Assembly: GCF_030323865.1 (NCBI RefSeq)
Contig: NZ_CP066362.1
Coordinates: forward strand, 248,001-312,000
DNA length: 64,000 nt
Direction: 5' to 3'
Source: Pseudarthrobacter defluvii
GTDB taxonomy: Bacteria; Actinomycetota; Actinomycetes; Actinomycetales; Micrococcaceae
The first letter of the stretch is position 1; each line of letters opens with the position of its first letter. This document shows, in pieces, positions 1 to 64,000 of the stretch. The notes below the pieces were generated by a model. That model was not told the origin of the DNA. It ran no database searches and saw only the letters and a program-made list of their open reading frames with translations. Made by a program: the position numbers and the translations under genes.

Positions 1-130
1 GGACGGCCAGATCTCCGTGGAGGAACTGCTCGCTGAACTCGGCTTCAACTGGACGGCAGAACCTGTGGGCGGTGGCCCGGCAGGCGGGACTTCCGAGGGC
101 GAAGAGTACAGCCAGCCCGCGCTGTTCTAG
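1..130 (+). CDS. C-terminal end of an unidentified protein (5' truncated)
   Basis: The reading frame enters from outside the window (first full codon at 2) and stops at the TAG at 128-130. The 42 visible residues include an acidic stretch (ISVEELLAELGF) and a Gly/Glu-rich tail ending in QPALF. No domain can be recognised from this fragment and I assign no function. It converges on the DUF3592 gene, whose stop lies 30 bp away. The coding call rests on an open frame in G/C-ending codons up to the window edge. Confidence 0.5.
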   Translation, partial: DGQISVEELLAELGFNWTAEPVGGGPAGGTSEGEEYSQPALF

Positions 131-160
131 CTGCCTGCTCCTGGTCCGGTCCGGGTACCA

Positions 161-592
161 CTAACCCAGCGGGAAGACGCCGATAAACCAGAACGAAACC
201 ACGGCAAAGACTGCGAAAAACGCAATCAGGCAGCCCATTACGGTACGCGGTTCTGAGGAAACCTGGAGCGACTCGTTCGGGTTGACCGGGTTGTAGGCAA
301 CCTCGATCAGCGAGCCCGGCGCCGGCTGCTCCACTGTCGAAATTTCTGACTTGCCCATGAAGAGGGTGCCCCGCGGATCGGTGAACTGGTAGGTGGGGTA
401 ATAGCGCAGGTTACGGCTGGAGCCGCCTGTTCCACCGATCCATCGGGTGGCGCTGCCGGTGACAGTAGCCTGCGCCTTGGGCCACGCAGCCATCTGCTGG
501 CTCTGGCGCTTGGTCCTGCGTGCCGCGTAGACCAGTGAAAATATGGCGGCCGCAACAAACAGCGCCCACACGATGTACAGAATGGTTTTCAT
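161..592 (-). CDS. DUF3592-like membrane protein
   Basis: 143 residues. There is an N-terminal membrane segment (about 3-23, ILYIVWALFVAAAIFSLVYA), a central soluble domain and a C-terminal membrane segment (about 120-140, CLIAFFAVFAVVSFWF). The layout, with YYPTYQFTD and GSLIEVAYNPVNP in the middle, fits DUF3592 proteins, which have no established function. The ATG at 592 was preferred over in-frame extensions towards 940 because the extension reads as the antisense of mutY, and GGGGGAA lies just upstream as a weak ribosome site. It follows mutY on the same strand with a 58-bp gap. Confidence 0.75.
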   Translation of the reverse strand: MKTILYIVWALFVAAAIFSLVYAARRTKRQSQQMAAWPKAQATVTGSATRWIGGTGGSSRNLRYYPTYQFTDPRGTLFMGKSEISTVEQPAPGSLIEVAYNPVNPNESLQVSSEPRTVMGCLIAFFAVFAVVSFWFIGVFPLG

Positions 593-650
593 GGTTCCCC
601 CGGTTCCGGTCACCAAGAAGTATGCCATCCCGGCCCCCGCGGCCGGTTGC

Positions 651-1685
651 TCAGGCTGGTAGCCGGAAGCCGCCGTCGTGCATCTCCGCCAGCCCGTCCG
701 CCAGCAGCCCTGCCAGCGCCCGGTCCAATTGCTCGGGGGCGGAGTTGAGCCGGTGCAGGGCGGCCAGGGGCACGCCGATTCCCTCCGGCGCGTAGCCAAG
801 ATCGGCGGGTTCGCGGTGGAACATGTCCGGCGGCACGGGTGCGTCCGCCAGCCGCAGCACGGCCAGCACGGCGCCCCGGACCTGGCGGTCGGTGCCGTGC
901 CAGGACTGCCCTTTGGGAACGTACGACGGCGGCGGCTCACCGGCGGCGAGCCAGGCGCAGGAGTCTCTCACGGGACAGTCGGCGCACTTGGGGGCGCGGG
1001 CCGTGCACACCAGCGCCCCCAGTTCCATGACTGCGGCGTTCCAGCGCACGGAGGTTTCGTCGTTGTCCGGCAGCAGGGCGGCAGCAAGGCGCATTTCCGC
1101 CGCCGTCAGGGCCGGGGCCGGTAGCGCTGTGCCGGTGATGAGCCGGGCGTGCACCCTGCGGATGTTGGTGTCCACCACCGTTTCCCGACGGCCGTAGGCA
1201 AAAGCTGCTACGGCCGCGGCGGTGTAGCTGCCCACGCCGGGAAGGGTCAGCAGTTCCGCGTAAGTGTCGGGGACCTTGCCGGCGTGGTCCTGCACGATGG
1301 CGGTGGCCGCCGCGTGCAGCCTCAGGGCCCGCCGTGGGTAGCCCAGCCGGCCCCAGGAACGGACAGCTTCGCCTGCCGGTTCACCTGCCAGGCCGGCGGG
1401 AGTGGGCCAGCGCTTGAGCCACTCATGCCAGACGGGCAGCACCCGGACCACAGGCGTCTGCTGCAGCATGATCTCGCTGACCAGCACGCCCCAGGGGGAG
1501 CAGCCAGGGTCCCGCCACGGCAGGTCGCGGGCAATGCCGGCGAACCAGCCATTGATCCGCCGGTGCAGCAGCTCCAGGTCCGCGGAGGCGACTGATGCGT
1601 CCGTAATGGGGGAGGTTTGAGTTTCGATGCCAACACTGTAGTGGATGGATTCCGGCGGGCCGAAAACCGGGTGTGACCAGAGCAA
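651..1685 (-). CDS. mutY: A/G-specific adenine DNA glycosylase
   Basis: The 344-residue HhH-GPD glycosylase removes adenine mispaired with 8-oxoguanine. Visible features, in order: WRDP near 57-60, SEIMLQQT with catalytic Glu71, the helix-hairpin-helix LPGVGSYTA around 148-156, catalytic Asp172 in VVDTN, and a 4Fe-4S motif with Cys227, Cys234, Cys237 and Cys243 (spacing 6-2-5). The C-terminal 8-oxoG recognition domain is short, as in other actinobacterial MutY proteins. The start is uncertain: the first about 25 residues look non-conserved and a GTG near residue 18 is an alternative. The disA-mutY neighbourhood is typical of actinobacteria. Confidence 0.93.
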   Translation of the reverse strand: MLWSHPVFGPPESIHYSVGIETQTSPITDASVASADLELLHRRINGWFAGIARDLPWRDPGCSPWGVLVSEIMLQQTPVVRVLPVWHEWLKRWPTPAGLAGEPAGEAVRSWGRLGYPRRALRLHAAATAIVQDHAGKVPDTYAELLTLPGVGSYTAAAVAAFAYGRRETVVDTNIRRVHARLITGTALPAPALTAAEMRLAAALLPDNDETSVRWNAAVMELGALVCTARAPKCADCPVRDSCAWLAAGEPPPSYVPKGQSWHGTDRQVRGAVLAVLRLADAPVPPDMFHREPADLGYAPEGIGVPLAALHRLNSAPEQLDRALAGLLADGLAEMHDGGFRLPA

Positions 1686-1743
1686 TGGGCCGGCGGCGGC
1701 GTGGTGGCCGTGCAGAACCGGAGGCGTTCCCTAGCCTAGAAGG

Positions 1744-2439
1744 ATGGGCAGGCAAGGCAATTCATCAGCACGCGGCACGTCGGGTTCCAGCAGCGTCCGG
1801 AAACCGAGCGCCGCTGTATACCGCCGCCGCCGGCTGGTCGCTGGCGGTGCCCTGCTGCTGGTGATCGCACTCGTGGTCAGCGGTTTCGCCTTGGCGGGTG
1901 CCTTCAAGGGCGGATCGCAGCAGGCCTCCTCCACCCAGCCTTCTCCCACCGACCCTGCCTCCGCGAATCCGGCGGCCTCAGCCACACCCTCCGCTTCCGC
2001 CTCGGCAACTGCTTCCGCCACGCCGTCGCCCACTGCCTCCGCAACCCCCACCTGCAACCAGAACCTGGTGACCGTCACTGCCACCACGGACAAACCCGCC
2101 TACGGCCCCGGTGAAAACCCGATGCTCACGCTCAAGGTGACCAACGGAGGCAAAGTCCCCTGTGAGGTCAACATAGGCACCTCGCAGATGGAATTCCTGG
2201 TGACCAGCGGCTCGGACCGGATCTTTTCTTCCAAGGACTGCCAGGCGTCCAGCGAGGACCTGGTGAAGGTCATTGCGCCCGGCGCCAGCGAAACAGCCAA
2301 CTTCCCGTGGAACCGGAACCGCAGCACCGATGGCTGCAAAGAGGTGGCCGCTGCTCCCGGCGGTGGCGGGGCGTACTACATCTTCACCGCGAAGCTGGGC
2401 TCACGGGCCAGCCCCAAGGCGGTCTTCCAGCTGAACTGA
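1744..2439 (+). CDS. Membrane-anchored or secreted protein of unknown function
   Basis: 231 residues. A basic N-terminus (VYRRRR) is followed by one hydrophobic segment (about 32-54), a low-complexity Ser/Ala/Thr/Pro linker (about 58-102), and a folded domain of about 125 residues starting at CNQNLVTVTATTDKPAYGPGE. Three further cysteines (C139, C169, C198 approximately) suggest disulfides outside the cell. The folded part looks like an Ig-like beta domain, which is an inference from DKPAYGPGENPMLTLKVTN. It is transcribed divergently from mutY and converges on disA. Confidence 0.75.
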   Translation: MGRQGNSSARGTSGSSSVRKPSAAVYRRRRLVAGGALLLVIALVVSGFALAGAFKGGSQQASSTQPSPTDPASANPAASATPSASASATASATPSPTASATPTCNQNLVTVTATTDKPAYGPGENPMLTLKVTNGGKVPCEVNIGTSQMEFLVTSGSDRIFSSKDCQASSEDLVKVIAPGASETANFPWNRNRSTDGCKEVAAAPGGGGAYYIFTAKLGSRASPKAVFQLN

Positions 2440-2448
2440 CTATTCCGT

Positions 2449-2516
2449 CCCCATCGATTGCTCCGTAGTTGTCGTTTTGAGGCGTGAAAACGACAACTAC
2501 GGAGCAATCGATGGGG
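2449..2516. repeat. Perfect 30-bp inverted repeat between convergent genes
   Basis: Left arm 2449-2478 and right arm 2487-2516 are exact reverse complements over all 30 bases, with an 8-base loop GAGGCGTG. The outer end reads CCCCATCGATTGCTCC and the inner end GTAGTTGTCGTTTT. It lies 9 bp after the stop of the upstream + gene and 70 bp before the end of disA, so it could terminate both transcripts. Its length, perfection and moderate GC are unlike the short GC-rich terminators elsewhere in this window, so it may be a dispersed repeat. Confidence 0.8.
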
Positions 2517-2586
2517 TTTAGCCGTGGCGCTGGGGGCAGTGCTGCAGGGGCTGAACCGGCGCGGTGCTGGGTTTAGCCCGGGGTGT

Positions 2587-3663
2587 CTAGAGGAACCGGT
2601 CCAGGAGGCTTGCTTCGGCCATCCGGCTCAGGCCCTCGCGTACGGTCCGGGCACGCTGGTCGCCGATGCCATCAACGGTCATGAGATCGTCGATGGTTGC
2701 GGCCATCAGGAACTGCAGGCCCCCGAAATGGTCCACCAGGCGGTCCGCAACGGCCTTGGGCACTGCCTTGAGGCCGGACAGCAGGCGGTAACCGCGGGGC
2801 TGGACCACTGCATCCAGGTTCGCCTCGCCGCCGGCAAACCCAACTATTGCCGAAATCTTGCCCAGGTCGATCAGCTCGGTGGGGCCCAGGTTGACCAGCT
2901 CGGTGACGGCTTTTTCGATATCCTCGGCGGAGGCGTGGGGGCTGGCGTAGTCCCGGATGATGACGTCGCTGCCCGGGCCACGCCCCACGGTGAGTTCGTC
3001 CAGCTGGAGGGAGAGGAGGCGGCCGTCCTCGCCCAGTTCCAGGACGTACTGCGAGATTTCCTCTGAAATGCGGCGGACCATTTCCTGCCGCTGGAGGGTG
3101 ACGGCCACATCCCGCACGGTCACCATGGCTTCGATTTCCAGGGCTGAGAGCGAACTGGTGACCTGGTCCAAGCGGGCGCGGTAGCGCTCCAGGGTGGCAA
3201 GGGCCTGGTTGGCGCGGGCCAGGACGTTTTCCGAGCCCTCCAGGACGTGCCGCAGGCCGTTGACGTAGAGGGCGATGATCTGCATGGACTGGCTGACCGA
3301 TATGACAGGTACGCCCGTCTGCTTGGCCACCCGTTCCGCCGTGCGGTGGCGGGTGCCGGACTCCTGGGTTTCGATGCTGGAGTCCGGGACCAGCTGGACC
3401 GCGGCGCGCAGGATGTTGCCCGCGTCCTTGTCGCAGATGATGGCGCCGTCCATCTTGGCCAGCTCGCGCAGACGGGTGGGCGAGAATTCGATGCCGATAT
3501 CGAACCCGCCCGAGCAGATGGAATCGATAGTGCGGTCAGACCCCAGCACGATGAGCGCGCCGGTGCGTCCGCGCAGGATCCGTTCCAGGCCGTCGCGGAG
3601 GGGAGTTCCGGGTGCAACCCTGCCCAGAGTGGCCCTCAGCGATTCTTCGGGGCTCCGCGCCAT
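2587..3663 (-). CDS. disA: DNA integrity scanning diadenylate cyclase
   Basis: The 358-residue enzyme makes cyclic di-AMP from two ATP and scans DNA for branched structures. The DAC domain (about 1-145) carries the signature MDGAI (Asp72-Gly73-Ala74) and GTRHRTAER (103-111). A helical linker follows, and a C-terminal HhH DNA-binding domain ends near DLMTVDGIGDQRARTV. Length matches the family. Its usual partner radA is present but about 7 kb away, separated by unrelated genes. It converges on the gene ending at 2439. Confidence 0.96.
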   Translation of the reverse strand: MARSPEESLRATLGRVAPGTPLRDGLERILRGRTGALIVLGSDRTIDSICSGGFDIGIEFSPTRLRELAKMDGAIICDKDAGNILRAAVQLVPDSSIETQESGTRHRTAERVAKQTGVPVISVSQSMQIIALYVNGLRHVLEGSENVLARANQALATLERYRARLDQVTSSLSALEIEAMVTVRDVAVTLQRQEMVRRISEEISQYVLELGEDGRLLSLQLDELTVGRGPGSDVIIRDYASPHASAEDIEKAVTELVNLGPTELIDLGKISAIVGFAGGEANLDAVVQPRGYRLLSGLKAVPKAVADRLVDHFGGLQFLMAATIDDLMTVDGIGDQRARTVREGLSRMAEASLLDRFL

Positions 3664-3911
3664 AGGTATGTCCCTTCAAAGGTGCGGACCGCCGCCCGCA
3701 GGAATGCCGGCATCAGTAGTTGGCCGGCAGGATCAGAAAGTGCTCTGATTCCCCGCAAGCTCAATGATAGGGGTAAGAAGCCCAAGTTCCGCACGGGCAA
3801 GCCCCAAAGTGCCTCATTAGGGGGTCTCGGAAAGTACCGGGAAAACGCGCTCGACGGCGGGTGCGGGCAGGGCATTTTTCCCCCTTTAAGTCCCGGGTGG
3901 AGTGCCGTTGC

Positions 3912-4412
3912 CTAGACCATCCCTCCCAATGGCGAGATGGCCCTGGTGCTGCTGTCCCAGAGGCGCGCCCCCGTGCCCTGGCCTTCAAGGCGCAGGTCCA
4001 GCAGGTCCATGGCTGTTCCGAGTTGGTGGCCCGGAATACGGCGGGAGATGGTGACGTGCGGCGTCCATGCCCCCGGCAGTGTCAGCGGCAACGCACCAGA
4101 CAGGCCCTGGTGGAGGCACCTGTGCAGGTCCAGCAGGGGAGCGGTCAGCAGGACGGCCCTGGCCAGGACATACTTGCCCGGCCCCGCGGGGAAAACGATG
4201 GCGCCGGAGAACGTGACGTTCACGGGCAGCGCCTGCCACGGACCATCCCCATCAGCCCGCAGGTCCGTCCCGGCGGCAAGCGTGATGTGCGGGCTGTTGC
4301 TGGGGGAGCTGTGCGCTGCAAGGCTCGGAAGGCCCGCGGCCTGCAGCCGCGCCCAGTCCGCCCTGATCAGGGAATCGGTGGGGCCGTCAAAAAACAACTC
4401 GATGCTGCGCAT
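3912..4412 (-). CDS. 2'-5' RNA ligase / cyclic phosphodiesterase family protein
   Basis: 166 residues with two 2H-phosphoesterase signatures: HIT at 42-44 (SPHITLAAG) and HVT at 119-121 (TPHVTISRR). This LigT-like fold acts on 2',5'-linked or cyclic phosphates of nucleotides and RNA; the substrate here cannot be told. The ATG at 4412 was chosen because the upstream part of the open frame is the antisense of the next small gene and lacks family features. The gap to that gene, on the same strand, is 17 bp. Confidence 0.82.
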   Translation of the reverse strand: MRSIELFFDGPTDSLIRADWARLQAAGLPSLAAHSSPSNSPHITLAAGTDLRADGDGPWQALPVNVTFSGAIVFPAGPGKYVLARAVLLTAPLLDLHRCLHQGLSGALPLTLPGAWTPHVTISRRIPGHQLGTAMDLLDLRLEGQGTGARLWDSSTRAISPLGGMV

Positions 4413-4429
4413 GAACCCATCATGCGGGA

Positions 4430-4678
4430 TCAGCGCTTGAGGTCCCTGAGCATCCGCTCCAGGTCCCTGCTGACTTTTGAAAGGGAGGCGGCCCGAAGCG
4501 CCTTGTGTTCTTCCGCTGTCTGGACTCCGCGCTTTCGCGGTGAGCCGGCGGAAAGGCTGGGATCGGGACGCTGTGCCGCGGACGCGTCGAAGCTGTCGAC
4601 GGCACCGAAGCGGTCGGCAAGGTTGGTGGCCAGCGGGTCGAAGAAGAGGTTGCCGGTGAAGGTGGCGCCATGCATCAT
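4430..4678 (-). CDS. Small conserved-looking hypothetical protein
   Basis: 82 residues beginning MMHGATFTGNLFFDPLATNL and ending in a basic helix (ASLSKVSRDLERMLRDLKR). No recognised domain. The middle is Ser/Pro rich and likely disordered. The frame is supported by third-position G/C and by its tight spacing (17 bp) to the downstream RNA-ligase-like gene. It diverges from prfC. The second Met (4675) is an equally good start. Confidence 0.55.
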   Translation of the reverse strand: MMHGATFTGNLFFDPLATNLADRFGAVDSFDASAAQRPDPSLSAGSPRKRGVQTAEEHKALRAASLSKVSRDLERMLRDLKR

Positions 4679-4872
4679 GCGCCCAAGCTAACGTCCCGGC
4701 ATTTCGCGGCTTTGAACGTTCGGTTTCGCCTTCGTTAAGCGGCGCCGCTGCCGTTTGCGGCCCTGCGATAAACTTGTACTTTGGCCGTTTGCCAACGACA
4801 TTCCCCGCCCATGAGTCGCAGCGCAGTTCCCGACAGGCCCTGGGCAGCCACAACCGCAGCGAAAGTAGCACC

Positions 4873-6486
4873 GTGTCCCAAGATGTCCTGACCCCCGCCC
4901 GGATCTCCGAGATTCACAAGGAGGCGGGCCGCCGCAGGACCTTTGCCGTCATTTCCCACCCCGACGCCGGCAAGTCCACGCTCACCGAAGCGCTGGCCCT
5001 GCACGCAAAAGTGATCGGCACCGCGGGCGCCTCCAGCGGCAAGGCCAACCGCAGGGAAACCGTCTCCGACTGGATGCAGATGGAAAAGGACCGCGGCATC
5101 TCCATCAGCTCGGCCGCCCTGCAGTTCTCCTACCGTGACACCGTGATCAATCTCCTCGATACCCCCGGCCACGCCGACTTTTCCGAGGACACCTACCGCG
5201 TGCTGGCCGCCGTCGACTGCGCCGTGATGCTGGTGGACGCCGCAAAGGGCCTGGAAACCCAGACCATGAAACTCTTCGAGGTCTGCAAGCAGCGCAACCT
5301 GCCCATCATCACCGTCATCAACAAATGGGACCGCCCGGGCCTGGACGCCCTGGCGCTCATGGACGAGATCACCGAACGCACCGGCCTGCAGCCCATGCCG
5401 CTGACCTGGGCCGTGGGCATTTCCGGCGACTTCCGCGGCGTTTGGGACCTGCGCAACGACCGCTTTGCCCGGTTCCAGCGCAACAACGCAGGCGCGCAGA
5501 TCGCCATCACCGACTACTTCACCCCGGAGGAAGCCGCGGAAGACCAGGGCAGCAACTGGTCCGACGCCGTGGACGAGGCGGGACTGGTGATCGAGTCCAA
5601 CCTCGAATTCGACGTAGACGCCTTCCACGCCGGCCAAGCCACCCCCATCCTCTTCAGCTCCGCCGCGCTGAACTTCGGCGTCAAGGAACTGCTGGACGCA
5701 CTGGTGGACTTTGCGCCGCCGGCATCCCCGCGCCCGGACGTGGACGGCAACCCGCGCCCGGTGGAATCCCCGTTCTCCGGCTTCGTGTTCAAGGTCCAGG
5801 CCGGCATGAACAAGGCCCACCGCGACCATGTCGCCTTCATTCGCGTCTGCTCCGGCGTCTTCGAACGCGGCATGGTGGTTACCCAGACCCGTACCGGCAA
5901 GTCCTTCGCCACCAAGTACGCGCAGCAGGTGTTCGGCCGCGAACGCGAAGTCATCGACGAGGCCTACCCCGGGGACGTTGTCGGGCTGGTCAACGCGTCC
6001 TCGCTGCGCGTCGGTGACAGCCTGTTCCTTGAGGAAGCCGTGGAGTACCCGGCCATCCCGCTGTTCGCCCCTGAGCATTTCCAGGTGGCCCGGTCAAAGG
6101 ACCCCAGCAAGTTCAAGCAGTTCCGCCGCGGCATCGAGCAGCTCGAACACGAGGGCGTCATCCAGCTGCTCCGCTCCGACCTCCGCGGTGACCAGGCGCC
6201 GGTGCTCGCCGCCGTCGGACCCATGCAGTTCGAAGTGGTGGAGGACCGCATGGCGCACGACTTCAGCGCCCCCATGCGCCTGGAACGCCTGCCCTACTCC
6301 CTGGCAAGGATTACGACGGCGGACGCCATGCCGGCGCTGGCCAACGTACCGGGCGCGGAGGTGCTTTTGCGGTCCGATGGCGAGTACCTCGCCTTGTTCA
6401 ACGACGTGTGGGCGCTGCGGCGGATTGAGAAGAACCACCCGGACCTGACGCTTGTGCCCATCGGCACGCATAACCCGGCGAAGTAG
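4873..6486 (+). CDS. prfC: Peptide chain release factor 3
   Basis: This translational GTPase recycles RF1/RF2 from terminated ribosomes. From the GTG at 4873 it has 537 residues, close to the family's about 530. G1 is SHPDAGKST (28-36), G3 is DTPGHADFSED, G4 is NKWD; domain 2 and the C-terminal RF3 domain follow (PLFAPEHFQVA, LAAVGPMQFEVVEDRM). The open frame extends up to 4774, but those 33 residues have no counterpart in RF3; the GTG aligns with the normal N-terminus just before the RRTFAVISHP block. The next gene starts one base after its stop. Confidence 0.96.
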   Translation: MSQDVLTPARISEIHKEAGRRRTFAVISHPDAGKSTLTEALALHAKVIGTAGASSGKANRRETVSDWMQMEKDRGISISSAALQFSYRDTVINLLDTPGHADFSEDTYRVLAAVDCAVMLVDAAKGLETQTMKLFEVCKQRNLPIITVINKWDRPGLDALALMDEITERTGLQPMPLTWAVGISGDFRGVWDLRNDRFARFQRNNAGAQIAITDYFTPEEAAEDQGSNWSDAVDEAGLVIESNLEFDVDAFHAGQATPILFSSAALNFGVKELLDALVDFAPPASPRPDVDGNPRPVESPFSGFVFKVQAGMNKAHRDHVAFIRVCSGVFERGMVVTQTRTGKSFATKYAQQVFGREREVIDEAYPGDVVGLVNASSLRVGDSLFLEEAVEYPAIPLFAPEHFQVARSKDPSKFKQFRRGIEQLEHEGVIQLLRSDLRGDQAPVLAAVGPMQFEVVEDRMAHDFSAPMRLERLPYSLARITTADAMPALANVPGAEVLLRSDGEYLALFNDVWALRRIEKNHPDLTLVPIGTHNPAK

Positions 6487-6487
6487 G

Positions 6488-7732
6488 GTGGCCAACCTTC
6501 CGGCGGGCCCGGCACAGGCCCGCGCCGTGGTGACCGGAATCGGCACAATTAATCCGCTCGGTGCCACGGTCAAGGAGACCTGGGAGGCCCTGCTCGACGG
6601 GCGGTCCGGGATTGCGGTGCTGGAGCAGGACTGGGCGGAGCAGCTGCCGGTCAGGATCGCCGGGCAGGTGACGACGGATCTTGCGGAGCACCTCAGCACC
6701 CGAGAAATGAAACGGATGGACCGCTGCGGCCAGCTTGCCCTGATTGCGGCACGGGAAGCATGGGTGCAGGCAGGTGCCCCCGAGGTGGATCCTGAGCGGT
6801 TTGCCGTGGTCATCGGCTCCGCGTACGGCGGGCTGGGCTCCACCATCGAACAGGACCGGGTGCTGACGGCGTCCGGCCCGCGGAAAGTCTCGCCACATAC
6901 CCTCACCCGGTTGATGGCCAATGGGCCGGCGGCCTGGGTCTCCATCGATCTCGGTGCGCGTGGCGGTGCCAGGACGCCTGTCAGCGCCTGCGCCTCCGGG
7001 GCTGAGGCGATTGTCCAGGCAGCCGAGCTGATCCGCTCAGGTGCTGCCGACGTCGTAATTGCCGGTGGTGTTGACGCCTCGGTTAACGACCTGGTGATCA
7101 GCGGCTTTTCCCAGATCCGTGCCCTGTCCACGCGCGCGGACGAACCGCAGCGGGCGTCCCGTCCCTTCGATGCCGGCCGGGATGGCTTTGTGCTGGCGGA
7201 GGGCGCTGCGGTGGTGGTGCTGGAAAGCGAAGAGCATGCCCGGAACCGGGGCGCCGCCATTCTGGGAGCGGTGGCCGGCGGGGCGGTGACGTCCGATGCG
7301 AACGACATCGTCGCCGCCGATCCCGCGATGCAGCGCAGGGTCATGCAGAAGGCGCTGGATTGTGCGGGTATGCAGCCGGCGGACATTGGCTTCGTCCATG
7401 CACATGCCACCTCCACTCCCGTGGGTGACCGGCTGGAAGGCCAGGCGATCAGCGCAGTCTTCGGCCCCAACGTGCCGGTAACGTCCACGAAGGGTCATAC
7501 TGGCCATTTGCTGGGTGGAGCGGGTGCGCTGGCCGCCGTCGTGGTCCTTGAAGCCCTCGGCACCGGCCAACTGCCGGGAACCCTGAACGTCGAGGCGCTG
7601 GACCCGGAGGTGGACCTCAACGTCATCACCGAAGGAACCTACCAACTGGCCCCGGACCATACACGGGCCGGGCTAGTGAACGCCTTCGGTTTCGGTGGGC
7701 ACAGCGTGGCCCTGGTGCTAACCGGCGCCTAG
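6488..7732 (+). CDS. Beta-ketoacyl-ACP synthase II (FabF-like), stand-alone
   Basis: 414 residues from a GTG one base after the prfC stop. The thiolase-fold condensing enzyme has the Cys-His-His triad: Cys168 in VSACASGAEA, His306 in HAHATSTPVGD, His340 in KGHTGHLLGG, with Lys335. It should elongate acyl-ACP with malonyl-ACP. No acyl carrier protein, ketoreductase or malonyl transferase is adjacent, so it is an extra KAS outside a fab cluster; a role in secondary lipid or pigment synthesis is possible but unsupported. Translational coupling to prfC is likely given the spacing. Confidence 0.9.
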   Translation: MANLPAGPAQARAVVTGIGTINPLGATVKETWEALLDGRSGIAVLEQDWAEQLPVRIAGQVTTDLAEHLSTREMKRMDRCGQLALIAAREAWVQAGAPEVDPERFAVVIGSAYGGLGSTIEQDRVLTASGPRKVSPHTLTRLMANGPAAWVSIDLGARGGARTPVSACASGAEAIVQAAELIRSGAADVVIAGGVDASVNDLVISGFSQIRALSTRADEPQRASRPFDAGRDGFVLAEGAAVVVLESEEHARNRGAAILGAVAGGAVTSDANDIVAADPAMQRRVMQKALDCAGMQPADIGFVHAHATSTPVGDRLEGQAISAVFGPNVPVTSTKGHTGHLLGGAGALAAVVVLEALGTGQLPGTLNVEALDPEVDLNVITEGTYQLAPDHTRAGLVNAFGFGGHSVALVLTGA

Positions 7733-7748
7733 TCAAACGCCGGAAACG

Positions 7749-7800
7749 CCGGAACGGTGCGGGTCCGCCGGAACTGATCGGCGTTTCCGCACCGTGCCGG
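7749..7800. terminator. GC-rich hairpin between convergent genes
   Basis: CCGG (7749-7752) plus CGGTGCGG (7755-7762) pair with CCGCACCG (7787-7794) plus CCGG (7797-7800), separated only by a 2-nt internal mismatch. An alternative stem pairs GGAAACGCC with GGCGTTTCC. It sits between the stops of the converging ketoacyl synthase and NUDIX genes. There is no U tract, which is common in actinobacteria. Confidence 0.5.
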
Positions 7801-7834
7801 CGATCCGGATGCAGCAGTGCGCTAAGCGGCTGGT

Positions 7835-8323
7835 CTAGCGTGCTGCCATGTCTTCAACCAGTGCATCAAGGATGGGCAGCTGGCCCTTGACGAGTTTGAG
7901 CCGGGCTTCCTCCTCCGGAAACCAGCGGGCGTCGTCAATTTCCGGGTAGTGCTGGATCCTGCCGGACCCCTTGGGCCACTCAAGCGGAAAGGTGTTGCTG
8001 CTGATGACCTCCGGGTCGAAAGCGGCTTCCGCGGTGTAAACGGTGATGATCTTTCCGGAGGATTGCCGGAATTCGCCAAGCAGCCTGTACTCGACTCCGG
8101 GGGCTTCAGTGCCCATCTCCTCGGCGAACTCGCGCCGGGCGGCGGTCAGCGGGTCCTCGCCGTCGGCGTACTCGCCCTTGGGAATGGACCAGGCGTGGGC
8201 GTCCTTGCGTGCCCAGAAGGGGCCGCCCATGTGGGCGATCCATACCTGCAACCCATCGTGGGCGCCGGCGGGTGCGGGCAGGTCCTGCCGATACAGCAGT
8301 ATGCCGGCGCTTCGAATGGGCAT
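7835..8323 (-). CDS. NUDIX hydrolase
   Basis: 162 residues with a full NUDIX box from Gly50 to about Gly71 (GEYADGEDPLTAARREFAEE, then MG), containing REFAEE that binds Mg2+. The N-terminus SAGILLYR and HMGGPFWARKDAHAWSIPKG resemble the subgroup related to predicted NTP pyrophosphohydrolases with a DAHAWSIPKGE signature. It should cleave a nucleoside diphosphate linked to another moiety; the substrate is unknown. It appears monocistronic, with a small hairpin in its 5' region. Confidence 0.88.
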   Translation of the reverse strand: MPIRSAGILLYRQDLPAPAGAHDGLQVWIAHMGGPFWARKDAHAWSIPKGEYADGEDPLTAARREFAEEMGTEAPGVEYRLLGEFRQSSGKIITVYTAEAAFDPEVISSNTFPLEWPKGSGRIQHYPEIDDARWFPEEEARLKLVKGQLPILDALVEDMAAR

Positions 8324-8339
8324 TGATCCTCCAACCAGG

Positions 8340-8359
8340 GCACTTCCCGGCGGAAGTGC
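8340..8359. repeat. Short perfect hairpin upstream of the NUDIX gene
   Basis: GCACTTCC (8340-8347) and GGAAGTGC (8352-8359) are perfect inverted copies with loop CGGC. It lies 17 bp upstream of the NUDIX start and could be an operator or a 5' UTR structure. No further evidence distinguishes these. Confidence 0.35.
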
Positions 8360-8452
8360 AATTGCCGTCCGCCGTTAACGTGCAGTTCACGGCGCTGCTC
8401 TAGGTTATTCCTTCAGGCACTTCGCTAGGCACCTCGCTCGAAGGGACCACTC

Positions 8453-8689
8453 ATGGCCAACATCGCTGAAGTTTTGGGACGGCTGACGCCGGAAGAAGTG
8501 GATGAGCTGCGCAGCCTTGGCCCGCAGGGTCACCTGCCGCGGCACCTTGTGGAGGCCCTGGACCGGGCGGCCGGAGGAGCGGGCTCCGGCCGGGGGTACT
8601 ACGTGGCAAACGGCAATGTGAGCGCCACCGGCGGCCCGCTGCTGGTGCTGCGCAGCGATGTCTCCCGCTGGCTGAGCGCCGGTTCCTGA
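8453..8689 (+). CDS. Small hypothetical protein
   Basis: 78 residues with an N-terminal helical part (NIAEVLGRLTPEEVDELRSL), a Gly-rich turn (AAGGAGSGRGYYV) and a C-terminal part ending LLVLRSDVSRWLSAGS. No recognised domain, signal peptide or membrane segment. GAAGGGA six bases before the ATG is a reasonable ribosome site. It is transcribed alone and converges on the histidine kinase gene. Confidence 0.6.
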   Translation: MANIAEVLGRLTPEEVDELRSLGPQGHLPRHLVEALDRAAGGAGSGRGYYVANGNVSATGGPLLVLRSDVSRWLSAGS

Positions 8690-8733
8690 CCGCTGGCTCC
8701 AAACTGGGCGTCGGCCGGGTCAGCCCGAACCGT

Positions 8734-10494
8734 TCAGGATGGGGGCAGGATGAAGGTAACGCTGGTGCCCACGCCGGGTTCACTGTCCAGGCTGATCGAC
8801 CCTCCGTGGCCCTCAACAATCGTTTTGCTGACAATCAGCCCAAGGCCCGCACCGGGGATGGCTGTTTCACGCGAGCGGGCCGAACGGAAGAACTTGGTGA
8901 ACGCCTGCTCCTGCTCCTCCTCCGTCATCCCCAGACCGGTATCCGTAATGGTGCAGACCAGGCCCTGCCCGTTGCGATAAGCCCGGACGGTGACCAGGCC
9001 GCCGTCGGGGGAGTATTTGATGGCGTTCGAGAGCAGGCTCTGGATCACCTGGCTGATCCGCTTCGGGTCCATCATGCCAGGCAGCGGCTGCCCCGCATCG
9101 AGCGCCAGCTGCAGCCCGTTGCTGGCGGCTGCGGGTAAGGCAGCGTTAATCTCGACGGCGAGCAGCCGGGCCAGATCCGTCTCCTCCAAGGACAGATCCA
9201 CCCGCTCCGACGCCACGGCGATCAGGTCGTTGACCAGGCTCAGAAGGTGCTCTGCGTTCCGGCGGACCACCAGGAGCTCTTCCTGGATCTCCTCGTGCCC
9301 GGGTTCGTCCAGGACCAGTTCCAGGTAGCCGAGGATTGAGGTGAGCGGGGTCCGGAGTTCGTGCGAGACGGTGGCAACAAAATTGTCTTTTGCCGCCAGC
9401 GCGCTAATCAGGCTGGTGACGTCCACGAACGTGATGACGGCACCGCCCTCCTGCCCGCCGGCAGGAGGGAAGGACTGTGAACTTACGGAGTAGGCGCGCT
9501 GCCGGCCGGCAGGACCTGCCCAGTACAACTCGTCCGTGAAAGCTTCCCCTGCGGCGGCGCGGGCCGCGGGAAGCCGGCCGGCTGTGACAGGGGTGGAGCG
9601 GTCTGCCGCCATGAGCAGCCCCGGCCCACCGGCGGGGCTGCTTCCACCCTGGGACCCGATGACGCTTGCGAGGACGGGGTCAGCCCGCATGGCCCTGTTG
9701 GTCAGCACGGTGTTGCCCCGCCGGTCCACCACCCAAACGCCGACCCCGACGGCTTTGAGGACGGCGTCGAGCAGGTTTTGCCGGCGGACGCTTTCGCCCA
9801 GGGTCCGTGCCATCTCATGTTCGTTTTCAACCAGGGTGATGCGCTGGCGGCGGATGGTGGTTGCAACCACATGCGCCGTGACCGCAATGACGGACATGAC
9901 CAGGGGGAGGATCAGGGTGCGGATCATCGAGCCGCCCGCAGGCGGAGCGCCTTGCAGCGCCGCGGGGGCAACGATGCTGAGGACGGTCCCCCCAATGGCG
10001 AGGGCAGGCATATAGGGCCGGACCTGAGCGGAGAGCCAGATGACGGGGAACACCAGCATTACGCTCAGCACGCTGAACGTGGGGCCGCCCGCCTGGCGGG
10101 TAAGCCCGATGGCAATGCAATCCATGAGCGGGATGACGGCAAACGCCGTAGCCGGGACACGGCCCCATGGCATGGTTACGCAGAACGCGGCAATTGCCAG
10201 GTGGAAAACCAGAGCCGCCACGAACAGGCTGTTGCTGAACGTTTCCGGGCTGAAAACAGCCGTGGCAACAATCACAAGGGCCATGGCCAACGTGACCGGA
10301 GACTGGGCAGCCACCACCCGCATGCGCGCGCTGAGCCCTCCGAACAGCCCGTCGAGCCGGTTCGACACGACCGGCTGCACCGTCGTTTTGCGTGCGAGGC
10401 CCGCGTCCCCGGCGGTGCCCTGCTGTTCCTGGATTACCAAGCTTCCCCCAGCACAGACGTGTAAGCCTCCATCTGCAAGAAGGCTCCCACTCAC
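8734..10494 (-). CDS. Orphan membrane sensor histidine kinase
   Basis: Up to 586 residues. Several membrane segments lie between about 65 and 212 (MALVIVATAVF, VIPLMDCIAIG, LVMSVIAVTAHVVATT), followed by a PAS-like domain (about 240-360), HisKA with phospho-acceptor His378 (FVATVSHELRTPL), and HATPase with N box (LLSNAIKYSPDGG), G1 (DTGLGM) and G2 (GAGLGL). It should autophosphorylate in response to an unknown signal. No response regulator is adjacent, so its partner lies elsewhere. The first about 55 residues look non-conserved and the true start may be nearer Met58. Confidence 0.9.
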   Translation of the reverse strand: MSGSLLADGGLHVCAGGSLVIQEQQGTAGDAGLARKTTVQPVVSNRLDGLFGGLSARMRVVAAQSPVTLAMALVIVATAVFSPETFSNSLFVAALVFHLAIAAFCVTMPWGRVPATAFAVIPLMDCIAIGLTRQAGGPTFSVLSVMLVFPVIWLSAQVRPYMPALAIGGTVLSIVAPAALQGAPPAGGSMIRTLILPLVMSVIAVTAHVVATTIRRQRITLVENEHEMARTLGESVRRQNLLDAVLKAVGVGVWVVDRRGNTVLTNRAMRADPVLASVIGSQGGSSPAGGPGLLMAADRSTPVTAGRLPAARAAAGEAFTDELYWAGPAGRQRAYSVSSQSFPPAGGQEGGAVITFVDVTSLISALAAKDNFVATVSHELRTPLTSILGYLELVLDEPGHEEIQEELLVVRRNAEHLLSLVNDLIAVASERVDLSLEETDLARLLAVEINAALPAAASNGLQLALDAGQPLPGMMDPKRISQVIQSLLSNAIKYSPDGGLVTVRAYRNGQGLVCTITDTGLGMTEEEQEQAFTKFFRSARSRETAIPGAGLGLIVSKTIVEGHGGSISLDSEPGVGTSVTFILPPS

Positions 10495-10562
10495 AGTACC
10501 CTGAGCTGGAGCGCCATCTGCCTAAGCGCAGAGGCCAGCGGCTGACCGAGAAGCCGGGGCTG

Positions 10563-11936
10563 CTAGCCAATCAAAAGGCTGAGTGCCTCCGTAAGGTGTT
10601 CCACTTCACGTACGGAGAACCCCGGCGGCACCGGGCCGGGGCCGGTGTGGCTGGCTGGAACCACTGCGTGGGTGAATCCCAGCCGGTGGGCCTCCTGGAT
10701 GCGCTGGTTAATGCCCGGCACCGGACGGACCTCGCCTGCCAGCCCCACTTCGCCGAAGGCGATAAGCCGGATGGGCAGCGGCTTGCGGGCCTTGGCCGAA
10801 GCCACGGCAAGAGCAACTGCAAGGTCCGTTGCGGGCTCGCTGAGTTTCACCCCGCCAACGGTGGCAACGTATGAATCGTCCTTGTGCAGCAGCGTTCCTG
10901 CCCGTTGCTGCAGCACGGCCAGGAGCATGGACACCCGTGAACTGTCCAGGCCGCTGGTGGCCCGCCGGGGCTGCGAATTAGGGCTTTCGGCCAGCAGCGA
11001 CTGCACCTCCGCCAGCAGGGGACGCCGCCCCTCCATGGTGACGGTGATACAGGTCCCCGAAACCGGGTCCTTGGTGCGGCTGACGAACAGGCCGCTGGGA
11101 TCGGCCAGGCCCTCAATGCCGTTCTCGTTCAGGTCGAAGCAGCCTACGTCGTCGGTGGGCCCGTACCGGTTCTTAACCGCCCGGAGCAGCCGCAGCCTCG
11201 AATGCCGCTCGCCCTCGAACTGGCACACCACGTCCACCAGGTGTTCCAGCAGCCGCGGCCCCGCGATGGACCCGTCCTTGGTGACGTGCCCCACCAGCAG
11301 GGTGGTCATGTTCCGCCGCTTGGCCGCGGCGATGATGGAAGCCGCCACTTCCCGCACCTGGGACACGCCCCCGGCACTGCCATCCACGTCCGCGCTGCTC
11401 AGGGTCTGTACCGAGTCCACGATCAGCAGCCGCGGCTCGATCTTCTCCACCTGCCCCAGCGCCTGGCCAAGATCGGTCTCTGCGGACAGGTACAGGGATT
11501 CGGCCACGGCATCGATCCGCTCCGCGCGCAGCTTCACCTGGGCGGCCGATTCTTCACCGGTCACGTAGAGGACGTCCTGGGCAGTCCGCGCGAACTTGGC
11601 CGCGACGTCGAGCAGGAGCGTGGATTTGCCCACCCCCGGTTCACCGGCCAGCAGGATGACGGCACCCGGAACCAGCCCGCCGCCCAGCACCCGGTCCAGT
11701 TCGTCCACACCGGTGGGAAGGAACGCCGCCGTGGTGGCGTCCACGTCAGCAATCTTCCGTGCCGGTTCCGCGACCGTTGTGGCCGCCGTCGTCCGGGCCA
11801 CCGCGGTGCCTGTTTCCTCAACGGTGCCCCAGGCCTGGCACTCGCCGCAGCGGCCCACCCACTTGACCGTGGTCCAGCCGCATTCGGCGCATTTGTACGC
11901 GGGCGCTTTGGATGCCCGGGAAGTCTTTGTTGCCAT
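10563..11936 (-). CDS. radA: DNA repair protein RadA
   Basis: The 457-residue RecA-like ATPase promotes branch migration in recombinational repair. It has an N-terminal C4 zinc finger (Cys16, Cys19, Cys30, Cys33), Walker A GEPGVGKST (98-106), the RadA-specific KNRYG motif near residue 255, and a C-terminal Lon-protease-like domain (about 340-457, LAGEVRPVPGINQRI). Length and order match the family. In many bacteria radA and disA adjoin; here they are on the same strand but separated by about 7 kb. Confidence 0.96.
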   Translation of the reverse strand: MATKTSRASKAPAYKCAECGWTTVKWVGRCGECQAWGTVEETGTAVARTTAATTVAEPARKIADVDATTAAFLPTGVDELDRVLGGGLVPGAVILLAGEPGVGKSTLLLDVAAKFARTAQDVLYVTGEESAAQVKLRAERIDAVAESLYLSAETDLGQALGQVEKIEPRLLIVDSVQTLSSADVDGSAGGVSQVREVAASIIAAAKRRNMTTLLVGHVTKDGSIAGPRLLEHLVDVVCQFEGERHSRLRLLRAVKNRYGPTDDVGCFDLNENGIEGLADPSGLFVSRTKDPVSGTCITVTMEGRRPLLAEVQSLLAESPNSQPRRATSGLDSSRVSMLLAVLQQRAGTLLHKDDSYVATVGGVKLSEPATDLAVALAVASAKARKPLPIRLIAFGEVGLAGEVRPVPGINQRIQEAHRLGFTHAVVPASHTGPGPVPPGFSVREVEHLTEALSLLIG

Positions 11937-11965
11937 GTGTTAAACCCTAGTGGCGGGCACTGACA

Positions 11966-13126
11966 CTACAGTGCGGGCAGCACGTCCCTGGCCTCGTCAG
12001 CGTCCATTCCGGTGGCCTCCAGCAGGTCCACCATCAGCGGCCGGAACAGCATGACCACCGTTTCACCCTCAAGCCGCTGCACCTCCAGTAGCTTGGGATG
12101 GAGGCGGAGTGCGATTTCGCTCAGGTCCCGCCGGGCGGTGCGCAGGTGGGCGCGGCGGACGCCGTCGTGCGACTCCGCCAGGCCCAGCGACAGCTCATCA
12201 ATCGCGGCAGCGGTCTCCTGCAGCACCCCGGCGATGCTGTCCGTCGCCTCATCAGAGAGGGCCGCATTGTTGATGGCACTGGTCAGCCGGCGCGCAAAAA
12301 CCCGGCTGTTCCGCAGCGCCAGGTCGATGAAATCCAAGGACTGTTTGAGCCGGTCCAGCTCATCCCGGTGCCGACGGTAGGCGGGCGCCAGGGTGGCAAC
12401 CTCCCCCGAGGCGCGGAGCGACTGGCGCATTGCATCGACCAACGGCTGGCAGTTGCGGCCCCGGATGAGGGCATGCCACGCCTGGCTGGAATCACTGTTG
12501 ACCATGGCATCGGCGCATTCCCGGAGCACCTCCGCCAGCTCATGGAGCAGCTTCTGGACGTCCCTGCGCGGCTCCCGGCGTGGATCCTTGGGCATCAGGA
12601 TGGTCACCAGCAGCGCGCAAACTCCACCTACCACGGCGTCGATGCTCCGGGTGAACGGGCCGCCCGCCGGCGCCGGCAGCAACACCACAAGCACCGACTG
12701 CAGGGCCAGTTGGGTGGTAAAGATGACGCCGCTGTCCAGGAAGCGGGCCAGCAGGATTGAGAAAAGAAGGACGACGGCGGCCTGCCAGATTCCGCTGCCC
12801 AGCCAGTGCAGGAGAAGATCACCCACGGCAATCCCGATGGTGCAGCCAAGGCCCACCTCCACTACCCGCCGCAGCCGCGGCTCGCGGGAAAAACCAAGGG
12901 CAATCAGGGACGACGTGGCCGCGAAAAGCGGTCCCGTGTGCCCCAGAACGTACTCGGCGAAGGCGTAGGCCGCCACTGCGCAGACGGTCATCTGGAGTGC
13001 CGGAACAAGGGAATTCCGGCTGCGGATCAGCCCGGTGCGGATGCGGCCGTGCAGGAACCGTTTGCCTGCTGAAAGTCCTGCTGCTGGAGCCATGCCGTTC
13101 AGTCTATTTGCTGCACGGTGCTTCAC
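11966..13126 (-). CDS. FUSC / aromatic acid exporter family membrane protein
   Basis: 386 residues. The N-terminal half has about six membrane segments (for example LQMTVCAVAAYAFAEYVLG, LFAATSSLIALGF, VVLLFSILLARFLDSG, AVVGGVCALLVTILM), with the FUSC-like GFSREPRLRRVVEVGLGCTIGI. The C-terminal half is long, helical and cytoplasmic. The family is thought to export aromatic acids; the substrate here is unknown. An internal ATG at 13093 (MAPAAGLSAG) is a plausible alternative start. The gap to radA downstream is 29 bp, so they may be co-transcribed. Confidence 0.8.
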   Translation of the reverse strand: MKHRAANRLNGMAPAAGLSAGKRFLHGRIRTGLIRSRNSLVPALQMTVCAVAAYAFAEYVLGHTGPLFAATSSLIALGFSREPRLRRVVEVGLGCTIGIAVGDLLLHWLGSGIWQAAVVLLFSILLARFLDSGVIFTTQLALQSVLVVLLPAPAGGPFTRSIDAVVGGVCALLVTILMPKDPRREPRRDVQKLLHELAEVLRECADAMVNSDSSQAWHALIRGRNCQPLVDAMRQSLRASGEVATLAPAYRRHRDELDRLKQSLDFIDLALRNSRVFARRLTSAINNAALSDEATDSIAGVLQETAAAIDELSLGLAESHDGVRRAHLRTARRDLSEIALRLHPKLLEVQRLEGETVVMLFRPLMVDLLEATGMDADEARDVLPAL

Positions 13127-13202
13127 TTCGTGCCGCCACTACGGCCGGACATGTGATCCGCGCAATGGTGACCCGGCATTTGTCAGCCAACATCCCGCCG
13201 TC

Positions 13203-13224
13203 GTTAATCCTCCGTTCACTTTGG
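13203..13224 (+). promoter_or_regulatory. Candidate PHO box upstream of pstS
   Basis: Two 11-nt units in direct repeat begin at 13203 (GTTAATCCTCC) and 13214 (GTTCACTTTGG). Actinobacterial PhoP boxes are built of 11-nt direct-repeat units resembling GTTCACC. The site is about 118 bp before the pstS start, where PhoP would activate transcription under phosphate limitation. The first unit is a weak match, and no phoP gene is in the window. Confidence 0.45.
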
Positions 13225-13341
13225 ACAGCCCATCCCGTTACCTGCGGCCCATAACTTTCTTGAAGGTACACAACGTACGCATCGCGCAGCAGGGTTCTCC
13301 GTCCCTGTCCCGCACCTGAATAACCCTGGAAGGGGTATCTA

Positions 13342-14463
13342 GTGAAGGCACTCCGCTTCGGCCGCCACGCGGCTATCGCTGTTATCGCAGCCGGCGCACT
13401 CGCGCTCAGCGCCTGCGGTTCAGACAACGCCACTGGCACCGCTCCCGCCGGCAGCCAGTCCGCCGGCGGCACCAAGGTCACCGGCACCCTGACCGGCATC
13501 GGCTCTTCCGCCCAGGGCGCTGCCATGGACGCCTGGAAGACCAACTTCGCTTCCGCCAACTCCGGCGCCAGCGTGCAGTACTCCCCGGACGGTTCCGGCG
13601 CAGGCCGCAAGGCCATCCTGGACGGCTCGGCACAGTTCGCCGGCTCCGACGCCTACCTGAAGGATGACGAATACGCGTCCTCCAAGTCCGTTTGCGGCCC
13701 CGACGGCGCCATCAACGTCCCGGTCTACATCTCCCCGATCGCCGTGGCCTTCAACGTTCCCGGCGTCACGGACCTGAAGCTGGATGCCGCCACCGTGGCC
13801 AAGATCTTCCGCGGCCAGATCGCCAAGTGGAATGATCCCGCGATTACCGCCCTGAACGCCGGCGTTTCGCTGCCCGACCTGAAGGTCACCCCGGTGAACC
13901 GCTCCGACGACTCGGGCACCACCCAGAACTTCACGGACTACCTGTCTGCTGCCGCTCCTGACGTCTGGACCGACAAGGCCGCCGGTGTCTGGCCCGCCAG
14001 CCTCCAGGGCGAGAACGCCAAGGGCACTTCCGGCGTGGTCAAGACCGTCTCCGACACCCCCGGTGCCGTGACCTACGCTGACGACTCCGCAGTGAGCGGC
14101 AAGCTCGGCGTGGCCCAGATCAAGGTGGGCGACTCCTTCACCAAGATCTCCGCCGAGGCTGCTGCCAAGGCCGTTGACGCCGGCAAGCCGGTTGAAGGCC
14201 GCGCCGCCAACGACCTCTCCATCAAGCTGGACCGTAAGACCACCATCGCCGGCGCTTACCCGATCGTCCTGGTGTCCTTCCACGTCCTGTGCACCACCTA
14301 CGACAAGCAGGAGACCGTTGACCTGGTCAAGGCCTTCGAGCACTACGTAGTTTCCGAAGAGGGCCAGAAGGCCGCAGCCGAGTCGGCCAAGTCCGCCCCG
14401 CTGTCCTCCGACCTCGCAGCAAAGGCCGGCAAGGCCATCGACTCGATCAAGGTCAAGTCCTAG
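13342..14463 (+). CDS. pstS: Phosphate ABC transporter substrate-binding lipoprotein
   Basis: The 373-residue protein has a lipoprotein signal (ALSAC, Cys25) and binds phosphate outside the membrane. Phosphate-site motifs typical of PstS are visible: GIGSSAQGAAMDAW near the N-terminus, SPDGSGAGRKAILDG, and VNRSDDSGTTQNFTDYL. The start is the GTG at 13342, preceded by GGAAGGGG at 13328-13335. It is first in pstSCAB, and a strong hairpin after the gene probably keeps its expression above that of the membrane genes. Confidence 0.97.
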   Translation: MKALRFGRHAAIAVIAAGALALSACGSDNATGTAPAGSQSAGGTKVTGTLTGIGSSAQGAAMDAWKTNFASANSGASVQYSPDGSGAGRKAILDGSAQFAGSDAYLKDDEYASSKSVCGPDGAINVPVYISPIAVAFNVPGVTDLKLDAATVAKIFRGQIAKWNDPAITALNAGVSLPDLKVTPVNRSDDSGTTQNFTDYLSAAAPDVWTDKAAGVWPASLQGENAKGTSGVVKTVSDTPGAVTYADDSAVSGKLGVAQIKVGDSFTKISAEAAAKAVDAGKPVEGRAANDLSIKLDRKTTIAGAYPIVLVSFHVLCTTYDKQETVDLVKAFEHYVVSEEGQKAAAESAKSAPLSSDLAAKAGKAIDSIKVKS

Positions 14464-14471
14464 CCAACGCT

Positions 14472-14524
14472 GCAAAACCGGGTTCCCCGCCTGCCGGACG
14501 GCAGTGCGGGGAACTTGGCTTTGC
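14472..14524 (+). terminator. Large hairpin in the pstS-pstC gap (attenuator or mRNA stabiliser)
   Basis: GTTCCCCGC (14482-14490) pairs with GCGGGGAAC (14506-14514); inside, CTGCCG pairs with CGGCAG around a GA turn. The stem can be extended outward with mismatches from 14472 (GCAAAACC) to 14524 (GGCTTTGC). It is placed 8 bp after the pstS stop and 42 bp before pstC, with no U tract, so partial read-through is expected. Confidence 0.65.
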
Positions 14525-14566
14525 ACCCAGCTTCCTTAATCCAGCAACGAATCGAAGGGCCGTCGA

Positions 14567-15499
14567 ATGACCGCCACCTCCCTGACCAGTACCCAGGGCG
14601 CCGGGCGCGCCGGGGACAAAGTCTTCTCCGGTGCCACGCTCGCCGCCGGGTGCCTGATCCTCGCCGTCCTCTTCGGCGTCGCACTCTTCCTGGTAGTCCA
14701 GGCAATTCCCGCGCTGACCGCTCCCGCGGACAAGATCCAGGGCGGCCAGGGCTTCTTCGCCTACATCTGGCCCATCGTGATCGGCACGCTCATCGCCGCC
14801 GCCATCGCGCTGGTGATCGCCACCCCCATCGCCATCGGCGTGGCGCTGTTCATCTCCCACTTCGCACCCCGGGGCCTGGCCTCCGGGCTTGGCTATGTGG
14901 TGGACCTGCTGGCCGCCATACCCTCCGTGGTCTACGGTGCCTGGGGTGCGGCCTTCCTTGCCAAGGAAATTTCGCCGGCGTATGGCTGGCTCGCAGCCAA
15001 CATGGGCTGGCTGCCCATTTTCCAGGGCCCGGCCTCCACCACCGGCAAGACCATCCTCACGGCCGGCATTGTCCTGGCCGTCATGGTCCTGCCGATCATT
15101 ACCTCGCTGTCGCGCGAGATCTTCCTGCAGACCCCCAAGCTGCATGAGGAAGCGGCGCTGGCGCTGGGCGCCACCCGCTGGGAAATGATCAAGATGGCAG
15201 TGCTGCCCTTCGCCCGCCCCGGGATCATCAGCGCGGTCATGCTGGGCCTGGGCCGCGCGCTGGGCGAGACCATGGCCGTCGCCCTGGTGCTCTCCTCCGG
15301 TGCGCTGACCGCCAGCCTGATCCAGTCCGGAAACCAGACCATCGCCGCCGAGATCGCCCTGAACTTCCCCGAAGCCAGCGGCATCAAGGTCAGCACCCTG
15401 ATCGCCGCCGGCCTGGTGCTGTTTATCATCACCCTGGCCGTGAACATGATCGCCCGCTGGGTCATCACCCGGCACAAAGAATTCTCGGGAGCCAACTAA
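14567..15499 (+). CDS. pstC: Phosphate ABC transporter permease PstC
   Basis: 310 residues with about six membrane segments and the inner-membrane permease EAA loop (EEAALALGATRWEMIKMAVL). It forms the translocation channel with PstA. The ATG at 14567 follows the pstS hairpin, and the stop directly abuts the pstA start with no gap, indicating translational coupling. Confidence 0.96.
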   Translation: MTATSLTSTQGAGRAGDKVFSGATLAAGCLILAVLFGVALFLVVQAIPALTAPADKIQGGQGFFAYIWPIVIGTLIAAAIALVIATPIAIGVALFISHFAPRGLASGLGYVVDLLAAIPSVVYGAWGAAFLAKEISPAYGWLAANMGWLPIFQGPASTTGKTILTAGIVLAVMVLPIITSLSREIFLQTPKLHEEAALALGATRWEMIKMAVLPFARPGIISAVMLGLGRALGETMAVALVLSSGALTASLIQSGNQTIAAEIALNFPEASGIKVSTLIAAGLVLFIITLAVNMIARWVITRHKEFSGAN

Positions 15500-16612
15500 A
15501 TGACCTCCACGCTTACCCCCGTCCGCAGCAAGCGGTCGGCACTCACCAAGGGCCAGCTGCCCAAGTACGCGCCGTACGCCGTGCTCGGTGCGGCCCTGAT
15601 CGCCGGCGCTGCCATCATGGCCCTGATCGGCTTCAACCCGTTTGGCTGGGGCGTGGTTTCCGCGATCCTGTTCGCGATCGGCCTGGTGTCCTGGAGCGCG
15701 GCTGTGGAAGGCTCCCGCAAGGCAAAGGACAAGCTGGCCACCTGCCTGGTGGTGGGTTCGTTCCTGGTGGCGCTGCTGCCGCTGGTTTCGGTCATCTGGA
15801 CCGTGCTGGTCAACGGCATCCCAGGGCTCCTCGATCCCGGATTCCTCACCACCTCCATGAACGGTGTGACGGGTGCTTTCGACAACAAGTCCGTGGAGAG
15901 CGGCGCCCCCGTGATGGGCGGCATTTACCACGCCATCCTGGGCACCGTGCAGATCACGCTGCTGGCCACGTTGATCTCTGTCCCCGTGGGGCTGCTCACC
16001 GCCATCTATCTGGTGGAGTACGGCCAGAACGGACGGCTGGCCAGGGCCATCACGTTCTTCGTGGATGTCATGACCGGTATCCCTTCCATCGTGGCCGGCC
16101 TGTTCGCCGCCGCATTCTTCTTCGCGGTGGTGGGCCCCGGGACCAAGACCGGTGCGGTGGCCGCCGTCGCGCTTTCCGTGCTGATGATCCCCGTGGTGGT
16201 CCGTTCCAGCGAGGAAATGCTTAAGATCGTCCCGAATGAACTCCGTGAGGCCGCCTACGCGCTGGGCGTGCGCAAGTGGCGGACCATCCTCAAGGTGGTG
16301 ATTCCGACGGCGATCTCCGGCATCGCGTCCGGCGTTACCCTGGCGATCGCCCGGGTCATCGGTGAGACGGCGCCCATCCTGGTCACCGCCGGCTTTGCCA
16401 CCAGCATCAACTCCAACGTGTTCGGCGGCTGGATGGCCTCGCTGCCCACGTTTATCTACACCCAGATCCTCAACCCGACTTCGCCGTCCAACCCGGACCC
16501 GTCCTCGCAGCGGGCCTGGGGTGCGGCCCTGGTCCTGATCATCCTGGTGATGGTCCTGAACCTGGTGGCGCGCCTGATCGCCAGGATCTTCGCCCCCAAA
16601 ACCGGCCGGTAA
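15500..16612 (+). CDS. pstA: Phosphate ABC transporter permease PstA
   Basis: 370 residues, somewhat longer than usual because of an N-terminal extension with two extra hydrophobic segments (about 23-70) before the conserved permease domain. The EAA loop is REAAYALGVRKWRTILKVVI. It pairs with PstC in the membrane. The ATG starts immediately after the pstC stop; pstB follows 76 bp later. Confidence 0.96.
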   Translation: MTSTLTPVRSKRSALTKGQLPKYAPYAVLGAALIAGAAIMALIGFNPFGWGVVSAILFAIGLVSWSAAVEGSRKAKDKLATCLVVGSFLVALLPLVSVIWTVLVNGIPGLLDPGFLTTSMNGVTGAFDNKSVESGAPVMGGIYHAILGTVQITLLATLISVPVGLLTAIYLVEYGQNGRLARAITFFVDVMTGIPSIVAGLFAAAFFFAVVGPGTKTGAVAAVALSVLMIPVVVRSSEEMLKIVPNELREAAYALGVRKWRTILKVVIPTAISGIASGVTLAIARVIGETAPILVTAGFATSINSNVFGGWMASLPTFIYTQILNPTSPSNPDPSSQRAWGAALVLIILVMVLNLVARLIARIFAPKTGR

Positions 16613-16688
16613 GCAGACCTGCCGCATCTTCCGCCGTACCGCGGCGGATCCTAGACTTCAATCCATACCCAGTAAGTGAAGGAACACC

Positions 16689-17468
16689 ATGTCTAAGCGC
16701 ATCGACGTCAAGGACCTGAACGTGTACTACGGCGACTTCCTCGCCGTTGAGGACGTCAGCATCAACATCGAGGCCAAGTCCGTCACCGCGTTCATCGGCC
16801 CGTCCGGCTGCGGAAAGTCCACCTTCCTCCGCACCCTGAACCGCATGCACGAGGTCATCCCCGGCGCACGCGTCGAGGGCGAGGTCCTGCTGGACGGCGA
16901 CAACCTGTACGGCCCCGGCGTGGACCCTGTCACCGTGCGCTCGCAGATCGGCATGGTCTTCCAGCGCCCTAACCCGTTCCCCACGATGTCCATCCGGGAC
17001 AACGTGCTGGCCGGCGTGAAGCTGAACAACAAGAAGATCTCCAAGGGCGAGGCTGATGTCCTGGTGGAACGCTCACTCAAGGGCGCCAACCTCTGGAACG
17101 AGGTCAAGGACCGGCTGGAAAAGCCCGGCTCCGGCCTCTCGGGCGGCCAGCAGCAGCGCCTCTGCATTGCCCGCGCCATTGCTGTGGAGCCGCAGGTGAT
17201 CCTCATGGACGAGCCCTGCTCTGCCCTGGACCCCATCTCCACCCTGGCCATCGAGGACCTCATCAATGAGCTCAAGGACCAGTACACGGTGGTGATCGTT
17301 ACCCACAACATGCAGCAGGCCGCGCGCGTCTCTGACAAGACCGCATTCTTCAACATCGCGGGCACGGGCAAGCCGGGCAAGCTGATCGAGTACGGCGACA
17401 CCCACACCATCTTCAGCAACCCCGTCCAGAAGGCCACCGAAGACTACGTGTCCGGACGCTTCGGGTAA
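16689..17468 (+). CDS. pstB: Phosphate ABC transporter ATPase PstB
   Basis: 259 residues. Walker [10 protein letters not shown] (38-45), ABC signature LSGGQ (150-154), Walker B ILMDEP (171-176) and the switch region [15 protein letters not shown] are intact. The cysteine after Walker B (DEPCSALDP) is typical of PstB. It energises phosphate import by PstSCA. No phoU follows; the next + strand gene is an unrelated hypothetical. Confidence 0.97.
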
Positions 17469-17558
17469 ACCCGCTCCTGTTGGCGCTCTACCAATTCGTT
17501 TAGTACGCTGAACTAGATACTTTTGAAACTAGTAGTAAGCAAGCTTAGGAGTTTTGCC

Positions 17559-17990
17559 ATGACGCAGACGGCCAGCAGCCCATTAGGCCCCCAGCTTACT
17601 GTTTCCGTACCTGCGGTGGGCGCACCTGGGCAGGATGACGTGGTGCCGGTGCAGGGTTTCGCCGAGGCCGCCGGCCTGGCGGGGCCCCTTGTGGCGGGTC
17701 CGCTCGCCGGAGGCCCACTGGCCCCGGAACTTGATCCGGGCCTCGGTCTCGCCGCGGCGGCCGGCATCGAGGAAGAAGTCGATGTGCTGTCCGTGGTCTG
17801 GCGGGCCAGTTCCCACGTGGAAAGCATGCAATGGGAACTGGATAACGCCCAGGAAGCCCTGCGGCAAGCAGTCCGCGCAGCTTCCACAGCTGGAATTGCG
17901 CAGGATGAGCTGTGCTCAGCCGCGAACCTAACGCAGGACGAACTCACCACCGTGCTGATGGCCGCAGCTCCCGTAACCCTGGATCTCTAA
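17559..17990 (+). CDS. Hypothetical protein with Pro/Gly/Ala-rich N-terminus
   Basis: 143 residues from an ATG at 17559 with a good ribosome site AGGAG at 17547-17551. The first about 65 residues are low complexity (PLVAGPLAGGPLAPELDPG). The C-terminal half is helical (EEEVDVLSVVWRASSHVESM, NAQEALRQAVRAAS) and ends LTTVLMAAAPVTLDL. No domain is recognised. An AT-rich stretch upstream with two GAA(A)CTAG repeats suggests its own promoter rather than read-through from pstB. Confidence 0.6.
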   Translation: MTQTASSPLGPQLTVSVPAVGAPGQDDVVPVQGFAEAAGLAGPLVAGPLAGGPLAPELDPGLGLAAAAGIEEEVDVLSVVWRASSHVESMQWELDNAQEALRQAVRAASTAGIAQDELCSAANLTQDELTTVLMAAAPVTLDL

Positions 17991-18109
17991 CAAACCCCGT
18001 GGTTCGCCGTGCGCATTGACGGCTGGCCTCGATGCGCAGGGACTGCCGCGGCGCACTGAGCCGCACCGTCACTGCGCAGCCCGGTACAGGGGAGCCCCTG
18101 CGGATACGC

Positions 18110-18517
18110 TCATTCCGGAACTTCCAGCTGGAACCCGCAGTGGCAGCGCAGCACCCGGGTAGGCAGGGACACGGCGTTGAGGCTGCGGCCGGTCCTGCTG
18201 CTGCGGTAGCAGAGCCGCTCAACTTCGAACTCGGCCTCCTCCATGGGAAAACCGCAGTGGATGTAGTCGTCCCCGAAGATGATGACCTTGGCCATCCACC
18301 GGACCTGGTTCAGCGCAGCCGCGACGTCGGTGGCGTAGGCCGTGTGTTCCTGGAACAGGTTGCAGTCGTTGCAGGTGTAGGAGACCGTCACCAGGTCCCC
18401 GCCCGCGGCGCCGATGGCCGTGATGGCGTGGATGGTCAGCTGGTGCTCGGTTCCACAGGCCTCGCACTGCGGCTGCCGGGGCTGTGGCAGGGGGCGCCGG
18501 GAATACTGGAAAGACAT
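18110..18517 (-). CDS. Zinc-ribbon-like hypothetical protein
   Basis: 135 residues with paired cysteines: Cys18/Cys21 (CEAC), Cys49/Cys52 (CNDC), Cys88, Cys103 and Cys125/Cys127. The two CxxC knuckles about 30 residues apart suggest a zinc ribbon, with a possible second metal site at the C-terminus. No signal or membrane segment. The function is unknown. It is separated from the upstream pit gene by a hairpin and is probably transcribed on its own. Confidence 0.65.
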   Translation of the reverse strand: MSFQYSRRPLPQPRQPQCEACGTEHQLTIHAITAIGAAGGDLVTVSYTCNDCNLFQEHTAYATDVAAALNQVRWMAKVIIFGDDYIHCGFPMEEAEFEVERLCYRSSRTGRSLNAVSLPTRVLRCHCGFQLEVPE

Positions 18518-18552
18518 GACGCGTGCTCATTTCCGCGTGGTGCATCCAAGCC

Positions 18553-18596
18553 GCCGTGTGGCTGCAGCGGCGCTCATCCGCAGCCCTGCACACGGC
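18553..18596. terminator. Hairpin downstream of pit
   Basis: GCCGTGTG (18553-18560) plus GCTGC (18561-18565) pair with GCAGC (18580-18584) and CACACGGC (18589-18596), leaving a 4-nt bulge on one side. It follows the pit stop (18698) on the minus strand and precedes the zinc-ribbon gene, so it probably ends the DUF47-pit transcript. Confidence 0.45.
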
Positions 18597-18697
18597 GCGG
18601 ACGCCGCTCCCCGGCACCATTGACCGGGGGCGCACTTTCGAATGTACGTCACGGCGGATTCCGTGTACAGGGTAGCCGCGTCCCCGGGGAACCCCGC

Positions 18698-19708
18698 CTA
18701 GACGGAGATGGGGGAGAGTGCCAGGGCCAGCACGAAGGCCAGGGCGCAGGTGGCCAGGGGAGTCAGGGCCCAGAGCCACAGGATCCGGATGACCAGCTTC
18801 CGGTTGGTCACGGAGAAGTGCTGGTTTTCGCCGGCGCCCAGGGCCCCGGCGGTGACGGTGTGGGTGGTGGACAGCGGCCAGTGCAGCCCGATGGCGCCCA
18901 CAAAAAGCATCAGCGCGCTGAAGGTCTGGGCCACGGACCCGCGGAGGGGATCGATCCTGGTGATCTTGTAGCCGATGGTTTGCGAGATCCGCCAGCCACC
19001 AAAAAGTGTCCCGGCCGTCATCATGACGGCGGAGAGCGCCGCCACCCAGGTGGGGATCCCGCCGTCGGAATTGCCTGCCGCCAGGAGGGCAAGCAGCAGC
19101 ACGGCGCTGACGCGTTGGCCGTCCTGCAGGCCGTGGCCGAACGCAACCGCGCCGGCGGCAACAGCCTGGCCCCGGCGGAAGCGCTGGTTCACCACGTTGG
19201 GCTGGGTGTAGCGGGCCACCCAGGTGGCCGGATACACCAGGAGGAAGGAGCCACTGTAGGCCACCAGCGGTGACAGCACCAGCGGCAGGACCACCTGGAA
19301 CAGCAGGGACTGGTCCACGCCGGCCACCCCTGGGCCGCCGATCGCCAGGCTGGCAAGGCCTGCGCCTGCCAGGCCGCCCACCAATGCATGGGTGGAGGAG
19401 GCCGGAATGCCGCGCCGCCACATCAGCAGCCCCCAGGCGCAGGCGCTGGCCAGCCCGGCCACCAGGATGGTGAGGCCGTGAGCACCGCTGGGAAGGTTGA
19501 TCCAGGTCTGGCTGGCGGCGACGGCGAGCAGGGCGCTGAGGAGGGCGCCGACAAAGTTGAAGAACGCGGCAAGGAGCACGGCAACGCTGGGTGTCAGTGC
19601 CCGGTTGCGCACCGCCAGGGCAACGGAGGTGGACGCGTCGCGGAAGCCGTTCAGGAAGGCGAACACTGCGGCCAACAGGACCACCGCGCCGAAGATGACC
19701 GCCGCCAC
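18698..19708 (-). CDS. pit: Low-affinity inorganic phosphate transporter (PiT family)
   Basis: 336 residues, almost entirely membrane segments. The family signatures are present in both repeats: NGFRDAS near the N-terminus, IPASSTHALVGG, AFGHGLQDGQR and LSTTHTVTAGALGAG. PiT proteins import metal-phosphate with protons. It follows the DUF47 gene by one base and is surely in the same transcript. Together with pstSCAB this places high- and low-affinity phosphate import within 7 kb. Confidence 0.94.
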   Translation of the reverse strand: MAAVIFGAVVLLAAVFAFLNGFRDASTSVALAVRNRALTPSVAVLLAAFFNFVGALLSALLAVAASQTWINLPSGAHGLTILVAGLASACAWGLLMWRRGIPASSTHALVGGLAGAGLASLAIGGPGVAGVDQSLLFQVVLPLVLSPLVAYSGSFLLVYPATWVARYTQPNVVNQRFRRGQAVAAGAVAFGHGLQDGQRVSAVLLLALLAAGNSDGGIPTWVAALSAVMMTAGTLFGGWRISQTIGYKITRIDPLRGSVAQTFSALMLFVGAIGLHWPLSTTHTVTAGALGAGENQHFSVTNRKLVIRILWLWALTPLATCALAFVLALALSPISV

Positions 19709-19709
19709 C

Positions 19710-20327
19710 TCAGGATTCCTTGACGATGATGCTGCCTACCTGGGTGGCCACCCGCCGCATGTCCTTGGTGACCTCCACCAACTGGTTGGCGATGTCCCGG
19801 TTGCGGGAGTACTGGGCCCACTTCATGTCCGCGATCATGTCCGCCACCCAGACGCGGTGGGTCCGCTCCGCCCGTTTGGCGAGGCGCAGGATTTCGATCC
19901 AGTAGTCCTCGAGGTCATCGAGGTCGTTGAGCCTGCGCATCGCGTCGACGGTCAGCTCGGCCTGACGGCTGATGATCTCCAGCTGGTCGGCTGCCCGCTT
20001 GGGAAGGCGGTCCAGCTTGTACAGGGCCACCAGCTCCGCGGCGGCATCCATCTTCTCCATGGCCTCGTTGAGGTACCGGGACAGCGCATACATGTCTTCG
20101 CGGGGGAGGGGGTTCACAAAGCTGCTGCGCATGTGGGTCAGCAGGGCGAAGTGCAGTTCCGCGGACTTGGCCTCGATGTTGTGCATGTCCTCCACGAGCT
20201 TGGCGTGCTCGTCCGCGGGTACGCCAAGGATCTCGGCCAGGGTGGCACTGGCCAGCACGATCTGTTGTGCCATCTGCGAGAGCAGCTTCAGCCCTGCGGG
20301 CTCCTGGGGAAAAAGGCGCAGCTTCAC
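19710..20327 (-). CDS. DUF47 / PhoU-like Pit accessory protein
   Basis: 205 residues, all helical (for example LLSQMAQQIVLASATLAEIL, NIEAKSAELHFALLTHMRSS, RYLNEAMEKMDAAAELVALY), matching the PhoU-like DUF47 family. These proteins are commonly encoded directly before PiT transporters and are thought to modulate them. The arrangement here (one base between stop and pit start region) supports that. No metal-binding motif other than scattered Glu/Asp/His is evident. Confidence 0.88.
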   Translation of the reverse strand: MKLRLFPQEPAGLKLLSQMAQQIVLASATLAEILGVPADEHAKLVEDMHNIEAKSAELHFALLTHMRSSFVNPLPREDMYALSRYLNEAMEKMDAAAELVALYKLDRLPKRAADQLEIISRQAELTVDAMRRLNDLDDLEDYWIEILRLAKRAERTHRVWVADMIADMKWAQYSRNRDIANQLVEVTKDMRRVATQVGSIIVKES

Positions 20328-20594
20328 GTATTTACCGGTCTCCGGGGACTTATCAAGGCGGGGTTGCTGCGGTGTGACTTGACGCCGGCGGGCAACTGTC
20401 GCCTACTCTACCGGCCCGTAACAGCACCCTCTGAATCGGCCACCTGGATGAGGGCAGAAAAATGGTGCCGAACCGGATACGCCTCTCGGCGGTAGGCCGC
20501 TCTAGGCGGCTAATTGTTGAAGCCCGGGGGTTTCGCGGCTCGGCACCGGTTTCAGTCTTCTACTTCACCCGGCCCAAGTCAATCTTGACAGCGG

Positions 20595-20622
20595 GGCCCG
20601 GTCCGTCCCGGAAATCCGGGCC
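20595..20622. terminator. Hairpin in the 20328-20640 non-coding gap
   Basis: GGCCCGG (20595-20601) and CCGGGCC (20616-20622) form a 7-bp stem just beyond the stop of the gene ending at 20641 (minus strand), so it may terminate it. The rest of the 313-base gap has no convincing gene; it contains an octamer pair GGTGCCGA (20464-20471) and TCGGCACC (20540-20547) that could close a larger fold, and it must hold the promoter of the DUF47-pit operon. Confidence 0.35.
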
Positions 20623-20640
20623 GCCGGCTTCAAGCAGGAC

Positions 20641-21300
20641 TCAGTCCAGCTCGCCCAGGCGCCACGCGTTGGCAGCATGTTCCAGGTCCTCGGCGGTCTT
20701 CACCAGCTGGTGCGAGTTCCGCGTCAGCTTGCTGGCATGTGCCTCGTTGGCGTGCTCGGCGCCATCGGCGAGGGTGGCCTGGCCGAGCGCCACCACGCGG
20801 CAGAACGCGGCGGAACGCTCCAGCGCGACGTCGAAATCGCCGTCGAAGGCGCCGGAGAGGATGGCGTCCGCCATGGTGCGCATCTCATCAGCGCCCGGAG
20901 GTTCTGCGGCGCCGGCCACCACATTGGAGACCTGGGCGGTGTCCCTGCCGGCCCGGAAGTAGACGGAGATGCGCTCGGGGTCCTGGACAGTGGCGGCGCG
21001 GAGGGCGTAGAGGCGCCAGAGCGCACCGGGAAGGGAACGGGCGGGGCTTTCTGCCCACATTTCGGCAATGGCGTCCAGGCCCTGTTCGTCGGCGAGCCTT
21101 ACCAGGCGTTCAGTGATCTGGGGGTCGTCGCTATCACGGCCGTGGCGGACCAAGGCCTGGGCGGCGAGGTGGGCGGCCTCGGACACGCGTGCAGGATCAG
21201 CGCCGCCGGCGAAGGGCTCGAAGTCCATTGGCGCAAAAGGCTTGGGCTTGTGGTGCCGGTTGCTGCCGCCGTATGGACTGGTTCCTGCTTGCTCGCTCAT
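20641..21300 (-). CDS. Conserved actinobacterial-type hypothetical protein
   Basis: 219 residues, soluble, mostly helical after a disordered start (SPYGGSNRHHKPKPFAP). Recurrent features are ARVSEAAHLAAQALVRHGR, LPGALWRLYALR and DFDVALERSAAFCRVVALG. I do not recognise a catalytic motif and assign no function. It is transcribed alone on the minus strand, ahead of the DUF47-pit unit and pointing away from the tRNA. Confidence 0.7.
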   Translation of the reverse strand: MSEQAGTSPYGGSNRHHKPKPFAPMDFEPFAGGADPARVSEAAHLAAQALVRHGRDSDDPQITERLVRLADEQGLDAIAEMWAESPARSLPGALWRLYALRAATVQDPERISVYFRAGRDTAQVSNVVAGAAEPPGADEMRTMADAILSGAFDGDFDVALERSAAFCRVVALGQATLADGAEHANEAHASKLTRNSHQLVKTAEDLEHAANAWRLGELD

Positions 21301-21510
21301 GCCCCCACGCTACTCCTGTGCCGCAATGGAAATCGAGCACGTTTGCGTTCCTCCCGCTCCGGGCAAAAAGGGCCCTCACCAGTCGGGTTGGACGCACGAC
21401 GGCGGCTCCGGAGCAGGTGCGAAAGACGCCGGAACCATGGGTTAGAGTATTAACGTCCAGAAATGGATTGGGCCGGACGGGCGGACACAGCGTGTTTGAC
21501 TGGCCGGCAG

Positions 21511-21586
21511 GGGCCTTTAGCTCAGTTGGTAGAGCATCGGACTTTTAATCCGTGGGTCGTGGGTTCGAGCCCCACAGGGCCCACCA
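21511..21586 (+). tRNA. tRNA-Lys (anticodon TTT)
   Basis: The 76-nt gene includes an encoded CCA end. The acceptor stem GGGCCTT pairs with AGGGCCC (21576-21582), discriminator A at 21583. The D-arm reads AGCTCAGTTGGTAGAGC, the anticodon loop CTTTTAA gives TTT, and the T-arm is GTGGGTTCGAGCCCCAC. Downstream there is no integrase or attachment-site duplication visible. Confidence 0.97.
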
Positions 21587-21670
21587 TTCACGCAGGCCAG
21601 CGGCACGCAGCCGCTGGCCTGCCGGTGTTTCAGGACCCTGAACCAGCGAGGACCCGCGTCTGGGCAGCCA

Positions 21671-22276
21671 TCAAACTGACAGGACAATCCCGTTCCGCGG
21701 CAGCCCGCCCGGGAACGTGATGGGAACGGCGGAAGCCTGTTCCGGATCCGGGCCGTCCATGGCCTGCACGTGCAGATGCGGTTCCGTGCTGTTGCCGGAG
21801 TTGCCGCACGCTCCCACCACTTCACCCGACTCAACCCGTTGCCCCGGACGGACACTGACGCTTTGCCGCTTGAGGTGGCACAGGGCGACGAACATGCCCG
21901 CGCTCTCGATCATCACGTAGTTGCCGGCCAGCCCCAGCCATCCAGACCGGACACGCCTGCCCTGGGTGGCGGCATAGCCGATTGAAGGGAAGCCGCGGAA
22001 GGCGGCGTGGTCGGTCTCGCCGTCATGGGCGGCACACACCAGCCCGGACAGCGGTGCCCGGACTGCCCTGCCGAAACCGGCGAAGTGCTCCGGCGGCTCG
22101 GGCCGGAACAACGACGCCGGCGTGAACCGCGCAGACCGCCCGTTTCCGTCCACCGGCGTGAAGTCGATGGCGTAACTCGTGCCCAAAAGCCGCGTCCCGT
22201 GGCTGGGGACCCTGTCCGCGGGGGAGTTTTGCACCAGCCAGGAGCCCGTGAACGGATACTGCAGTTCCACAATCAC
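21671..22276 (-). CDS. M23-family metallopeptidase-like protein
   Basis: 201 residues. The lysostaphin-type zinc site is suggested by His26 and Asp38 (SHGTRL, YAIDF), His134 (LCHL) and the HxH pair His167/His169 (EPHLHV), with the typical lead-in GQRVESGEVVGACGNSGNS. There is no signal peptide, so this looks like the cytosolic or leaderless subgroup rather than a secreted cell-wall hydrolase. The start was placed at the GTG 22276, just after the neighbour's stop at 22305; a GTG at 22270 is as likely. CTGGAG precedes both. Confidence 0.75.
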   Translation of the reverse strand: MIVELQYPFTGSWLVQNSPADRVPSHGTRLLGTSYAIDFTPVDGNGRSARFTPASLFRPEPPEHFAGFGRAVRAPLSGLVCAAHDGETDHAAFRGFPSIGYAATQGRRVRSGWLGLAGNYVMIESAGMFVALCHLKRQSVSVRPGQRVESGEVVGACGNSGNSTEPHLHVQAMDGPDPEQASAVPITFPGGLPRNGIVLSV

Positions 22277-22304
22277 TCCAGCTCCAGGCGGCCGGGTCCG
22301 GTGT

Positions 22305-22646
22305 TCAGCTGGCGGGGTCGTACTGGAACGCCCGCACTTCCTGGGCGCAGCGGCAGGCGCCGGCAATCTTCGCGGCCCAGTGCAGCGCAGCGTCGTAGCT
22401 GGGCAGCTCCAGTACTGTATAGCCGCCTTCAATCTGCGCTGTCTGTGGGTAGGTGCCCTCCGTGACGGTTCCGCCGCCGTCGACCATGACCGGCGGGACG
22501 CTCTCGTCGATGCCGCCGCCGAACACCCAGACGCCCGCGTCCTTTGCCTCCTGGACCACTGCATGGGCGGCGTCGGCAACCTCCTGCAGGCCGCCGTCGG
22601 GAATGTCCATCACGCCGCTGGGAAACGAGATTAGGTACTTGGTCAT
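22305..22646 (-). CDS. YciI-like (YCII-related) domain protein
   Basis: 113 residues from the ATG at 22646, with AAGGAG eight bases upstream. The ferredoxin-like dimer fold is suggested by MTKYLISFPSG at the start, GVWVFGGGI in the middle and the C-terminal block EGGYTVLELPSYDAALHWAA, characteristic of DGPF/YCII proteins often encoded with ECF sigma factors. An ECF sigma factor is encoded 3 kb away but in a different unit. The enzyme role is unknown. The M23-like gene starts 29 bp after its end. Confidence 0.8.
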   Translation of the reverse strand: MTKYLISFPSGVMDIPDGGLQEVADAAHAVVQEAKDAGVWVFGGGIDESVPPVMVDGGGTVTEGTYPQTAQIEGGYTVLELPSYDAALHWAAKIAGACRCAQEVRAFQYDPAS

Positions 22647-22794
22647 TGGGCCGGCTCCTTTGTTGCAGACGCGGATGACCTCATCCTTCCCATCCCCCTG
22701 GGGCAACGCAAGCATTCATACGCAATCAGGGCTCTGCACTATTTGCACCCGCAATACAGGCAGCCGCAGGGGCCGCAGCAGGCACAATAGGCAC

Positions 22795-23814
22795 ATGGCA
22801 AAAACCAGCAAGGGCCGGATGCCGCGCCTGGAAGACGTGGCAAAGATCGCCGGGGTCTCCCACCAGACCGTGTCCCGCGTGGTGAACAACCATCCCAACG
22901 TCAGCAAGGCGACCCGGGAAAAGGTGGAAGCGGCCATCGCGGAACTGGGATACCGGCGCAATACCGCGGCCCGGAGCCTTGTCACGCGGCGCTCGCAGAC
23001 CATCGGCGTGCTGGCCAGCGAGCTCTCGCAGTACGGCCCGGCCAACACTTTGGTGGGCGTTGAGAATGCCGCCCGGAACGCCGGCTACTTTGTCAGCATC
23101 GCCGCCCTGCGGGAAGTCAGCAGGGACGCCATCTCGGACGCTGTTGGCCACTTCATGGACCAGGCCGTGGACGGCATCGGTGTGCTGGTGCCGCACTCGG
23201 AAACCCTGGCCGTACTGGAACAGATGAACCTCCCCGTGCCCGTGGTGGCTGTGGGCTCGGCAGGCAGTGCTTCGGTGAGCGGTGCCATGGTGGACCAGCG
23301 CGCGGGCGCAAGGCTCGCCGTCGAGCATCTCATCAAGGAAGGCCACCGGCAGATCGGGCACATCGCGGGGCCGCCGGACTGGACAGACGGCGCCGAGCGT
23401 GCCGAGGGCTGGCGAGCCGCGCTCCGGGAGGCAGGGCTGGATGAGTCCCTGCTGGTGGAAGGCGACTGGAGCGCCGGAAGCGGCTATTCGATTGGCCGCG
23501 AGCTGGCGTCGGAACGCACGGCGACGGCCATTTTCGTGGGGAATGACCAGATGGCACTGGGCCTGCTGCGCGCCTTCACCGAGGCGGGGGTCAAGGTGCC
23601 CGACGACGTCTCCGTGGTGGGCTTCGATGACCAGCCGGAGGCGGGGTACTTCACGCCCCCGCTGACCACCGTCCGCCAGGACTTCGAGGAGCTGGGCCGC
23701 CGGTGCATGGACATCATGCTCAAGGAAATTGAGTCCGGCGCCCCCGTGAGCTCCACCGTGGTCCCGCCGGAACTGGTCCTCCGTGCCAGCACCGCCGCTC
23801 CGGCATCCCCCTAG
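22795..23814 (+). CDS. LacI-family transcriptional regulator
   Basis: 339 residues. The N-terminal HTH and hinge helix (LEDVAKIAGVSHQTVSRVVN, residues about 11-30, then NTAARSLVTRRS) are followed by a periplasmic-binding-protein-like sensor domain (IGVLASELSQYGPANTLVGV to the end). The ATG at 22795 begins directly before the HTH. No sugar gene adjoins it: the upstream neighbour diverges and the downstream one is a surface protein, so its regulon is not evident. TTGC-N4-GCAA at 22743-22754 in the divergent gap may be its operator. Confidence 0.9.
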   Translation: MAKTSKGRMPRLEDVAKIAGVSHQTVSRVVNNHPNVSKATREKVEAAIAELGYRRNTAARSLVTRRSQTIGVLASELSQYGPANTLVGVENAARNAGYFVSIAALREVSRDAISDAVGHFMDQAVDGIGVLVPHSETLAVLEQMNLPVPVVAVGSAGSASVSGAMVDQRAGARLAVEHLIKEGHRQIGHIAGPPDWTDGAERAEGWRAALREAGLDESLLVEGDWSAGSGYSIGRELASERTATAIFVGNDQMALGLLRAFTEAGVKVPDDVSVVGFDDQPEAGYFTPPLTTVRQDFEELGRRCMDIMLKEIESGAPVSSTVVPPELVLRASTAAPASP

Positions 23815-23924
23815 GAGCTCCCCCAAAAAAATCTCCATGAATCTGCATCCAAATCCGGGCCTCCGCCGGTAGTAGGGGTGTCAGCAAAAAACGCCCGGCA
23901 GCCGGGCCGTTCAAGGAGATGGAC

Positions 23925-24761
23925 ATGCGCAACACAATCTTCACCGCAGGTGCCGGTGCAGCAGCCATTGCAGCGGCAATCGCTCTGGCAGGTCCCGCCA
24001 ACGCAGCAGACGGAGACGCCCAGCTTTCCGTCCTGCACGGGGTCCCCGGACTGACCGTGGACGTCTGGGTCAACGGCGAGCGCACGCTTGATGATTTCGC
24101 CCCGGGAACCCTTGCCGGGCCACTGGCGCTTCCGGCCGGTACCTACGACATCGCCATCACGGCAGCCGACGCCGCCGACGCATCCGCACCTGCCATTGGC
24201 CCGGTCAGCGTCAACCTGGCGGCCAACGGAAACTACACCGCTGCTGCCCACCTGGGCGCCGATGGCAAGCCCACCGCCAGCCTCTTCACCAACGACACGT
24301 CCCAGATCCCGGCCGGCAAGGGCAAGCTGACCGTCCGGCACGCCGCCGCCGCGCCCGCCGTCGATGTCCTGGCGGGCGGCACCGCCGTCGTCACCAACCT
24401 GGCCAACCCGAACGAGCAAACCCTGACCCTCGATCCCGGCACTGTTCCGGCCGCAGTTGCCGCCGCCGGAACCACCGCTCCCGTGATCGGTCCGGCGGAC
24501 GTGGTTGTGGCGGAAGGGACGCACACCATCGTCTACGCCTGGGGCAGCCTGGCGGACCAGAACCTGAAGCTCGCCGTGCAGACCATCGAGGGCCTGCACT
24601 CGGCTCCGGCCTCCGTGCCTGGCGCCCTCAATGGTTCCGCTGATTCCGCCGGCGCGGGCTCCGCTGCCACCACGGCCGGATTCGGCCTGGCAGCCGTGGC
24701 CCTGCTGGCCGGTGCGGTGGGCGTAGACCGCGTGGTCCGCGCCCGGCGCGCGGAACTCTAA
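23925..24761 (+). CDS. DUF4397-domain secreted, membrane-anchored protein
   Basis: 278 residues. It has a Sec signal peptide (cleavage after about Ala27, GPANA/ADGD), two DUF4397-type beta segments starting LSVLHGVPGLTVDVWVNG and LTVRHAAAAPAVDVLAGG, then a C-terminal membrane span (AGFGLAAVALLAGAVGV) with a basic tail (RVVRARRAEL). That ending resembles a cell-wall sorting signal but has no LPXTG. The ATG at 23925 is preferred to 23919 because AAGGAG (23913-23918) gives normal 6-base spacing only to the former. A sortase follows in the next transcript unit. Confidence 0.85.
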   Translation: MRNTIFTAGAGAAAIAAAIALAGPANAADGDAQLSVLHGVPGLTVDVWVNGERTLDDFAPGTLAGPLALPAGTYDIAITAADAADASAPAIGPVSVNLAANGNYTAAAHLGADGKPTASLFTNDTSQIPAGKGKLTVRHAAAAPAVDVLAGGTAVVTNLANPNEQTLTLDPGTVPAAVAAAGTTAPVIGPADVVVAEGTHTIVYAWGSLADQNLKLAVQTIEGLHSAPASVPGALNGSADSAGAGSAATTAGFGLAAVALLAGAVGVDRVVRARRAEL

Positions 24762-24775
24762 CCAGTTCCTGCGCA

Positions 24776-24832
24776 GGACCGGCAAGCGCAGGGGCCCGGC
24801 CGCACCCCGCGGACGGGCCCCTGCCCCGGTCC
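24776..24832 (+). terminator. Strong hairpin between DUF4397 gene and sortase gene
   Basis: An 11-bp perfect stem GCAGGGGCCCG (24788-24798) / CGGGCCCCTGC (24814-24824) is flanked by an outer 7-bp pair GGACCGG (24776-24782) / CCGGTCC (24826-24832). It begins 15 bp after the DUF4397 stop. It should terminate, or attenuate, transcription into the sortase-sigma-anti-sigma genes. Confidence 0.65.
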
Positions 24833-24873
24833 TTCCAGTTGTTCGGTTTCCGCGTTTCCAGGAGGCGGCAGGC

Positions 24874-25614
24874 ATGAAGGCAAGTACGACGACGGCAGGT
24901 GCCCAGCGCCGTCGGCATTCCTTGGGTGCCGGGGCAGCAGCGCTGGTGGCTGCTGCCCTGGTTCTTTCCGGCTGCGGCTCCGCGGGCCCCGCCACTTCCG
25001 GGCAGGCGCCAACTCCTGCGGTGGCCACCAGCGCGCCGGCTCCACCCAACACCCCGCTGCCGCCCGCAACCGCCGTTGAAGCTGCCCCGTCCACCCCTGC
25101 TGCAGCGCCGCCAAAGGCCATCCCGGTCCGGCCGGCCACTCCGCCGGCCGCCGCTGCCGCCCCGCCGCCCACTTCGCTTACTGTGGCCGGCACGGCCATC
25201 GGCATGCCCGTGGTGCCTGGGGGAGTGTCGGCCGGGGGAGCGATGGAAATTCCAGACGTGTTCGACCGTGCCGCCTGGTACAAGTACGGCCCGGCCCCCG
25301 GGGCTGCCGAAGGCACCGCCGTCATCGCCGGGCACATCGACACCACCTCGGACCGCGCGCCGTTCTCCGCGCTGAAGTCGCTCAAGGAGGGAACCGTCAT
25401 CAGCGTGGGACGGGAAGGCGCCCCGGCCCTTACCTATCGGGTGGTGGGTGTGGAGCTGATGGCGAAGGACAAGTTCGACGGCGCCGCCGTGTTCCGCCGC
25501 TCCGGACCGCATGAGCTCAAGCTGGTCACCTGCGGCGGCAAATGGCTGGACGCGCGGATGGACTACAGCGACAATGTCATTGTCACCGCAGTCCCTGAAC
25601 CAGTTTCCGGATGA
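24874..25614 (+). CDS. Class F sortase
   Basis: 246 residues with a sortase beta-barrel and all catalytic residues: His154 (AGHIDTT), Cys220 (LVTCGG), Arg228 (ARMDYSDN). An N-terminal signal ends in LSGC (Cys34), which looks like a lipobox, and a Pro/Ala-rich linker (about 40-100) follows. Class F sortases are actinobacterial transpeptidases of unclear substrates. The stop overlaps the start of the sigma gene (ATGA), so the two are translationally coupled. Confidence 0.9.
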   Translation: MKASTTTAGAQRRRHSLGAGAAALVAAALVLSGCGSAGPATSGQAPTPAVATSAPAPPNTPLPPATAVEAAPSTPAAAPPKAIPVRPATPPAAAAAPPPTSLTVAGTAIGMPVVPGGVSAGGAMEIPDVFDRAAWYKYGPAPGAAEGTAVIAGHIDTTSDRAPFSALKSLKEGTVISVGREGAPALTYRVVGVELMAKDKFDGAAVFRRSGPHELKLVTCGGKWLDARMDYSDNVIVTAVPEPVSG

Positions 25615-26258
25615 ACCACTTCCTGGATAAGCGGTGGCCCGCAATGTATCTCGTCGCCGAAGCCGGGAGGGAGCAGCCTGTGACGCTCCCCGGCCGTGCC
25701 GCCCAAGGATGGGACGACGGGCTGACCGCCTCCTTCCTGTCCGGCGATGAGCATGCCCTGGCAGCTGCCTATCGTGAGTTCGCGCCCCTGGTGCATACCC
25801 TGGCCCTGCGGTCGCTCGCCGACCGGGCCGCCGCGGACGACGTGACGCAGGAGGTCTTCATCCGGGTGTGGCGCTCGCGGAGCACCTTCAACCCGCAGGT
25901 GGCGCGGCTTCCCGCATGGATCGTGGGGATCACGCGGAACGCAATCACCGATGCGCAGCAGTCATCGGCCCGCGAAGCACGCAAGGCGCATGCTGCTGCC
26001 GGGGCCGGTTTGGCTGCGGACCCCGGGGCGGGAACCGAGGCCGCGGAAACCCTGGCGGACCGGCTGCTCCTGGACGGCGAACTGGAGAGGCTCGGCGAGC
26101 CCCAGGGCTCCATCATGAAGCTTGCCTTCTATGAGGACCTGACGCACGAACAGATCTCGCGGAAACTGGACCTGCCCCTTGGTACCGTCAAGAGCCACAT
26201 CCGGCGCAGCCTGACGCACCTGAGAAGCAGATTGGAGGTAGACCATGCCGCATCTTGA
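25611..26258 (+). CDS. ECF-family RNA polymerase sigma factor
   Basis: 215 residues. Sigma region 2 (ALAAAYREFAPLVHTLALRS, DDVTQEVFIRVWRSRSTF) and region 4 (IMKLAFYEDLTHEQISRKLD, LPLGTVKSHIRRSLTHLRSR) are complete, in the SigK/RpoE-like style. The ATG overlaps the sortase stop by 4 bases; a shorter protein could start at the ATG 25644 (MYLVAEAG). Its stop overlaps the anti-sigma gene by 14 bases. It probably controls the adjoining DUF4397/sortase genes. Confidence 0.9.
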   Translation: MNHFLDKRWPAMYLVAEAGREQPVTLPGRAAQGWDDGLTASFLSGDEHALAAAYREFAPLVHTLALRSLADRAAADDVTQEVFIRVWRSRSTFNPQVARLPAWIVGITRNAITDAQQSSAREARKAHAAAGAGLAADPGAGTEAAETLADRLLLDGELERLGEPQGSIMKLAFYEDLTHEQISRKLDLPLGTVKSHIRRSLTHLRSRLEVDHAAS

Positions 26259-27039
26259 TCCGGAACAGTTGAGCCTCCTGGCACTCTACGACGACTGGGA
26301 GGACCCGGCAGGCCGCGAACACCTCCTGGAATGCCCTGGGTGCGCCGCCGACTACGCCGCCCTGCGCCGCACGGTGGAGGCAGTGAAGACGACGCCCGAC
26401 ACCAGCCGCCTGTCCGTTCCCGGGCCCCAGGTCTGGGCGGGAATCCACCGCGAACTCGGCTTGGGGGAGTCCGTCCGGGAGGACCCGCTGGCCGCGGAAC
26501 CACCCACGGAAGCCGGGGCAACCCCTGCCGCCACGGCGGCACACGGGGACGCGGCGCCGTCCAACGTTGTTCCCATGGCTGCCCGGCCGAAGGGTGCCCG
26601 AAGGAAGGGCGCCTGGTGGCAGCGCCCCGGCGCGTGGCTGGCGACAGCGGCCGCTGCTGTCCTGGTGGTTGCGGGCGCCCTCTGGGCCTTGAACCGCCCG
26701 CCGCAGCCCCGGGAACTTGCCGAGGCCCAACTGACCCCGCTGGCCCAGCACTCCGCCGCCGGATCAGCCAAGGTGGTGTCCGCCGCCGACGGTTCACGCA
26801 GCCTGGAGGTCAGCCTGGACAAGGATGAAGCCAAGGGCTACCAGGAGGTGTGGCTGATCGCCCCGGACCTCTCCAAGCTGGTCAGCCTCGGCGTCATGAA
26901 CTCCACGTCGGGAACTTTCCAGGTGCCCGCCGGCCTTGACTTGTCGCAGTATCCGGTGGTTGATGTGTCGGACGAGCCCATGGACGGCAATCCGGCCCAC
27001 TCCACCGTGAGCATCGCCAGGGGCACCCTCACGTCCTGA
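26245..27039 (+). CDS. RskA-type transmembrane anti-sigma factor
   Basis: 264 residues. The N-terminal anti-sigma domain has the zinc motif H-x3-C-x2-C (His26, Cys30, Cys33). A membrane segment lies around 131-149 (WLATAAAAVLVVAGALWAL) and the extracytoplasmic part is the RskA domain (LEVSLDKDEAKGYQEVWLIA, FQVPAGLDLSQYPVVDVSDE). It should hold the preceding sigma factor at the membrane until released by proteolysis. It overlaps the sigma gene and converges, with an 11-bp overlap, on the next minus-strand gene. Confidence 0.92.
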   Translation: MPHLDPEQLSLLALYDDWEDPAGREHLLECPGCAADYAALRRTVEAVKTTPDTSRLSVPGPQVWAGIHRELGLGESVREDPLAAEPPTEAGATPAATAAHGDAAPSNVVPMAARPKGARRKGAWWQRPGAWLATAAAAVLVVAGALWALNRPPQPRELAEAQLTPLAQHSAAGSAKVVSAADGSRSLEVSLDKDEAKGYQEVWLIAPDLSKLVSLGVMNSTSGTFQVPAGLDLSQYPVVDVSDEPMDGNPAHSTVSIARGTLTS

Positions 27040-27505
27040 TGCGTGCCCGGACCCACGCGGAGACCCTGCTCCACTGGGCAACAATGGCAGCGGCTGCCAG
27101 CGCAGCGCCCGCGTGCAGGTACAGCATCAGGTGGAGTGAGTGCGCGGCCGGAGCAGCGGCCGACGACGACGGCACGTCCGGCGTGCTTCCGGCGCCATGG
27201 TCGTGGCCCGGCAAGGGGACGGCGCTGGCGGTTGAGAAAGCTGAGAAGGCAAGGTGCAGCAGTTGCTGGGCGACCGCGGATGCCGCCAGGACAGCCCAGC
27301 CCGGCAGCTGCGGGGGCGCCAGCCGTTCAAGGAGCACTGCGCCCAGGCCCAGCAGCACCGCCAGTGCAACGACGATGACGACGGCGGGAGAGGCGCCTCC
27401 CCCCGCAACATGCGCGGCCAGTCCCAGGGCGGTGGCCAGGGGACCTGCCAGCGAGGTAAGGGCGCTTCCGCGGGTGCGCGGAACGGCTGACTGCGTGCTC
27501 TCCAT
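27029..27505 (-). CDS. Small multi-spanning membrane protein
   Basis: 158 residues with four hydrophobic segments (about 17-35, 42-60, 70-92, 128-148) and a histidine-containing loop (PGHDHGAG). No recognised family. The His/Asp loop and the span pattern would be compatible with a metal- or copper-related membrane protein, but there is no further support. It overlaps the anti-sigma gene tail to tail. Confidence 0.65.
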   Translation of the reverse strand: MESTQSAVPRTRGSALTSLAGPLATALGLAAHVAGGGASPAVVIVVALAVLLGLGAVLLERLAPPQLPGWAVLAASAVAQQLLHLAFSAFSTASAVPLPGHDHGAGSTPDVPSSSAAAPAAHSLHLMLYLHAGAALAAAAIVAQWSRVSAWVRARIRT

Positions 27506-27609
27506 CCGCCTGCCCTTCCGCTGCTGGACCTCATTGTTCCCTACCCATTCCGGCAGGAGTGAACCAAGGAGGCAGGCAGGGGTGGCCTGCGGCGTGGTCA
27601 GCGGGGTGG

Positions 27610-28566
27610 CTAGCGGCCGAAGTGTGAGGTCGGTGTGCCCTCCGGCAGGCGTTCAAGGATGTCCTCGGCTACCTTGCGCACCTTGATGTTCCGGTGGCTG
27701 GATGCCTTGGCCAGGATGGAAAACGCCTCCTGGTATGAGCACCTGTTCTGGGCCATGATCACGCCGCAGGCCACGTTGATGGACGTACGGCTGTCCAGGG
27801 CTGAGCGGAGATCGGTGGCCAGCGAACGGGCGGTGTGCAGGTTGATGGCCATCTGCAGGCTCTTGGTTGCCAGGGCGGCGAAGGTGCGCGCTTCCGCGAT
27901 GGCCTGGAGCGGAAAGGCCTTCGCGTCCTGCGCAAAGAAGGCGAGCGCGGCGCTGGACTGGCCCAGTTCAGCGCTGCCGGGGATCCCGTCGTCGGCCGGA
28001 ATGTCTGCATCGAGGCGGAACCGCACCGCAAGGGCGCTGCCGAACCCGGCTGACTGCAGTTGGGTGGAATATTGCCGCCACCGGAAGTCGCCGTTCCTCT
28101 GGAGGACCGCCACGGGGTGGCCGCCGGACATCACATCGGTCACCGGCCCCTCGGCCATCTCCCGTTCCCAGTCCAGCAGCCGGACCACCTCGCCCGAAGT
28201 GCCGGTGATGGCAAGGCTCCGCTTTGGCTGGCGCAGCACCAGGCCGCAGCCAACATCCAGGTTGGCTGTCCTGGCCACATGCCCGGCAGAGGCCGCCACC
28301 AGCAGGTCAAGGGAATCGGCCAGGGTCTGTGCTCCGTTGACCAGGTCCAGCAGGAGGGCCGGGTTTGTGGGCGTGCCCTGGTCATGGCTGGCCTTCAACA
28401 GGGGTGTGCGGCCCCTTCGGGCGTCCGAAGGGGCAAGAGGGCCGGCGACGGCTGGGGGAGAGTCCTTGGTCTCAAAGGACTCCTCGTCGCCGGCCCCGCC
28501 TATTACCCGCGTCCTGTGGACCGGGAAGCCTGGGCCTACGTGTCGTGCGTGCATTGCCAGTCTCAC
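27610..28566 (-). CDS. GAF-ANTAR domain response regulator
   Basis: Up to 318 residues. A GAF domain occupies about 75-235 (LVNGAQTLADSLDLLVAASA, GCGLVLRQPKRSLAITG), and a C-terminal ANTAR RNA-binding domain about 250-305 (SRTSINVACGVIMAQNRCSY, AFSILAKASSHRNIKVR). ANTAR proteins bind dual-hexaloop terminators in mRNA and cause antitermination. The first about 60 residues look disordered and the start could lie further in. The target RNA is unknown; the 298-bp gap upstream holds the arabinofuranosidase promoter on the other strand. Confidence 0.85.
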   Translation of the reverse strand: MRLAMHARHVGPGFPVHRTRVIGGAGDEESFETKDSPPAVAGPLAPSDARRGRTPLLKASHDQGTPTNPALLLDLVNGAQTLADSLDLLVAASAGHVARTANLDVGCGLVLRQPKRSLAITGTSGEVVRLLDWEREMAEGPVTDVMSGGHPVAVLQRNGDFRWRQYSTQLQSAGFGSALAVRFRLDADIPADDGIPGSAELGQSSAALAFFAQDAKAFPLQAIAEARTFAALATKSLQMAINLHTARSLATDLRSALDSRTSINVACGVIMAQNRCSYQEAFSILAKASSHRNIKVRKVAEDILERLPEGTPTSHFGR

Positions 28567-28794
28567 ACCCCCTAGTGAGCCAAGTACCGAGAACCAGAAC
28601 AGGTCTTGTCTCTGGTAAAGAAACCTAATTGCCCTCCGGGCCCGCGTGAATGCGTAACTGGTACCTGTCTTTTCGGTTAGGTAGTACTTGGAGGCCCGGG
28701 GCCGCGAGGCTGTTCGGGGTCCCGCCGCAGGTCAGTCCGCCTTCCGCTCCCGTCGCCGGCGGAATCCCCAAACAGGAATGGATTGATACAACCC

Positions 28795-28823
28795 TTGACG
28801 CATGAAGCGGAAGCCTCAACAAT
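28795..28823 (+). promoter_or_regulatory. Candidate promoter of the arabinofuranosidase operon
   Basis: TTGACG (28795-28800) as -35, a 17-bp spacer, and AACAAT (28818-28823) as -10 (4 of 6 consensus bases). Transcription would start near 28830, about 35 bp before the GTG start of the arabinofuranosidase gene. Confidence 0.5.
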
Positions 28824-28829
28824 GTCTTC

Positions 28830-28841
28830 TATAACGTTGTA
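28830..28841. promoter_or_regulatory. Candidate LacI-type operator
   Basis: TATAACGTTGTA is a near-palindrome centred on ACGT, the style bound by LacI-family repressors with a central CG. It covers the expected transcription start of the promoter at 28795-28823. The LacI regulator encoded at the end of this operon is the obvious candidate to bind it. Confidence 0.5.
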
Positions 28842-28864
28842 AAAACCAAGCCGAGGATACCTTC

Positions 28865-30391
28865 GTGACCCAGCCAGAACCCGCTGCAGCCAAAATCACC
28901 CTTGACCCCTCCTTCACCGTGGGCCCCGTCCGCCGTCGTACTTTCGGTGCCTTCGTGGAACACCTTGGCCGGTGTGTGTACACCGGCATCTTCGAGCCGG
29001 ACCACCCGGACGCCGACGAGGACGGCTTCCGCAGGGACGTCCTGGCGCTGACCCGGGAACTGGGAGTCTCCACCGTCCGCTACCCGGGCGGAAACTTCGT
29101 CTCCGGCTACCGCTGGGAGGACGGCGTGGGCCCGGTGGACCGGCGCCCCGTGCGGCTGGACCTCGCCTGGCACTCCACCGACCCCAACACCGTGGGGGTG
29201 GACGAGTTCGCCAAATGGTCCGTCAAGGCCGGCGTGGAACCCATGATGGCGGTGAACCTGGGCACGCGCGGCACGCAGGAGGCGCTGGACCTCCTGGAAT
29301 ACTGCAACATCGACGGCGGTACCGAGCTTTCCGAACAGCGCCGGGCCAACGGGGCCGCCGATGGCTACGGCATCAAGATGTGGTGCCTGGGCAATGAGAT
29401 GGACGGTCCCTGGCAGATCGGCCACAAGAACGCCCTGGAGTACGGCAGGCTCGCTGCCGACACCGCCCGCGGAATGCGCATGATGGAGCCGGATCTGGAG
29501 CTGGTGGCGTGCGGCAGTTCCGGGCCCACCATGCCCACGTTCGGTGAGTGGGAGCGTGTGGTGCTGTCCGAAACCTACGAACTGGTGGACCTGATCTCCG
29601 CCCACCAGTACTTTGAGGACTTTGGCGACCTGCAGGAACACCTCGCCGCCGGACACAAGATGGACGCTTTCATCCGCGACCTCGTGAGCCACATTGACCA
29701 TGTGAAGTCGGTGAAGAAGTCCACCAAGCAGGTGAACATCTCGTTCGATGAGTGGAACGTCTGGCACATGAGCCGCGATGAATCCAAGGTGCCCACCGGC
29801 AAGGACTGGCCCGTGGCCCCCGTGCTGCTTGAGGACACCTACACGGTTGCCGACGCCGTGGTAGTTGGGGACTTGCTGGTCACGCTGCTCCGGAACACGG
29901 ACCGCGTCCACTCGGCAAGCCTGGCACAGCTGGTGAACGTCATCGCGCCCATCATGACCGAGCCGGGCGGCCGGTCCTGGAAGCAGACCACCTTCCACCC
30001 CTTCGCCCTGACCTCCCGCCACGCCTCCGGTACCGTACTGCAGCTCGCCGTCGAATCGCCGCTGGTCAGCAGCGGCAAGACCGCCGACATCGCGGCCCTG
30101 TCCGCCGTCGCCACCTATGACGCGGACAAGGGCGAGGCCGTGGTGTTCGCGGTCAACCGCTCGGCAGGCCAGGCACTGAACCTGGATGCCGCCGTGGCCT
30201 CGCTGGGCAACGTGCGAGTGGTGGAAGCCGTGACCTACGCCAACAAGGACCCCTACTGGCAGGCCAGCGCCGACGATTCAACGTCGGTCCTGCCGTCCGA
30301 AAACGGAACGGTGAAGGTGGACGGCGGCTGGCTCACCGCCGAGCTTCCGGCCGTGTCCTGGTCCATGATCCGGCTGGCTGTCAGCGCCTGA
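28865..30391 (+). CDS. abfA: GH51 alpha-L-arabinofuranosidase
   Basis: 508 residues, cytoplasmic (no signal peptide). The GH51 TIM barrel shows VRYPGGNFVSGYRWEDGVGP near 71-90, acid/base Glu178 (CLGNEMDGP) and nucleophile Glu296 (SFDEWNVWH), followed by the C-terminal beta-sandwich. It releases arabinose from arabino-oligosaccharides taken into the cell. The GTG at 28865 starts the frame just after an operator-like site. A DNA glycosylase gene and a LacI regulator follow on the same strand. Confidence 0.95.
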   Translation: MTQPEPAAAKITLDPSFTVGPVRRRTFGAFVEHLGRCVYTGIFEPDHPDADEDGFRRDVLALTRELGVSTVRYPGGNFVSGYRWEDGVGPVDRRPVRLDLAWHSTDPNTVGVDEFAKWSVKAGVEPMMAVNLGTRGTQEALDLLEYCNIDGGTELSEQRRANGAADGYGIKMWCLGNEMDGPWQIGHKNALEYGRLAADTARGMRMMEPDLELVACGSSGPTMPTFGEWERVVLSETYELVDLISAHQYFEDFGDLQEHLAAGHKMDAFIRDLVSHIDHVKSVKKSTKQVNISFDEWNVWHMSRDESKVPTGKDWPVAPVLLEDTYTVADAVVVGDLLVTLLRNTDRVHSASLAQLVNVIAPIMTEPGGRSWKQTTFHPFALTSRHASGTVLQLAVESPLVSSGKTADIAALSAVATYDADKGEAVVFAVNRSAGQALNLDAAVASLGNVRVVEAVTYANKDPYWQASADDSTSVLPSENGTVKVDGGWLTAELPAVSWSMIRLAVSA

Positions 30392-30448
30392 CCCCCGGGT
30401 GGGAAGGCGGGGGCGTCCTTATGACGACGGCGGGCCGCAGGTGGGAGG

Positions 30449-31036
30449 ATGGACGGCATGGAACTGCACATCACGGGGGATCCCGCCGCGGACAAGTTGT
30501 TGAGTGAGGACGCCTTCGCCCTGCTGACCGGCATGCTGCTGGACCAGCAGGTCACCATGGAATCAGCCTTCGCGGGGCCGGAGAAGATCCGGGCCCGGCT
30601 CGGGTCGCTGGAACCCGCGGCCATTGCCGCGCACGATCCCGCCGCGTTCGTGGAGGTATTCAAGGAACGCCCGGCGGTCCACCGCTTCCCCGGCTCCATG
30701 GCCGCGCGGGTGCAGGCGCTCGCCGAAGCAGTGCACAGCGAGTGGGACGGCGATGCCGCAGCCATCTGGACCAAGGGGTCCCCCGACGGTGCCGAGGTGC
30801 TGCGCAGGCTCAAGGCCCTGCCCGGATTCGGGGAGCAGAAGGCCAAGATTTTCCTGGCCCTGTTGGGCAAGCAGCGCGGCCTTGAGGCGCCGGGGTGGCG
30901 GGAAGCTGCCGGTCACTACGGCGAGGACGGCTCCTACCTTTCGGTGGCGGACATCGTGGACCCGGAGTCCCTGGCCAAGGTCCGCGCCAGCAAGCAGGCC
31001 GCCAAAGCCGCGGCGAAGGCAGGGAAAGAGCGTTAA
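30449..31036 (+). CDS. HhH-GPD-type DNA glycosylase-like protein
   Basis: 195 residues. The N-terminus (FALLTGMLLDQQVTMESAF) and the helix-hairpin-helix LKALPGFGEQKAKIFLALLG (around 126-145) place it among small HhH-GPD base-excision proteins. Its catalytic Asp and base specificity cannot be fixed by eye and there is no iron-sulfur motif. A Lys/Ala-rich tail ends the protein. Its TAA overlaps the ATG of the LacI gene by one base (TAATG), so the two are coupled. The first two possible starts are 30449 and 30458. Confidence 0.78.
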   Translation: MDGMELHITGDPAADKLLSEDAFALLTGMLLDQQVTMESAFAGPEKIRARLGSLEPAAIAAHDPAAFVEVFKERPAVHRFPGSMAARVQALAEAVHSEWDGDAAAIWTKGSPDGAEVLRRLKALPGFGEQKAKIFLALLGKQRGLEAPGWREAAGHYGEDGSYLSVADIVDPESLAKVRASKQAAKAAAKAGKER

Positions 31037-32040
31037 TGGCAGTCACCATGAACGACGTTGCGCGGGCGGCAGGGGTTTCCCTCAAGACGGTTTCCAACGT
31101 CCTGAACGACTACGAATTCATCCGGCCCGCCACCAAGCAACGCGTGCAGGATGCCATCGCGGAGCTGGGCTACGAAGCCAATCTCACCGCCCGCAGCCTG
31201 CGGTCCGGCAAGACGTCCATGCTGGGCCTGGTCCTGTCCGACCTCTCCGCCCCCTACTACGCCGAGCTGGCGTCCAAGCTGATGAAGGCTGCCGCCCGCC
31301 ACGGCTACCGGGTGATGGTGGAGCAGTCCGACGCCGAAGCCTCCGTTGAACTTGGCGCCCTCCAGGGGACCTTCCGCCAGCTCACCGACGGGTTGCTGTT
31401 CACTCCACTGGTGGTGGACGCGGATGCCATTGCCGCGCGGGCGGGCAACAAGCCCATGGTGATGCTCGGCGAGCACATCCTGGATCCCCGCTTCGACCTG
31501 GTGACCATGAAAAACGAGGAAGCCGCGGCCGCGCTGACCAGGCACCTGCTGGCCGGCGGCCGCCGTCGTATTGCCGTGGTTGGTGCCAACACGGGGGAGT
31601 CTGCCGGGACGGCCGGCCTGCGCCTGAACGGCTACCGGAAGGCGTTGGAGGAGGCAGGCGTTCCCTTCGACCCCGCGCTGATCGCCCCTGCTGAGTGGCG
31701 GCGCGATACCGGTGCCGCGGCGGTGGCCGGCCTGCTGGAGTCCGGCGTGCAGTTCGACGCCGTCTTCGGACTTAACGACGTGCTGGCACTCGGCGCCATG
31801 CACCAGCTGCTGATTCGCGGCGTGAAGGTGCCGCAGGACGTAGCGGTGGCCGGTTTTGACGACATTGACGAGGCGCGGTTCGCCTCCCCGTCCCTGACCA
31901 CCGTCTCGCCGGGCATGGACGAAATCGCCGAGCGCTCCATCGGCCTGCTGCTGGACCGGATCGCAGGCCGCGAGACATCGGAACAGGGCGTGCACGTGGA
32001 GGCCGGATTCGAGTTGAAGGTCCGCGAGTCCGCGCCCTGA
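31036..32040 (+). CDS. LacI-family regulator, probable arabinofuranosidase repressor
   Basis: 334 residues. HTH MNDVARAAGVSLKTVSNVLN (5-24) and hinge (LTARSLRSGKTS) are followed by the sugar-sensing core (MLGLVLSDLSAPYYAELASK onward, GFDDIDEARFASPSLTTV near the end). It is third in the unit with the GH51 enzyme, and the operator-like TATAACGTTGTA upstream of that unit suggests autoregulation by an arabinoside inducer; this is an inference from context. It starts inside the stop of the preceding gene. Confidence 0.9.
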   Translation: MAVTMNDVARAAGVSLKTVSNVLNDYEFIRPATKQRVQDAIAELGYEANLTARSLRSGKTSMLGLVLSDLSAPYYAELASKLMKAAARHGYRVMVEQSDAEASVELGALQGTFRQLTDGLLFTPLVVDADAIAARAGNKPMVMLGEHILDPRFDLVTMKNEEAAAALTRHLLAGGRRRIAVVGANTGESAGTAGLRLNGYRKALEEAGVPFDPALIAPAEWRRDTGAAAVAGLLESGVQFDAVFGLNDVLALGAMHQLLIRGVKVPQDVAVAGFDDIDEARFASPSLTTVSPGMDEIAERSIGLLLDRIAGRETSEQGVHVEAGFELKVRESAP

Positions 32041-32065
32041 CTGCCCCCGCACCTGGCCCACACCT

Positions 32066-32098
32066 CCCGCCAGGGGTTTCGCGTGTGCCGCTGGCGGG
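32066..32098 (+). terminator. Hairpin after the LacI gene
   Basis: CCCGCCAG (32066-32073) and CTGGCGGG (32091-32098) form a perfect 8-bp stem 26 bp after the LacI stop. There is no U tract. It probably ends the arabinofuranosidase operon. Confidence 0.5.
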
Positions 32099-32138
32099 TA
32101 CCTTTCCGTAAACCCGCTCAACGAGGAAAGGTGTGCAC

Positions 32139-32696
32139 ATGATTGCCCTCCTGGTCATCGACATGCAGAACGCATTCTTCGAAACACCCGAATTGGCAGC
32201 CCAGCAGGAGCGGGTGGTCAGGGAGTGCAACCGGCTGATTGAAGGGTTCAAGGCAGCCGGATACAACGCGCTCCTGGTGGGCACCGAACACGAACGGGAC
32301 AAGTCCACCTGGACCCTGAGCATGCTTGACGACGACCAAGGGTTTATCTTCCGCGGCACCGAGCAGGCCCAGTCGGTGCCGGGGCTCCTGAAGGAGGACC
32401 TGCCCCAATTGAACAAGACAAGGGACAGCGGGTTCGTGGGCACCAACCTGCTGGCGCGGCTGCGGAACTGGGGCGCCGAGGAAGTGGTGCTCGCCGGCGT
32501 CTCCACGCACAACTGCATCGCCCAGACCGCCGCGGACGCGTTCGCCCACAACATCCGGGTCACTTACGCCAAGGACGCCATGGCCTCCGAAGCCGACCAG
32601 GACGCCGCCGACATGCTCCGCATCCTTTCCACCACCTACCGCCAGCCCATCCAGTCAAGCGATGAGATCCTCGGCCGGCTCAGCGACGCCAAGTAG
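32139..32696 (+). CDS. Isochorismatase-family cysteine hydrolase
   Basis: 185 residues with the family triad: Asp8 (LLVIDMQNAF), Lys93 (QLNKTRDSGF) and Cys126 (GVSTHNCIAQ), including the cis-peptide GVST. Relatives hydrolyse amides or isochorismate; the substrate is not evident. A nitrogen-salvage role before the urease genes is possible. The ATG at 32139 was chosen over the GTG at 32133 because GAGGAAAGG at 32123-32131 gives normal spacing. It lies 94 bp before ureA. Confidence 0.88.
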   Translation: MIALLVIDMQNAFFETPELAAQQERVVRECNRLIEGFKAAGYNALLVGTEHERDKSTWTLSMLDDDQGFIFRGTEQAQSVPGLLKEDLPQLNKTRDSGFVGTNLLARLRNWGAEEVVLAGVSTHNCIAQTAADAFAHNIRVTYAKDAMASEADQDAADMLRILSTTYRQPIQSSDEILGRLSDAK

Positions 32697-32790
32697 GCGG
32701 ACCCACAGCCTTTACTGATACTCCTGAAACCTGGCGGAAACGTGCCGGGCTTACGCTGGCAGCACGCCCCAGGCCGTCGAAGGGAACCCC

Positions 32791-33093
32791 ATGCATCTGA
32801 TGCCGCGTGAGCAGGAAAAGCTCCTCATCGTGGTGGCCGCCGACCTCGCCCGCCGGCGTCAGTCCCGCGGCCTCAAGCTCAACTACCCCGAGGCTGTGGC
32901 CATCATCAGCTATGAGCTGATCGAAGGCGCCCGCGACGGCCGCAGCGTGGCGGAGCTCATGAGCTACGGCACCACGCTGCTCACCCGCGACGACGTGATG
33001 GAAGGCGTGCCGGAGATGATCCACGACGTCCAGATCGAAGCCACGTTCCCCGACGGCACCAAGCTGGTCACCGTCCACAACCCCATCCGTTAG
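32791..33093 (+). CDS. ureA: Urease gamma subunit
   Basis: 100 residues, the usual length. Features: [20 protein letters not shown] at the start, [20 protein letters not shown], and [19 protein letters not shown]. It forms the structural shell of nickel urease with UreB and UreC. It is the first gene of ureABCEFGD; ureB starts 10 bp after its stop, using a GGAG that overlaps that stop. Confidence 0.97.
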
Positions 33094-33103
33094 GAGCGCG
33101 GCA

Positions 33104-33457
33104 ATGATTCCAGGCGAGTACGTCCTCCGGCCGGAGCCCATCACAGCGAATGCGGGAAGGGAGGCCATCGAGGTTGCCGTGACGAACACCGGAGACCGGC
33201 CCGTGCAGGTGGGTTCCCACTACCATTTTGCCGAGGCCAACGCGGCCCTAAACTTTGACCGTGAAGCTGCCCACGGCCGGCGCCTGGACATCCCGGCGGG
33301 GACGGCTGCCCGGTTCGAGCCGGGGGACTCACGGACCGTTCGGCTCATTGAGCTGGCAGGCTCCCGCGAGGTCTACGGCCTCAGCAACGGAGTCAACGGA
33401 AAGCTCGACGGCGGCGCCCGCCCCGGCGGGACTGTCACGGAAGGGGACGGCAAGTGA
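33104..33457 (+). CDS. ureB: Urease beta subunit
   Basis: 117 residues. Conserved segments are [20 protein letters not shown] at the N-terminus, [18 protein letters not shown] in the middle and [20 protein letters not shown]. It is a non-catalytic beta-sandwich subunit. The last four bases overlap the GTG start of ureC (GTGA), so translation is coupled. Confidence 0.97.
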
Positions 33458-35184
33458 GCTTCGAGATCCCGCGCCGGCAATACGCCGACCTTTATGGACC
33501 GACCACCGGGGACAAAATACGCCTGGCCGACACCGAGCTCTTCCTCGAGATCGAAAAGGACCTCACCGTCTACGGCGAGGAAGTGGTGTTCGGTGGCGGG
33601 AAGGTGATCCGTGACGGCATGGGCCAGAACGGGCAGGCCATCCGGGATGAGGACATTCCGGACACCGTGATCACCAACGCCGTCATCCTGGACTACACCG
33701 GCATCTACAAGGCGGACATCGCCCTGAAGGACGGGCACGTCTTCCGGATCGGCAAGGCCGGAAACCCGCAGATCACCGACGGCGTGGACATCGTGATCGG
33801 CGCCAGCACCGAGATCATCGCCGGGGAACGGAAAATCCTCACCGCCGGCGGCATCGACACCCACATCCACTTCATTTCCCCGGACCAGATCCCCACGGCC
33901 CTGGCCAGCGGGGTCACCACCATGATCGGCGGCGGCACCGGCCCCGCTGAAGGCACCAAAGCCACCACCGTGACCCCGGGAAAGTGGCACATCCAGCGGA
34001 TGCTGCAGGCCGCCGAGGCATTCCCCATGAACATCGGCCTGTTCGGCAAAGGCCACGCGTCCGCCGTCGAACCCTTGACCGAGCAGATCCGCGCCGGCGC
34101 CATCGGGCTGAAGGTCCACGAGGACTGGGGCGCCACCACCTCCTCGATCGATACTTCGCTCAAGGTGGCTGACGAGTACGACATCCAGGTTGCCATCCAC
34201 ACCGACACCCTCAACGAGTGCGGCTTCGTGGAGGACACCATCCGCGCCATCGACGGCCGCGTCATCCACACCTTCCATACCGAAGGCGCGGGCGGTGGAC
34301 ACGCCCCGGACATCATCAAGATCGCGGGCATGCCCAACGTGCTGCCCGCGTCCACCAACCCCACGCTCCCGTACACGCGCAACACCATCGAAGAGCACCT
34401 GGACATGCTGATGGTGTGCCACCATCTCAATCCGGACATCCCCGAGGACGTGGCCTTCGCCGATTCCCGCATCCGCGCCGAAACCATCGCCGCCGAGGAC
34501 GTCCTGCAGGACCTGGGCATCTTCTCCATCACCTCCTCCGACTCGCAAGCCATGGGCCGGGTGGGCGAGGTCATCACCCGCACCTGGCAGGTGGCGGACA
34601 AGATGAAGAAGCAGCGCGGGGTTTTGGAAGACAACGACGGCGGCACGCACGGCAGCGCGGACGGCGACAACTTCCGGCTCAAGCGCTACGTGGCCAAGTA
34701 CACCATCAACCCTGCCCTGGCACAGGGCATCGCGGACTCTGTCGGCTCCGTGGAAGTGGGCAAATTCGCCGACCTGGTGCTCTGGGACCCGGCCTTCTTC
34801 GGCGTCAAACCGGAAGTGGTGCTCAAGGGCGGCCAGATCGCCTACGCCCTGATGGGCGACTCCAACGGGTCCATACCCACGCCGCAGCCACGGACCATGC
34901 GGCCCATGTTCGCCACCTTCGGCAAGGCCGTGCACCGGTCGTCCATCACCTTCCTGTCCAAGGCAGCGATCGACTCCGGTGTCCCCGAAGAGCTGGGGCT
35001 TCAAAAGGTCATCCGGGCCGTCTCCGGCATCCGGCAACTCACCAAGGCCGACCTCAAGTACAACGACGCCACCCCGGACATCCAGGTGGACCCGGAAACC
35101 TACCAAGTGACCGTCGACGGCGAGGACGTCACCTGCGAGCCGTCCGACGTCCTGCCCATGGCGCAGCGGTACTTCCTCTTCTAA
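33454..35184 (+). CDS. ureC: Urease alpha (catalytic) subunit
   Basis: 576 residues. The amidohydrolase barrel holds both nickel ions: His137 and His139 (DTHIHF), carbamylated Lys220 (GLKVHEDWG), His249 (AIHTDTLNE), His275 ([11 protein letters not shown]) and Asp363 ([10 protein letters not shown]). The flap His323/His324 ([10 protein letters not shown]) is present. It hydrolyses urea to ammonia and carbamate. The start is the GTG overlapping the ureB stop. All key residues are intact, so the enzyme should be active. Confidence 0.98.
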
Positions 35185-35205
35185 TCACACCCAGAAAGCA
35201 ACCAC

Positions 35206-35691
35206 GTGATCATCGAACGAGTCCTCGGCAACCTCCACGACCTGCCGGACACCGACCTCGCGGCCTATGCCGGGCTGCACCGCGAGAAGGTTGTCCTGCC
35301 CAGCGCTTCCCTGGTCAAACGCATTCAACGGGCGACGACGGACCACGGCAAGGAGATCGGCATCCGGCTCCCCGCAGGCTCCGGCGACCTCCGCGACGGC
35401 GACATCCTCCACGTCGCCGATACCAACATGATCGTCGTCTCCGTCCTGCCCACCGACGTCCTGGTCATCGCACCCAGGACCATCACCGAAATGGGCATCA
35501 CCGCACACTCCCTCGGCAACCGGCACCTCCAGGCACAGTTCTTCGATGCGTCCTCGGAATATGAAGCCGAAGTCATGGTGTGCGCCTACGACCACACCGT
35601 CGAGGACTACCTCCGCCACCAATCCGTGCCCTACACCCGCCAGCAACGCGTCCTCCCTGTGCCTTTCCGCCATGCTGAACACAGTCACTAA
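35206..35691 (+). CDS. ureE: Urease accessory protein UreE (nickel carrier)
   Basis: 161 residues. N-terminal peptide-binding domain (VIIERVLGNL) and C-terminal metal-binding domain with AHSLGNRHLQAQF and the metal-site YDHTVEDYL. The C-terminal tail is only mildly His-rich (FRHAEHSH). It hands nickel to UreG. The start is a GTG at 35206, 21 bp after ureC. A palindromic repeat follows in the gap before ureF. Confidence 0.94.
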   Translation: MIIERVLGNLHDLPDTDLAAYAGLHREKVVLPSASLVKRIQRATTDHGKEIGIRLPAGSGDLRDGDILHVADTNMIVVSVLPTDVLVIAPRTITEMGITAHSLGNRHLQAQFFDASSEYEAEVMVCAYDHTVEDYLRHQSVPYTRQQRVLPVPFRHAEHSH

Positions 35692-35743
35692 TAGGCCCGT
35701 CGCCACGCTGGGCGCTCCTCGAGGTGTCCGGGTTGGCTGCGCC

Positions 35744-35807
35744 GCCCCGGGATGGGGGCCGTGCCCGCTTCGCGGTGCCCGCCACGCCGCGGCCCCCATC
35801 CCCGGGC
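35744..35807. repeat. Palindromic element, copy 1 (ureE-ureF gap)
   Basis: A 17-nt left arm (35744-35760) pairs with a 17-nt right arm (35791-35807) with one mismatch, enclosing a 30-nt core (35761-35790) that starts GTGCCCGCTTCGCGG and ends CGCCACGCCGC. The core is 29/30 identical to copy 2 at 37222-37251. The arms of the two copies share only the inner GGGGCC / GGCCCC and otherwise differ, yet are complementary within each copy. The element lies 35 bp upstream of the chosen ureF start. Confidence 0.85.
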
Positions 35808-35841
35808 GTCGCTTGGGTTCGTCGCCTTGGGTGCGCTTTTC

Positions 35842-36510
35842 GTGAGCGGGTATCAGTTGGCTTTGCAGCAGTTGGTTGACTCTGCGCTTCCTACTGGGGC
35901 TTTTGCCCACTCTTTGGGGTTTGAGACCTACGTTGACGCCGGTGTGGTTGCTGATGAGGCTGGTTTTGGAGTGTGGTTGTCCGCGTTCATCTCTCAGTCG
36001 CTGACCTATTCGGATGGGCTTGCTATTCGACTTTTTTATGAGGGCGGTGAGCTGGGGGAGCTCGATTCTCTTTTGTCTGCTTCCCTTTTGCCCCGGCAGG
36101 TTCGGGAGGCCTCCCTCAAGATGGGCTCGCGGCTGCTCGAGATTGGGGCTGAGGTGTTTCCTTCGCCCGCGCTGGGGCTGTACCGGGACCTGGTAGCCAC
36201 CGGCCGGGCCTCCGGGCACCAGCCGCTGGCGTTCGCCGTCGTCGCCCGCTCCCTCGGGGTGCCGCTGCAGGAAGCACTTGCCGCCTACCTCTTCGCCACC
36301 GTCACGTCCCTCACGCAGAACGCCGTCCGCGCCATCCCGCTCGGCCAGAACGCCGGGCAGCGGGTGCTGCGGAAAGCGCACGACGACGTCGCTGCCGCCC
36401 TCGACGCGATCGCGGACCTCACGCCGGACGACCTCGGCGCCGTCAGCCCCGGACTGGAAATTTCACAAATGCGGCACGAACGCCAACGTGCCCGGATGTT
36501 CATGAGCTAA
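35842..36510 (+). CDS. ureF: Urease accessory protein UreF
   Basis: 222 residues from the GTG at 35842, the usual UreF length. Landmarks are QLVDSALPTGAFAHSLGFE, the helical core and LTQNAVRAIPLGQNAGQRVL, ending RMFMS. The frame is open back to 35752, but that part translates the palindromic repeat ([11 protein letters not shown]) and has no UreF counterpart. Codon choice in roughly the first 300 bases is rich in T-ending codons, then turns to the normal G/C-ending style. UreF works with UreD and UreG in nickel insertion. Confidence 0.92.
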   Translation: MSGYQLALQQLVDSALPTGAFAHSLGFETYVDAGVVADEAGFGVWLSAFISQSLTYSDGLAIRLFYEGGELGELDSLLSASLLPRQVREASLKMGSRLLEIGAEVFPSPALGLYRDLVATGRASGHQPLAFAVVARSLGVPLQEALAAYLFATVTSLTQNAVRAIPLGQNAGQRVLRKAHDDVAAALDAIADLTPDDLGAVSPGLEISQMRHERQRARMFMS

Positions 36511-36540
36511 CCGTGCTTACCGCTTCACAGGAGGAACACC

Positions 36541-37155
36541 ATGACTGAACCCATCATGATCGGCATCGGCGGGCCGGTCGGCGCCGGTAAAACCCAGCTC
36601 GTGGAACGGCTCACCCGGCACATGAGCGGCGACATCTCCATGGCCGCCATCACCAACGACATCTACACCATCGAGGACGCCAAAATCCTCGCCGCCAACG
36701 GCATCCTGCCCGTGGACCGGATCATCGGCGTCGAAACCGGCGGCTGCCCGCACACCGCGATCCGCGAAGACACCTCCATGAACACGGCCGCCATCGAGGA
36801 ACTCAAAGCCCGGCACCCCGACCTGCAGGTCATCTTCGTCGAATCCGGCGGCGACAACCTCTCCGCCACCTTCAGCCCCGAATTGGTCGACTTCTCCATC
36901 TACATCATCGACGTGGCCCAGGGCGAAAAGATCCCCCGGAAAGCCGGCCAAGGCATGATCAAATCCGACCTCTTCATCATCAACAAAACCGACCTGGCTC
37001 CGCACGTCGGCGCCGATCTCGCCGTCATGGAACGGGACTCAAAGGAATTCCGCGGCAACAAACCCTTCTGTTTCACCAACCTCAAAACCGACGAAGGGCT
37101 GGACAAAGTCATCGAATGGATAAGGCGCGACGTCCTGATGCTCGACCTGGCATGA
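36541..37155 (+). CDS. ureG: Urease accessory GTPase UreG
   Basis: 204 residues of the SIMIBI GTPase class. P-loop GGPVGAGKT (10-18), the nickel-site CPH motif ([11 protein letters not shown]), [19 protein letters not shown] and the guanine motif NKTDL are present. There is no His-rich N-terminus. It supplies GTP hydrolysis for nickel delivery. GGAGG lies before the ATG. Its stop is overlapped by the ureD ATG (ATGA). Confidence 0.97.
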
Positions 37156-38117
37156 GTACGACGGCGGCAGCAAGTTCCGCACGTCCGTCACCGGGGCCTG
37201 CGCCCGCGGGTGGAAGGGGCCGTGCCCGCTCCGCGGTGCCCGCCACGCCGCGGCCCCTTCCACCCGCGTCCGCTGATCGGCCCCCGATGGGCGAGCTTGA
37301 GTTTGTGGTCGCCTTGCGTGGTCAGCGCTCGGTTGCTTCGCATCAGTACCACCGGGGTGCTCTTCGAGTTATGCGGCCTCACTATCTCGATGACTCGGGG
37401 CAGGTTTGTTATGTCGTTGTGAATCCTGGCGGGGCTTATCTTGGGGTGGATCTGTTCCTGCTGGATATTGAAGTCCAGGATGGGGCTGACCTGCTGCTGA
37501 CCACGCAGTCCGCCACGAAGGTTTATCGGACTCCTGGGTCGTTTGCCGAGCAGCGGATGGCCGTGCGTTTGGGGGAGGGGGCCCGGCTGGAGTTGATGCC
37601 GGACCAGCTCATTGCCTATCGGGAGGCCAGCTACCGGCAGCGGACCTCCGTGACCCTGCAGCCGACGTCGTCGCTGGTCATGGCCGAAGTGGTGACGCCC
37701 GGCTGGTCCCCGGACGGGGCCGCATTCCGGTACGAGGAAGTCCGGCTGCGGAACGAGATCCGCGTCGAAACTGAAGCCGGCACCGAACTGCTGGCGCTGG
37801 ACAACCTGCTAATCCGGCCGCCGCTGACCGATGTCACCGGGCTTGGATTCATGGAGGGTTTCAGCCATCTGGGGTCGCTGGTGGTGGTGGATCCGCGGGT
37901 GGACCAAGGGCTGGCGGATGAACTGCATCTGCTGACTGCTGAACACCAGGCCCTGACTGGCCTCTCGTTGACCCGCACGGTTGGGGGAACCACCGGGCTG
38001 GTGCTGCGCAGCCTGTCCAACAGCACCGACGACCTGAACCGCCTTCTTCGATCCTGCACGGACCTGCTGCGCCGACGCTGGTTTGGGCAGGAACCGTTGG
38101 ACCTGAGGAAGCACTGA
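37152..38117 (+). CDS. ureD: Urease accessory protein UreD (UreH)
   Basis: 321 residues if it begins at the ATG overlapping the ureG stop. The family part starts around [12 protein letters not shown] (Met at 37287) and includes [32 protein letters not shown] and [14 protein letters not shown]. The first 45 residues are Pro/Ala/Arg-rich, partly encoded by palindromic copy 2, and make it longer than typical UreD. The early conserved part has many T-ending codons, as in ureF. The ATGA overlap favours the long start, but 37287 (276 residues) is possible, lacking a clear ribosome site. The stop overlaps the permease start by one base. Confidence 0.9.
37205..37268. repeat. Palindromic element, copy 2 (within the 5' part of ureD)
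   Basis: Left arm 37205-37221 and right arm 37252-37268 are perfect 17-bp reverse complements, enclosing a 30-nt core (37222-37251) that differs from copy 1 at one position (T to C). Arm sequence beyond the shared GGGGCC differs from copy 1 but pairing is preserved. Same orientation as copy 1. If ureD starts at 37152, the element is read in frame as part of the protein. Confidence 0.85.
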
Positions 38118-39169
38118 TGACCAGCATCGCGGCGCTTTACCGGGACCGGGACGCCCTGCCACTGCGGACGCGCCTGGTCTTCACTTTCGGTGCGGTGACC
38201 GCGCTGCATGCTGCCGCCGTCGTACTTTTGCTTGCCGGTACCCTCAACGGGGGCGGCCAGGTGCTGACCCTGGGCCTGGTCGCTACCGCCTACCTGGCCG
38301 GGGTCAAGCACAGCTACGACTGTGACCACCTCGCCGCGATCGACAACTCGACGCGGAAGTTCGTGGCGCAGAAGCAGGACCCGGTCAGCGTGGGCTTCGC
38401 CTTCAGCCTGGGGCACAGTTCGGTGGTGACCCTGGCTGGGGCGTTGGTGATCGCGGGTGCCTCGATGGTTGGCGGGCTGATGGAGGACGGCACTGCCGGG
38501 AACCTCGCACTCGGGCTGGTCGGCAGCGGGATGTCCGGGCTGTTCCTGCTGGCCATGGGCCTATTCAACGGCTCCGCGTTCGCCCAGTCCGCCCGGGCCT
38601 ACCGCCGTGTGCGGAACGGCGCCGCCGTCGATCCCCGGGACCTGGAACCGCAGGGGCTGGTGGCGCGGCTCCTCGCCCGGCCGCTGGCCAGGGTGCGGCG
38701 ACCGCGGAACATCTACGTGATCGGCTTCCTCTTCGGCCTGGGCTTTGACACCGCCACCACCATCGGACTGCTGATGATGACGACGGCGGCCTCGCTGGCA
38801 GGGGTGCCGCCCTTTACCCTGCTCGCGCTGCCGTTGGCCTTCGCAGCCGCGATGACGCTGTGTGATTCCCTGAACGGTCTGGCCATGATGCGGATGTACC
38901 GCTCGGCACTTGATGATCCGCAGCGGAAGTTGGGCTTCAACGCGCTTGTCACGGGGATTTCCGCGGTCTCGGCATTGTTCATTGCCGTGATCACCTTGGG
39001 TGGATTCGTCCACGCCGCATTCGGCCTGCATGATCCGGTGACGGCATGGCTTGGATCGGTCGAGCTCGGCGACGCCGGCCTGCTGCTGGTGGCGCTGCTG
39101 CTGGCCGTGTGGGGAGGAGCTGCGCTGGCATCGAGGCAGCCCCGGAACACCTCGCGACAGCGGAACTGA
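38117..39169 (+). CDS. NiCoT-family nickel/cobalt permease
   Basis: 350 residues, about eight membrane segments. The metal signature in the second segment reads KHSYDCDHLAAIDN (His65, Asp68, Asp70, His71), with further family motifs FSLGHSSVV and LGFDTATTIGLL. It should import Ni2+ for urease (HoxN/NixA type). The usual DADH is DCDH here. The ATG overlaps the ureD stop by one base and a strong terminator follows directly, making it the last operon gene. Confidence 0.94.
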   Translation: MTSIAALYRDRDALPLRTRLVFTFGAVTALHAAAVVLLLAGTLNGGGQVLTLGLVATAYLAGVKHSYDCDHLAAIDNSTRKFVAQKQDPVSVGFAFSLGHSSVVTLAGALVIAGASMVGGLMEDGTAGNLALGLVGSGMSGLFLLAMGLFNGSAFAQSARAYRRVRNGAAVDPRDLEPQGLVARLLARPLARVRRPRNIYVIGFLFGLGFDTATTIGLLMMTTAASLAGVPPFTLLALPLAFAAAMTLCDSLNGLAMMRMYRSALDDPQRKLGFNALVTGISAVSALFIAVITLGGFVHAAFGLHDPVTAWLGSVELGDAGLLLVALLLAVWGGAALASRQPRNTSRQRN

Positions 39170-39210
39170 CAGGGCGCGGAGCCGGCATCCACTGCCGGCG
39201 CCGCGCCCTG
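39170..39210 (+). terminator. Strong bidirectional terminator at the end of the urease operon
   Basis: CAGGGCGCGG (39170-39179) pairs with CCGCGCCCTG (39201-39210) and, inside one A-G mismatch, GCCGGC (39181-39186) with GCCGGC (39194-39199), around a 7-nt loop. It starts one base after the permease stop and ends 15 bp from the stop of the converging gene. Confidence 0.75.
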
Positions 39211-39224
39211 TGGGGGCCTGGCTC

Positions 39225-41156
39225 CTAGCCGAAATCGGCGACGTAGCTGGGAACGCCAACGGCATCGGTCGAGACAGGCGCCCCCGTGTCGTTGACAACG
39301 TGGTCCAGGGTGCCCGCTCCAAGATTGACGGTCAGCAGGCTGTGCAGCTTCACGCCGGGAGCAACCGGGACCTCGAAGCCGCGGGTGGCGTGGATGGTGG
39401 GGTCCACGTTGTTGTACACGTAGCTGCCGCCGCCCCACAGTTCGTGGGTCTTCACGGAGTCGGCGACCTTGTAACCCGCCCAGCCCAGGATCCCGTCGTG
39501 CTGCCATGCTGCCTGGTTGGGCGCGTCGTAGGGCAGTTCGTTTTGGAAGAAGACGGTCTTGCCGTTCTCCCCGTTCCAAATGACGTTGTACTCCTGGTAA
39601 TGCTCCACAAAGAGGCCCGTGGCGGTGACGTTGTTGCCGTTGACAATCACGCCGTTCCGGCCCGTATTGGTTGTCCAGCCCACCCCGTTGCCGTGGTCGG
39701 CGCGCCACGCCCAGATGTGGTCCAGGAGCACGTTGTCGCTGTTGACCTCCAGGCTCACCGAGGCCTTGCCCACGTGCGGGCCACCGATGCGGAAGAACAC
39801 GTCATGGAGTGTGGTGGGGTTTGCGGGATCGCTGTGGACGGCAGCGTTGGCCGGTCCACTGCCTTCGCCCGGAATTGCTTTGCCGAGGCGCATCAGGGCA
39901 GGGGAATTCACCTTGCCGGCATCCACCGTGACTGCGGCGATATCAACCCCGGGCACATCGGCCACGCTAAGCGGGACGGACCCGTTGACGGCGGTCAGTG
40001 TTGCCATGCCGAGCCCAAGCACCACGGTGTTGGCCCGCTTGACCTCGATGCTGCGGTCAACGTCGTAGACACCCGGGGTCAGCAGGAGGTTCTTTCCACG
40101 GGCCAGTTGCGAATTAATGGCCTGCACCGAATCGCCGGGCTTTGCGATGTAGAAGTCGTCCAAGGGGATGCTGCGGCCTGCTGTAGGACCGTTCTCCCAC
40201 GTGGTCGCCGCGGAGTTCTGGCGGACGGCCGGAACAAAGACACTGTACTGCCCGCCCGCATCCAGCGTCAGGTACGGCTTTTCGCGGCTGATGGGGGTGT
40301 TGGCCAGCGTGGTGTACGGCGGGTTAGGGAAGGAATCGCCGGGTGCGCCGTTTACGCCGGAGAACACTTGGTTCCAGACTCCGTTGGACCAGCTTCCAAT
40401 GCTGCTGTCGCGCACCAGGTACTGCTGTTGGGAGCCGTTGATGATGGCCCCCGTCTTCGAATCCGCGATGAAACCGCCACTGGCGTACTGCGGGCCGGCC
40501 GTGCAGTAGTCCATGAGGGAGAGGTTGCCGCCGGTGATGTTGACCCGCCGCATGGGGGAGGCCTGTGACGCCGCCCAGAAATTCGCCGAGCTGCGGCAGC
40601 CTTCCAGGCCCGTGACATTGATGGTGAGGTTGGACAGGGACCGCCAGAAGTTGTTCAGCGCGATGCAGTTCTCCGCGGTGAGGCAGCGGTTGTAGACGTC
40701 CACGTGCCCGTTGATGGTGACATCCGTGGGTGAAGCGCCCAGACCCGCCACCTCAGTGGAGTAGCCCACCTGGACGATCAGCGGCTCCTCCGGTGTGCCA
40801 TAGGTGCCGGGCTTGAACAGCAGGGAGTACCGCTTGGTCCCCATTTCGTCGTCCACCTGCTGGGCGGCAATGGAATCCACCGTGGCCTGGATCTGCGCCA
40901 CCGGCATGCCGGGGTCGAAGACGTAGACATTGGACCCGAACGGGTTCTGCGCGGGTTGGGGTGGAGCTTGCGGGGAGGCGGGAGCCTGCTGCGCGGGCGC
41001 TGCAGACGGCGCTGGCGGCGACGCTTGGGCCGGAGCGGTCCCGCCTGCGGCGAATAGCCCAATGAGAAGGGCGGCACCCGCGGCGACGAGACCGCCGCCG
41101 TGCCGACGGCCTGCCGGGGAGAGACGGGATGGATCAGGGCAAGGGGCTAGCGGCAT
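39225..41156 (-). CDS. Secreted parallel beta-helix protein (pectate lyase / GH55-like)
   Basis: 643 residues. A signal peptide (about 20-46, LVAAGAALLIGLFAAGGTAP, then AQAS) and a Pro/Ala/Gln-rich linker precede a large domain with repeated beta-helix strands (for example NNFWRSLSNLTINVTGLEG, ANTVVLGLGMATLTAVNGS, DNVLLDHIWAWRADHGNG). Actinobacterial homologues carry misleading names such as adenylyl cyclase; the fold resembles GH55 glucanases and pectate lyases, but catalytic residues cannot be fixed. The ATG at 41156 has AGGA six bases upstream. A LacI gene with two operators lies divergently upstream, suggesting carbohydrate induction. Confidence 0.8.
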   Translation of the reverse strand: MPLAPCPDPSRLSPAGRRHGGGLVAAGAALLIGLFAAGGTAPAQASPPAPSAAPAQQAPASPQAPPQPAQNPFGSNVYVFDPGMPVAQIQATVDSIAAQQVDDEMGTKRYSLLFKPGTYGTPEEPLIVQVGYSTEVAGLGASPTDVTINGHVDVYNRCLTAENCIALNNFWRSLSNLTINVTGLEGCRSSANFWAASQASPMRRVNITGGNLSLMDYCTAGPQYASGGFIADSKTGAIINGSQQQYLVRDSSIGSWSNGVWNQVFSGVNGAPGDSFPNPPYTTLANTPISREKPYLTLDAGGQYSVFVPAVRQNSAATTWENGPTAGRSIPLDDFYIAKPGDSVQAINSQLARGKNLLLTPGVYDVDRSIEVKRANTVVLGLGMATLTAVNGSVPLSVADVPGVDIAAVTVDAGKVNSPALMRLGKAIPGEGSGPANAAVHSDPANPTTLHDVFFRIGGPHVGKASVSLEVNSDNVLLDHIWAWRADHGNGVGWTTNTGRNGVIVNGNNVTATGLFVEHYQEYNVIWNGENGKTVFFQNELPYDAPNQAAWQHDGILGWAGYKVADSVKTHELWGGGSYVYNNVDPTIHATRGFEVPVAPGVKLHSLLTVNLGAGTLDHVVNDTGAPVSTDAVGVPSYVADFG

Positions 41157-41222
41157 TGCTGGTCCTGTCATTCGGTGTGCTGGACGACCCCCGTGAGCTG
41201 CAGTTGGCAACTTGGGTCAGTG

Positions 41223-41238
41223 GTGGGAGCGCTCCCAC
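41223..41238. promoter_or_regulatory. LacI-family operator 1 (CebR/CelR-like)
   Basis: GTGGGAGCGCTCCCAC is a perfect 16-bp palindrome whose central 14 bases, TGGGAGCGCTCCCA, equal the known CebR/CelR operator of Streptomyces and Thermobifida. It lies 67 bp upstream of the beta-helix gene start in the divergent promoter region. Confidence 0.8.
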
Positions 41239-41280
41239 GGGGGAAGAGTAGCATCGCCCTCCTGCCCCAGCAAGGGTTGA

Positions 41281-41294
41281 CGGAAGCGCTCCCA
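41281..41294. promoter_or_regulatory. LacI-family operator 2 (CebR/CelR-like)
   Basis: CGGAAGCGCTCCCA matches the 14-bp operator at 12 positions. It is centred 57 bp from operator 1 and 28 bp before the GTG start of the LacI gene, a position suited to autoregulation. Confidence 0.65.
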
Positions 41295-41321
41295 TGCCGC
41301 CAGTGTCGTAATGTCTGTTGA

Positions 41322-42374
41322 GTGAACCCAAAGACCACTCCAGCCGCGCCGGTCGGGGAGGGGCGGCCGCTCCCGACGCTCGAGGACCTGGCCAGGGCCG
41401 CTGGAGTTTCCCGGTCCACTGCCTCCCGGGCCATCAACGGTGGGTCCAGGGTAAGCCCGGCGGCCCAGGCCGCCGTCGACGCTGCGATCGCGGAATTGGG
41501 GTACATACCCAACCGTGCGGCACGAAGCCTGGTCACCCGGCGGGCCGGATCGGTGGCGCTGGTCATCCCGGAACCGGATGCCAGGGTGATGATGGATCCC
41601 TACTTTGCCGCCGTGGTCACCGGCGTCAACCAATCCCTCCGTGATACCGACATACAGCTGGTGCTGTTGATGTCGCGGGCAGGGGACGATTCTTCACGGA
41701 CACTTCGCTACCTGCGCGGAGGCCATGTGGACGGCGCCATCGTGGTGTCCCACCACCGCGCAGACGGCTGGGTGGAAACCCTGGGTTCCACCGGGCTGCC
41801 TACCGTCTTCATCGGCAGGCCGTGGGACAGGAAGTCGGAACTTCCGTTTGTGGATCTGGACAACTTCGAGGGCGGGCGGCTGGCGGCGCTGCACCTTGCC
41901 GCCATCGGCCGTACCCAGCTCGGAACTGTTGCCGGCCCCAGGGACATGACGGCCGCCGTCGACCGCCTGGACGGTTGGCTGCAGGGACTCAAGGAAGCAG
42001 GACTGAAGCCGGGACCGATTGTCCACGGGGATTTCACGACGGCGGGCGGCGCCGAGGCAGCACGCAAACTTTTCGGCCAGGCACCTGCGCTGGACGGCGT
42101 CTTCGCCGCGTCGGACCTCATGGCGCTGGGCGTGGTCGAGGCCGTCCGCAGTGCGGGCAAGGGCGTGCCGGAGGACGTGGCCGTTGTGGGCTTCGACAAT
42201 CACTCCATCCAGGCGCCGAACGGCATGGACCTCACTACGGTGGCCCATCCAATGGTGGAGATAGCCAAAAATGCAGGACAGCTCTTGATCCGCGCCATTG
42301 AGAACACCGGGGAGCAGCTGGAGCCGGTCATCTATCCGGCGGAACTCGTGGTCCGCGGAAGCAGTGTTATGTAG
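41322..42374 (+). CDS. LacI-family regulator, CebR/CelR-like
   Basis: 350 residues from a GTG. HTH LEDLARAAGVSRSTASRAIN (18-37) and hinge NRAARSLVTRRAG precede the ligand-binding core (VALVIPEPDARVMMDPYFAA, VAVVGFDNHSIQ). It diverges from the beta-helix gene, with two near-identical operators between them. By analogy with CebR it may sense a beta-glucan-derived oligosaccharide; the ligand is not shown by the sequence. Confidence 0.9.
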   Translation: MNPKTTPAAPVGEGRPLPTLEDLARAAGVSRSTASRAINGGSRVSPAAQAAVDAAIAELGYIPNRAARSLVTRRAGSVALVIPEPDARVMMDPYFAAVVTGVNQSLRDTDIQLVLLMSRAGDDSSRTLRYLRGGHVDGAIVVSHHRADGWVETLGSTGLPTVFIGRPWDRKSELPFVDLDNFEGGRLAALHLAAIGRTQLGTVAGPRDMTAAVDRLDGWLQGLKEAGLKPGPIVHGDFTTAGGAEAARKLFGQAPALDGVFAASDLMALGVVEAVRSAGKGVPEDVAVVGFDNHSIQAPNGMDLTTVAHPMVEIAKNAGQLLIRAIENTGEQLEPVIYPAELVVRGSSVM

Positions 42375-42377
42375 GGC

Positions 42378-42827
42378 CTAGGCGGCCAGCCCGCCCTTCG
42401 CCTTCCGGTGCTGCTGGTGCCTTGCCCGAGCCACGCGTGTGTGGGCGCCGGTAAGCACCTCGCTGCCGTCCGGCACTGCGCTGTCGGAATCTAGGTGGAC
42501 CCCGTGCTCGATGAGCACGCTGGAGCCGATCCTCGAGTGGCTGCCAATATGCACGCGGTTGCCGATGACCGTACCCCGGCCGATCCGCACGCCGTCGCCG
42601 ATCACGGTCCGGTCGCCGATGGTGGCATCGCGGTCGATCCAGCTGCCGTGTCCAATCCGGCAGCCTGAGCCCACCTGGGCACCGTGTTCAATGTAGGTCA
42701 TGGGGCCGATGCGGGCGCTGTCCGCCACCCGGGCGCCCGGGGCGATCAACCCGCCGCCGTTGTCATGGCGGGCATACCGGGTGACCTTCCCGGTATCGTC
42801 CTCGACTGACACAAACTTTGCGGTCAT
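42378..42827 (-). CDS. Hexapeptide-repeat (left-handed beta-helix) protein
   Basis: 149 residues. Six or more hexapeptide turns run from about 30 to 115 (ARIGPMTYIEHGAQVGSGCR, ATIGDRTVIGDGVRIGRGTV, RVHIGSHSRIGSSVLIEHGV). This is the LpxA-like fold of acyltransferases and gamma-carbonic anhydrases. The ends lack an evident catalytic or acyl-donor motif, so function is open. The C-terminus is basic (ARARHQQHRKAKGG). It converges on the LacI gene with only 3 bp between stops. Confidence 0.8.
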   Translation of the reverse strand: MTAKFVSVEDDTGKVTRYARHDNGGGLIAPGARVADSARIGPMTYIEHGAQVGSGCRIGHGSWIDRDATIGDRTVIGDGVRIGRGTVIGNRVHIGSHSRIGSSVLIEHGVHLDSDSAVPDGSEVLTGAHTRVARARHQQHRKAKGGLAA

Positions 42828-43032
42828 ACCATCCCTCGTTAACGCTGCGGCTATTTACCGCTCAGTAAGTTAACGGGTGGGAGGGCGCTGGGATTCCCAA
42901 AAGGGCAGGTGGGAAGGGGTTAGGCCACCAGATTGGCGGCAGTGGATCTGCAGGCGGCAAGAATTATGCTTCGCGGGTCCACGCCGCACAAAAACCTGCC
43001 GTCCGGCTGCCCGCTACTCCTAGACTTGGACG

Positions 43033-43473
43033 ATGATCACAGTCACCGGAAGTGTGGAAACCAACCTGTCCGCGGAGAAGGCCTTTGCCTTCATGAGTGA
43101 GTTCGAGAACACCAGCAAGTGGGACCCCAACACCCCTGTCATGGACAAGCTCACCCCCGGGCCAGTGGCTGTGGGGCACAAGTACCATGCCGAATCCGAG
43201 TTCAGGGGAAAGCGCCAGACCCTGGTTTACGAGGTCATTGAGCTGACGGAAAACCACATCAAGCTGCGCGGCGAGAATAAGACCGTCACGGCCTTCGACT
43301 CGGTGGACGTCGGCCCCAGCGGCACCGGCTCCGTGGTGACGTACACGGCCGAGTTCAGCATCAACGGCCCGGCCAAGATCATCCAGCCGCTCCTGAGGCC
43401 TGCCTTCAATTCCCTGCGGGACCCCGCGCTCAACGGGATCCGGGACACCCTCAACGCTATGGCAGCGGAGTGA
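43033..43473 (+). CDS. SRPBCC (polyketide cyclase / START-like) protein
   Basis: 146 residues with the helix-grip layout: strand MITVTGSVETNLSAEKAFAF, helix FENTSKWDPNT, ligand-pocket strands and a long C-terminal helix (IQPLLRPAFNSLRDPALNGI). Members bind small hydrophobic ligands; none can be named. It is a lone gene whose end overlaps the converging esterase gene by 17 bp. Confidence 0.8.
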   Translation: MITVTGSVETNLSAEKAFAFMSEFENTSKWDPNTPVMDKLTPGPVAVGHKYHAESEFRGKRQTLVYEVIELTENHIKLRGENKTVTAFDSVDVGPSGTGSVVTYTAEFSINGPAKIIQPLLRPAFNSLRDPALNGIRDTLNAMAAE

Positions 43474-45028
43474 CCGTTTCGAAAAATTTCCTGATCTCCC
43501 GCCGGGGGTCGGCTTCCAGGCGGGGCTCGGCGTCGAGCACCATGGTGCTGCGCTCCTGCCCGTACTCCGGCCACTCACGTTCGGCCATCTCCGGCGCGCC
43601 GTGGCGCGCGAAGGCAGCCCAGGCGCCGCTCATGGCGTCGCTGAGGGACTGCGGCGCCTTACGGCGGGTAAGGAAGGCGGCTTCGGGGATGTCCAGGTGC
43701 CGGAAGACGAAGGGGACGTCCAGGGCGTGGCAGGCGCCGAGTTTCCCGCCCATGGCGGGACTCCGCCACGTGAACAGGTAGGCGAAGTTCTTCCCGGTAT
43801 TGGCGGAGGTCGCGGCGGCGGCCGAGTGGGCGACACCCAGCAGCCTCGCGTCAAGCAGCCGGTTGCTGGGCTGGCGGTACATGGAATCCCCGATGGCGGC
43901 CTCGAGCAGTTCCTTTCCGGACGGCTCCCGGTTGAGCACCTCTGCAAGCGCACAGGCGTAGCCGGGTGCTTCGATGGCGGGGATCCCTTCCCCTGCGAGC
44001 ACTGCGGCCGCGCGCTCGGGGTAGGCCGGGTCACCGGCGGAAGGCGGACGCATCTCCACCGCGAAGGAGCCCTCGTTGAGGTTGGTCCCGATCAGCAGGT
44101 CTACCTCGGCGTTGACCCCGCTGCGCACGCTTTCAAGTGGCGGGGCCGGCAGCGACGGTGTGCCCACAGTGGGCTGGAACGGCAGCGGAACGGCATAGGA
44201 CTCCGCGGCAATGCGCCGTTCCAGGGCGGCCTGGGCCTCGAGAAGCCGCTCCACCGGGAGGCTCAGCAACTCCATGGCTGAGCCGCGGTCCAGGCCGCAG
44301 AGTTCAAGGAATGCGGCACTGATGTGCGCCGATTCCTCCGGCTGCCGGTACCGTTCCGCAGTCCCGCTTTGCATGATGGCCCGGCGGAACAGTCCTTCGG
44401 ACGCCGGCATGCCCAGCAAGGTGCCGATCGCTGCAGCGCCTGCGGACTCGCCGAAGATGGTGACGTTGTCAGGGTTGCCCCCGAAGGCGCTGATGTTGCG
44501 GCGGATCCAGCGCAGGGCCTCCAGTTGGTCCAGCAGGGCCAGGTTGGAGGAGTCCTCGTAGCCGGGACCCAGCAGCTCCGCCAGGTGCAGGAAGCCCAGG
44601 GCACCCAGGCGGTAGTTGATGGACACCAGCACCGCGCCCGACGCAGCGGCGAGCCTGCCGCCGTCGTACATCCCGTCACTGTTGGCGCCCGAAAGGTACG
44701 CGCCGCCATGGATCCAAACCATCACCGGCCTGGCCGGACCGTCAGTCCCCGGCGTCCAGATGTTCAGGTTGAGGCACCCGTCCTCGCTCCAGCTGCGCGG
44801 CGTGGCGCCCGGGGGCGCAGGCAGTTCAGGGTTCTGGGGCGCGGCGGGGCCAGGAACGGTGCGGTCCAGCACTTCCTTCCACGGCACCACCGGGACCGGC
44901 GGCCGGAAGCGGTTGGCGCCCGACGGCGGCGCTGCGTACGGGATGCCCAGGAACCGCTGCACGGTGGTCCCGTCAGTCTCCAGGCGGCTGCCGCGGACGG
45001 ATCCGCTCGGGGTGGAAAGACGCGTCAT
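43457..45028 (-). CDS. Type B carboxylesterase
   Basis: 523 residues of the alpha/beta-hydrolase esterase/lipase class (para-nitrobenzyl esterase type). The nucleophile is Ser195 in GESAGA, with the oxyanion motif HGGAY (107-111) and conserved EDGCLNLNIWTP near 82-93. The acid and His residues lie further on (CHALDVPFVFRH). No signal peptide. It hydrolyses carboxylic esters of unknown nature. It diverges from the GAF-ANTAR gene. Confidence 0.92.
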   Translation of the reverse strand: MTRLSTPSGSVRGSRLETDGTTVQRFLGIPYAAPPSGANRFRPPVPVVPWKEVLDRTVPGPAAPQNPELPAPPGATPRSWSEDGCLNLNIWTPGTDGPARPVMVWIHGGAYLSGANSDGMYDGGRLAAASGAVLVSINYRLGALGFLHLAELLGPGYEDSSNLALLDQLEALRWIRRNISAFGGNPDNVTIFGESAGAAAIGTLLGMPASEGLFRRAIMQSGTAERYRQPEESAHISAAFLELCGLDRGSAMELLSLPVERLLEAQAALERRIAAESYAVPLPFQPTVGTPSLPAPPLESVRSGVNAEVDLLIGTNLNEGSFAVEMRPPSAGDPAYPERAAAVLAGEGIPAIEAPGYACALAEVLNREPSGKELLEAAIGDSMYRQPSNRLLDARLLGVAHSAAAATSANTGKNFAYLFTWRSPAMGGKLGACHALDVPFVFRHLDIPEAAFLTRRKAPQSLSDAMSGAWAAFARHGAPEMAEREWPEYGQERSTMVLDAEPRLEADPRREIRKFFETVTPLP

Positions 45029-45130
45029 GGATGCCAGATTACGGCCTCACCACGGGTAGGCTGTCATCACCGTTCGGCAGTGGGCGCCCACATCGTGTGG
45101 CTTTTAACTACTGTCCCGGAGGTATGCCCC

Positions 45131-45880
45131 GTGCTCAAGGCCGGCGTCCCTGAAGGCGAGGACTTCGCAGACGTTGCCCTGCATCTTCAGGAGTCGTTCC
45201 TGCAGAACCCTGAGGTTGAGGCATTCCTTCGGGACCTGGCCGAGTACGCCGCGTCCAGGCTGGCTCCGCTGAACCATGAATGCTGCTGTGAAATTACGGT
45301 GCTGCGGCCCAAGAAACCCGCAGCAACTGCCGGAAGCAGGGCCGATGGAGCGCTGCTGAGCCCGTTGGAGTCCGACCATGGTGACGGCCCGGGCCTGCTG
45401 GCGATGCGGACCGGCAGTACCGTTCTGGTGGCGGACCTGCGGCGGGAGCAGCGTTGGCCGGAGTACGTCCGGGCAGTGCGGAGGCACGGTTTCCTTTCGG
45501 TGCTAAGTATCCCCGCAGCGCTGGAAGGGGATGCCCGGGGCATGATGACGTTCTACTGCACAGCGCCTGTTGACATAACGGACGAAATCCACGTTGCCGA
45601 GACCTTTGTGCGGCAGGCGTCCAAGGGGCTCACACTCGCCCTGCGTATGCTGAAGCTGGAGGAAACCAGGGACGGCATGAGCGCCGCCATGCAGACCCGC
45701 ACGGTCATCGACCTGGCCACGGGCGCCATCATGGCGCAGAACAGGTGCAGCCAGGCCGCTGCCTTCAAGCTGCTGAAGGATGCATCCAACACCCGGAACA
45801 TGAAGCTCCGCGAGGTTGCGGCCGCTGTGGTCGCGTCGGTGGCCGGGGTGGCGGACACCTTCACCTACTTCGACGAGTAG
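45131..45880 (+). CDS. GAF-ANTAR domain regulator
   Basis: 249 residues from the GTG at 45131, preceded by GGAGG at 45118-45122. A GAF domain (about 15-165; CCCEITVLRPKKPAAT, SVLSIPAALEGDARGMMTFY) is followed by an ANTAR domain (about 180-240; TRTVIDLATGAIMAQNRCSQ, FKLLKDASNTRNMKLREVA). The unusual Cys-Cys-Cys at about 52-54 in the GAF domain may be a redox or metal site. It is the second GAF-ANTAR protein in the window. Its end overlaps the converging small gene by 16 bp. Confidence 0.88.
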   Translation: MLKAGVPEGEDFADVALHLQESFLQNPEVEAFLRDLAEYAASRLAPLNHECCCEITVLRPKKPAATAGSRADGALLSPLESDHGDGPGLLAMRTGSTVLVADLRREQRWPEYVRAVRRHGFLSVLSIPAALEGDARGMMTFYCTAPVDITDEIHVAETFVRQASKGLTLALRMLKLEETRDGMSAAMQTRTVIDLATGAIMAQNRCSQAAAFKLLKDASNTRNMKLREVAAAVVASVAGVADTFTYFDE

Positions 45881-46185
45881 GGGTCTTTCCGATCCGGGTC
45901 ATGCCGCTCCGGGTCCCTCCGGTCCGGCTGAGGAAGGGAAAGCGGGGAGATGCTCAAGGGAGCCCGCAGCGGCAGGCCCTCGGCAGAACAATGCTCGTTG
46001 ACTGCCTGCGCCAGAGCGTCGCGCTCCTTCGGTGAAAGGGTGGCTTCGCCGGCGCAGTAATCCCGGATGAGCTGTTCGGAGGCATCCCCGCCCAATCCAA
46101 CGAATTCCAGCCACAGTTGCGCCAAATCCAACTGGTGCTCCTTGATAACGGCACCGGTCAGGGCCTGCTGGTCCACGGCATCCAT
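45865..46185 (-). CDS. Small acidic/polar hypothetical protein
   Basis: 106 residues: an N-terminal helical domain (LTGAVIKEHQLDLAQLWLEF, TLSPKERDALAQAVNEHC) and a charged repetitive tail with four DPxRxD-like motifs (DRRDPERHDPDRKDP). The tail is likely disordered. No family is recognised. It diverges from the ATPase gene with about 100 bp between starts. Confidence 0.6.
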   Translation of the reverse strand: MDAVDQQALTGAVIKEHQLDLAQLWLEFVGLGGDASEQLIRDYCAGEATLSPKERDALAQAVNEHCSAEGLPLRAPLSISPLSLPQPDRRDPERHDPDRKDPYSSK

Positions 46186-46287
46186 CGTCCCGTCCTAGCT
46201 TTGCTTGCACTACTACGCTCGGAATTCGGAACGGCCCGGCCGGCGGATGGGGAAGGTTCAGAAAGAATTTGCTGCAAGAATGGCTCC

Positions 46288-47010
46288 ATGCCTCTGCGCA
46301 CCTACCCGATCCGGCGGCTGGCAGAGGATCCTGGAAACGTCCTTGACCGCTCACGCTGGCCGGCCGACCTGCCGCCGGTGGCCCAGGTCCTTGAACAGGG
46401 GCTGGACCTGGGACCTGCCACCGTCCTGGTGGGCGAAAACGGTTCGGGTAAATCCACGCTGGTGGAGGCCATAGCGCTCGCCTACGGTTTGTCTCCTGAA
46501 GGCGGCTCAACTGGTGCCCGGCATGTTACCCGGCCCACCGAATCAGTCCTGGGGAACCACCTCCAGCTGGTCCGCAACGCCGGTGCGACGCGCCGCGGCT
46601 ACTTCCTCCGCGCGGAAACCATGCATGGGTTCTACACCTACCTGGAAAAGAACCCCAGCACTTTCCTTCCTGACATCCCGTTCCATGACATGTCGCATGG
46701 CGAGTCCTTCCTGCAGTTGGCCGCTGACAGGTTCCATGGCCCGGGCCTGTGGCTCCTGGACGAGCCGGAATCCGCCCTGTCCTTTTCCGGTTGCCTCAGC
46801 CTGTTGTCAGTCCTGAAGGAATTGATGGCCGACGGTAAATCCCAAGTGGTGATGTCCACCCACTCCCCTCTGCTGGCGGCTTTTACCGGCGCCACCATCC
46901 TCGAAGTGGGACCCTGGGGCCTGCGGCGGCGGCGCTGGGAGGAGCTGGAGCTCGTGGCCAACTGGCGGAACTTCCTGGGCTCGCCCGAGCGCTACCTCAG
47001 GCACATTTAG
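46288..47010 (+). CDS. AAA/ABC-type ATPase (COG3910-like), stand-alone
   Basis: 240 residues from the ATG at 46288. Walker A GENGSGKST (49-57), a signature-like MSHGES (135-140), Walker B LWLLDEPESAL (154-164) and the H-loop STHSPLL are all present. No membrane or coiled-coil part, so it is neither a classic transporter ATPase nor a full SMC protein. Such lone ATPases are widespread and uncharacterised. There is no endonuclease or reverse transcriptase next to it, so a defence role is not supported here. Confidence 0.82.
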   Translation: MPLRTYPIRRLAEDPGNVLDRSRWPADLPPVAQVLEQGLDLGPATVLVGENGSGKSTLVEAIALAYGLSPEGGSTGARHVTRPTESVLGNHLQLVRNAGATRRGYFLRAETMHGFYTYLEKNPSTFLPDIPFHDMSHGESFLQLAADRFHGPGLWLLDEPESALSFSGCLSLLSVLKELMADGKSQVVMSTHSPLLAAFTGATILEVGPWGLRRRRWEELELVANWRNFLGSPERYLRHI

Positions 47011-47129
47011 CGGCCTTCGCCCCGGGTGCATCACGTCCCTGCGCAAGGACTTTTGCCCCTAGGCAGGCACCCGGGAAAGCAGTCAACTTGAGTGTCTGGA
47101 GCAGGTGACTACAACAGGAGGCATGGACC

Positions 47130-47414
47130 ATGGGCGCATGTGATGTCTGCGGCAGCAGCGAGGGCCGGATGTTCACCGTCAGCATGGGAAACCAAACCGG
47201 CACGTTCGACAGCTTCGAATGCGCCATCCATATGATGGCGCCGGCCTGCGAGCACTGCGGCTGCCGGATTTTGGGCCATCCCGTTGAAAGCGAAGCCGGC
47301 ATTTATTGCTGCCTCCACTGCGCCAGGGAAGCAGGAAATCCACACCAGGCCGCCAAGACGGAGCACTCCACGGTGGCTGTCCCGGCACAGGGCGCGACGG
47401 CGGACCAGGGTTAG
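47130..47414 (+). CDS. Cysteine-rich putative metal-binding protein
   Basis: 94 residues with nine cysteines in the first 64 (Cys4, 7, 31, 40, 43, 45, 60, 61, 64) and His34, His42 and His50. The pattern CxxC-SFEC-CEHCGCRILGH-YCCLHCA resembles zinc-ribbon or metallothionein-like proteins. The tail from about 70 is disordered. AGGAGG precedes the start. The universal stress gene begins 36 bp later and may be co-transcribed. Confidence 0.7.
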   Translation: MGACDVCGSSEGRMFTVSMGNQTGTFDSFECAIHMMAPACEHCGCRILGHPVESEAGIYCCLHCAREAGNPHQAAKTEHSTVAVPAQGATADQG

Positions 47415-47450
47415 TCCCGCCGGCGCCAGTACAACAGGAAAAGGGGAGTC

Positions 47451-47888
47451 GTGGCCGGCAACGGAAGTTTCAGGATCGTAGTGGGGGTTGACGGCTCCGA
47501 GCAGTCCAAGGCGGCGATGGACTGGGCAATTGAGGAGTCCAGGCTGCGCAAGGGTGAGGTCCAGGCGTTGACGGCCTGGAGCTTTCCTTACGTCAGCGAC
47601 GCCATGGGCACGGCCTGGGACTACGACATCTTCGAGAAGGACGCGCAGGCCATTCTTGAAGCGGAACTCGAACGCGTCAAGGACCGGGGTGTGACGGTTT
47701 CCGGGCGGGTCATGGAAGGGAACCCGGCGTCGGCGCTCATCGATGCCTCCCGCGACGCTGATCTCATTGCCGTCGGTTCGCGCGGCCACGGCGGGTTCAC
47801 CGGAATGCTCCTTGGCTCCGTGTCCCACCAGACCATCCACCACGCACACTGTCCGGTGCTGGTGATCCGGGAACCATCACCTGAGTAG
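47451..47888 (+). CDS. Universal stress protein (UspA family)
   Basis: 145 residues, single Usp domain. The start FRIVVGVDGSEQSKAAMDWA and the ATP-binding motif GSRGHGGFTGMLLGSVSHQ (G-x2-G-x9-G-S) mark the nucleotide-binding subgroup. The start is a GTG at 47451 with AAAAGGGGAG upstream. It converges on the SDR gene ending at 47951. Confidence 0.93.
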   Translation: MAGNGSFRIVVGVDGSEQSKAAMDWAIEESRLRKGEVQALTAWSFPYVSDAMGTAWDYDIFEKDAQAILEAELERVKDRGVTVSGRVMEGNPASALIDASRDADLIAVGSRGHGGFTGMLLGSVSHQTIHHAHCPVLVIREPSPE

Positions 47889-47950
47889 ACCCCTGCACCT
47901 GTGGTGTCCAGGACGCCGGGAAGTCCGGTGGGCAGGCAGGGAACCGACTC

Positions 47951-48709
47951 TCAGACGCTGGTGTAGCCGCCGTCCACAAGGTAATAACCGCCAGTGGCGA
48001 ACGATGCCTCATCCGAAAGCAGGAAGCACACCATGTGGGCGACTTCCTCCGCGGTACCCAGGCGGCCCAGCGGATGCTTGGCGGTCAGGGCTTTTCGGGC
48101 TTCCTCGTTCAGGTTCTTGTCCAGCAGCGGGGTGGCGATGTAGCCGGGGCCGACGGAGTTGATGCGCAGGCCCTGGGCACCGTATTCGGCGGCGGCGTTC
48201 TTGGTCACGCCCACCACGCCGTGCTTCGCTGCGGTGTATGCGCTGCTCATCGGCGCTGCCACTGAACCGTGGATGGAGGCCATGTTGACGATGGCACTTT
48301 CCTTTGCGCCGGCGTCGAGCATTGCCGGAATCTGGTACCGCAAGCCGTACAGCACACCGTTGAGGTTGATGCCGATGACCTTGTCCCAATCATCCAGGTC
48401 CAGCTCCCCGGCCGGTGCCTGCTTGCCGCCGATTCCCGCGTTGTTCACCGCGTAATTCAATTTGCCGTAGGTCTCTATGGCGAACTGGACCGCCTTTTCG
48501 TTGTCTTCCTTGGCTGCGGTGTTGCCCTGCAGGGCACTGGCGGTCCCGCCGCCCTGGGTGATCTCATCGGCCACCCGCTGCGCGGCGTGCAGATCGAGGT
48601 CCAGCACAACGACTTTTGCGCCCTTGGCCGCCAACTCCTTTGAGGTGGCCTCACCGATCCCCGACCCGCCGCCGGTAACCAGTGCAACCCTGTCCGTGAA
48701 CTGTGCCAT
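47951..48709 (-). CDS. Short-chain dehydrogenase/reductase
   Basis: 252 residues. The cofactor motif is TGGGSGIG (12-19), NNAG is at about 89-92, and the catalytic residues are Ser145, Tyr158 and Lys162 (SAYTAAKHG). Asp37 after the second strand (VVVLDLDL) favours NAD(H). It resembles glucose 1-dehydrogenase-like or general SDR oxidoreductases. The substrate is unknown. It lies just before the sugar-acid cluster but has its own transcript. Confidence 0.9.
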   Translation of the reverse strand: MAQFTDRVALVTGGGSGIGEATSKELAAKGAKVVVLDLDLHAAQRVADEITQGGGTASALQGNTAAKEDNEKAVQFAIETYGKLNYAVNNAGIGGKQAPAGELDLDDWDKVIGINLNGVLYGLRYQIPAMLDAGAKESAIVNMASIHGSVAAPMSSAYTAAKHGVVGVTKNAAAEYGAQGLRINSVGPGYIATPLLDKNLNEEARKALTAKHPLGRLGTAEEVAHMVCFLLSDEASFATGGYYLVDGGYTSV

Positions 48710-48889
48710 GCCTGCATCCTCGATCCTGGTCCGGCGGTTCGGCCGGACTCGCTAGTGCCTGCCAACTGGCCCCTTCAAAATTCCCTGAGGGGTCGCTCTC
48801 CACGTACCCGCGCCGGAGGCATGCCTAACGGGAGGGCAGGCCGGGGCAGGGCCGCGCCGAAGAGCGGCTCACTTCTTCCCGGCAGGTTC

Positions 48890-49639
48890 TCAGCCCGGGT
48901 GGCTGCTGGACCAGATATCGCCCATCTCTTCCGTGGACTGCTCCACAATCCTGCTCATGGCGGCGTGTGCGGCACCGGCGTCGCGGTGTTGGATGGCGCT
49001 GGCTACGTCCACGTGCATCTGCAGCGCCTCATGATCCGGAAGATGGGGCATCAGGCCGTGCTGGGTGCGCCCTGACAGCACTTCAGCCACGAGCTTGTGA
49101 AGCTGCGAAAACATCAGGTTGCCGGAAGCGTTGAGGACCGCGGCGTGGAATTCGATGTCCAGGCGCAGGAATTCGTCCTGGTCGCCCCGTTGCCCGGCGG
49201 CCCACAGCCGCGCCGCCATGGAAACCAGATCGCTGGCCGCATCAAGGGAGGCCCGCTCGGCAGCCAGGCGGGCAGCCTGCGGCTCGATGGCACCGCGCAG
49301 TTCGTTCAACGCCTGCAGCTGTTCAAGCCGCTTGGCCGATGCCAGCCGCCACCGGATCACTTGAGGGTCGTAGAGGTTCCAGCTTGCCTCCGGCTGGACC
49401 ACCGTCCCCAGCCGACGCCGGGACTCAAGCATTCCCATGGAGGACAGGACGCGGGTAGCCTCCCGAATCACGGAGCGGGACACCTTGTGCTGCGCCTCCA
49501 ACTCATCCAGCCGCAGGATCGAGTTCGGCGCCAGCGTTCCCTCAGCGATGGCGAGCCCCAGGTTCTCGACCAGCGATGAATGCAGGTCGGGGGACAACGC
49601 CGCCTTTGGGATGGTCATGAATAAATCATATGGGGACAC
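48890..49639 (-). CDS. GntR/FadR-family regulator, DgoR-like
   Basis: Up to 249 residues (GTG 49639); the ATG at 49618 (242 residues, MTIPKAALSP) is an alternative. A winged HTH (RLDELEAQHKVSRSVIREAT, about 43-62) is followed by an FCD ligand domain with metal-binding residues (Asp in LRLDIEFHAAVL, His in HEALQMHVD). The segment LYDPQVIRWRL mirrors E. coli DgoR, the galactonate-operon repressor. It diverges from the ABC transporter and galactonate genes, which supports control of that operon by a hexonate or its 2-keto-3-deoxy product. Confidence 0.9.
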   Translation of the reverse strand: MSPYDLFMTIPKAALSPDLHSSLVENLGLAIAEGTLAPNSILRLDELEAQHKVSRSVIREATRVLSSMGMLESRRRLGTVVQPEASWNLYDPQVIRWRLASAKRLEQLQALNELRGAIEPQAARLAAERASLDAASDLVSMAARLWAAGQRGDQDEFLRLDIEFHAAVLNASGNLMFSQLHKLVAEVLSGRTQHGLMPHLPDHEALQMHVDVASAIQHRDAGAAHAAMSRIVEQSTEEMGDIWSSSHPG

Positions 49640-49648
49640 AGCAAGCTC

Positions 49649-49678
49649 TTGTATATGTCTGCCTTATTTGTTTATGCT
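49649..49678 (+). promoter_or_regulatory. Candidate promoter of the hexonate operon
   Basis: TTGTAT (49649-49654) and TATGCT (49673-49678) are separated by 18 bp. The surrounding 60 bp is the most AT-rich part of the divergent gap. An inverted pair GTCTGC (49657-49662) / GCAGAC (49690-49695) straddles the -10 and could bind the GntR regulator. Confidence 0.35.
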
Positions 49679-49756
49679 CGCTGAACACAGCAGACGTAAA
49701 GAGGCGTTTGTAACCGGTCCGCGGAGCTGCGGGCCCTGAAGGCAAAGGAAGTCGTA

Positions 49757-51055
49757 ATGAAGCGGCGTTCAATTGTGAAGTACGCGGCAGTTGCCGCAGT
49801 GATGTCGCTGGGGCTGACAGCCTGCAGCGGCGGTGGAGGCGGCAGCGACCAGGCCAAGCAGTCCGGAACGGTCCGCGTCACCCTCGCCAACCACGTCTGG
49901 ACCGATGGCATCAAGGCAGCCATTCCCGAGTTCGAGAAGTCCAGCGGACTCAAGGTCGAGCTCACCCAGTTGGGCGAAGACCAGCTCTCTGACCAGTACA
50001 ACGTCAAGCTCAACGCAGGCAGCGACGAGATCGACGTCATGATGTACCGCCCGCTCCAGGAAGGCAAGGCATTCGCCAAGAACGGCTACCTGGCCGACCT
50101 GACCAAGAACGTCTCCTCCGACTCGAACTGGGACTGGAAGGACTACCAGGAAGGCCCGGTCAAGGCCACCACCGTTGACGGCAAGGTGGTTGGTGTCCCG
50201 ATCATCACCGAGCGTGAAGTCCTGTACTACCGCAAGGACCTGCTGCAGGCTGCCGGGCTCCAGGTGCCCAAGACCATGGATGAACTGGAAGCCGCGGCCA
50301 AGGCCATCAAGGCATCCTCCCCGAACACCGCTGGCTTCGTAGCCCGCACCGGCAAGTCCGCCGCCGTCACCCAGTTCTCCAGCTTCCTGTACAGCTTCGG
50401 CGGCGACTTCGTCGACTCCAGCGGCAAGGCCTCCGTCAACACCGATGCCGCCAAGAAGGCCTACTCCTTCTACGGTGGCCTGATCAAGAACTACGGCCCC
50501 GCCAACGTCAGCACGGACATGAGCTGGCCTGAGGCGATGGCCATCTTCACCCAGGGCGGCGCTGCCTTCTACACCGAAGCTGATTCGCTCTACAAGAACG
50601 CCACCGACCCCGCCAAGTCCAAGGTTGCGGACAAGGTTGGCTTCGCCCCGCTGCCGGCTGGCCCCGCCGGCTCCAAGCCCTACAACATCCCCTCCTGGGC
50701 CCTTGGTGTGAACCAGAACTCCAGCAACCAGGAGAACGCCTGGAAGTTCATCCAGTGGGCCACCAGCAAGGAGCGCACGCTGGAAGCCCAGAAGGCCGGC
50801 GTCCCCGGACCCCGCACCTCCGTCTGGGCCAACCCTGACGGAACCTCCACCTACCCCAAGGACCTCGCCGACGCGATTGCCGCCAGCGCCAAGAGCGGCG
50901 TGGGCCATGACCGTCCCGAGGTAGTCACCGTGGGCAAGGCCCGCGAAATCGTGGGCGCTCCGATCGTTGCCACCATCACCGGCGCTGACTCCGCCGCCGC
51001 GGCCAACGACGCCCAGACTGCCTTCCAGACCTTCCTGGACAGCGAAAAGAAGTAG
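49757..51055 (+). CDS. Carbohydrate ABC transporter substrate-binding lipoprotein
   Basis: 432 residues, family 1 extracellular binding protein. Lipobox LTAC (Cys23) with a Gly-rich linker, then VRVTLANHVWTDGIKAAIPE, VVGVPIITEREVLYYRKDLL and the conserved FTQGGAAFYTEADSLYKNA. It should deliver a sugar or sugar acid to the permeases encoded after it. AAAGGAAG lies before the ATG. It heads the operon that continues through the dgoD and ManD genes. Confidence 0.94.
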   Translation: MKRRSIVKYAAVAAVMSLGLTACSGGGGGSDQAKQSGTVRVTLANHVWTDGIKAAIPEFEKSSGLKVELTQLGEDQLSDQYNVKLNAGSDEIDVMMYRPLQEGKAFAKNGYLADLTKNVSSDSNWDWKDYQEGPVKATTVDGKVVGVPIITEREVLYYRKDLLQAAGLQVPKTMDELEAAAKAIKASSPNTAGFVARTGKSAAVTQFSSFLYSFGGDFVDSSGKASVNTDAAKKAYSFYGGLIKNYGPANVSTDMSWPEAMAIFTQGGAAFYTEADSLYKNATDPAKSKVADKVGFAPLPAGPAGSKPYNIPSWALGVNQNSSNQENAWKFIQWATSKERTLEAQKAGVPGPRTSVWANPDGTSTYPKDLADAIAASAKSGVGHDRPEVVTVGKAREIVGAPIVATITGADSAAAANDAQTAFQTFLDSEKK

Positions 51056-51086
51056 GACGCCAGGCGCGTACCGCGCCAACCCATCC

Positions 51087-51116
51087 CGCCGGGACGGCCC
51101 CAGGGCCGTCCCGGCG
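51087..51116 (+). terminator. 14-bp perfect hairpin between binding-protein and permease genes
   Basis: CGCCGGGACGGCCC (51087-51100) and GGGCCGTCCCGGCG (51103-51116) are exact reverse complements around a CA centre. A smaller stem GGCGCG-TAC-CGCGCC lies just before it. There is no U tract. As between pstS and pstC, it probably protects the upstream mRNA or partly terminates, lowering permease expression. Confidence 0.7.
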
Positions 51117-51151
51117 CGGCCCGCTTCACCCCCGAACTCCTTAGGTGAACC

Positions 51152-52105
51152 ATGTCTGTATTGAACCCTCCCCGCAGTGCCCGCACCCGCCGGGCCGGCG
51201 GCCCCTCCGGAGCCAGGGGGAGCTTTTCCGCCTGGGCCAACCGGCACCGCAAGTGGTTGTTCGCGGCACCGGCCATGATCTTCGTCGGTGTCCTGATCGT
51301 CTTCCCACTTGCCTGGACCCTGTACCTCAGCCTCACCGACTCCCAGGGCTCCGTCCGGGCCGCCACGGAGTTCATCGGGCTCCAGAACTACCTCACGGTC
51401 CTCAGTGACACCGAGCGCTTCTGGCCCGCAGTAGGCCGCACCCTTGCCTTCACCGGCGTCGCGCTGGCCTTCGAAGTAGTGCTGGGAATGGGCATCGCGC
51501 TGCTCCTGTGGCGGCCGTTCCGCGGGGAAAAGTGGGTCCGCGTGGCCATCCTGCTGCCGCTGGTGGCAACCCCCGTGGCCGTCGGCATGATGTGGCGGCT
51601 GATCTTCGATCCCAACATCGGCTTCGTCAACCAGCTCCTGGGCATGGTGGGCATCCCGCCCCAGCCGTGGCTGTCCGGCCAGGACACCGCCCTGGGCACC
51701 ACCATCTTCATGGACGTCTGGCAGTGGACCCCCATGGTGGTCCTCATCCTGCTGGCCGGCCTGACCTCGCTGTCCGACGAACCGGACGAGGCCGCCCGCG
51801 TGGACGGCGCCAACGCCTTCCAGCGGTTCTTCTTCATTACCCTGCCCCTTATGATGCCCACCGTGATCGTGGCCATCCTGCTGCGCGGCATCGACGCCTT
51901 GAAGACCTTCGACATCCTCTACGCCACCAAGGGCAAGGGCGGCGGCTCGTTCCATGAAGTGGAGACGCTGAACGTCTACGCCTACGGACTGAGCTTCGAC
52001 TACAACCAGTACGGGCTCTCCTCGGCGGTGCTGATCCTGTTCTTCATGATCATCATCGGTTCCATGTGGCTGCTCACCATGCGCAAGAAAGCGGTAAGCA
52101 AATGA
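51152..52105 (+). CDS. Carbohydrate ABC transporter permease 1 (MalF-like)
   Basis: 317 residues. A basic N-terminus, six membrane segments (first LFAAPAMIFVGVLIVFPLAW) and the EAA loop DEAARVDGANAFQRFFFITL. It pairs with the next gene product. The ATG is 97 bp after the binding-protein stop, beyond the hairpin; the stop overlaps the next ATG (ATGA). Confidence 0.93.
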   Translation: MSVLNPPRSARTRRAGGPSGARGSFSAWANRHRKWLFAAPAMIFVGVLIVFPLAWTLYLSLTDSQGSVRAATEFIGLQNYLTVLSDTERFWPAVGRTLAFTGVALAFEVVLGMGIALLLWRPFRGEKWVRVAILLPLVATPVAVGMMWRLIFDPNIGFVNQLLGMVGIPPQPWLSGQDTALGTTIFMDVWQWTPMVVLILLAGLTSLSDEPDEAARVDGANAFQRFFFITLPLMMPTVIVAILLRGIDALKTFDILYATKGKGGGSFHEVETLNVYAYGLSFDYNQYGLSSAVLILFFMIIIGSMWLLTMRKKAVSK

Positions 52106-52980
52106 CCGTCATGACAGACTCCGCCGCCCCGTCCGCGGACAACACGCCCCGGCGCCGCCGCAAGCCCCTGGGCACCCGCGCGTACAAAGTGTTCCGTGTG
52201 GTGGCACTGATCGTGGTGGTGCTGTTCCTGCTCGCGCCGCTGTTCTGGATGCTCCTGGCGTCGCTGAAGACCAACGTGGACATCTACGACACCGCCAAGG
52301 CCTTCATCTTCTCGCCCACCTTCGAGAACTACGCCAACGTGCTGCAGCGCAACAACTACTTCGTGTTCGTCGTCAACAGCTTCTGGGTGGCGTTTGTCTC
52401 CACCGCGCTGTCCATCGTCCTGGGCGTCCCCGCTGCCTACGCGATGAGCCGGTTCACCATGCACCGCTCCGCGCTGGTGGTCCTTATGGCGCGCGTCATC
52501 CCGGGCGTCTCACTCCTGGTGCCCTGGTACTACGTTTTCTCCAACCTGCGCATGGTGGGCAAGTTCGAGGTACTGATCCTCAGCCACATGTTCGTGGCCC
52601 TGCCGCTGATCGTGTACATCATGATGAGCTACTTCGACTCCCTGCCGCTGGAACTGGAGGAGTCTGCCGAGGTGGACGGCCTTACGCCGATCGGGGCGTT
52701 CCGGCTGATCACCCTTCCGCTGGCGGTCTCCGGCATCGCCACCGCGGGCATCCTGTCCTTCATCTTCTCGTGGAACAACTTCATGTTCGCGCTGGTGCTC
52801 TCCGGTGCCAAGACCAAGACGTTGCCGGTGGCGATCTTCGACTTCGTCTCCTACGCCAGCATCGACTGGGGCGGGCTGATGGCAGCGGCCACCGTGGTGA
52901 CCATCCCCATCATGATCATTGCGCTCTTCACGCAGAAGTACATCGTCTCCGGCCTGACCGCCGGCGCCACCAAGGGTTAG
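52102..52980 (+). CDS. Carbohydrate ABC transporter permease 2 (MalG-like)
   Basis: 292 residues with six membrane segments and the EAA loop EESAEVDGLTPIGAFRLITL. The ATG overlaps the stop of permease 1. No ABC ATPase gene is in the operon, so a shared ATPase encoded elsewhere (MsiK-like, as in streptomycetes) must power it. The dgoD gene starts 8 bp after its stop. Confidence 0.93.
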   Translation: MTVMTDSAAPSADNTPRRRRKPLGTRAYKVFRVVALIVVVLFLLAPLFWMLLASLKTNVDIYDTAKAFIFSPTFENYANVLQRNNYFVFVVNSFWVAFVSTALSIVLGVPAAYAMSRFTMHRSALVVLMARVIPGVSLLVPWYYVFSNLRMVGKFEVLILSHMFVALPLIVYIMMSYFDSLPLELEESAEVDGLTPIGAFRLITLPLAVSGIATAGILSFIFSWNNFMFALVLSGAKTKTLPVAIFDFVSYASIDWGGLMAAATVVTIPIMIIALFTQKYIVSGLTAGATKG

Positions 52981-52988
52981 GACCGCCC

Positions 52989-54137
52989 GTGACCGTCATC
53001 AGCCGGATCGAAACATTCCTCGTCCCGCCCCGCTGGCTCTTTGTCCGGATCGAGACCGACAGCGGAATCGTGGGGTGGGGCGAGGCCACCTGCGAGGGCC
53101 GCAGCGAAACGGTGCGCGCCGCCGTCGAACAACTCTCGGAACTGCTCATCGGCAGGGACGCCCTCCGGATCGAAGACCACTGGCAGGTGATGACCAAGGG
53201 GTCCTTCTACCGCGGCGGCCCGATCCTGGCCAGCGCCGTCTCCGGCCTGGACCAGGCCCTGTGGGACATCGCCGGCAAGCACTTCAACACCCCCGTGCAC
53301 CAGCTCCTGGGCGGCCATGTCCGCGACCGGATCCGGATGTACGGGTGGGTGGGCGGCGACGAACCCAACGAGGTGGCGGACCAGATCAGCGCCCAGCTTG
53401 AAGTGGGGCTGACCGCCGTGAAGATGAACGCCAGCGGCCGGATGAGCCCGGTGGCGTCCGTCGCGGAGATCGACGGCGTCATCCGCCGTGTCGCCGCGGC
53501 GCGCCAGGTCCTGGGCGACCACCGGGATGTGGCCGTCGACTTCCACGGCCGCTTCAGCCTGGCGAACGCGAAACGGGTGGCGCCGCTGCTGGAGCCGTTC
53601 CGGCCTTTCTTCCTCGAAGAGCCGGTGGTTCCGGAGAACACCCACCTGCTGCGCGAATTCACCTCATCCACCACCACCCCGGTTTCCACGGGGGAGCGGC
53701 TCTACAGCCGGCAGGAATTCCTGCCCGCGCTGCAGGCAGGCATCGCCGTGGCGCAGCCGGACCTGTCGCACGCGGGCGGCATCACGGAGGTCCGCAAGAT
53801 CGCCGCGCTGGCCGAGGTGTACGAAGTCCAGCTGGCGCCGCACTGCCCGCTGGGACCCCTGGCGCTCGCGGCCTGTTTGCAGGTTGGCTTCGCCACGCCC
53901 AACTTCCTCATCCAGGAACAAAGCATCGGCATCCACTACAACCAGGGCGCGGAAGTCCTTGACTATGTGGTGGACAAGACACCGTTCAAGTTCGTGAACG
54001 GCCACATCGAGCGGCTCACCGGGCCCGGACTCGGCGTCGAGATTGATGAGGCCGTGGTGCGGGCGGCGGACAAGCGCGGCCATGCCTGGCGCGGCCCCGT
54101 GTGGCGCCATCCCGACGGATCCTTCGCAGAATGGTGA
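52989..54137 (+). CDS. dgoD: D-galactonate dehydratase
   Basis: 382 residues, the same length as E. coli DgoD, and with very similar segments throughout: PPRWLFVRIETDSGIVGWGE, FYRGGPILASAVSGLDQALW, QPDLSHAGGITEVRKIA, LAPHCPLGPLALAACLQ, QEQSIGIHYNQGAE. Metal ligands and catalytic residues of the enolase-superfamily barrel are present (VDFHGR, FLEEPV, STGERL, APHCPL). It dehydrates D-galactonate to 2-keto-3-deoxygalactonate. The start is the GTG at 52989; the stop overlaps the start region of the aldolase gene. Confidence 0.95.
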   Translation: MTVISRIETFLVPPRWLFVRIETDSGIVGWGEATCEGRSETVRAAVEQLSELLIGRDALRIEDHWQVMTKGSFYRGGPILASAVSGLDQALWDIAGKHFNTPVHQLLGGHVRDRIRMYGWVGGDEPNEVADQISAQLEVGLTAVKMNASGRMSPVASVAEIDGVIRRVAAARQVLGDHRDVAVDFHGRFSLANAKRVAPLLEPFRPFFLEEPVVPENTHLLREFTSSTTTPVSTGERLYSRQEFLPALQAGIAVAQPDLSHAGGITEVRKIAALAEVYEVQLAPHCPLGPLALAACLQVGFATPNFLIQEQSIGIHYNQGAEVLDYVVDKTPFKFVNGHIERLTGPGLGVEIDEAVVRAADKRGHAWRGPVWRHPDGSFAEW

Positions 54138-54142
54138 ACCAC

Positions 54143-54820
54143 ATGACATCCCACAATGAAGCTGTTACCCCCGCCAGCCTCCTGGCGGGTATCCGCCAGA
54201 CGCGCCTTATTGGCATTGTCCGCGGGAACGACGGCGGTGCTGCCGCCAAGGCTGCGCTGGCGGCGATGGAGGAGGGTTTCCAGTACGTGGAGATCGCCCT
54301 CACCACGCCCAACGCGCTGGAGGCCATCCGGGAAGTCCGTGCGGCTGCCCCGGCCGGCTGCCTGGTGGGCGCCGGCACCGTCCTCAGCCAGGCCGACGTC
54401 GGACGCGTCCTGGCAGCCGGTGGCCAGTTCATCGTCACCCCGTCCCTGGCCCCCTCCATCAGCGAGGCTGCCAGTGCCGGCATCCCCGTCCTGGCCGGTG
54501 CGCTGACTCCCAGCGAGGCTTACGAGGCGATGGAAGGCGGCGCCACCGCCATCAAGCTGTTCCCGGCGTCCATCGGCGGCCCCGGCTACCTGAAGGCCGT
54601 CCGGGATCCCTTCCCTGACATCCCGTTCATCGCCGTCGGCGGTGTGGGCCTGGATGAAGCCACCGGGTACTGGGAGGCCGGGGCCATCGCCGTCGGCCTG
54701 GGTGGTCCGCTCTTCGGCAAGGCGGCGTCAGGCGGTGATCTGACGGAGATGCGGGACCGCGCCCGCAGCTTCCTGGGCCTCGCCGCCGAATTCGCCGCGC
54801 GGACCGGGACGTCTTCATGA
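54143..54820 (+). CDS. KDPG/KDPGal-type aldolase
   Basis: 225 residues from the ATG at 54143 (54131 is also possible and overlaps the dgoD stop). The class I aldolase has RLIGIVRG at the N-terminus, the catalytic Glu in VEIALTTPN, GAGTVLSQADV, and the Schiff-base Lys in AIKLFPAS. It cleaves 2-keto-3-deoxy-6-phosphogluconate or -galactonate to pyruvate and glyceraldehyde 3-phosphate (Eda/DgoA family). The stop overlaps the kinase ATG by 4 bases. Confidence 0.92.
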   Translation: MTSHNEAVTPASLLAGIRQTRLIGIVRGNDGGAAAKAALAAMEEGFQYVEIALTTPNALEAIREVRAAAPAGCLVGAGTVLSQADVGRVLAAGGQFIVTPSLAPSISEAASAGIPVLAGALTPSEAYEAMEGGATAIKLFPASIGGPGYLKAVRDPFPDIPFIAVGGVGLDEATGYWEAGAIAVGLGGPLFGKAASGGDLTEMRDRARSFLGLAAEFAARTGTSS

Positions 54821-55797
54821 CTGCTCCGGCACTGGACCCGGTGGGCCTGCTGACTTTCGGCGAGTCCATGGTTTCGCTCCGGTCCACCGGCCCCCTGGCG
54901 AACGGCGGAACGCTGAACATGCAGGTGGCTGGGGCCGAATCCAACGTTGCCATCGGCGTGGCACGCCTGGGCCACACGTCCGCCTGGGCAGGGGCCGTGG
55001 GGGCGGACCCGCATGGCGAGTTCATCGTGAAGCAGCTCCGGGGCGAGGGCGTCCACCTGCACCACAGCGTGCATCCGGACCGCAGCACGGGCGTGATGTT
55101 CCTGGAACAGCGCACCGCAGACCTCAGCAGGGCCTTCTACTACCGCGCAGGTTCTGCGGGCGCCACCATCTCACGGGACCATGTCGCTGCCGCGCTGGAC
55201 GGAGGTGCCCGGATTCTGCACCTCACCGGCATCACGCCGGCACTCAGCGCCGAGGCTCGTGACGCGGTGGAGTATGCCGCCGAGCGGGCTGCCGGCGAAG
55301 GCATTGTCGTTTCCTTCGACGTGAACTACCGCAGCAAGCTGTGGTCCCGGGACCAGGCGAGGGCCGTGCTCGGCCTCCTGGCGCGGCACGCCACCATCGT
55401 CATAGCGTCCGACGACGAACTGGACCTGATTGCCCCACCCCAGGCGGGGAGCGGGGCGGCTGGCGGCGAGGCCTGTGCCGCTGCCCGGCTGCTGGAGGCG
55501 GGGGTCCGGGAAGTGGTGGTAAAGCGGGGCGCCGCCGGCGCCGCCGTCTATACAGCCGAAGGCCTTCTCGAAGCGCCCGCCCTCGCCGTGACCTGCCTGG
55601 ACACCGTCGGGGCCGGCGACGCATTCACCGCCGGCTACCTTTCGGCTCTGCTCGGCGGTGCAAAAGTTCCCGAACGCCTGCACCGCGGCATCCTTGCCGG
55701 CGCCTTCGCAGTCAGCACCCGCGGCGACTGGGAAGGGCTGCCCCGTCCCGAAGAACTTGCCCTGCTCGATGCCGCCAGGGGCAGCACCCAGCGCTGA
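54817..55797 (+). CDS. PfkB-family 2-keto-3-deoxygluconate/galactonate kinase
   Basis: 326 residues of the ribokinase fold. N-terminal motif [14 protein letters not shown] and C-terminal catalytic motif [12 protein letters not shown] are intact. By family and context it phosphorylates a 2-keto-3-deoxy sugar acid at C6. It is KdgK-like, not the DgoK (COG3734) type found with E. coli dgoD, so it probably serves both the galactonate and mannonate branches. It starts inside the aldolase stop. Confidence 0.9.
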
Positions 55798-55852
55798 CCC
55801 CCGCCAGGCACATATTTCCCAGGTCCTGCCAACTCCAACCCGAAAGCCAGCC

Positions 55853-57082
55853 ATGAAGATCATTGCCGCCGATGTGTTTGTGACCAGTCCCTCACGGAAC
55901 TTTGTCACCCTCCGGATCACTACCGAGGACGGGGTGACCGGGATTGGTGATGCCACGCTGAACGGGCGTGAGTTGGCTGTTGCGGCGTATTTGAAGGAGC
56001 ATGTGGCGCAGTTGTTGATTGGGAAGGATGCGCATCGGATTGAGGATACGTGGCAGTTCCTGTACCGGTCTTCGTATTGGCGGCGGGGTCCGGTGACGAT
56101 GGCGGCGATCGCTGCGGTGGATATGGCTCTTTGGGATATTAAGGGCAAGGTGGCCGGTTTGCCGGTGTACCAGCTCCTCGGTGGTGCGTCGCGGAACGGG
56201 TTGCGGGCGTACGGGCATGCGTCGGGTGCGGATATTGAGTCGTTGTTTGATTCGGTGCGGGAGCATCTGGAGCTGGGGTACAAGTCGATCCGGATCCAGA
56301 CGGCGGTGCCGGGGATCAAGGCCCTGTATGGGGTGGCGGCGCAGGCGCAGGCGTCGGGGGAGCGGTATGACTATGAGCCTGCGGGTCGTGGTGCGTTCCC
56401 GGTTGAGGAGGACTGGGACACCCGGGCGTACCTGCGGCATTTGCCGGGGGTGTTTGAGGCGGTCCGGAACGAGTTTGGTCCGGAGATCCCGTTGCTGCAT
56501 GACGGGCATCACCGGATGACGCCGATCCAGGCGGCGAAGCTGGGCAAGGCGTTGGAGCCGTATGACTTGTTTTGGTTGGAGGATTGCACTCCGGCGGAGA
56601 ACCAGGAGGGTTTGCGCCTGGTGCGGCAGCACACCACGACGCCGTTGGCGATCGGGGAGGTTTTCAATACGGTGTGGGATTACCAGACGTTGATCAAGGA
56701 ACAGTTGATTGATTATGTCCGGGCCGCGTCCACGCATTTTGGCGGGATTTCGCCGTTGAAGAAGGTGATGGATTTCGCTGCGCAGTACCAGATCAAGTCC
56801 GGGTTCCATGGGCCGACGGATATTTCCCCGGTGGGGTTCGCGGCGCAGCTGCATGTGGGCTTGGCGATCCATAACTACGGGATCCAGGAGTACATGCAGC
56901 ACTCGGTGAAGACCAACGAGGTCTTCGAGCAGTCCATGACGTTCGTGGACGGGTACCTGCACCCGGGCGACAAGCCCGGCATCGGCGTCGAATTCAACGA
57001 AGAAGCCGCCGCGGCCTACCCGTACCAGCAGGCCTACCTGCCCTACAACCGCCTCGTCGACGGCACCGTCCACGACTGGTAG
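55853..57082 (+). CDS. manD: D-mannonate dehydratase family protein (ManD/RspA, enolase superfamily)
   Basis: 409 residues. Family segments: [94 protein letters not shown]. These include the three metal acids and His of the active site. Known members dehydrate D-mannonate and sometimes D-gluconate to 2-keto-3-deoxygluconate, with varied efficiency. Codon choice between about 55930 and 56900 favours T and G at third positions, unlike the gene's ends and its neighbours. It is the last gene of the cluster. Confidence 0.93.
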
Positions 57083-57163
57083 CAGAAGCCACTGACCGGA
57101 AACCAAGCCGCCACCGGCGGGGCTCCCGTTGACCCTGGGGCCGCCCGGTGTGAGGATGGCGCC

Positions 57164-57988
57164 ATGAATGAGGTTTCGGCCTTCTACACCGGCCCCGGGC
57201 GACTTTTGGCGGCCATCAGTTCTGCTTTGGACATGGCCGGTGTGGGCCGCGCAGGGCTGCGGCCGGCCGATCTCGCTGCCGTTGACGAGTTCCACATCCG
57301 TGGTCGCAGGGCCACGCTGGAAATCATCGAAGCGCTCGACCTTACTGCTGATTTCCATGTGCTCGACCTGGGCAGCGGATTGGGCGGCCCCGCACGGACG
57401 CTCGCCGAGGTGACAGGGTGCACGGTGACGGGGGTCGACCTCACACCTGAGTTCTGCCAGGTAGCGACGGCGCTCTCGGAGTGGACAGGCTTGTCCCGCC
57501 GCACCCGCTTCCACGTCGGGGACGCTACGGCCACCGGCCTTCCGGACGAGTCAGTGGATGCCGTGATGACCGTCCATGTGGCGATGAACATCCCGGACAA
57601 GCACGGGTTGTATGCAGAAGCCTTCCGGGTCCTGCGGCCGGGCGGCAGATTTGTGGTTTACGACGTGCTGCAGGGTGAAGGCGGCGAGGTGCACTACCCG
57701 GTGCCGTGGGCCGCGGACACCTCGACCAGCTTTCCCGCAACCCTGGCGGACATGCGCCAACTGCTTCCGTCGGCCGGTTTCGACGTCCTCTCGGAGGTCG
57801 ACTCTTCGGACGAAAGCCTTTCCTGGTTCCAGCACATGCGTGCCAAAATCCAGCGGGAGGGGCCTCCGCCGGTGACTTTCGCGACCTTCCTTGGCGACAG
57901 CTTCGCGCAGATGACAGCCAACCAGGTGGCCAACCTCGCCGAGGGTCGCATCCGGACCGTCATGTTCGTGTGCTCGCGGCCGTCCTGA
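57164..57988 (+). CDS. Class I SAM-dependent methyltransferase
   Basis: 274 residues. The SAM motif LDLGSGLGGPARTLAE (about 67-82), motif II region VTGVDLTPEFC and post-motif NIPDKHGLYAEAFRVLRPGG are clear. The layout resembles glycine-betaine/sarcosine-type and UbiE-like methyltransferases. The substrate is unknown. It starts 81 bp after the ManD gene and seems independent of the hexonate operon. Confidence 0.88.
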   Translation: MNEVSAFYTGPGRLLAAISSALDMAGVGRAGLRPADLAAVDEFHIRGRRATLEIIEALDLTADFHVLDLGSGLGGPARTLAEVTGCTVTGVDLTPEFCQVATALSEWTGLSRRTRFHVGDATATGLPDESVDAVMTVHVAMNIPDKHGLYAEAFRVLRPGGRFVVYDVLQGEGGEVHYPVPWAADTSTSFPATLADMRQLLPSAGFDVLSEVDSSDESLSWFQHMRAKIQREGPPPVTFATFLGDSFAQMTANQVANLAEGRIRTVMFVCSRPS

Positions 57989-58044
57989 TCATCCTTTCGA
58001 AAATGGCTGTTTACGCTTCTCGGAAAGCTGTCTAGGCTCTGCGT

Positions 58045-58329
58045 ATGACGGACCGGCGGCAATCTCACGGGGCTGGCTCGTGGCCATGGTCCGAATGGTG
58101 GCCCTGGGCAATCGCTCTTTTGCTGGTGTCCGCTATTGCTGCTTTTGCACTCAGCATCGCGAGTCATGGCTGCAGTGCCACCTCTGACGAGGGTAGAAGC
58201 CTCTGCCGGGACTTCTACCTCGTTCCTCTCGATATCCGCCCAGTCTTTATGGCTGTCGTATTGCTACTGGCCGTCTACTTCGTGTATCGAATTATCCGGT
58301 CAGTCCAACATTCGAAGAACCGGAACTGA
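58045..58329 (+). CDS. Small membrane protein
   Basis: 94 residues with two membrane segments (about 18-42, WWPWAIALLLVSAIAAFALS, and 66-86, PVFMAVVLLLAVYFVYRIIR) and two cysteines between them (Cys43, Cys54) on one face, possibly a disulfide. No family known. It begins the low-density islet and is followed by a similar tiny membrane protein. Confidence 0.6.
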   Translation: MTDRRQSHGAGSWPWSEWWPWAIALLLVSAIAAFALSIASHGCSATSDEGRSLCRDFYLVPLDIRPVFMAVVLLLAVYFVYRIIRSVQHSKNRN

Positions 58330-58494
58330 CATCCTGGCGTCAGCTGAAGGTCCTATAAGCAGGACGAATTAAAGGACTAATTGCGCGGGGCACAGATTTG
58401 AATCTTGTCCCGATCAAACTTGCAACGGGGGAGCGGGATGATAAGGAAAATTGATGAGTGACCATGGAACCGAGCCTGGCCCTGGATATTCTTT

Positions 58495-58722
58495 ATGACG
58501 CCAATCGTGGTTTTCACGGGATTGTTGTGGATGCCGATAGGAAGTTGCTCCGTCTACACCGATGACTATCAGGGGAACAGCTCCTGTTATGTCGGACCGC
58601 CGGCCGGTTACTTTGCGACAGGGCTAATAACGGCGGCTTCCGTCCTGCTGGGTGCAGGTTTCGGATCCTGCCTCGTTAGAGCCCTTTACCGAGGGCGGCG
58701 GGGACAGAGAGAAAGCCATTAG
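58495..58722 (+). CDS. Small membrane protein, possibly with a frameshifted N-terminus
   Basis: 75 residues, two hydrophobic segments (about 3-18 and 38-60) and cysteines at 18 and 31 between them. The ATG at 58495 lacks a good ribosome site. A 14-codon frame with a proper site (AAGGA at 58443-58447) starts at 58454 (MSDHGTEPGPGYSL) and its TGA overlaps this ATG. Either the short frame is a coupled leader peptide, or one base has been lost and the original protein had about 89 residues. Confidence 0.45.
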   Translation: MTPIVVFTGLLWMPIGSCSVYTDDYQGNSSCYVGPPAGYFATGLITAASVLLGAGFGSCLVRALYRGRRGQRESH

Positions 58723-58850
58723 CGTTTGCTCCCACGCAATAAGGCCCAGTGCGCTCTGAATCAGGACCAGCGTCCTTTATCATTTTGCCTATTTAGACTG
58801 CACAGTTCCCTCTTTGGAGGAAATGAGCAGTAGAGAGTTAGTCTCACTCC

Positions 58851-59237
58851 ATGAAGCGTCGGTGGGCACTCCTCGTTGTGGTCGGCAGCGTGGTCGCAGG
58901 GTGACGATCGTAGCTGCCATTGGCGGTTTGTCTCGGGACACGAGGGCAGTAGAAACGGAATCCGCCGGTGAACACCCGTTTGTTATCGGATGCGACGGCC
59001 CCTTGAGATTCAGGCCGGTGCAGGAGACCCTTCAACTGCGGATCCGGACCCCCCGGAATTGAGGCGCATGGGTTATGAGACGCGCAGGGGATGCACTGTC
59101 CCGCAAGAGGATCCCTTAGTGGGGCAGCCGTTACTTCAGGGAACATATGTCAGCCGCGCCCTAGACTCACGATCACGGGGTTGGAGTTCGCGGCAATCCC
59201 GGAGGTAATCAAACTCTCTTTGGCGCAGGGTGGTTAG
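58851..59237 (+). pseudogene. Probable decayed lipoprotein gene
   Basis: The frame begins with a lipoprotein-type signal, MKRRWALLVVVGSVVAG, and is stopped by TGA at 58902 exactly where the lipobox cysteine is expected. More in-frame stops follow, but the last stretch of the same frame reads as sensible protein (LTITGLEFAAIPEVIKLSLA) up to TAG 59235-59237. Pieces in the other frames (for example HPFVIGCDGPLRFRPVQE) also look protein-like, which suggests several indels. The rest of the 518-base gap (58723-59240) shows nothing else. Confidence 0.35.
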
Positions 59238-59240
59238 GCT

Positions 59241-59744
59241 ATGGATAATGACATTTCGGGAGCCCTTGATTCTTTTCGGGCGTTCGAAGAGCCGAGACAC
59301 GGAGTGGGAACGAACCCCTTCAAGTTGGGTTGCTCTCTCGCAGACCCCGCCCCGCACGACGAGATCGAAAAGACGTGGAGAGGTGATGTGCCGACCGAAT
59401 TGCGCTGGTTGTGGCTGACAAGCCGGACTGTGCGCCTTTTTGAGGACGTGGAGTACGGACAGTGGGGCCTAGTCCTCCTGTCACCCGAGCAAGCGGCGGC
59501 TCGGACAATCGAGTTTTACGATACTTACCCGGATGACGCCGTCCGAGGTGACATCGTGATAGGAGAGTTCCTCGGTGATCTGGAACTTCTGGTGCTGTCC
59601 GGTGATGGGGAGGGAGTGCTCGTAGCTCTCCCTCTCGACCCTAGGGCCCACTGGTATCGAGTTGCTCCGTCTCTAACGGAGTTCCTGACCAAATACCGCA
59701 CGGCCCTCGGGAGCAAGTATTGGGAAGGCGTCGCCTCCGCTTGA
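59241..59744 (+). CDS. SMI1/KNR4 (SUKH)-like protein
   Basis: 167 residues. The pattern LPxELRWLW (VPTELRWLWLTSRTVRLFED), a central acidic part (YDTYPDDAVRGDIVIGEFLG) and the ending APSLTEFLTKYRTALGSKYW fit the SUKH fold. SUKH proteins often act as immunity proteins against secreted polymorphic toxins. No toxin or secretion gene is adjacent, so it is an orphan. Its codon use is less G/C-ending than that of core genes, suggesting recent acquisition. Confidence 0.65.
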   Translation: MDNDISGALDSFRAFEEPRHGVGTNPFKLGCSLADPAPHDEIEKTWRGDVPTELRWLWLTSRTVRLFEDVEYGQWGLVLLSPEQAAARTIEFYDTYPDDAVRGDIVIGEFLGDLELLVLSGDGEGVLVALPLDPRAHWYRVAPSLTEFLTKYRTALGSKYWEGVASA

Positions 59745-60011
59745 GTCAAGCTGCCCCAGACCCTCCGTTCGGGTGCCAGCCGTGTGTTGGCGTGGTGCGT
59801 GACTCGTAGTCTTTCGACAAGGCCGCAAGTCGAAACCGGCTAGTTCTTGGCAAATATGACCGGCCGAGCCGTGCGCCCGATTTCTCTGTAGGACGCCGCC
59901 CTCAAGGTAGAGGACCGCCCGCAATTGGATGGTGGAACTTCTGACTTAACCCCCAATGTTCTCTAGGGTAGCGTACGTAAGCCGATCTTTTACCGTGTGG
60001 CCCAGCGGTTC

Positions 60012-60379
60012 CTAGGAACAGATATTGAGGAAACCTGTGGCACCCGGACGAGCAAGGAAAGTGATGAGGTGGCCATTGTCATCCCGAAGTACAGCTTTTG
60101 AGCCGGACACCGTCACAGTGCCCGCCTGATAAGGGTTTCCCCATCCCGGAGGGGATTGCCCTGGCCGTCGTCCAATGGGGTTTCGGCGAGGAAGAATGTG
60201 TCGTCGACGCGCAATTCCTTGATTCCACAGTGGGTATAGAGCATGGTTGGCATGCCGGAAGCAGTAGTGGGCGGCGATTTCGACGATGCTTCGGTCATCC
60301 GCGTGTCAGGACCTGCGCACGCAACCAGAACGGCCAATAGCGTAACGGCCAATAGCGAGAGTCTGATTTTTCCGGCCAT
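60012..60379 (-). pseudogene. Frameshifted small lipoprotein gene
   Basis: From the ATG at 60379 the frame gives a lipoprotein signal (LLAVTLLAVLVACAGPD) and reads to ETPLDDGQGNP, then runs out of frame to a TGA at about 60113. Starting at the same point, the next frame continues coherently as PPGWGNPYQAGTVTVSG, then SKAVLRDDNGHLITF and ARPGATGFLNICS to the TAG at 60012-60014. A fifth base in the run of four G at 60151-60154 would join the parts into about 122 residues. This is either a real inactivating deletion or a homopolymer error. 59745-60011 downstream holds no recognisable feature. Confidence 0.7.
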
Positions 60380-60645
60380 TCGACCGCACCCCAATCCCCG
60401 ATCAGGCTCAAAGCGTATGCCGTGGGAAAGAGCACCACAACACCGGGGTTGGTCACTTTTTCCTCACGGTGCTGACGGTCTCCGGATTTTCAGGTCCAAG
60501 CCCTTTTTCCACGCCGCGCATGCACGGTCAGGGATCCGTTATCGGGCAGGTATCGTGCGTAGCTGCAATTCGATGCTGTAACCTCGGCGACTCGCTGACT
60601 TACTTTCCCCAATAGCCATCGTGTTCAGCGGGCAACGGTGCCTAT

Positions 60646-60885
60646 TTAGAAATCCAAGGGTCCCGAACGGCGGTCACCTACAGCATTCCGCGAGCCTGCT
60701 TTAGTAGCGATTGCAGCAGCCAGGAGTGCAAATGCCCCCGCCACGAGCATGTCGAACAGAACGTCACTACTCCCGGCGCCATCTATGCCCGAGAGTACTG
60801 CTGACGTGAAGAAGTAGACGGCACCTACAACTGCAGCTGCGGAACCGATCCGTGCCCAATACGGAAGTGCTTTCAGATCAACCAC
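60646..60885 (-). CDS. Small two-span membrane protein
   Basis: 79 residues: MVDLKALPYWARIGSAAAVV then a first span (about 13-32) and a second span (about 42-62, LFDMLVAGAFALLAAAIATK), ending in a polar tail. No family is recognised. GGGGGAAA precedes the ATG. The 266-base gap between it and the broken lipoprotein gene shows nothing I can support. Confidence 0.55.
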   Translation of the reverse strand: MVDLKALPYWARIGSAAAVVGAVYFFTSAVLSGIDGAGSSDVLFDMLVAGAFALLAAAIATKAGSRNAVGDRRSGPLDF

Positions 60886-61185
60886 GTTTCCCCCTTTAGT
60901 TGTACGCGGAGCCTAGCCGTGATCAGACTTGGACACCAGGGGGTAGTTCATCCGGTGTTCCGTTTGCCGGTCGTTTACCGTGCAGCCACGTACGGATTCT
61001 TGTATCGCAACCGCAACTGGCCCCCATGTACGTTTACCCCGCACGATGAGATGCACGGTGAAGGTGCCCTAACCGCAACACTCCAGATTGCCTCGAAACC
61101 CTTGGAGCGTGAGACGTCTTACAGGTCCCCGAACGGGTTCACGGAGTTGCCCAAGCTCGTGCAGCTAAACCCTAAAATCAGCTGC
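60886..61185. other. Gap without a recognisable gene
   Basis: Three hundred bases between the small membrane protein and the MarR gene. Short open frames exist on both strands but none has family features, a ribosome site and a sensible composition together. GC content is lower than in the flanking operons. It must contain the promoter of the 60646-60885 gene. Confidence 0.4.
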
Positions 61186-61653
61186 CTACTCCGCCGCGCC
61201 CCACAGTGCCTTGCGGAGCAGCCGCTTCAGTTCCAGCGACTCCTCCCCGGAGAGCACTGCCAGCTGGTTCAGTTCGGCTGCGTCCATGGCGGCGCGGGCC
61301 TTGCCGTGCATCCGCCGGCCCTCGGCGGTGGAGACGATGATCTTGGCGCGCCGGTCCTGCTTTCCCTGCGCCCGTTCCACCAGGCCGCGGTGCTCAAGGT
61401 CGTCCACCAGGTTGACCACCTGGCTGGGATCCAGGCTGAGGAAGTCCGCCAGTTCCCTTTGTGTCGGCTCGAGTCCGCTGCACGCCAGGGTCAGGATGGA
61501 AAAGGACCGCTCGCGCAGCCCAAAGTCGGCCAGGGCCTTGTTGTTCAGCACCGAGCCGGCAGCATGCAGCTTGGCCAGCAGCAGGCCCACATCACTGCCG
61601 ATCCTGGCTGCCGCAAGGCGGGGGGTCTGAACTTCGGTGCCCAAGGTGGCCAT
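61186..61653 (-). CDS. MarR-family transcriptional regulator
   Basis: 155 residues from the ATG at 61653 (GGAG six bases upstream). Winged HTH: LTLACSGLEPTQRELADFLS, LDPSQVVNLVDDLEHRGLVE, and wing RAQGKQDRRAKIIVSTAEGR. It is divergent from the SDR/amidohydrolase/acyl-CoA dehydrogenase genes, with palindromic sites between them, so it probably represses them and responds to an aromatic or acyl ligand (inference). Confidence 0.92.
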   Translation of the reverse strand: MATLGTEVQTPRLAAARIGSDVGLLLAKLHAAGSVLNNKALADFGLRERSFSILTLACSGLEPTQRELADFLSLDPSQVVNLVDDLEHRGLVERAQGKQDRRAKIIVSTAEGRRMHGKARAAMDAAELNQLAVLSGEESLELKRLLRKALWGAAE

Positions 61654-61675
61654 CACAACTCCGGTGTAAAAAACA

Positions 61676-61696
61676 ATCGTTGACTTTTTCAATGAT
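61676..61696. promoter_or_regulatory. Candidate MarR operator
   Basis: ATCGTTGA (61676-61683) and TCAATGAT (61689-61696) are inverted with one mismatch and a 5-bp spacer. A second TTGA-N2-TCAA lies at 61708-61717. Both are in the AT-rich gap between the MarR gene and the SDR gene, as expected for a dimeric MarR regulator. Confidence 0.5.
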
Positions 61697-61783
61697 CCGT
61701 AATTTCATTGATTTCAACAAGGATCTCACACCGCAGTGGGACCACCCCAACGGCTTCGGCCGGCGCATGCGAAGGAGCAGGCC

Positions 61784-62725
61784 ATGAGCTTGAACGGCAA
61801 GGTTGCAATCGTCACCGGCAGCGGGCAGGGCCTCGGCCTCGCTTACGCAAGGGAACTGGCCCGCCAGGGTGCCGCCGTCGTCATCAATGACGTCAACGCC
61901 GACACCGCCGCGCAGGCCGTCGCGCAAATCGAAGCCGACGGCGGCCGCGCCACCGCAGTGGTGGTTCCGGTGGGCACCACCGATGCCGCCAAGGCACTGG
62001 TGGCCGGCGCCGTGGACGCGTTCGGCGGCCTGGACATCCTGGTCACCAACGCCGGGATCCTCCGCGACAAATCCCTCCTGAAGATGACGGACGAGGACTT
62101 CGACCTGGTGATCAACGTCCACCTCAAAGGCACCTTCACCTGCGTCCGCGAGGCCTACGCCTACTTCAAGGAAAACAACGTCCAGGGCCGCATCATCACC
62201 ATCGGTTCACCCACCGGCCAGCGCGGCAACTTCGGCCAGACCAACTACGCCGCCGCCAAGGCCGGCATCGTGGGCATGGTCCGCACCTGGGCGCTGGAAA
62301 TGAAGAAGGCCGGCGTGACGGTCAACAGCGTCATCCCCGTCGCCGCCACCGCCATGACCAAGACCGTGCCCTACTTCCAGAAAGCCGTGGAGGCAGACGA
62401 GCGCGGCGAAGCCATGCCGTCCTTCTTCCGCCACGACCTGGGCTTTGGAACGGCCGACGACGTCTCCGGACTGGTTGCCTACCTCGCCTCAGACGAGGCA
62501 GCCAACATCACCGGCCAGGCAATCGGCGCGGGTGGTGACCGGCTCCAGGTTTGGACCCACCCGGAGGCCGCCACCACCGAGTACCGCGAGGGCGGCTGGA
62601 GCTACGAGGCGCTGCAGGAAAACGCCGGGCACCTGTTTACCGCCGAAACCCTCCAAAGCTACGGCGAGGAATTCCTCCCGCTGCCGGAGGACCTGAAGCC
62701 CGCACAGCCCGCCGACGCCCGCTGA
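61784..62725 (+). CDS. SDR-family dehydrogenase with C-terminal extension
   Basis: 313 residues from the ATG at 61784 (GAAGGAG at 61771-61777). Cofactor motif TGSGQGLG (11-18), NAG near 98, catalytic Ser/Tyr/Lys in GSPTGQRG and NYAAAKAGI. About 60 residues beyond the usual SDR core (THPEAATTEYREGGWSYEAL) resemble the tails of peroxisomal-type 3-hydroxyacyl-CoA dehydrogenases. It is probably a hydroxyacyl-CoA or related dehydrogenase. The amidohydrolase gene starts 2 bp after its stop. Confidence 0.9.
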   Translation: MSLNGKVAIVTGSGQGLGLAYARELARQGAAVVINDVNADTAAQAVAQIEADGGRATAVVVPVGTTDAAKALVAGAVDAFGGLDILVTNAGILRDKSLLKMTDEDFDLVINVHLKGTFTCVREAYAYFKENNVQGRIITIGSPTGQRGNFGQTNYAAAKAGIVGMVRTWALEMKKAGVTVNSVIPVAATAMTKTVPYFQKAVEADERGEAMPSFFRHDLGFGTADDVSGLVAYLASDEAANITGQAIGAGGDRLQVWTHPEAATTEYREGGWSYEALQENAGHLFTAETLQSYGEEFLPLPEDLKPAQPADAR

Positions 62726-62727
62726 CC

Positions 62728-63618
62728 ATGGCCGACCGCTACGAACTGGGCATCGACCCCGCGAAACTCGATGCTATCGACATGCACGTCCACCTCGAGG
62801 TGGACAGCTGCGGCCATGGTTCCCTGCCGGAGGAACTGACCGAAGCCTCGGCCAAGTACTTCAAGGCCGAGGACCGCACCCCGTCCCTGGACCGGATCGC
62901 CGAGGTCTACCGCGAACTGAACATGGCCGCCGTCGTCTTCACCGTGGACGCACGCACCCAGCTCAAGCACGAGCCCAACAGCATCCCCGAGCTCATCGCC
63001 GGGGCCGCCCGGAACAACGACGTCCTGATTCCGTTCGGCAGCGTGGATCCGCGCACCGGCGAGGACGCCATCGCCGGCGCCAAGCACCAGGCCATCGAAC
63101 TCGGCGCCCGCGGCTTCAAGTTCCACCCCTCCCTGCAGGGCTTCGACCCCTCCAACGAGCGCTTTTACCCGCTCTGGGAAACCCTCCAGGAACTCGGCCT
63201 GCCCGCCATCTTCCACACCGGCCAGAACGGCATGGGCGCGGGCCTTCCCGGCGGCTTCGGCATCAAGCTCGCCTACTCCAACCCCCTGCTGCTGGATGCC
63301 GTCGCCGCGGACTTCCCGGGCCTGCAGATCATCATGGCCCACCCGTCCGTGCCCTGGCAGGACGAGGCCAACTCCATCGCCACCCACAAGGCCAACGTCT
63401 TCATAGACCTCTCCGGCTGGTCGCCCAAGTACTTCCCGGAATCCCTGGTCAAGGCCTCCAACTCCTATCTCCAGGACAAAGTGCTGTTCGGCACCGACTT
63501 CCCGCTCATCACCCCGCAGAAGTGGCTCGGTGCGTTCGCGGATCTGCCACTGAAGGACGAGGTCCGGCCCAAGATCCTCAAGGACAACGCGGTCCGCCTC
63601 CTCGGGCTGGGGGCCTGA
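62728..63618 (+). CDS. Amidohydrolase-2 family (ACMSD-like) protein
   Basis: 296 residues. The metal-dependent TIM barrel shows the HxH motif (DMHVHLEV, about 19-26), His in GFKFHPSLQG, His in AIFHTGQNG, His in IIMAHPS and Asp in LFGTDFPL. Family members are decarboxylases, hydratases or lactonases acting on aromatic-derived acids. It is coupled to the SDR and acyl-CoA dehydrogenase genes, which points to a carboxylic-acid degradation pathway. The acyl-CoA dehydrogenase ATG is one base after its stop. Confidence 0.9.
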   Translation: MADRYELGIDPAKLDAIDMHVHLEVDSCGHGSLPEELTEASAKYFKAEDRTPSLDRIAEVYRELNMAAVVFTVDARTQLKHEPNSIPELIAGAARNNDVLIPFGSVDPRTGEDAIAGAKHQAIELGARGFKFHPSLQGFDPSNERFYPLWETLQELGLPAIFHTGQNGMGAGLPGGFGIKLAYSNPLLLDAVAADFPGLQIIMAHPSVPWQDEANSIATHKANVFIDLSGWSPKYFPESLVKASNSYLQDKVLFGTDFPLITPQKWLGAFADLPLKDEVRPKILKDNAVRLLGLGA

Positions 63619-63619
63619 G

Positions 63620-64000
63620 ATGGGCACGCTGACGACGGCGGAGGCCGCCCTGGGTGCCCGGCTCTACGAGGCAGCGGACTGGTATGACGCCGAGTCCCTC
63701 CTCACGCCCGAAGAGCGCCAGGTCCTGTCCCGGCTGCGGACCTTCCTCGATGCGGAAGCCAGGCCCCTCCTGGCCGAGTACTGGGAACGCGGGGAGTTTC
63801 CCGAGCAGCTCGCGCGGCCGCTGATCGACCTGGACCTGATGGAACCTGCCGAACTCACTGGCGCCGCGGGTGCAGGACACGGGCCGGCCCGCGGCATCTA
63901 TCAGGGCTTCCGAATCTTCGAGCTTGCCCGCACGGACGCGTCCCTGGCCACGTGGTACACCGCACAGGCCGGACTGTTCCGCACCGCCATCCGCGTGGGT
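63620..64000 (+). CDS. Acyl-CoA dehydrogenase, N-terminal part (3' truncated)
   Basis: 127 residues are visible before the window ends. The helical N-terminal domain is recognisable (SLLTPEERQVLSRLRTFLDA, ARPLLAEYWERGEFPEQLAR, FELARTDASLATWYTAQAGL). The ARTDASLATWY block is typical of the glutaryl-CoA dehydrogenase-like branch. FAD- and substrate-binding parts lie outside the window. It is the third gene of the operon controlled from the MarR-SDR gap. Confidence 0.85.
   Translation, partial: MGTLTTAEAALGARLYEAADWYDAESLLTPEERQVLSRLRTFLDAEARPLLAEYWERGEFPEQLARPLIDLDLMEPAELTGAAGAGHGPARGIYQGFRIFELARTDASLATWYTAQAGLFRTAIRVG

Follow-up and report, generated by a model that had tools for sequence, protein, structure and literature searches.

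REP, BIME and REPIN elements are intergenic hairpin repeats tens of bases long, and REP copy numbers usually lie far above one to four per genome. Covariation between paired bases is commonly read as strong evidence, at the sequence level, for a functional RNA. Rickettsia palindromic elements (RPE) are reported to have inserted in frame into genes (PMC10969869). Template switching is described as homogenising the arms of inverted repeats and inverting their spacers (PMC8604942), and as creating and maintaining hairpins (PMC8794818; PMC6649704). A passage of the RepRanger paper gives repeat counts for one Arthrobacter, and RAYT goes unmentioned in that passage (PMC12306157). Here we describe elements from Pseudarthrobacter that form a real palindromic family of this known general kind, in which the unusual feature is the behaviour of the arms; the family is described nowhere in the open-access literature searched (PMC).

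The window, a 64,000-nucleotide stretch of the Pseudarthrobacter defluvii genome, carries two copies of the element in its urease operon:

35206–35691, + strand: ureE, upstream of copy 1 (open reading frame; NCBIfam UreE)
35739–35812, + strand: copy 1 hairpin, outer extent (23-nt arms, 91% complementary)
35744–35807, + strand: copy 1, inner arms and 30-nt core, in the ureE–ureF gap
35761–35790, + strand: fixed 30-nt core of copy 1, GTGCCCGCTTCGCGGTGCCCGCCACGCCGC, common to copy 2 bar one base
35845–36510, + strand: ureF (Pfam UreF), likely true start read as GTG at 35845
36541–37155, + strand: ureG, upstream of copy 2 (open reading frame; NCBIfam UreG)
37200–37273, + strand: copy 2 hairpin, outer extent (23-nt arms, 91% complementary)
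37205–37268, + strand: copy 2, inner arms and 30-nt core, in the ureG–ureD gap
37222–37251, + strand: fixed 30-nt core of copy 2, with C in place of T at position 10
37287–38117, + strand: ureD (Pfam UreD), downstream of copy 2, likely start read as ATG at 37287

The sequence-only reading of this DNA was right about the two 64-bp elements, their coordinates and a 30-nt core with a single difference, and gene-family matches confirm its placement of the copies ahead of ureF and ureD. It had also described arms that are unlike each other and nonetheless paired, which is what we find: with G–U counted as a pair, the arms of copy 1 (35744–35760 and 35791–35807) pair at 16 of 17 positions and those of copy 2 (37205–37221 and 37252–37268) at 17 of 17, and the two copies resemble each other in the arms only at GGGGCC. 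The mechanically called ureF reading frame, from ATG 35752, runs through the copy 1 element, and the mechanical ureD frame spans 37116–38117. Allowing up to 3 mismatches, the core pattern matches twice in the window, as against no match in 100 dinucleotide shuffles. Predicted RNA folds of copies 1 and 2 reach −58.7 and −59.0 kcal/mol (z of −3.4 and −4.6), a stability equalled by 0 of 200 shuffles. Rfam gave no match at gathering level over either window element, and at E ≤ 0.5 on 15 related loci it returned one sub-threshold microRNA model and nothing else. Elsewhere in the window, RF02514 (5′ ureB sRNA) matches at 33609–33898 on the − strand, inside ureC, perhaps through protein-coding similarity.

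The P. defluvii genome carries a third copy in the grpE–dnaJ gap, with a different arm pair and a variant core (up to 3 core mismatches), and a covariance-model search of this genome found no copy beyond these three, the next match having an E value of 2.4. In a sample of 206 genomes of the genus (Arthrobacter sensu lato), 119 carry the short core with no more than 1 mismatch, at one to four copies each, and the other 87 lack it at that threshold; the reversed core pattern, our control, was absent among the rows listed for the same sample of 206. When up to 3 mismatches are allowed, 25 of 37 same-genus genomes contain the core, our own among them, and none of 22 from other genera in the order does. 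A scan of named genomes returned at least 115 copies in at least 100 stretches; among the matches listed, 40 lie between ureE and ureF, 36 between ureG and ureD, 31 between grpE and dnaJ and 8 elsewhere, and the titles all name Arthrobacter, Pseudarthrobacter or Paenarthrobacter, bar one Renibacterium metagenome-assembled genome. The proposal of a dispersed element, which the sequence-only reading would have given up had the core been confined to two sites or had arms elsewhere failed to pair, therefore stands: the core is widespread in the genus and, a few exceptions apart, other copies also have pairing arms. We rate the elements as a low-copy, genus-restricted, modular family of REP/RPE-like small palindromic repeats. 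A motif, TCRCCTTRGGYGAG, adjoins many copies; the association is weak because the reversed control already gives 15 sites in our genome, against 27 for the motif at up to 1 mismatch. One locus carries a 14-nt tandem duplication (GTGCCCGCTCCGCG twice) before the core (L123:4372–4415).

Size, palindromic form, intergenic position and dispersal would all suit a REP/REPIN-type element moved in trans by a RAYT (TnpA_REP) transposase, one of the candidates first put forward. This idea is already largely refuted, and we consider it barely credible. PF01797 (Y1_Tnp) is absent from our genome and from 36 of the 37 same-genus genomes, ours among them, in a search that was positive in 5 of 14 control genomes; the sole exception, G031, has two matches and lacks the short core. 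One to four copies per genome is, in addition, far below the numbers usual for REP. The mobilising enzyme is thus most probably not a Y1/RAYT transposase, and with a palindrome family in a well-sequenced soil genus almost devoid of RAYT, the question of what moves it becomes testable.

Both window copies lie on the + strand, as the sequence-only reading had stressed, and this constancy does not extend to other genomes. Among the matches listed, all 40 ureE–ureF copies are in sense orientation, ureG–ureD copies divide into 25 sense and 11 antisense, and those between grpE and dnaJ into 24 sense, all on the grpE side, and 7 antisense. A sense ureG–ureD locus (L147) aligns as reverse complement over 103–116 bp with six antisense ureG–ureD loci, and four other sense loci do so over 45–101 bp; the longer match implies that the arms and some flank turned together with the core. 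Two hybrid copies (L052 and L121) have left and right arms of different types, which points to recombination within the core. Four ureG–ureD sites without the core (L075, L130, L137 and L140) keep parts of one arm and look like deletion remnants, and among the sites read no clean pair of empty and filled sites with a target duplication was seen for the short core. In one grpE–dnaJ gap there is a second long palindrome (L003:1328–1431), and a similar body in G006 (L195) has different yet paired outer arms and an inserted hairpin module of the kind described below.

These orientations bear on the possibility that the element is a cis-acting structured RNA in operon mRNAs, acting in processing, stability or attenuation through a protein-bound loop and covarying helices. 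A conserved loop between covarying helices is the classic signature of such an RNA, and the invariant sense orientation before ureF and the grpE-side position of the 24 sense grpE–dnaJ copies fit it, as does a copy behind a permease gene that is lodged in a stem with TTTTT after it. The antisense copies (11 of 36 at ureG–ureD and 7 of 31 at grpE–dnaJ, among the matches listed) count against it, as do the 87 of 206 genomes that dispense with the core at up to 1 mismatch and the Rfam searches, which offered nothing at gathering level and only the sub-threshold microRNA model at related loci. In three genomes, moreover, an antisense core lies in frame near the N-terminus of cysD, with the frame left open (L071, from P. 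aurescens TC1, whose gene a profile match assigns to the CysD family; L134; L126). With orientation varying at two of the three main sites and three antisense copies in cysD, the RNA hypothesis of the sequence-only reading is weakened; we retain it as a rival, though an unlikely one.

The cysD copies also raise the possibility that insertion builds its own palindrome, one flank being copied in inverted form so that the arms derive from the target. In P. aurescens TC1 the right arm encodes PSAER, as does element-free G032, and the left arm repeats it in inverted form. This is a single case in which 15 of 20 bases were judged alike by eye in a stretch under coding constraint, and elsewhere inner arms are common to unrelated sites: three other-site copies (L067, L069 and L106) have inner arms identical to ureG–ureD or ureE–ureF types. 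We regard target-derived arms as very unlikely. The core is in none of 30 relatives' cysD loci within the stretch read; at the 5′ ends of five cysD genes (L314, L307, L302, L301 and L326), palindromic repeats of other families were seen in frame by eye.

Several relatives carry a longer core at the same gaps, in which 60 nt (counted on L167) replace the CTT or CTC of the short core, giving GTGCCCG-TCCCCAGCCGC...GTGGGCCCCC-CGCGGTGCCC. The predicted fold of the long core is T-shaped and includes a second hairpin, with CTCGCAAGCTCG as its loop. The same ureE–ureF arm, GAGGGATATGGGGCC, accompanies the long core in L150 and the short core in L029 and others. Most simply, the short core would be an internal-deletion derivative of the long, T-shaped element.

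The second hairpin is itself dispersed as a separate module, found at up to 3 mismatches in 31 of 37 same-genus genomes, with five places in our own, and in none of 22 from other genera; where present it numbers 1–10 per genome. The first three inner pairs of the module are Watson–Crick in 109, 105 and 99 of 113 distinct contexts. In L177 it sits inside an arm of another repeat (GCTCC-module-TGTCGTTTT), of which a module-free copy lies in the window at 2449–2516 as a perfect 30-bp palindrome, CCCCATCGATTGCTCCGTAGTTGTCGTTTT, with an 8-nt loop and similar sequence at other loci, and in three loci (L197, L201 and L204) the module is nested in a loop of its own kind. This nesting partly bears out, for the related module and not for the 30-nt core itself, the idea of an element that targets palindromes, which the sequence-only reading had suggested among other options.

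Such nesting (L177, L197 and L201) would suit a core that inserts into the loops of pre-existing hairpins, so that its arms are the target's, and immediately downstream of an amino-acid permease gene the core does lie within a stem in two genomes (L328 and L329), with TTTTT after the stem in L328. At this site, however, most other loci read have unrelated terminator stems, and none of 28 other permease loci shows the same arms around a normal loop. The inner arms that three copies elsewhere have in common with the urease sites are a further difficulty, and we think it improbable that the arms were already there. At one orthologous site downstream of this permease gene, the two sides of terminator stems (GCCCGACGTCGGCACCC...) also vary together between species (L332–L357).

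The sequence-only reading had argued that something keeps or rebuilds the pairing, and the aligned arms bear this out. In an alignment of 32 copies, 30 of them distinct, the arms pair in 91.4% of cells, compared with 66.3% when shuffled and 41–57% when slid; double-changed cells number 124 against 47, and both sides change in 13 of 17 pairs. The 23 pair types are not above shuffles (23.5). RNAalifold predicts the same helix from the aligned copies. Among the 63 distinct arm pairs from the matches listed in the named-genome scan, 873 cells are Watson–Crick, 24 G–U and 111 mismatched. Over the inner 12 columns of these pairs, G–U accounts for 20 of the 71 imperfect cells; random single substitutions would give 25%, and terminators show 13 of 46, both near this share. 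The resemblance to terminators is a point for an RNA. An argument that G–U is nearly absent, and the process hence DNA-level, was weakened by the larger count and by the terminator control, and we retain it in the near-neighbour form that follows, which varies with the edge length chosen.

Coupled changes were counted on minimum-spanning trees of arm types, built per site and orientation, with genus terminator stems behind the permease gene treated under the same rule as a control. Along edges of up to 2 columns, which are not true ancestor–descendant steps and which link species that are not independent, the elements show 31 double Watson–Crick changes (18 transversions and 13 transitions) and 18 one-sided steps, 17 to a mismatch and 1 to G–U. 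The terminators show 4 double, 6 mismatched and 4 G–U. Fisher tests of elements against terminators give p = 0.04 for G–U and 0.03 for double against single changes at this setting, 0.07 and 0.09 for edges of up to 3 columns, and 1.0 and 0.18 for 1-column edges. The contrast favours coupled rewriting at the DNA level; it is not decisive and is marginal against terminators. Terminators, too, undergo double changes, so that selection on pairing may play a part. The covarying helices of the elements suit an RNA family and are also expected from DNA-level correction of the arms.

Between copies, the arms are less alike than the cores, although a master copy carrying its arms would predict equal likeness. 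For 19 genomes we compared the cores of the ureE–ureF and ureG–ureD copies within each genome: they agree at position 15 in 19 of 19 (p = 0.0008), at position 10 in 9 of 19 (below chance), at position 21 in 14 of 19 (p = 0.17) and at position 26 in 18 of 19 (p = 1.0). We did not adopt within-genome homogenisation of the core, as this pattern of agreement could reflect no more than clade history.

In the window, ureF and ureD are rich in T and poor in C at third positions over their opening 80 codons (35845–36084 and 37287–37526). Third-position T over the first 80 ureF codons averages 0.363 in 44 loci with a short or long element before the gene and 0.203 in 19 without. The nearest-relative contrast, a comparison short of full phylogenetic correction, is positive in 16 of 19 cases with one tie. 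Beyond these codons the difference within ureF is small (0.114 against 0.085, p = 0.01), ureE and ureG do not differ with the element before ureF (63 loci), and third-position A is not raised at the ureF start. In the window's ureD, third-position T is 0.38 at the start and 0.11 in the rest; across 62 loci the T content of the ureD start does not depend on the element, averaging 0.286 in the 53 loci that have it and 0.253 in the 9 that lack it (p = 0.14). The T-rich start of ureF could reflect selection for an open start region where a gene is not coupled to the one beside it, or mutation promoted by the hairpin. That the ureE–ureF element goes with altered codon usage at the ureF start is also a point for a structured RNA.

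The explanation towards which we lean, by a narrow measure, is a REP/MITE-like palindrome family resembling RPE, in which a deletion gave rise to the short core, the element spread to tolerated sites and its arms are rewritten by template switching. The 30-nt core would have arisen by an internal deletion in the longer T-shaped element that reduced 60 nt to 3 nt. The element, with no required host function, would have spread to a handful of sites where it is tolerated: operon-internal gaps, the expected terminator position behind the permease gene and the variable N-terminal stretch of cysD. It would usually have carried its arms along, since three copies (L067, L069 and L106) bear inner arm types of other sites. 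Once settled, the arms would behave as a quasipalindrome in which a mutation that arises on one side is often transferred to the opposite arm, most probably through replication template switching in the hairpin, so that the arms drift together and stay complementary. The same kind of process could invert the element, as at ureG–ureD. Cores would remain alike across sites if copies are young relative to arm turnover, if they recombine through the core, or both. More tentatively, we propose a fuller picture of modular, nesting hairpins in which template switching continually rewrites both arms at once around a centre that stays uniform across sites, and whose presence before ureF goes with a C-to-T shift on the coding strand in the first 80 codons.

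Arms that covary in an element that changes orientation and occurs in frame within genes show how the step from covariation to RNA can fail. At least 115 copies, many of them recurring at orthologous positions, make it possible to measure how fast paired changes arise. If template switching is the cause, the family would document, in nature and at many sites, how quasipalindromes are corrected in bacteria, and would be an instance of ‘RNA covariation’ arising without selection on RNA.

Compared with known systems, the elements resemble REP, BIME and REPIN in being intergenic hairpin repeats of tens of bases. They differ in that 36 of 37 genus genomes lack a Y1/RAYT gene, in that the short core has one to four copies in each of 119 of 206 genomes instead of the many extragenic copies that mark REP/REPIN, and in that the arms vary and the core does not. 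A MITE, as a cut-and-paste derivative of an insertion sequence, would carry its parent's terminal inverted repeats and a target-site duplication; the arms here differ between copies and so are not constant terminal repeats, and the sites read gave no clean empty site for the short core. RPE (PMC10969869) are likewise short palindromes that form several families within one genus. They share the capacity for in-frame insertion into genes as well as intergenic placement, seen here in three cysD genes; they belong to another host, whereas a fixed core, arms that differ between copies and one to four short-core copies per genome characterise the present elements. The sequences of the two are presumably different as well. 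Volvox palindromic repeats belong to organelle genomes, and their TAAA/TTTA loops are unrelated to the elements here. Rho-independent terminators are alike in their near-perfect GC-rich stems, and one copy occupies an expected terminator position, but the elements have a 30-nt loop and the window copies are intra-operonic with no T-run. Quasipalindrome correction by template switching is reported to homogenise arms and invert the spacer (PMC8604942; PMC6649704), to which the coupled changes and inverted copies of these elements may correspond; it is a mutational process and not an element, and in the present case it would operate across the many copies of a single family.
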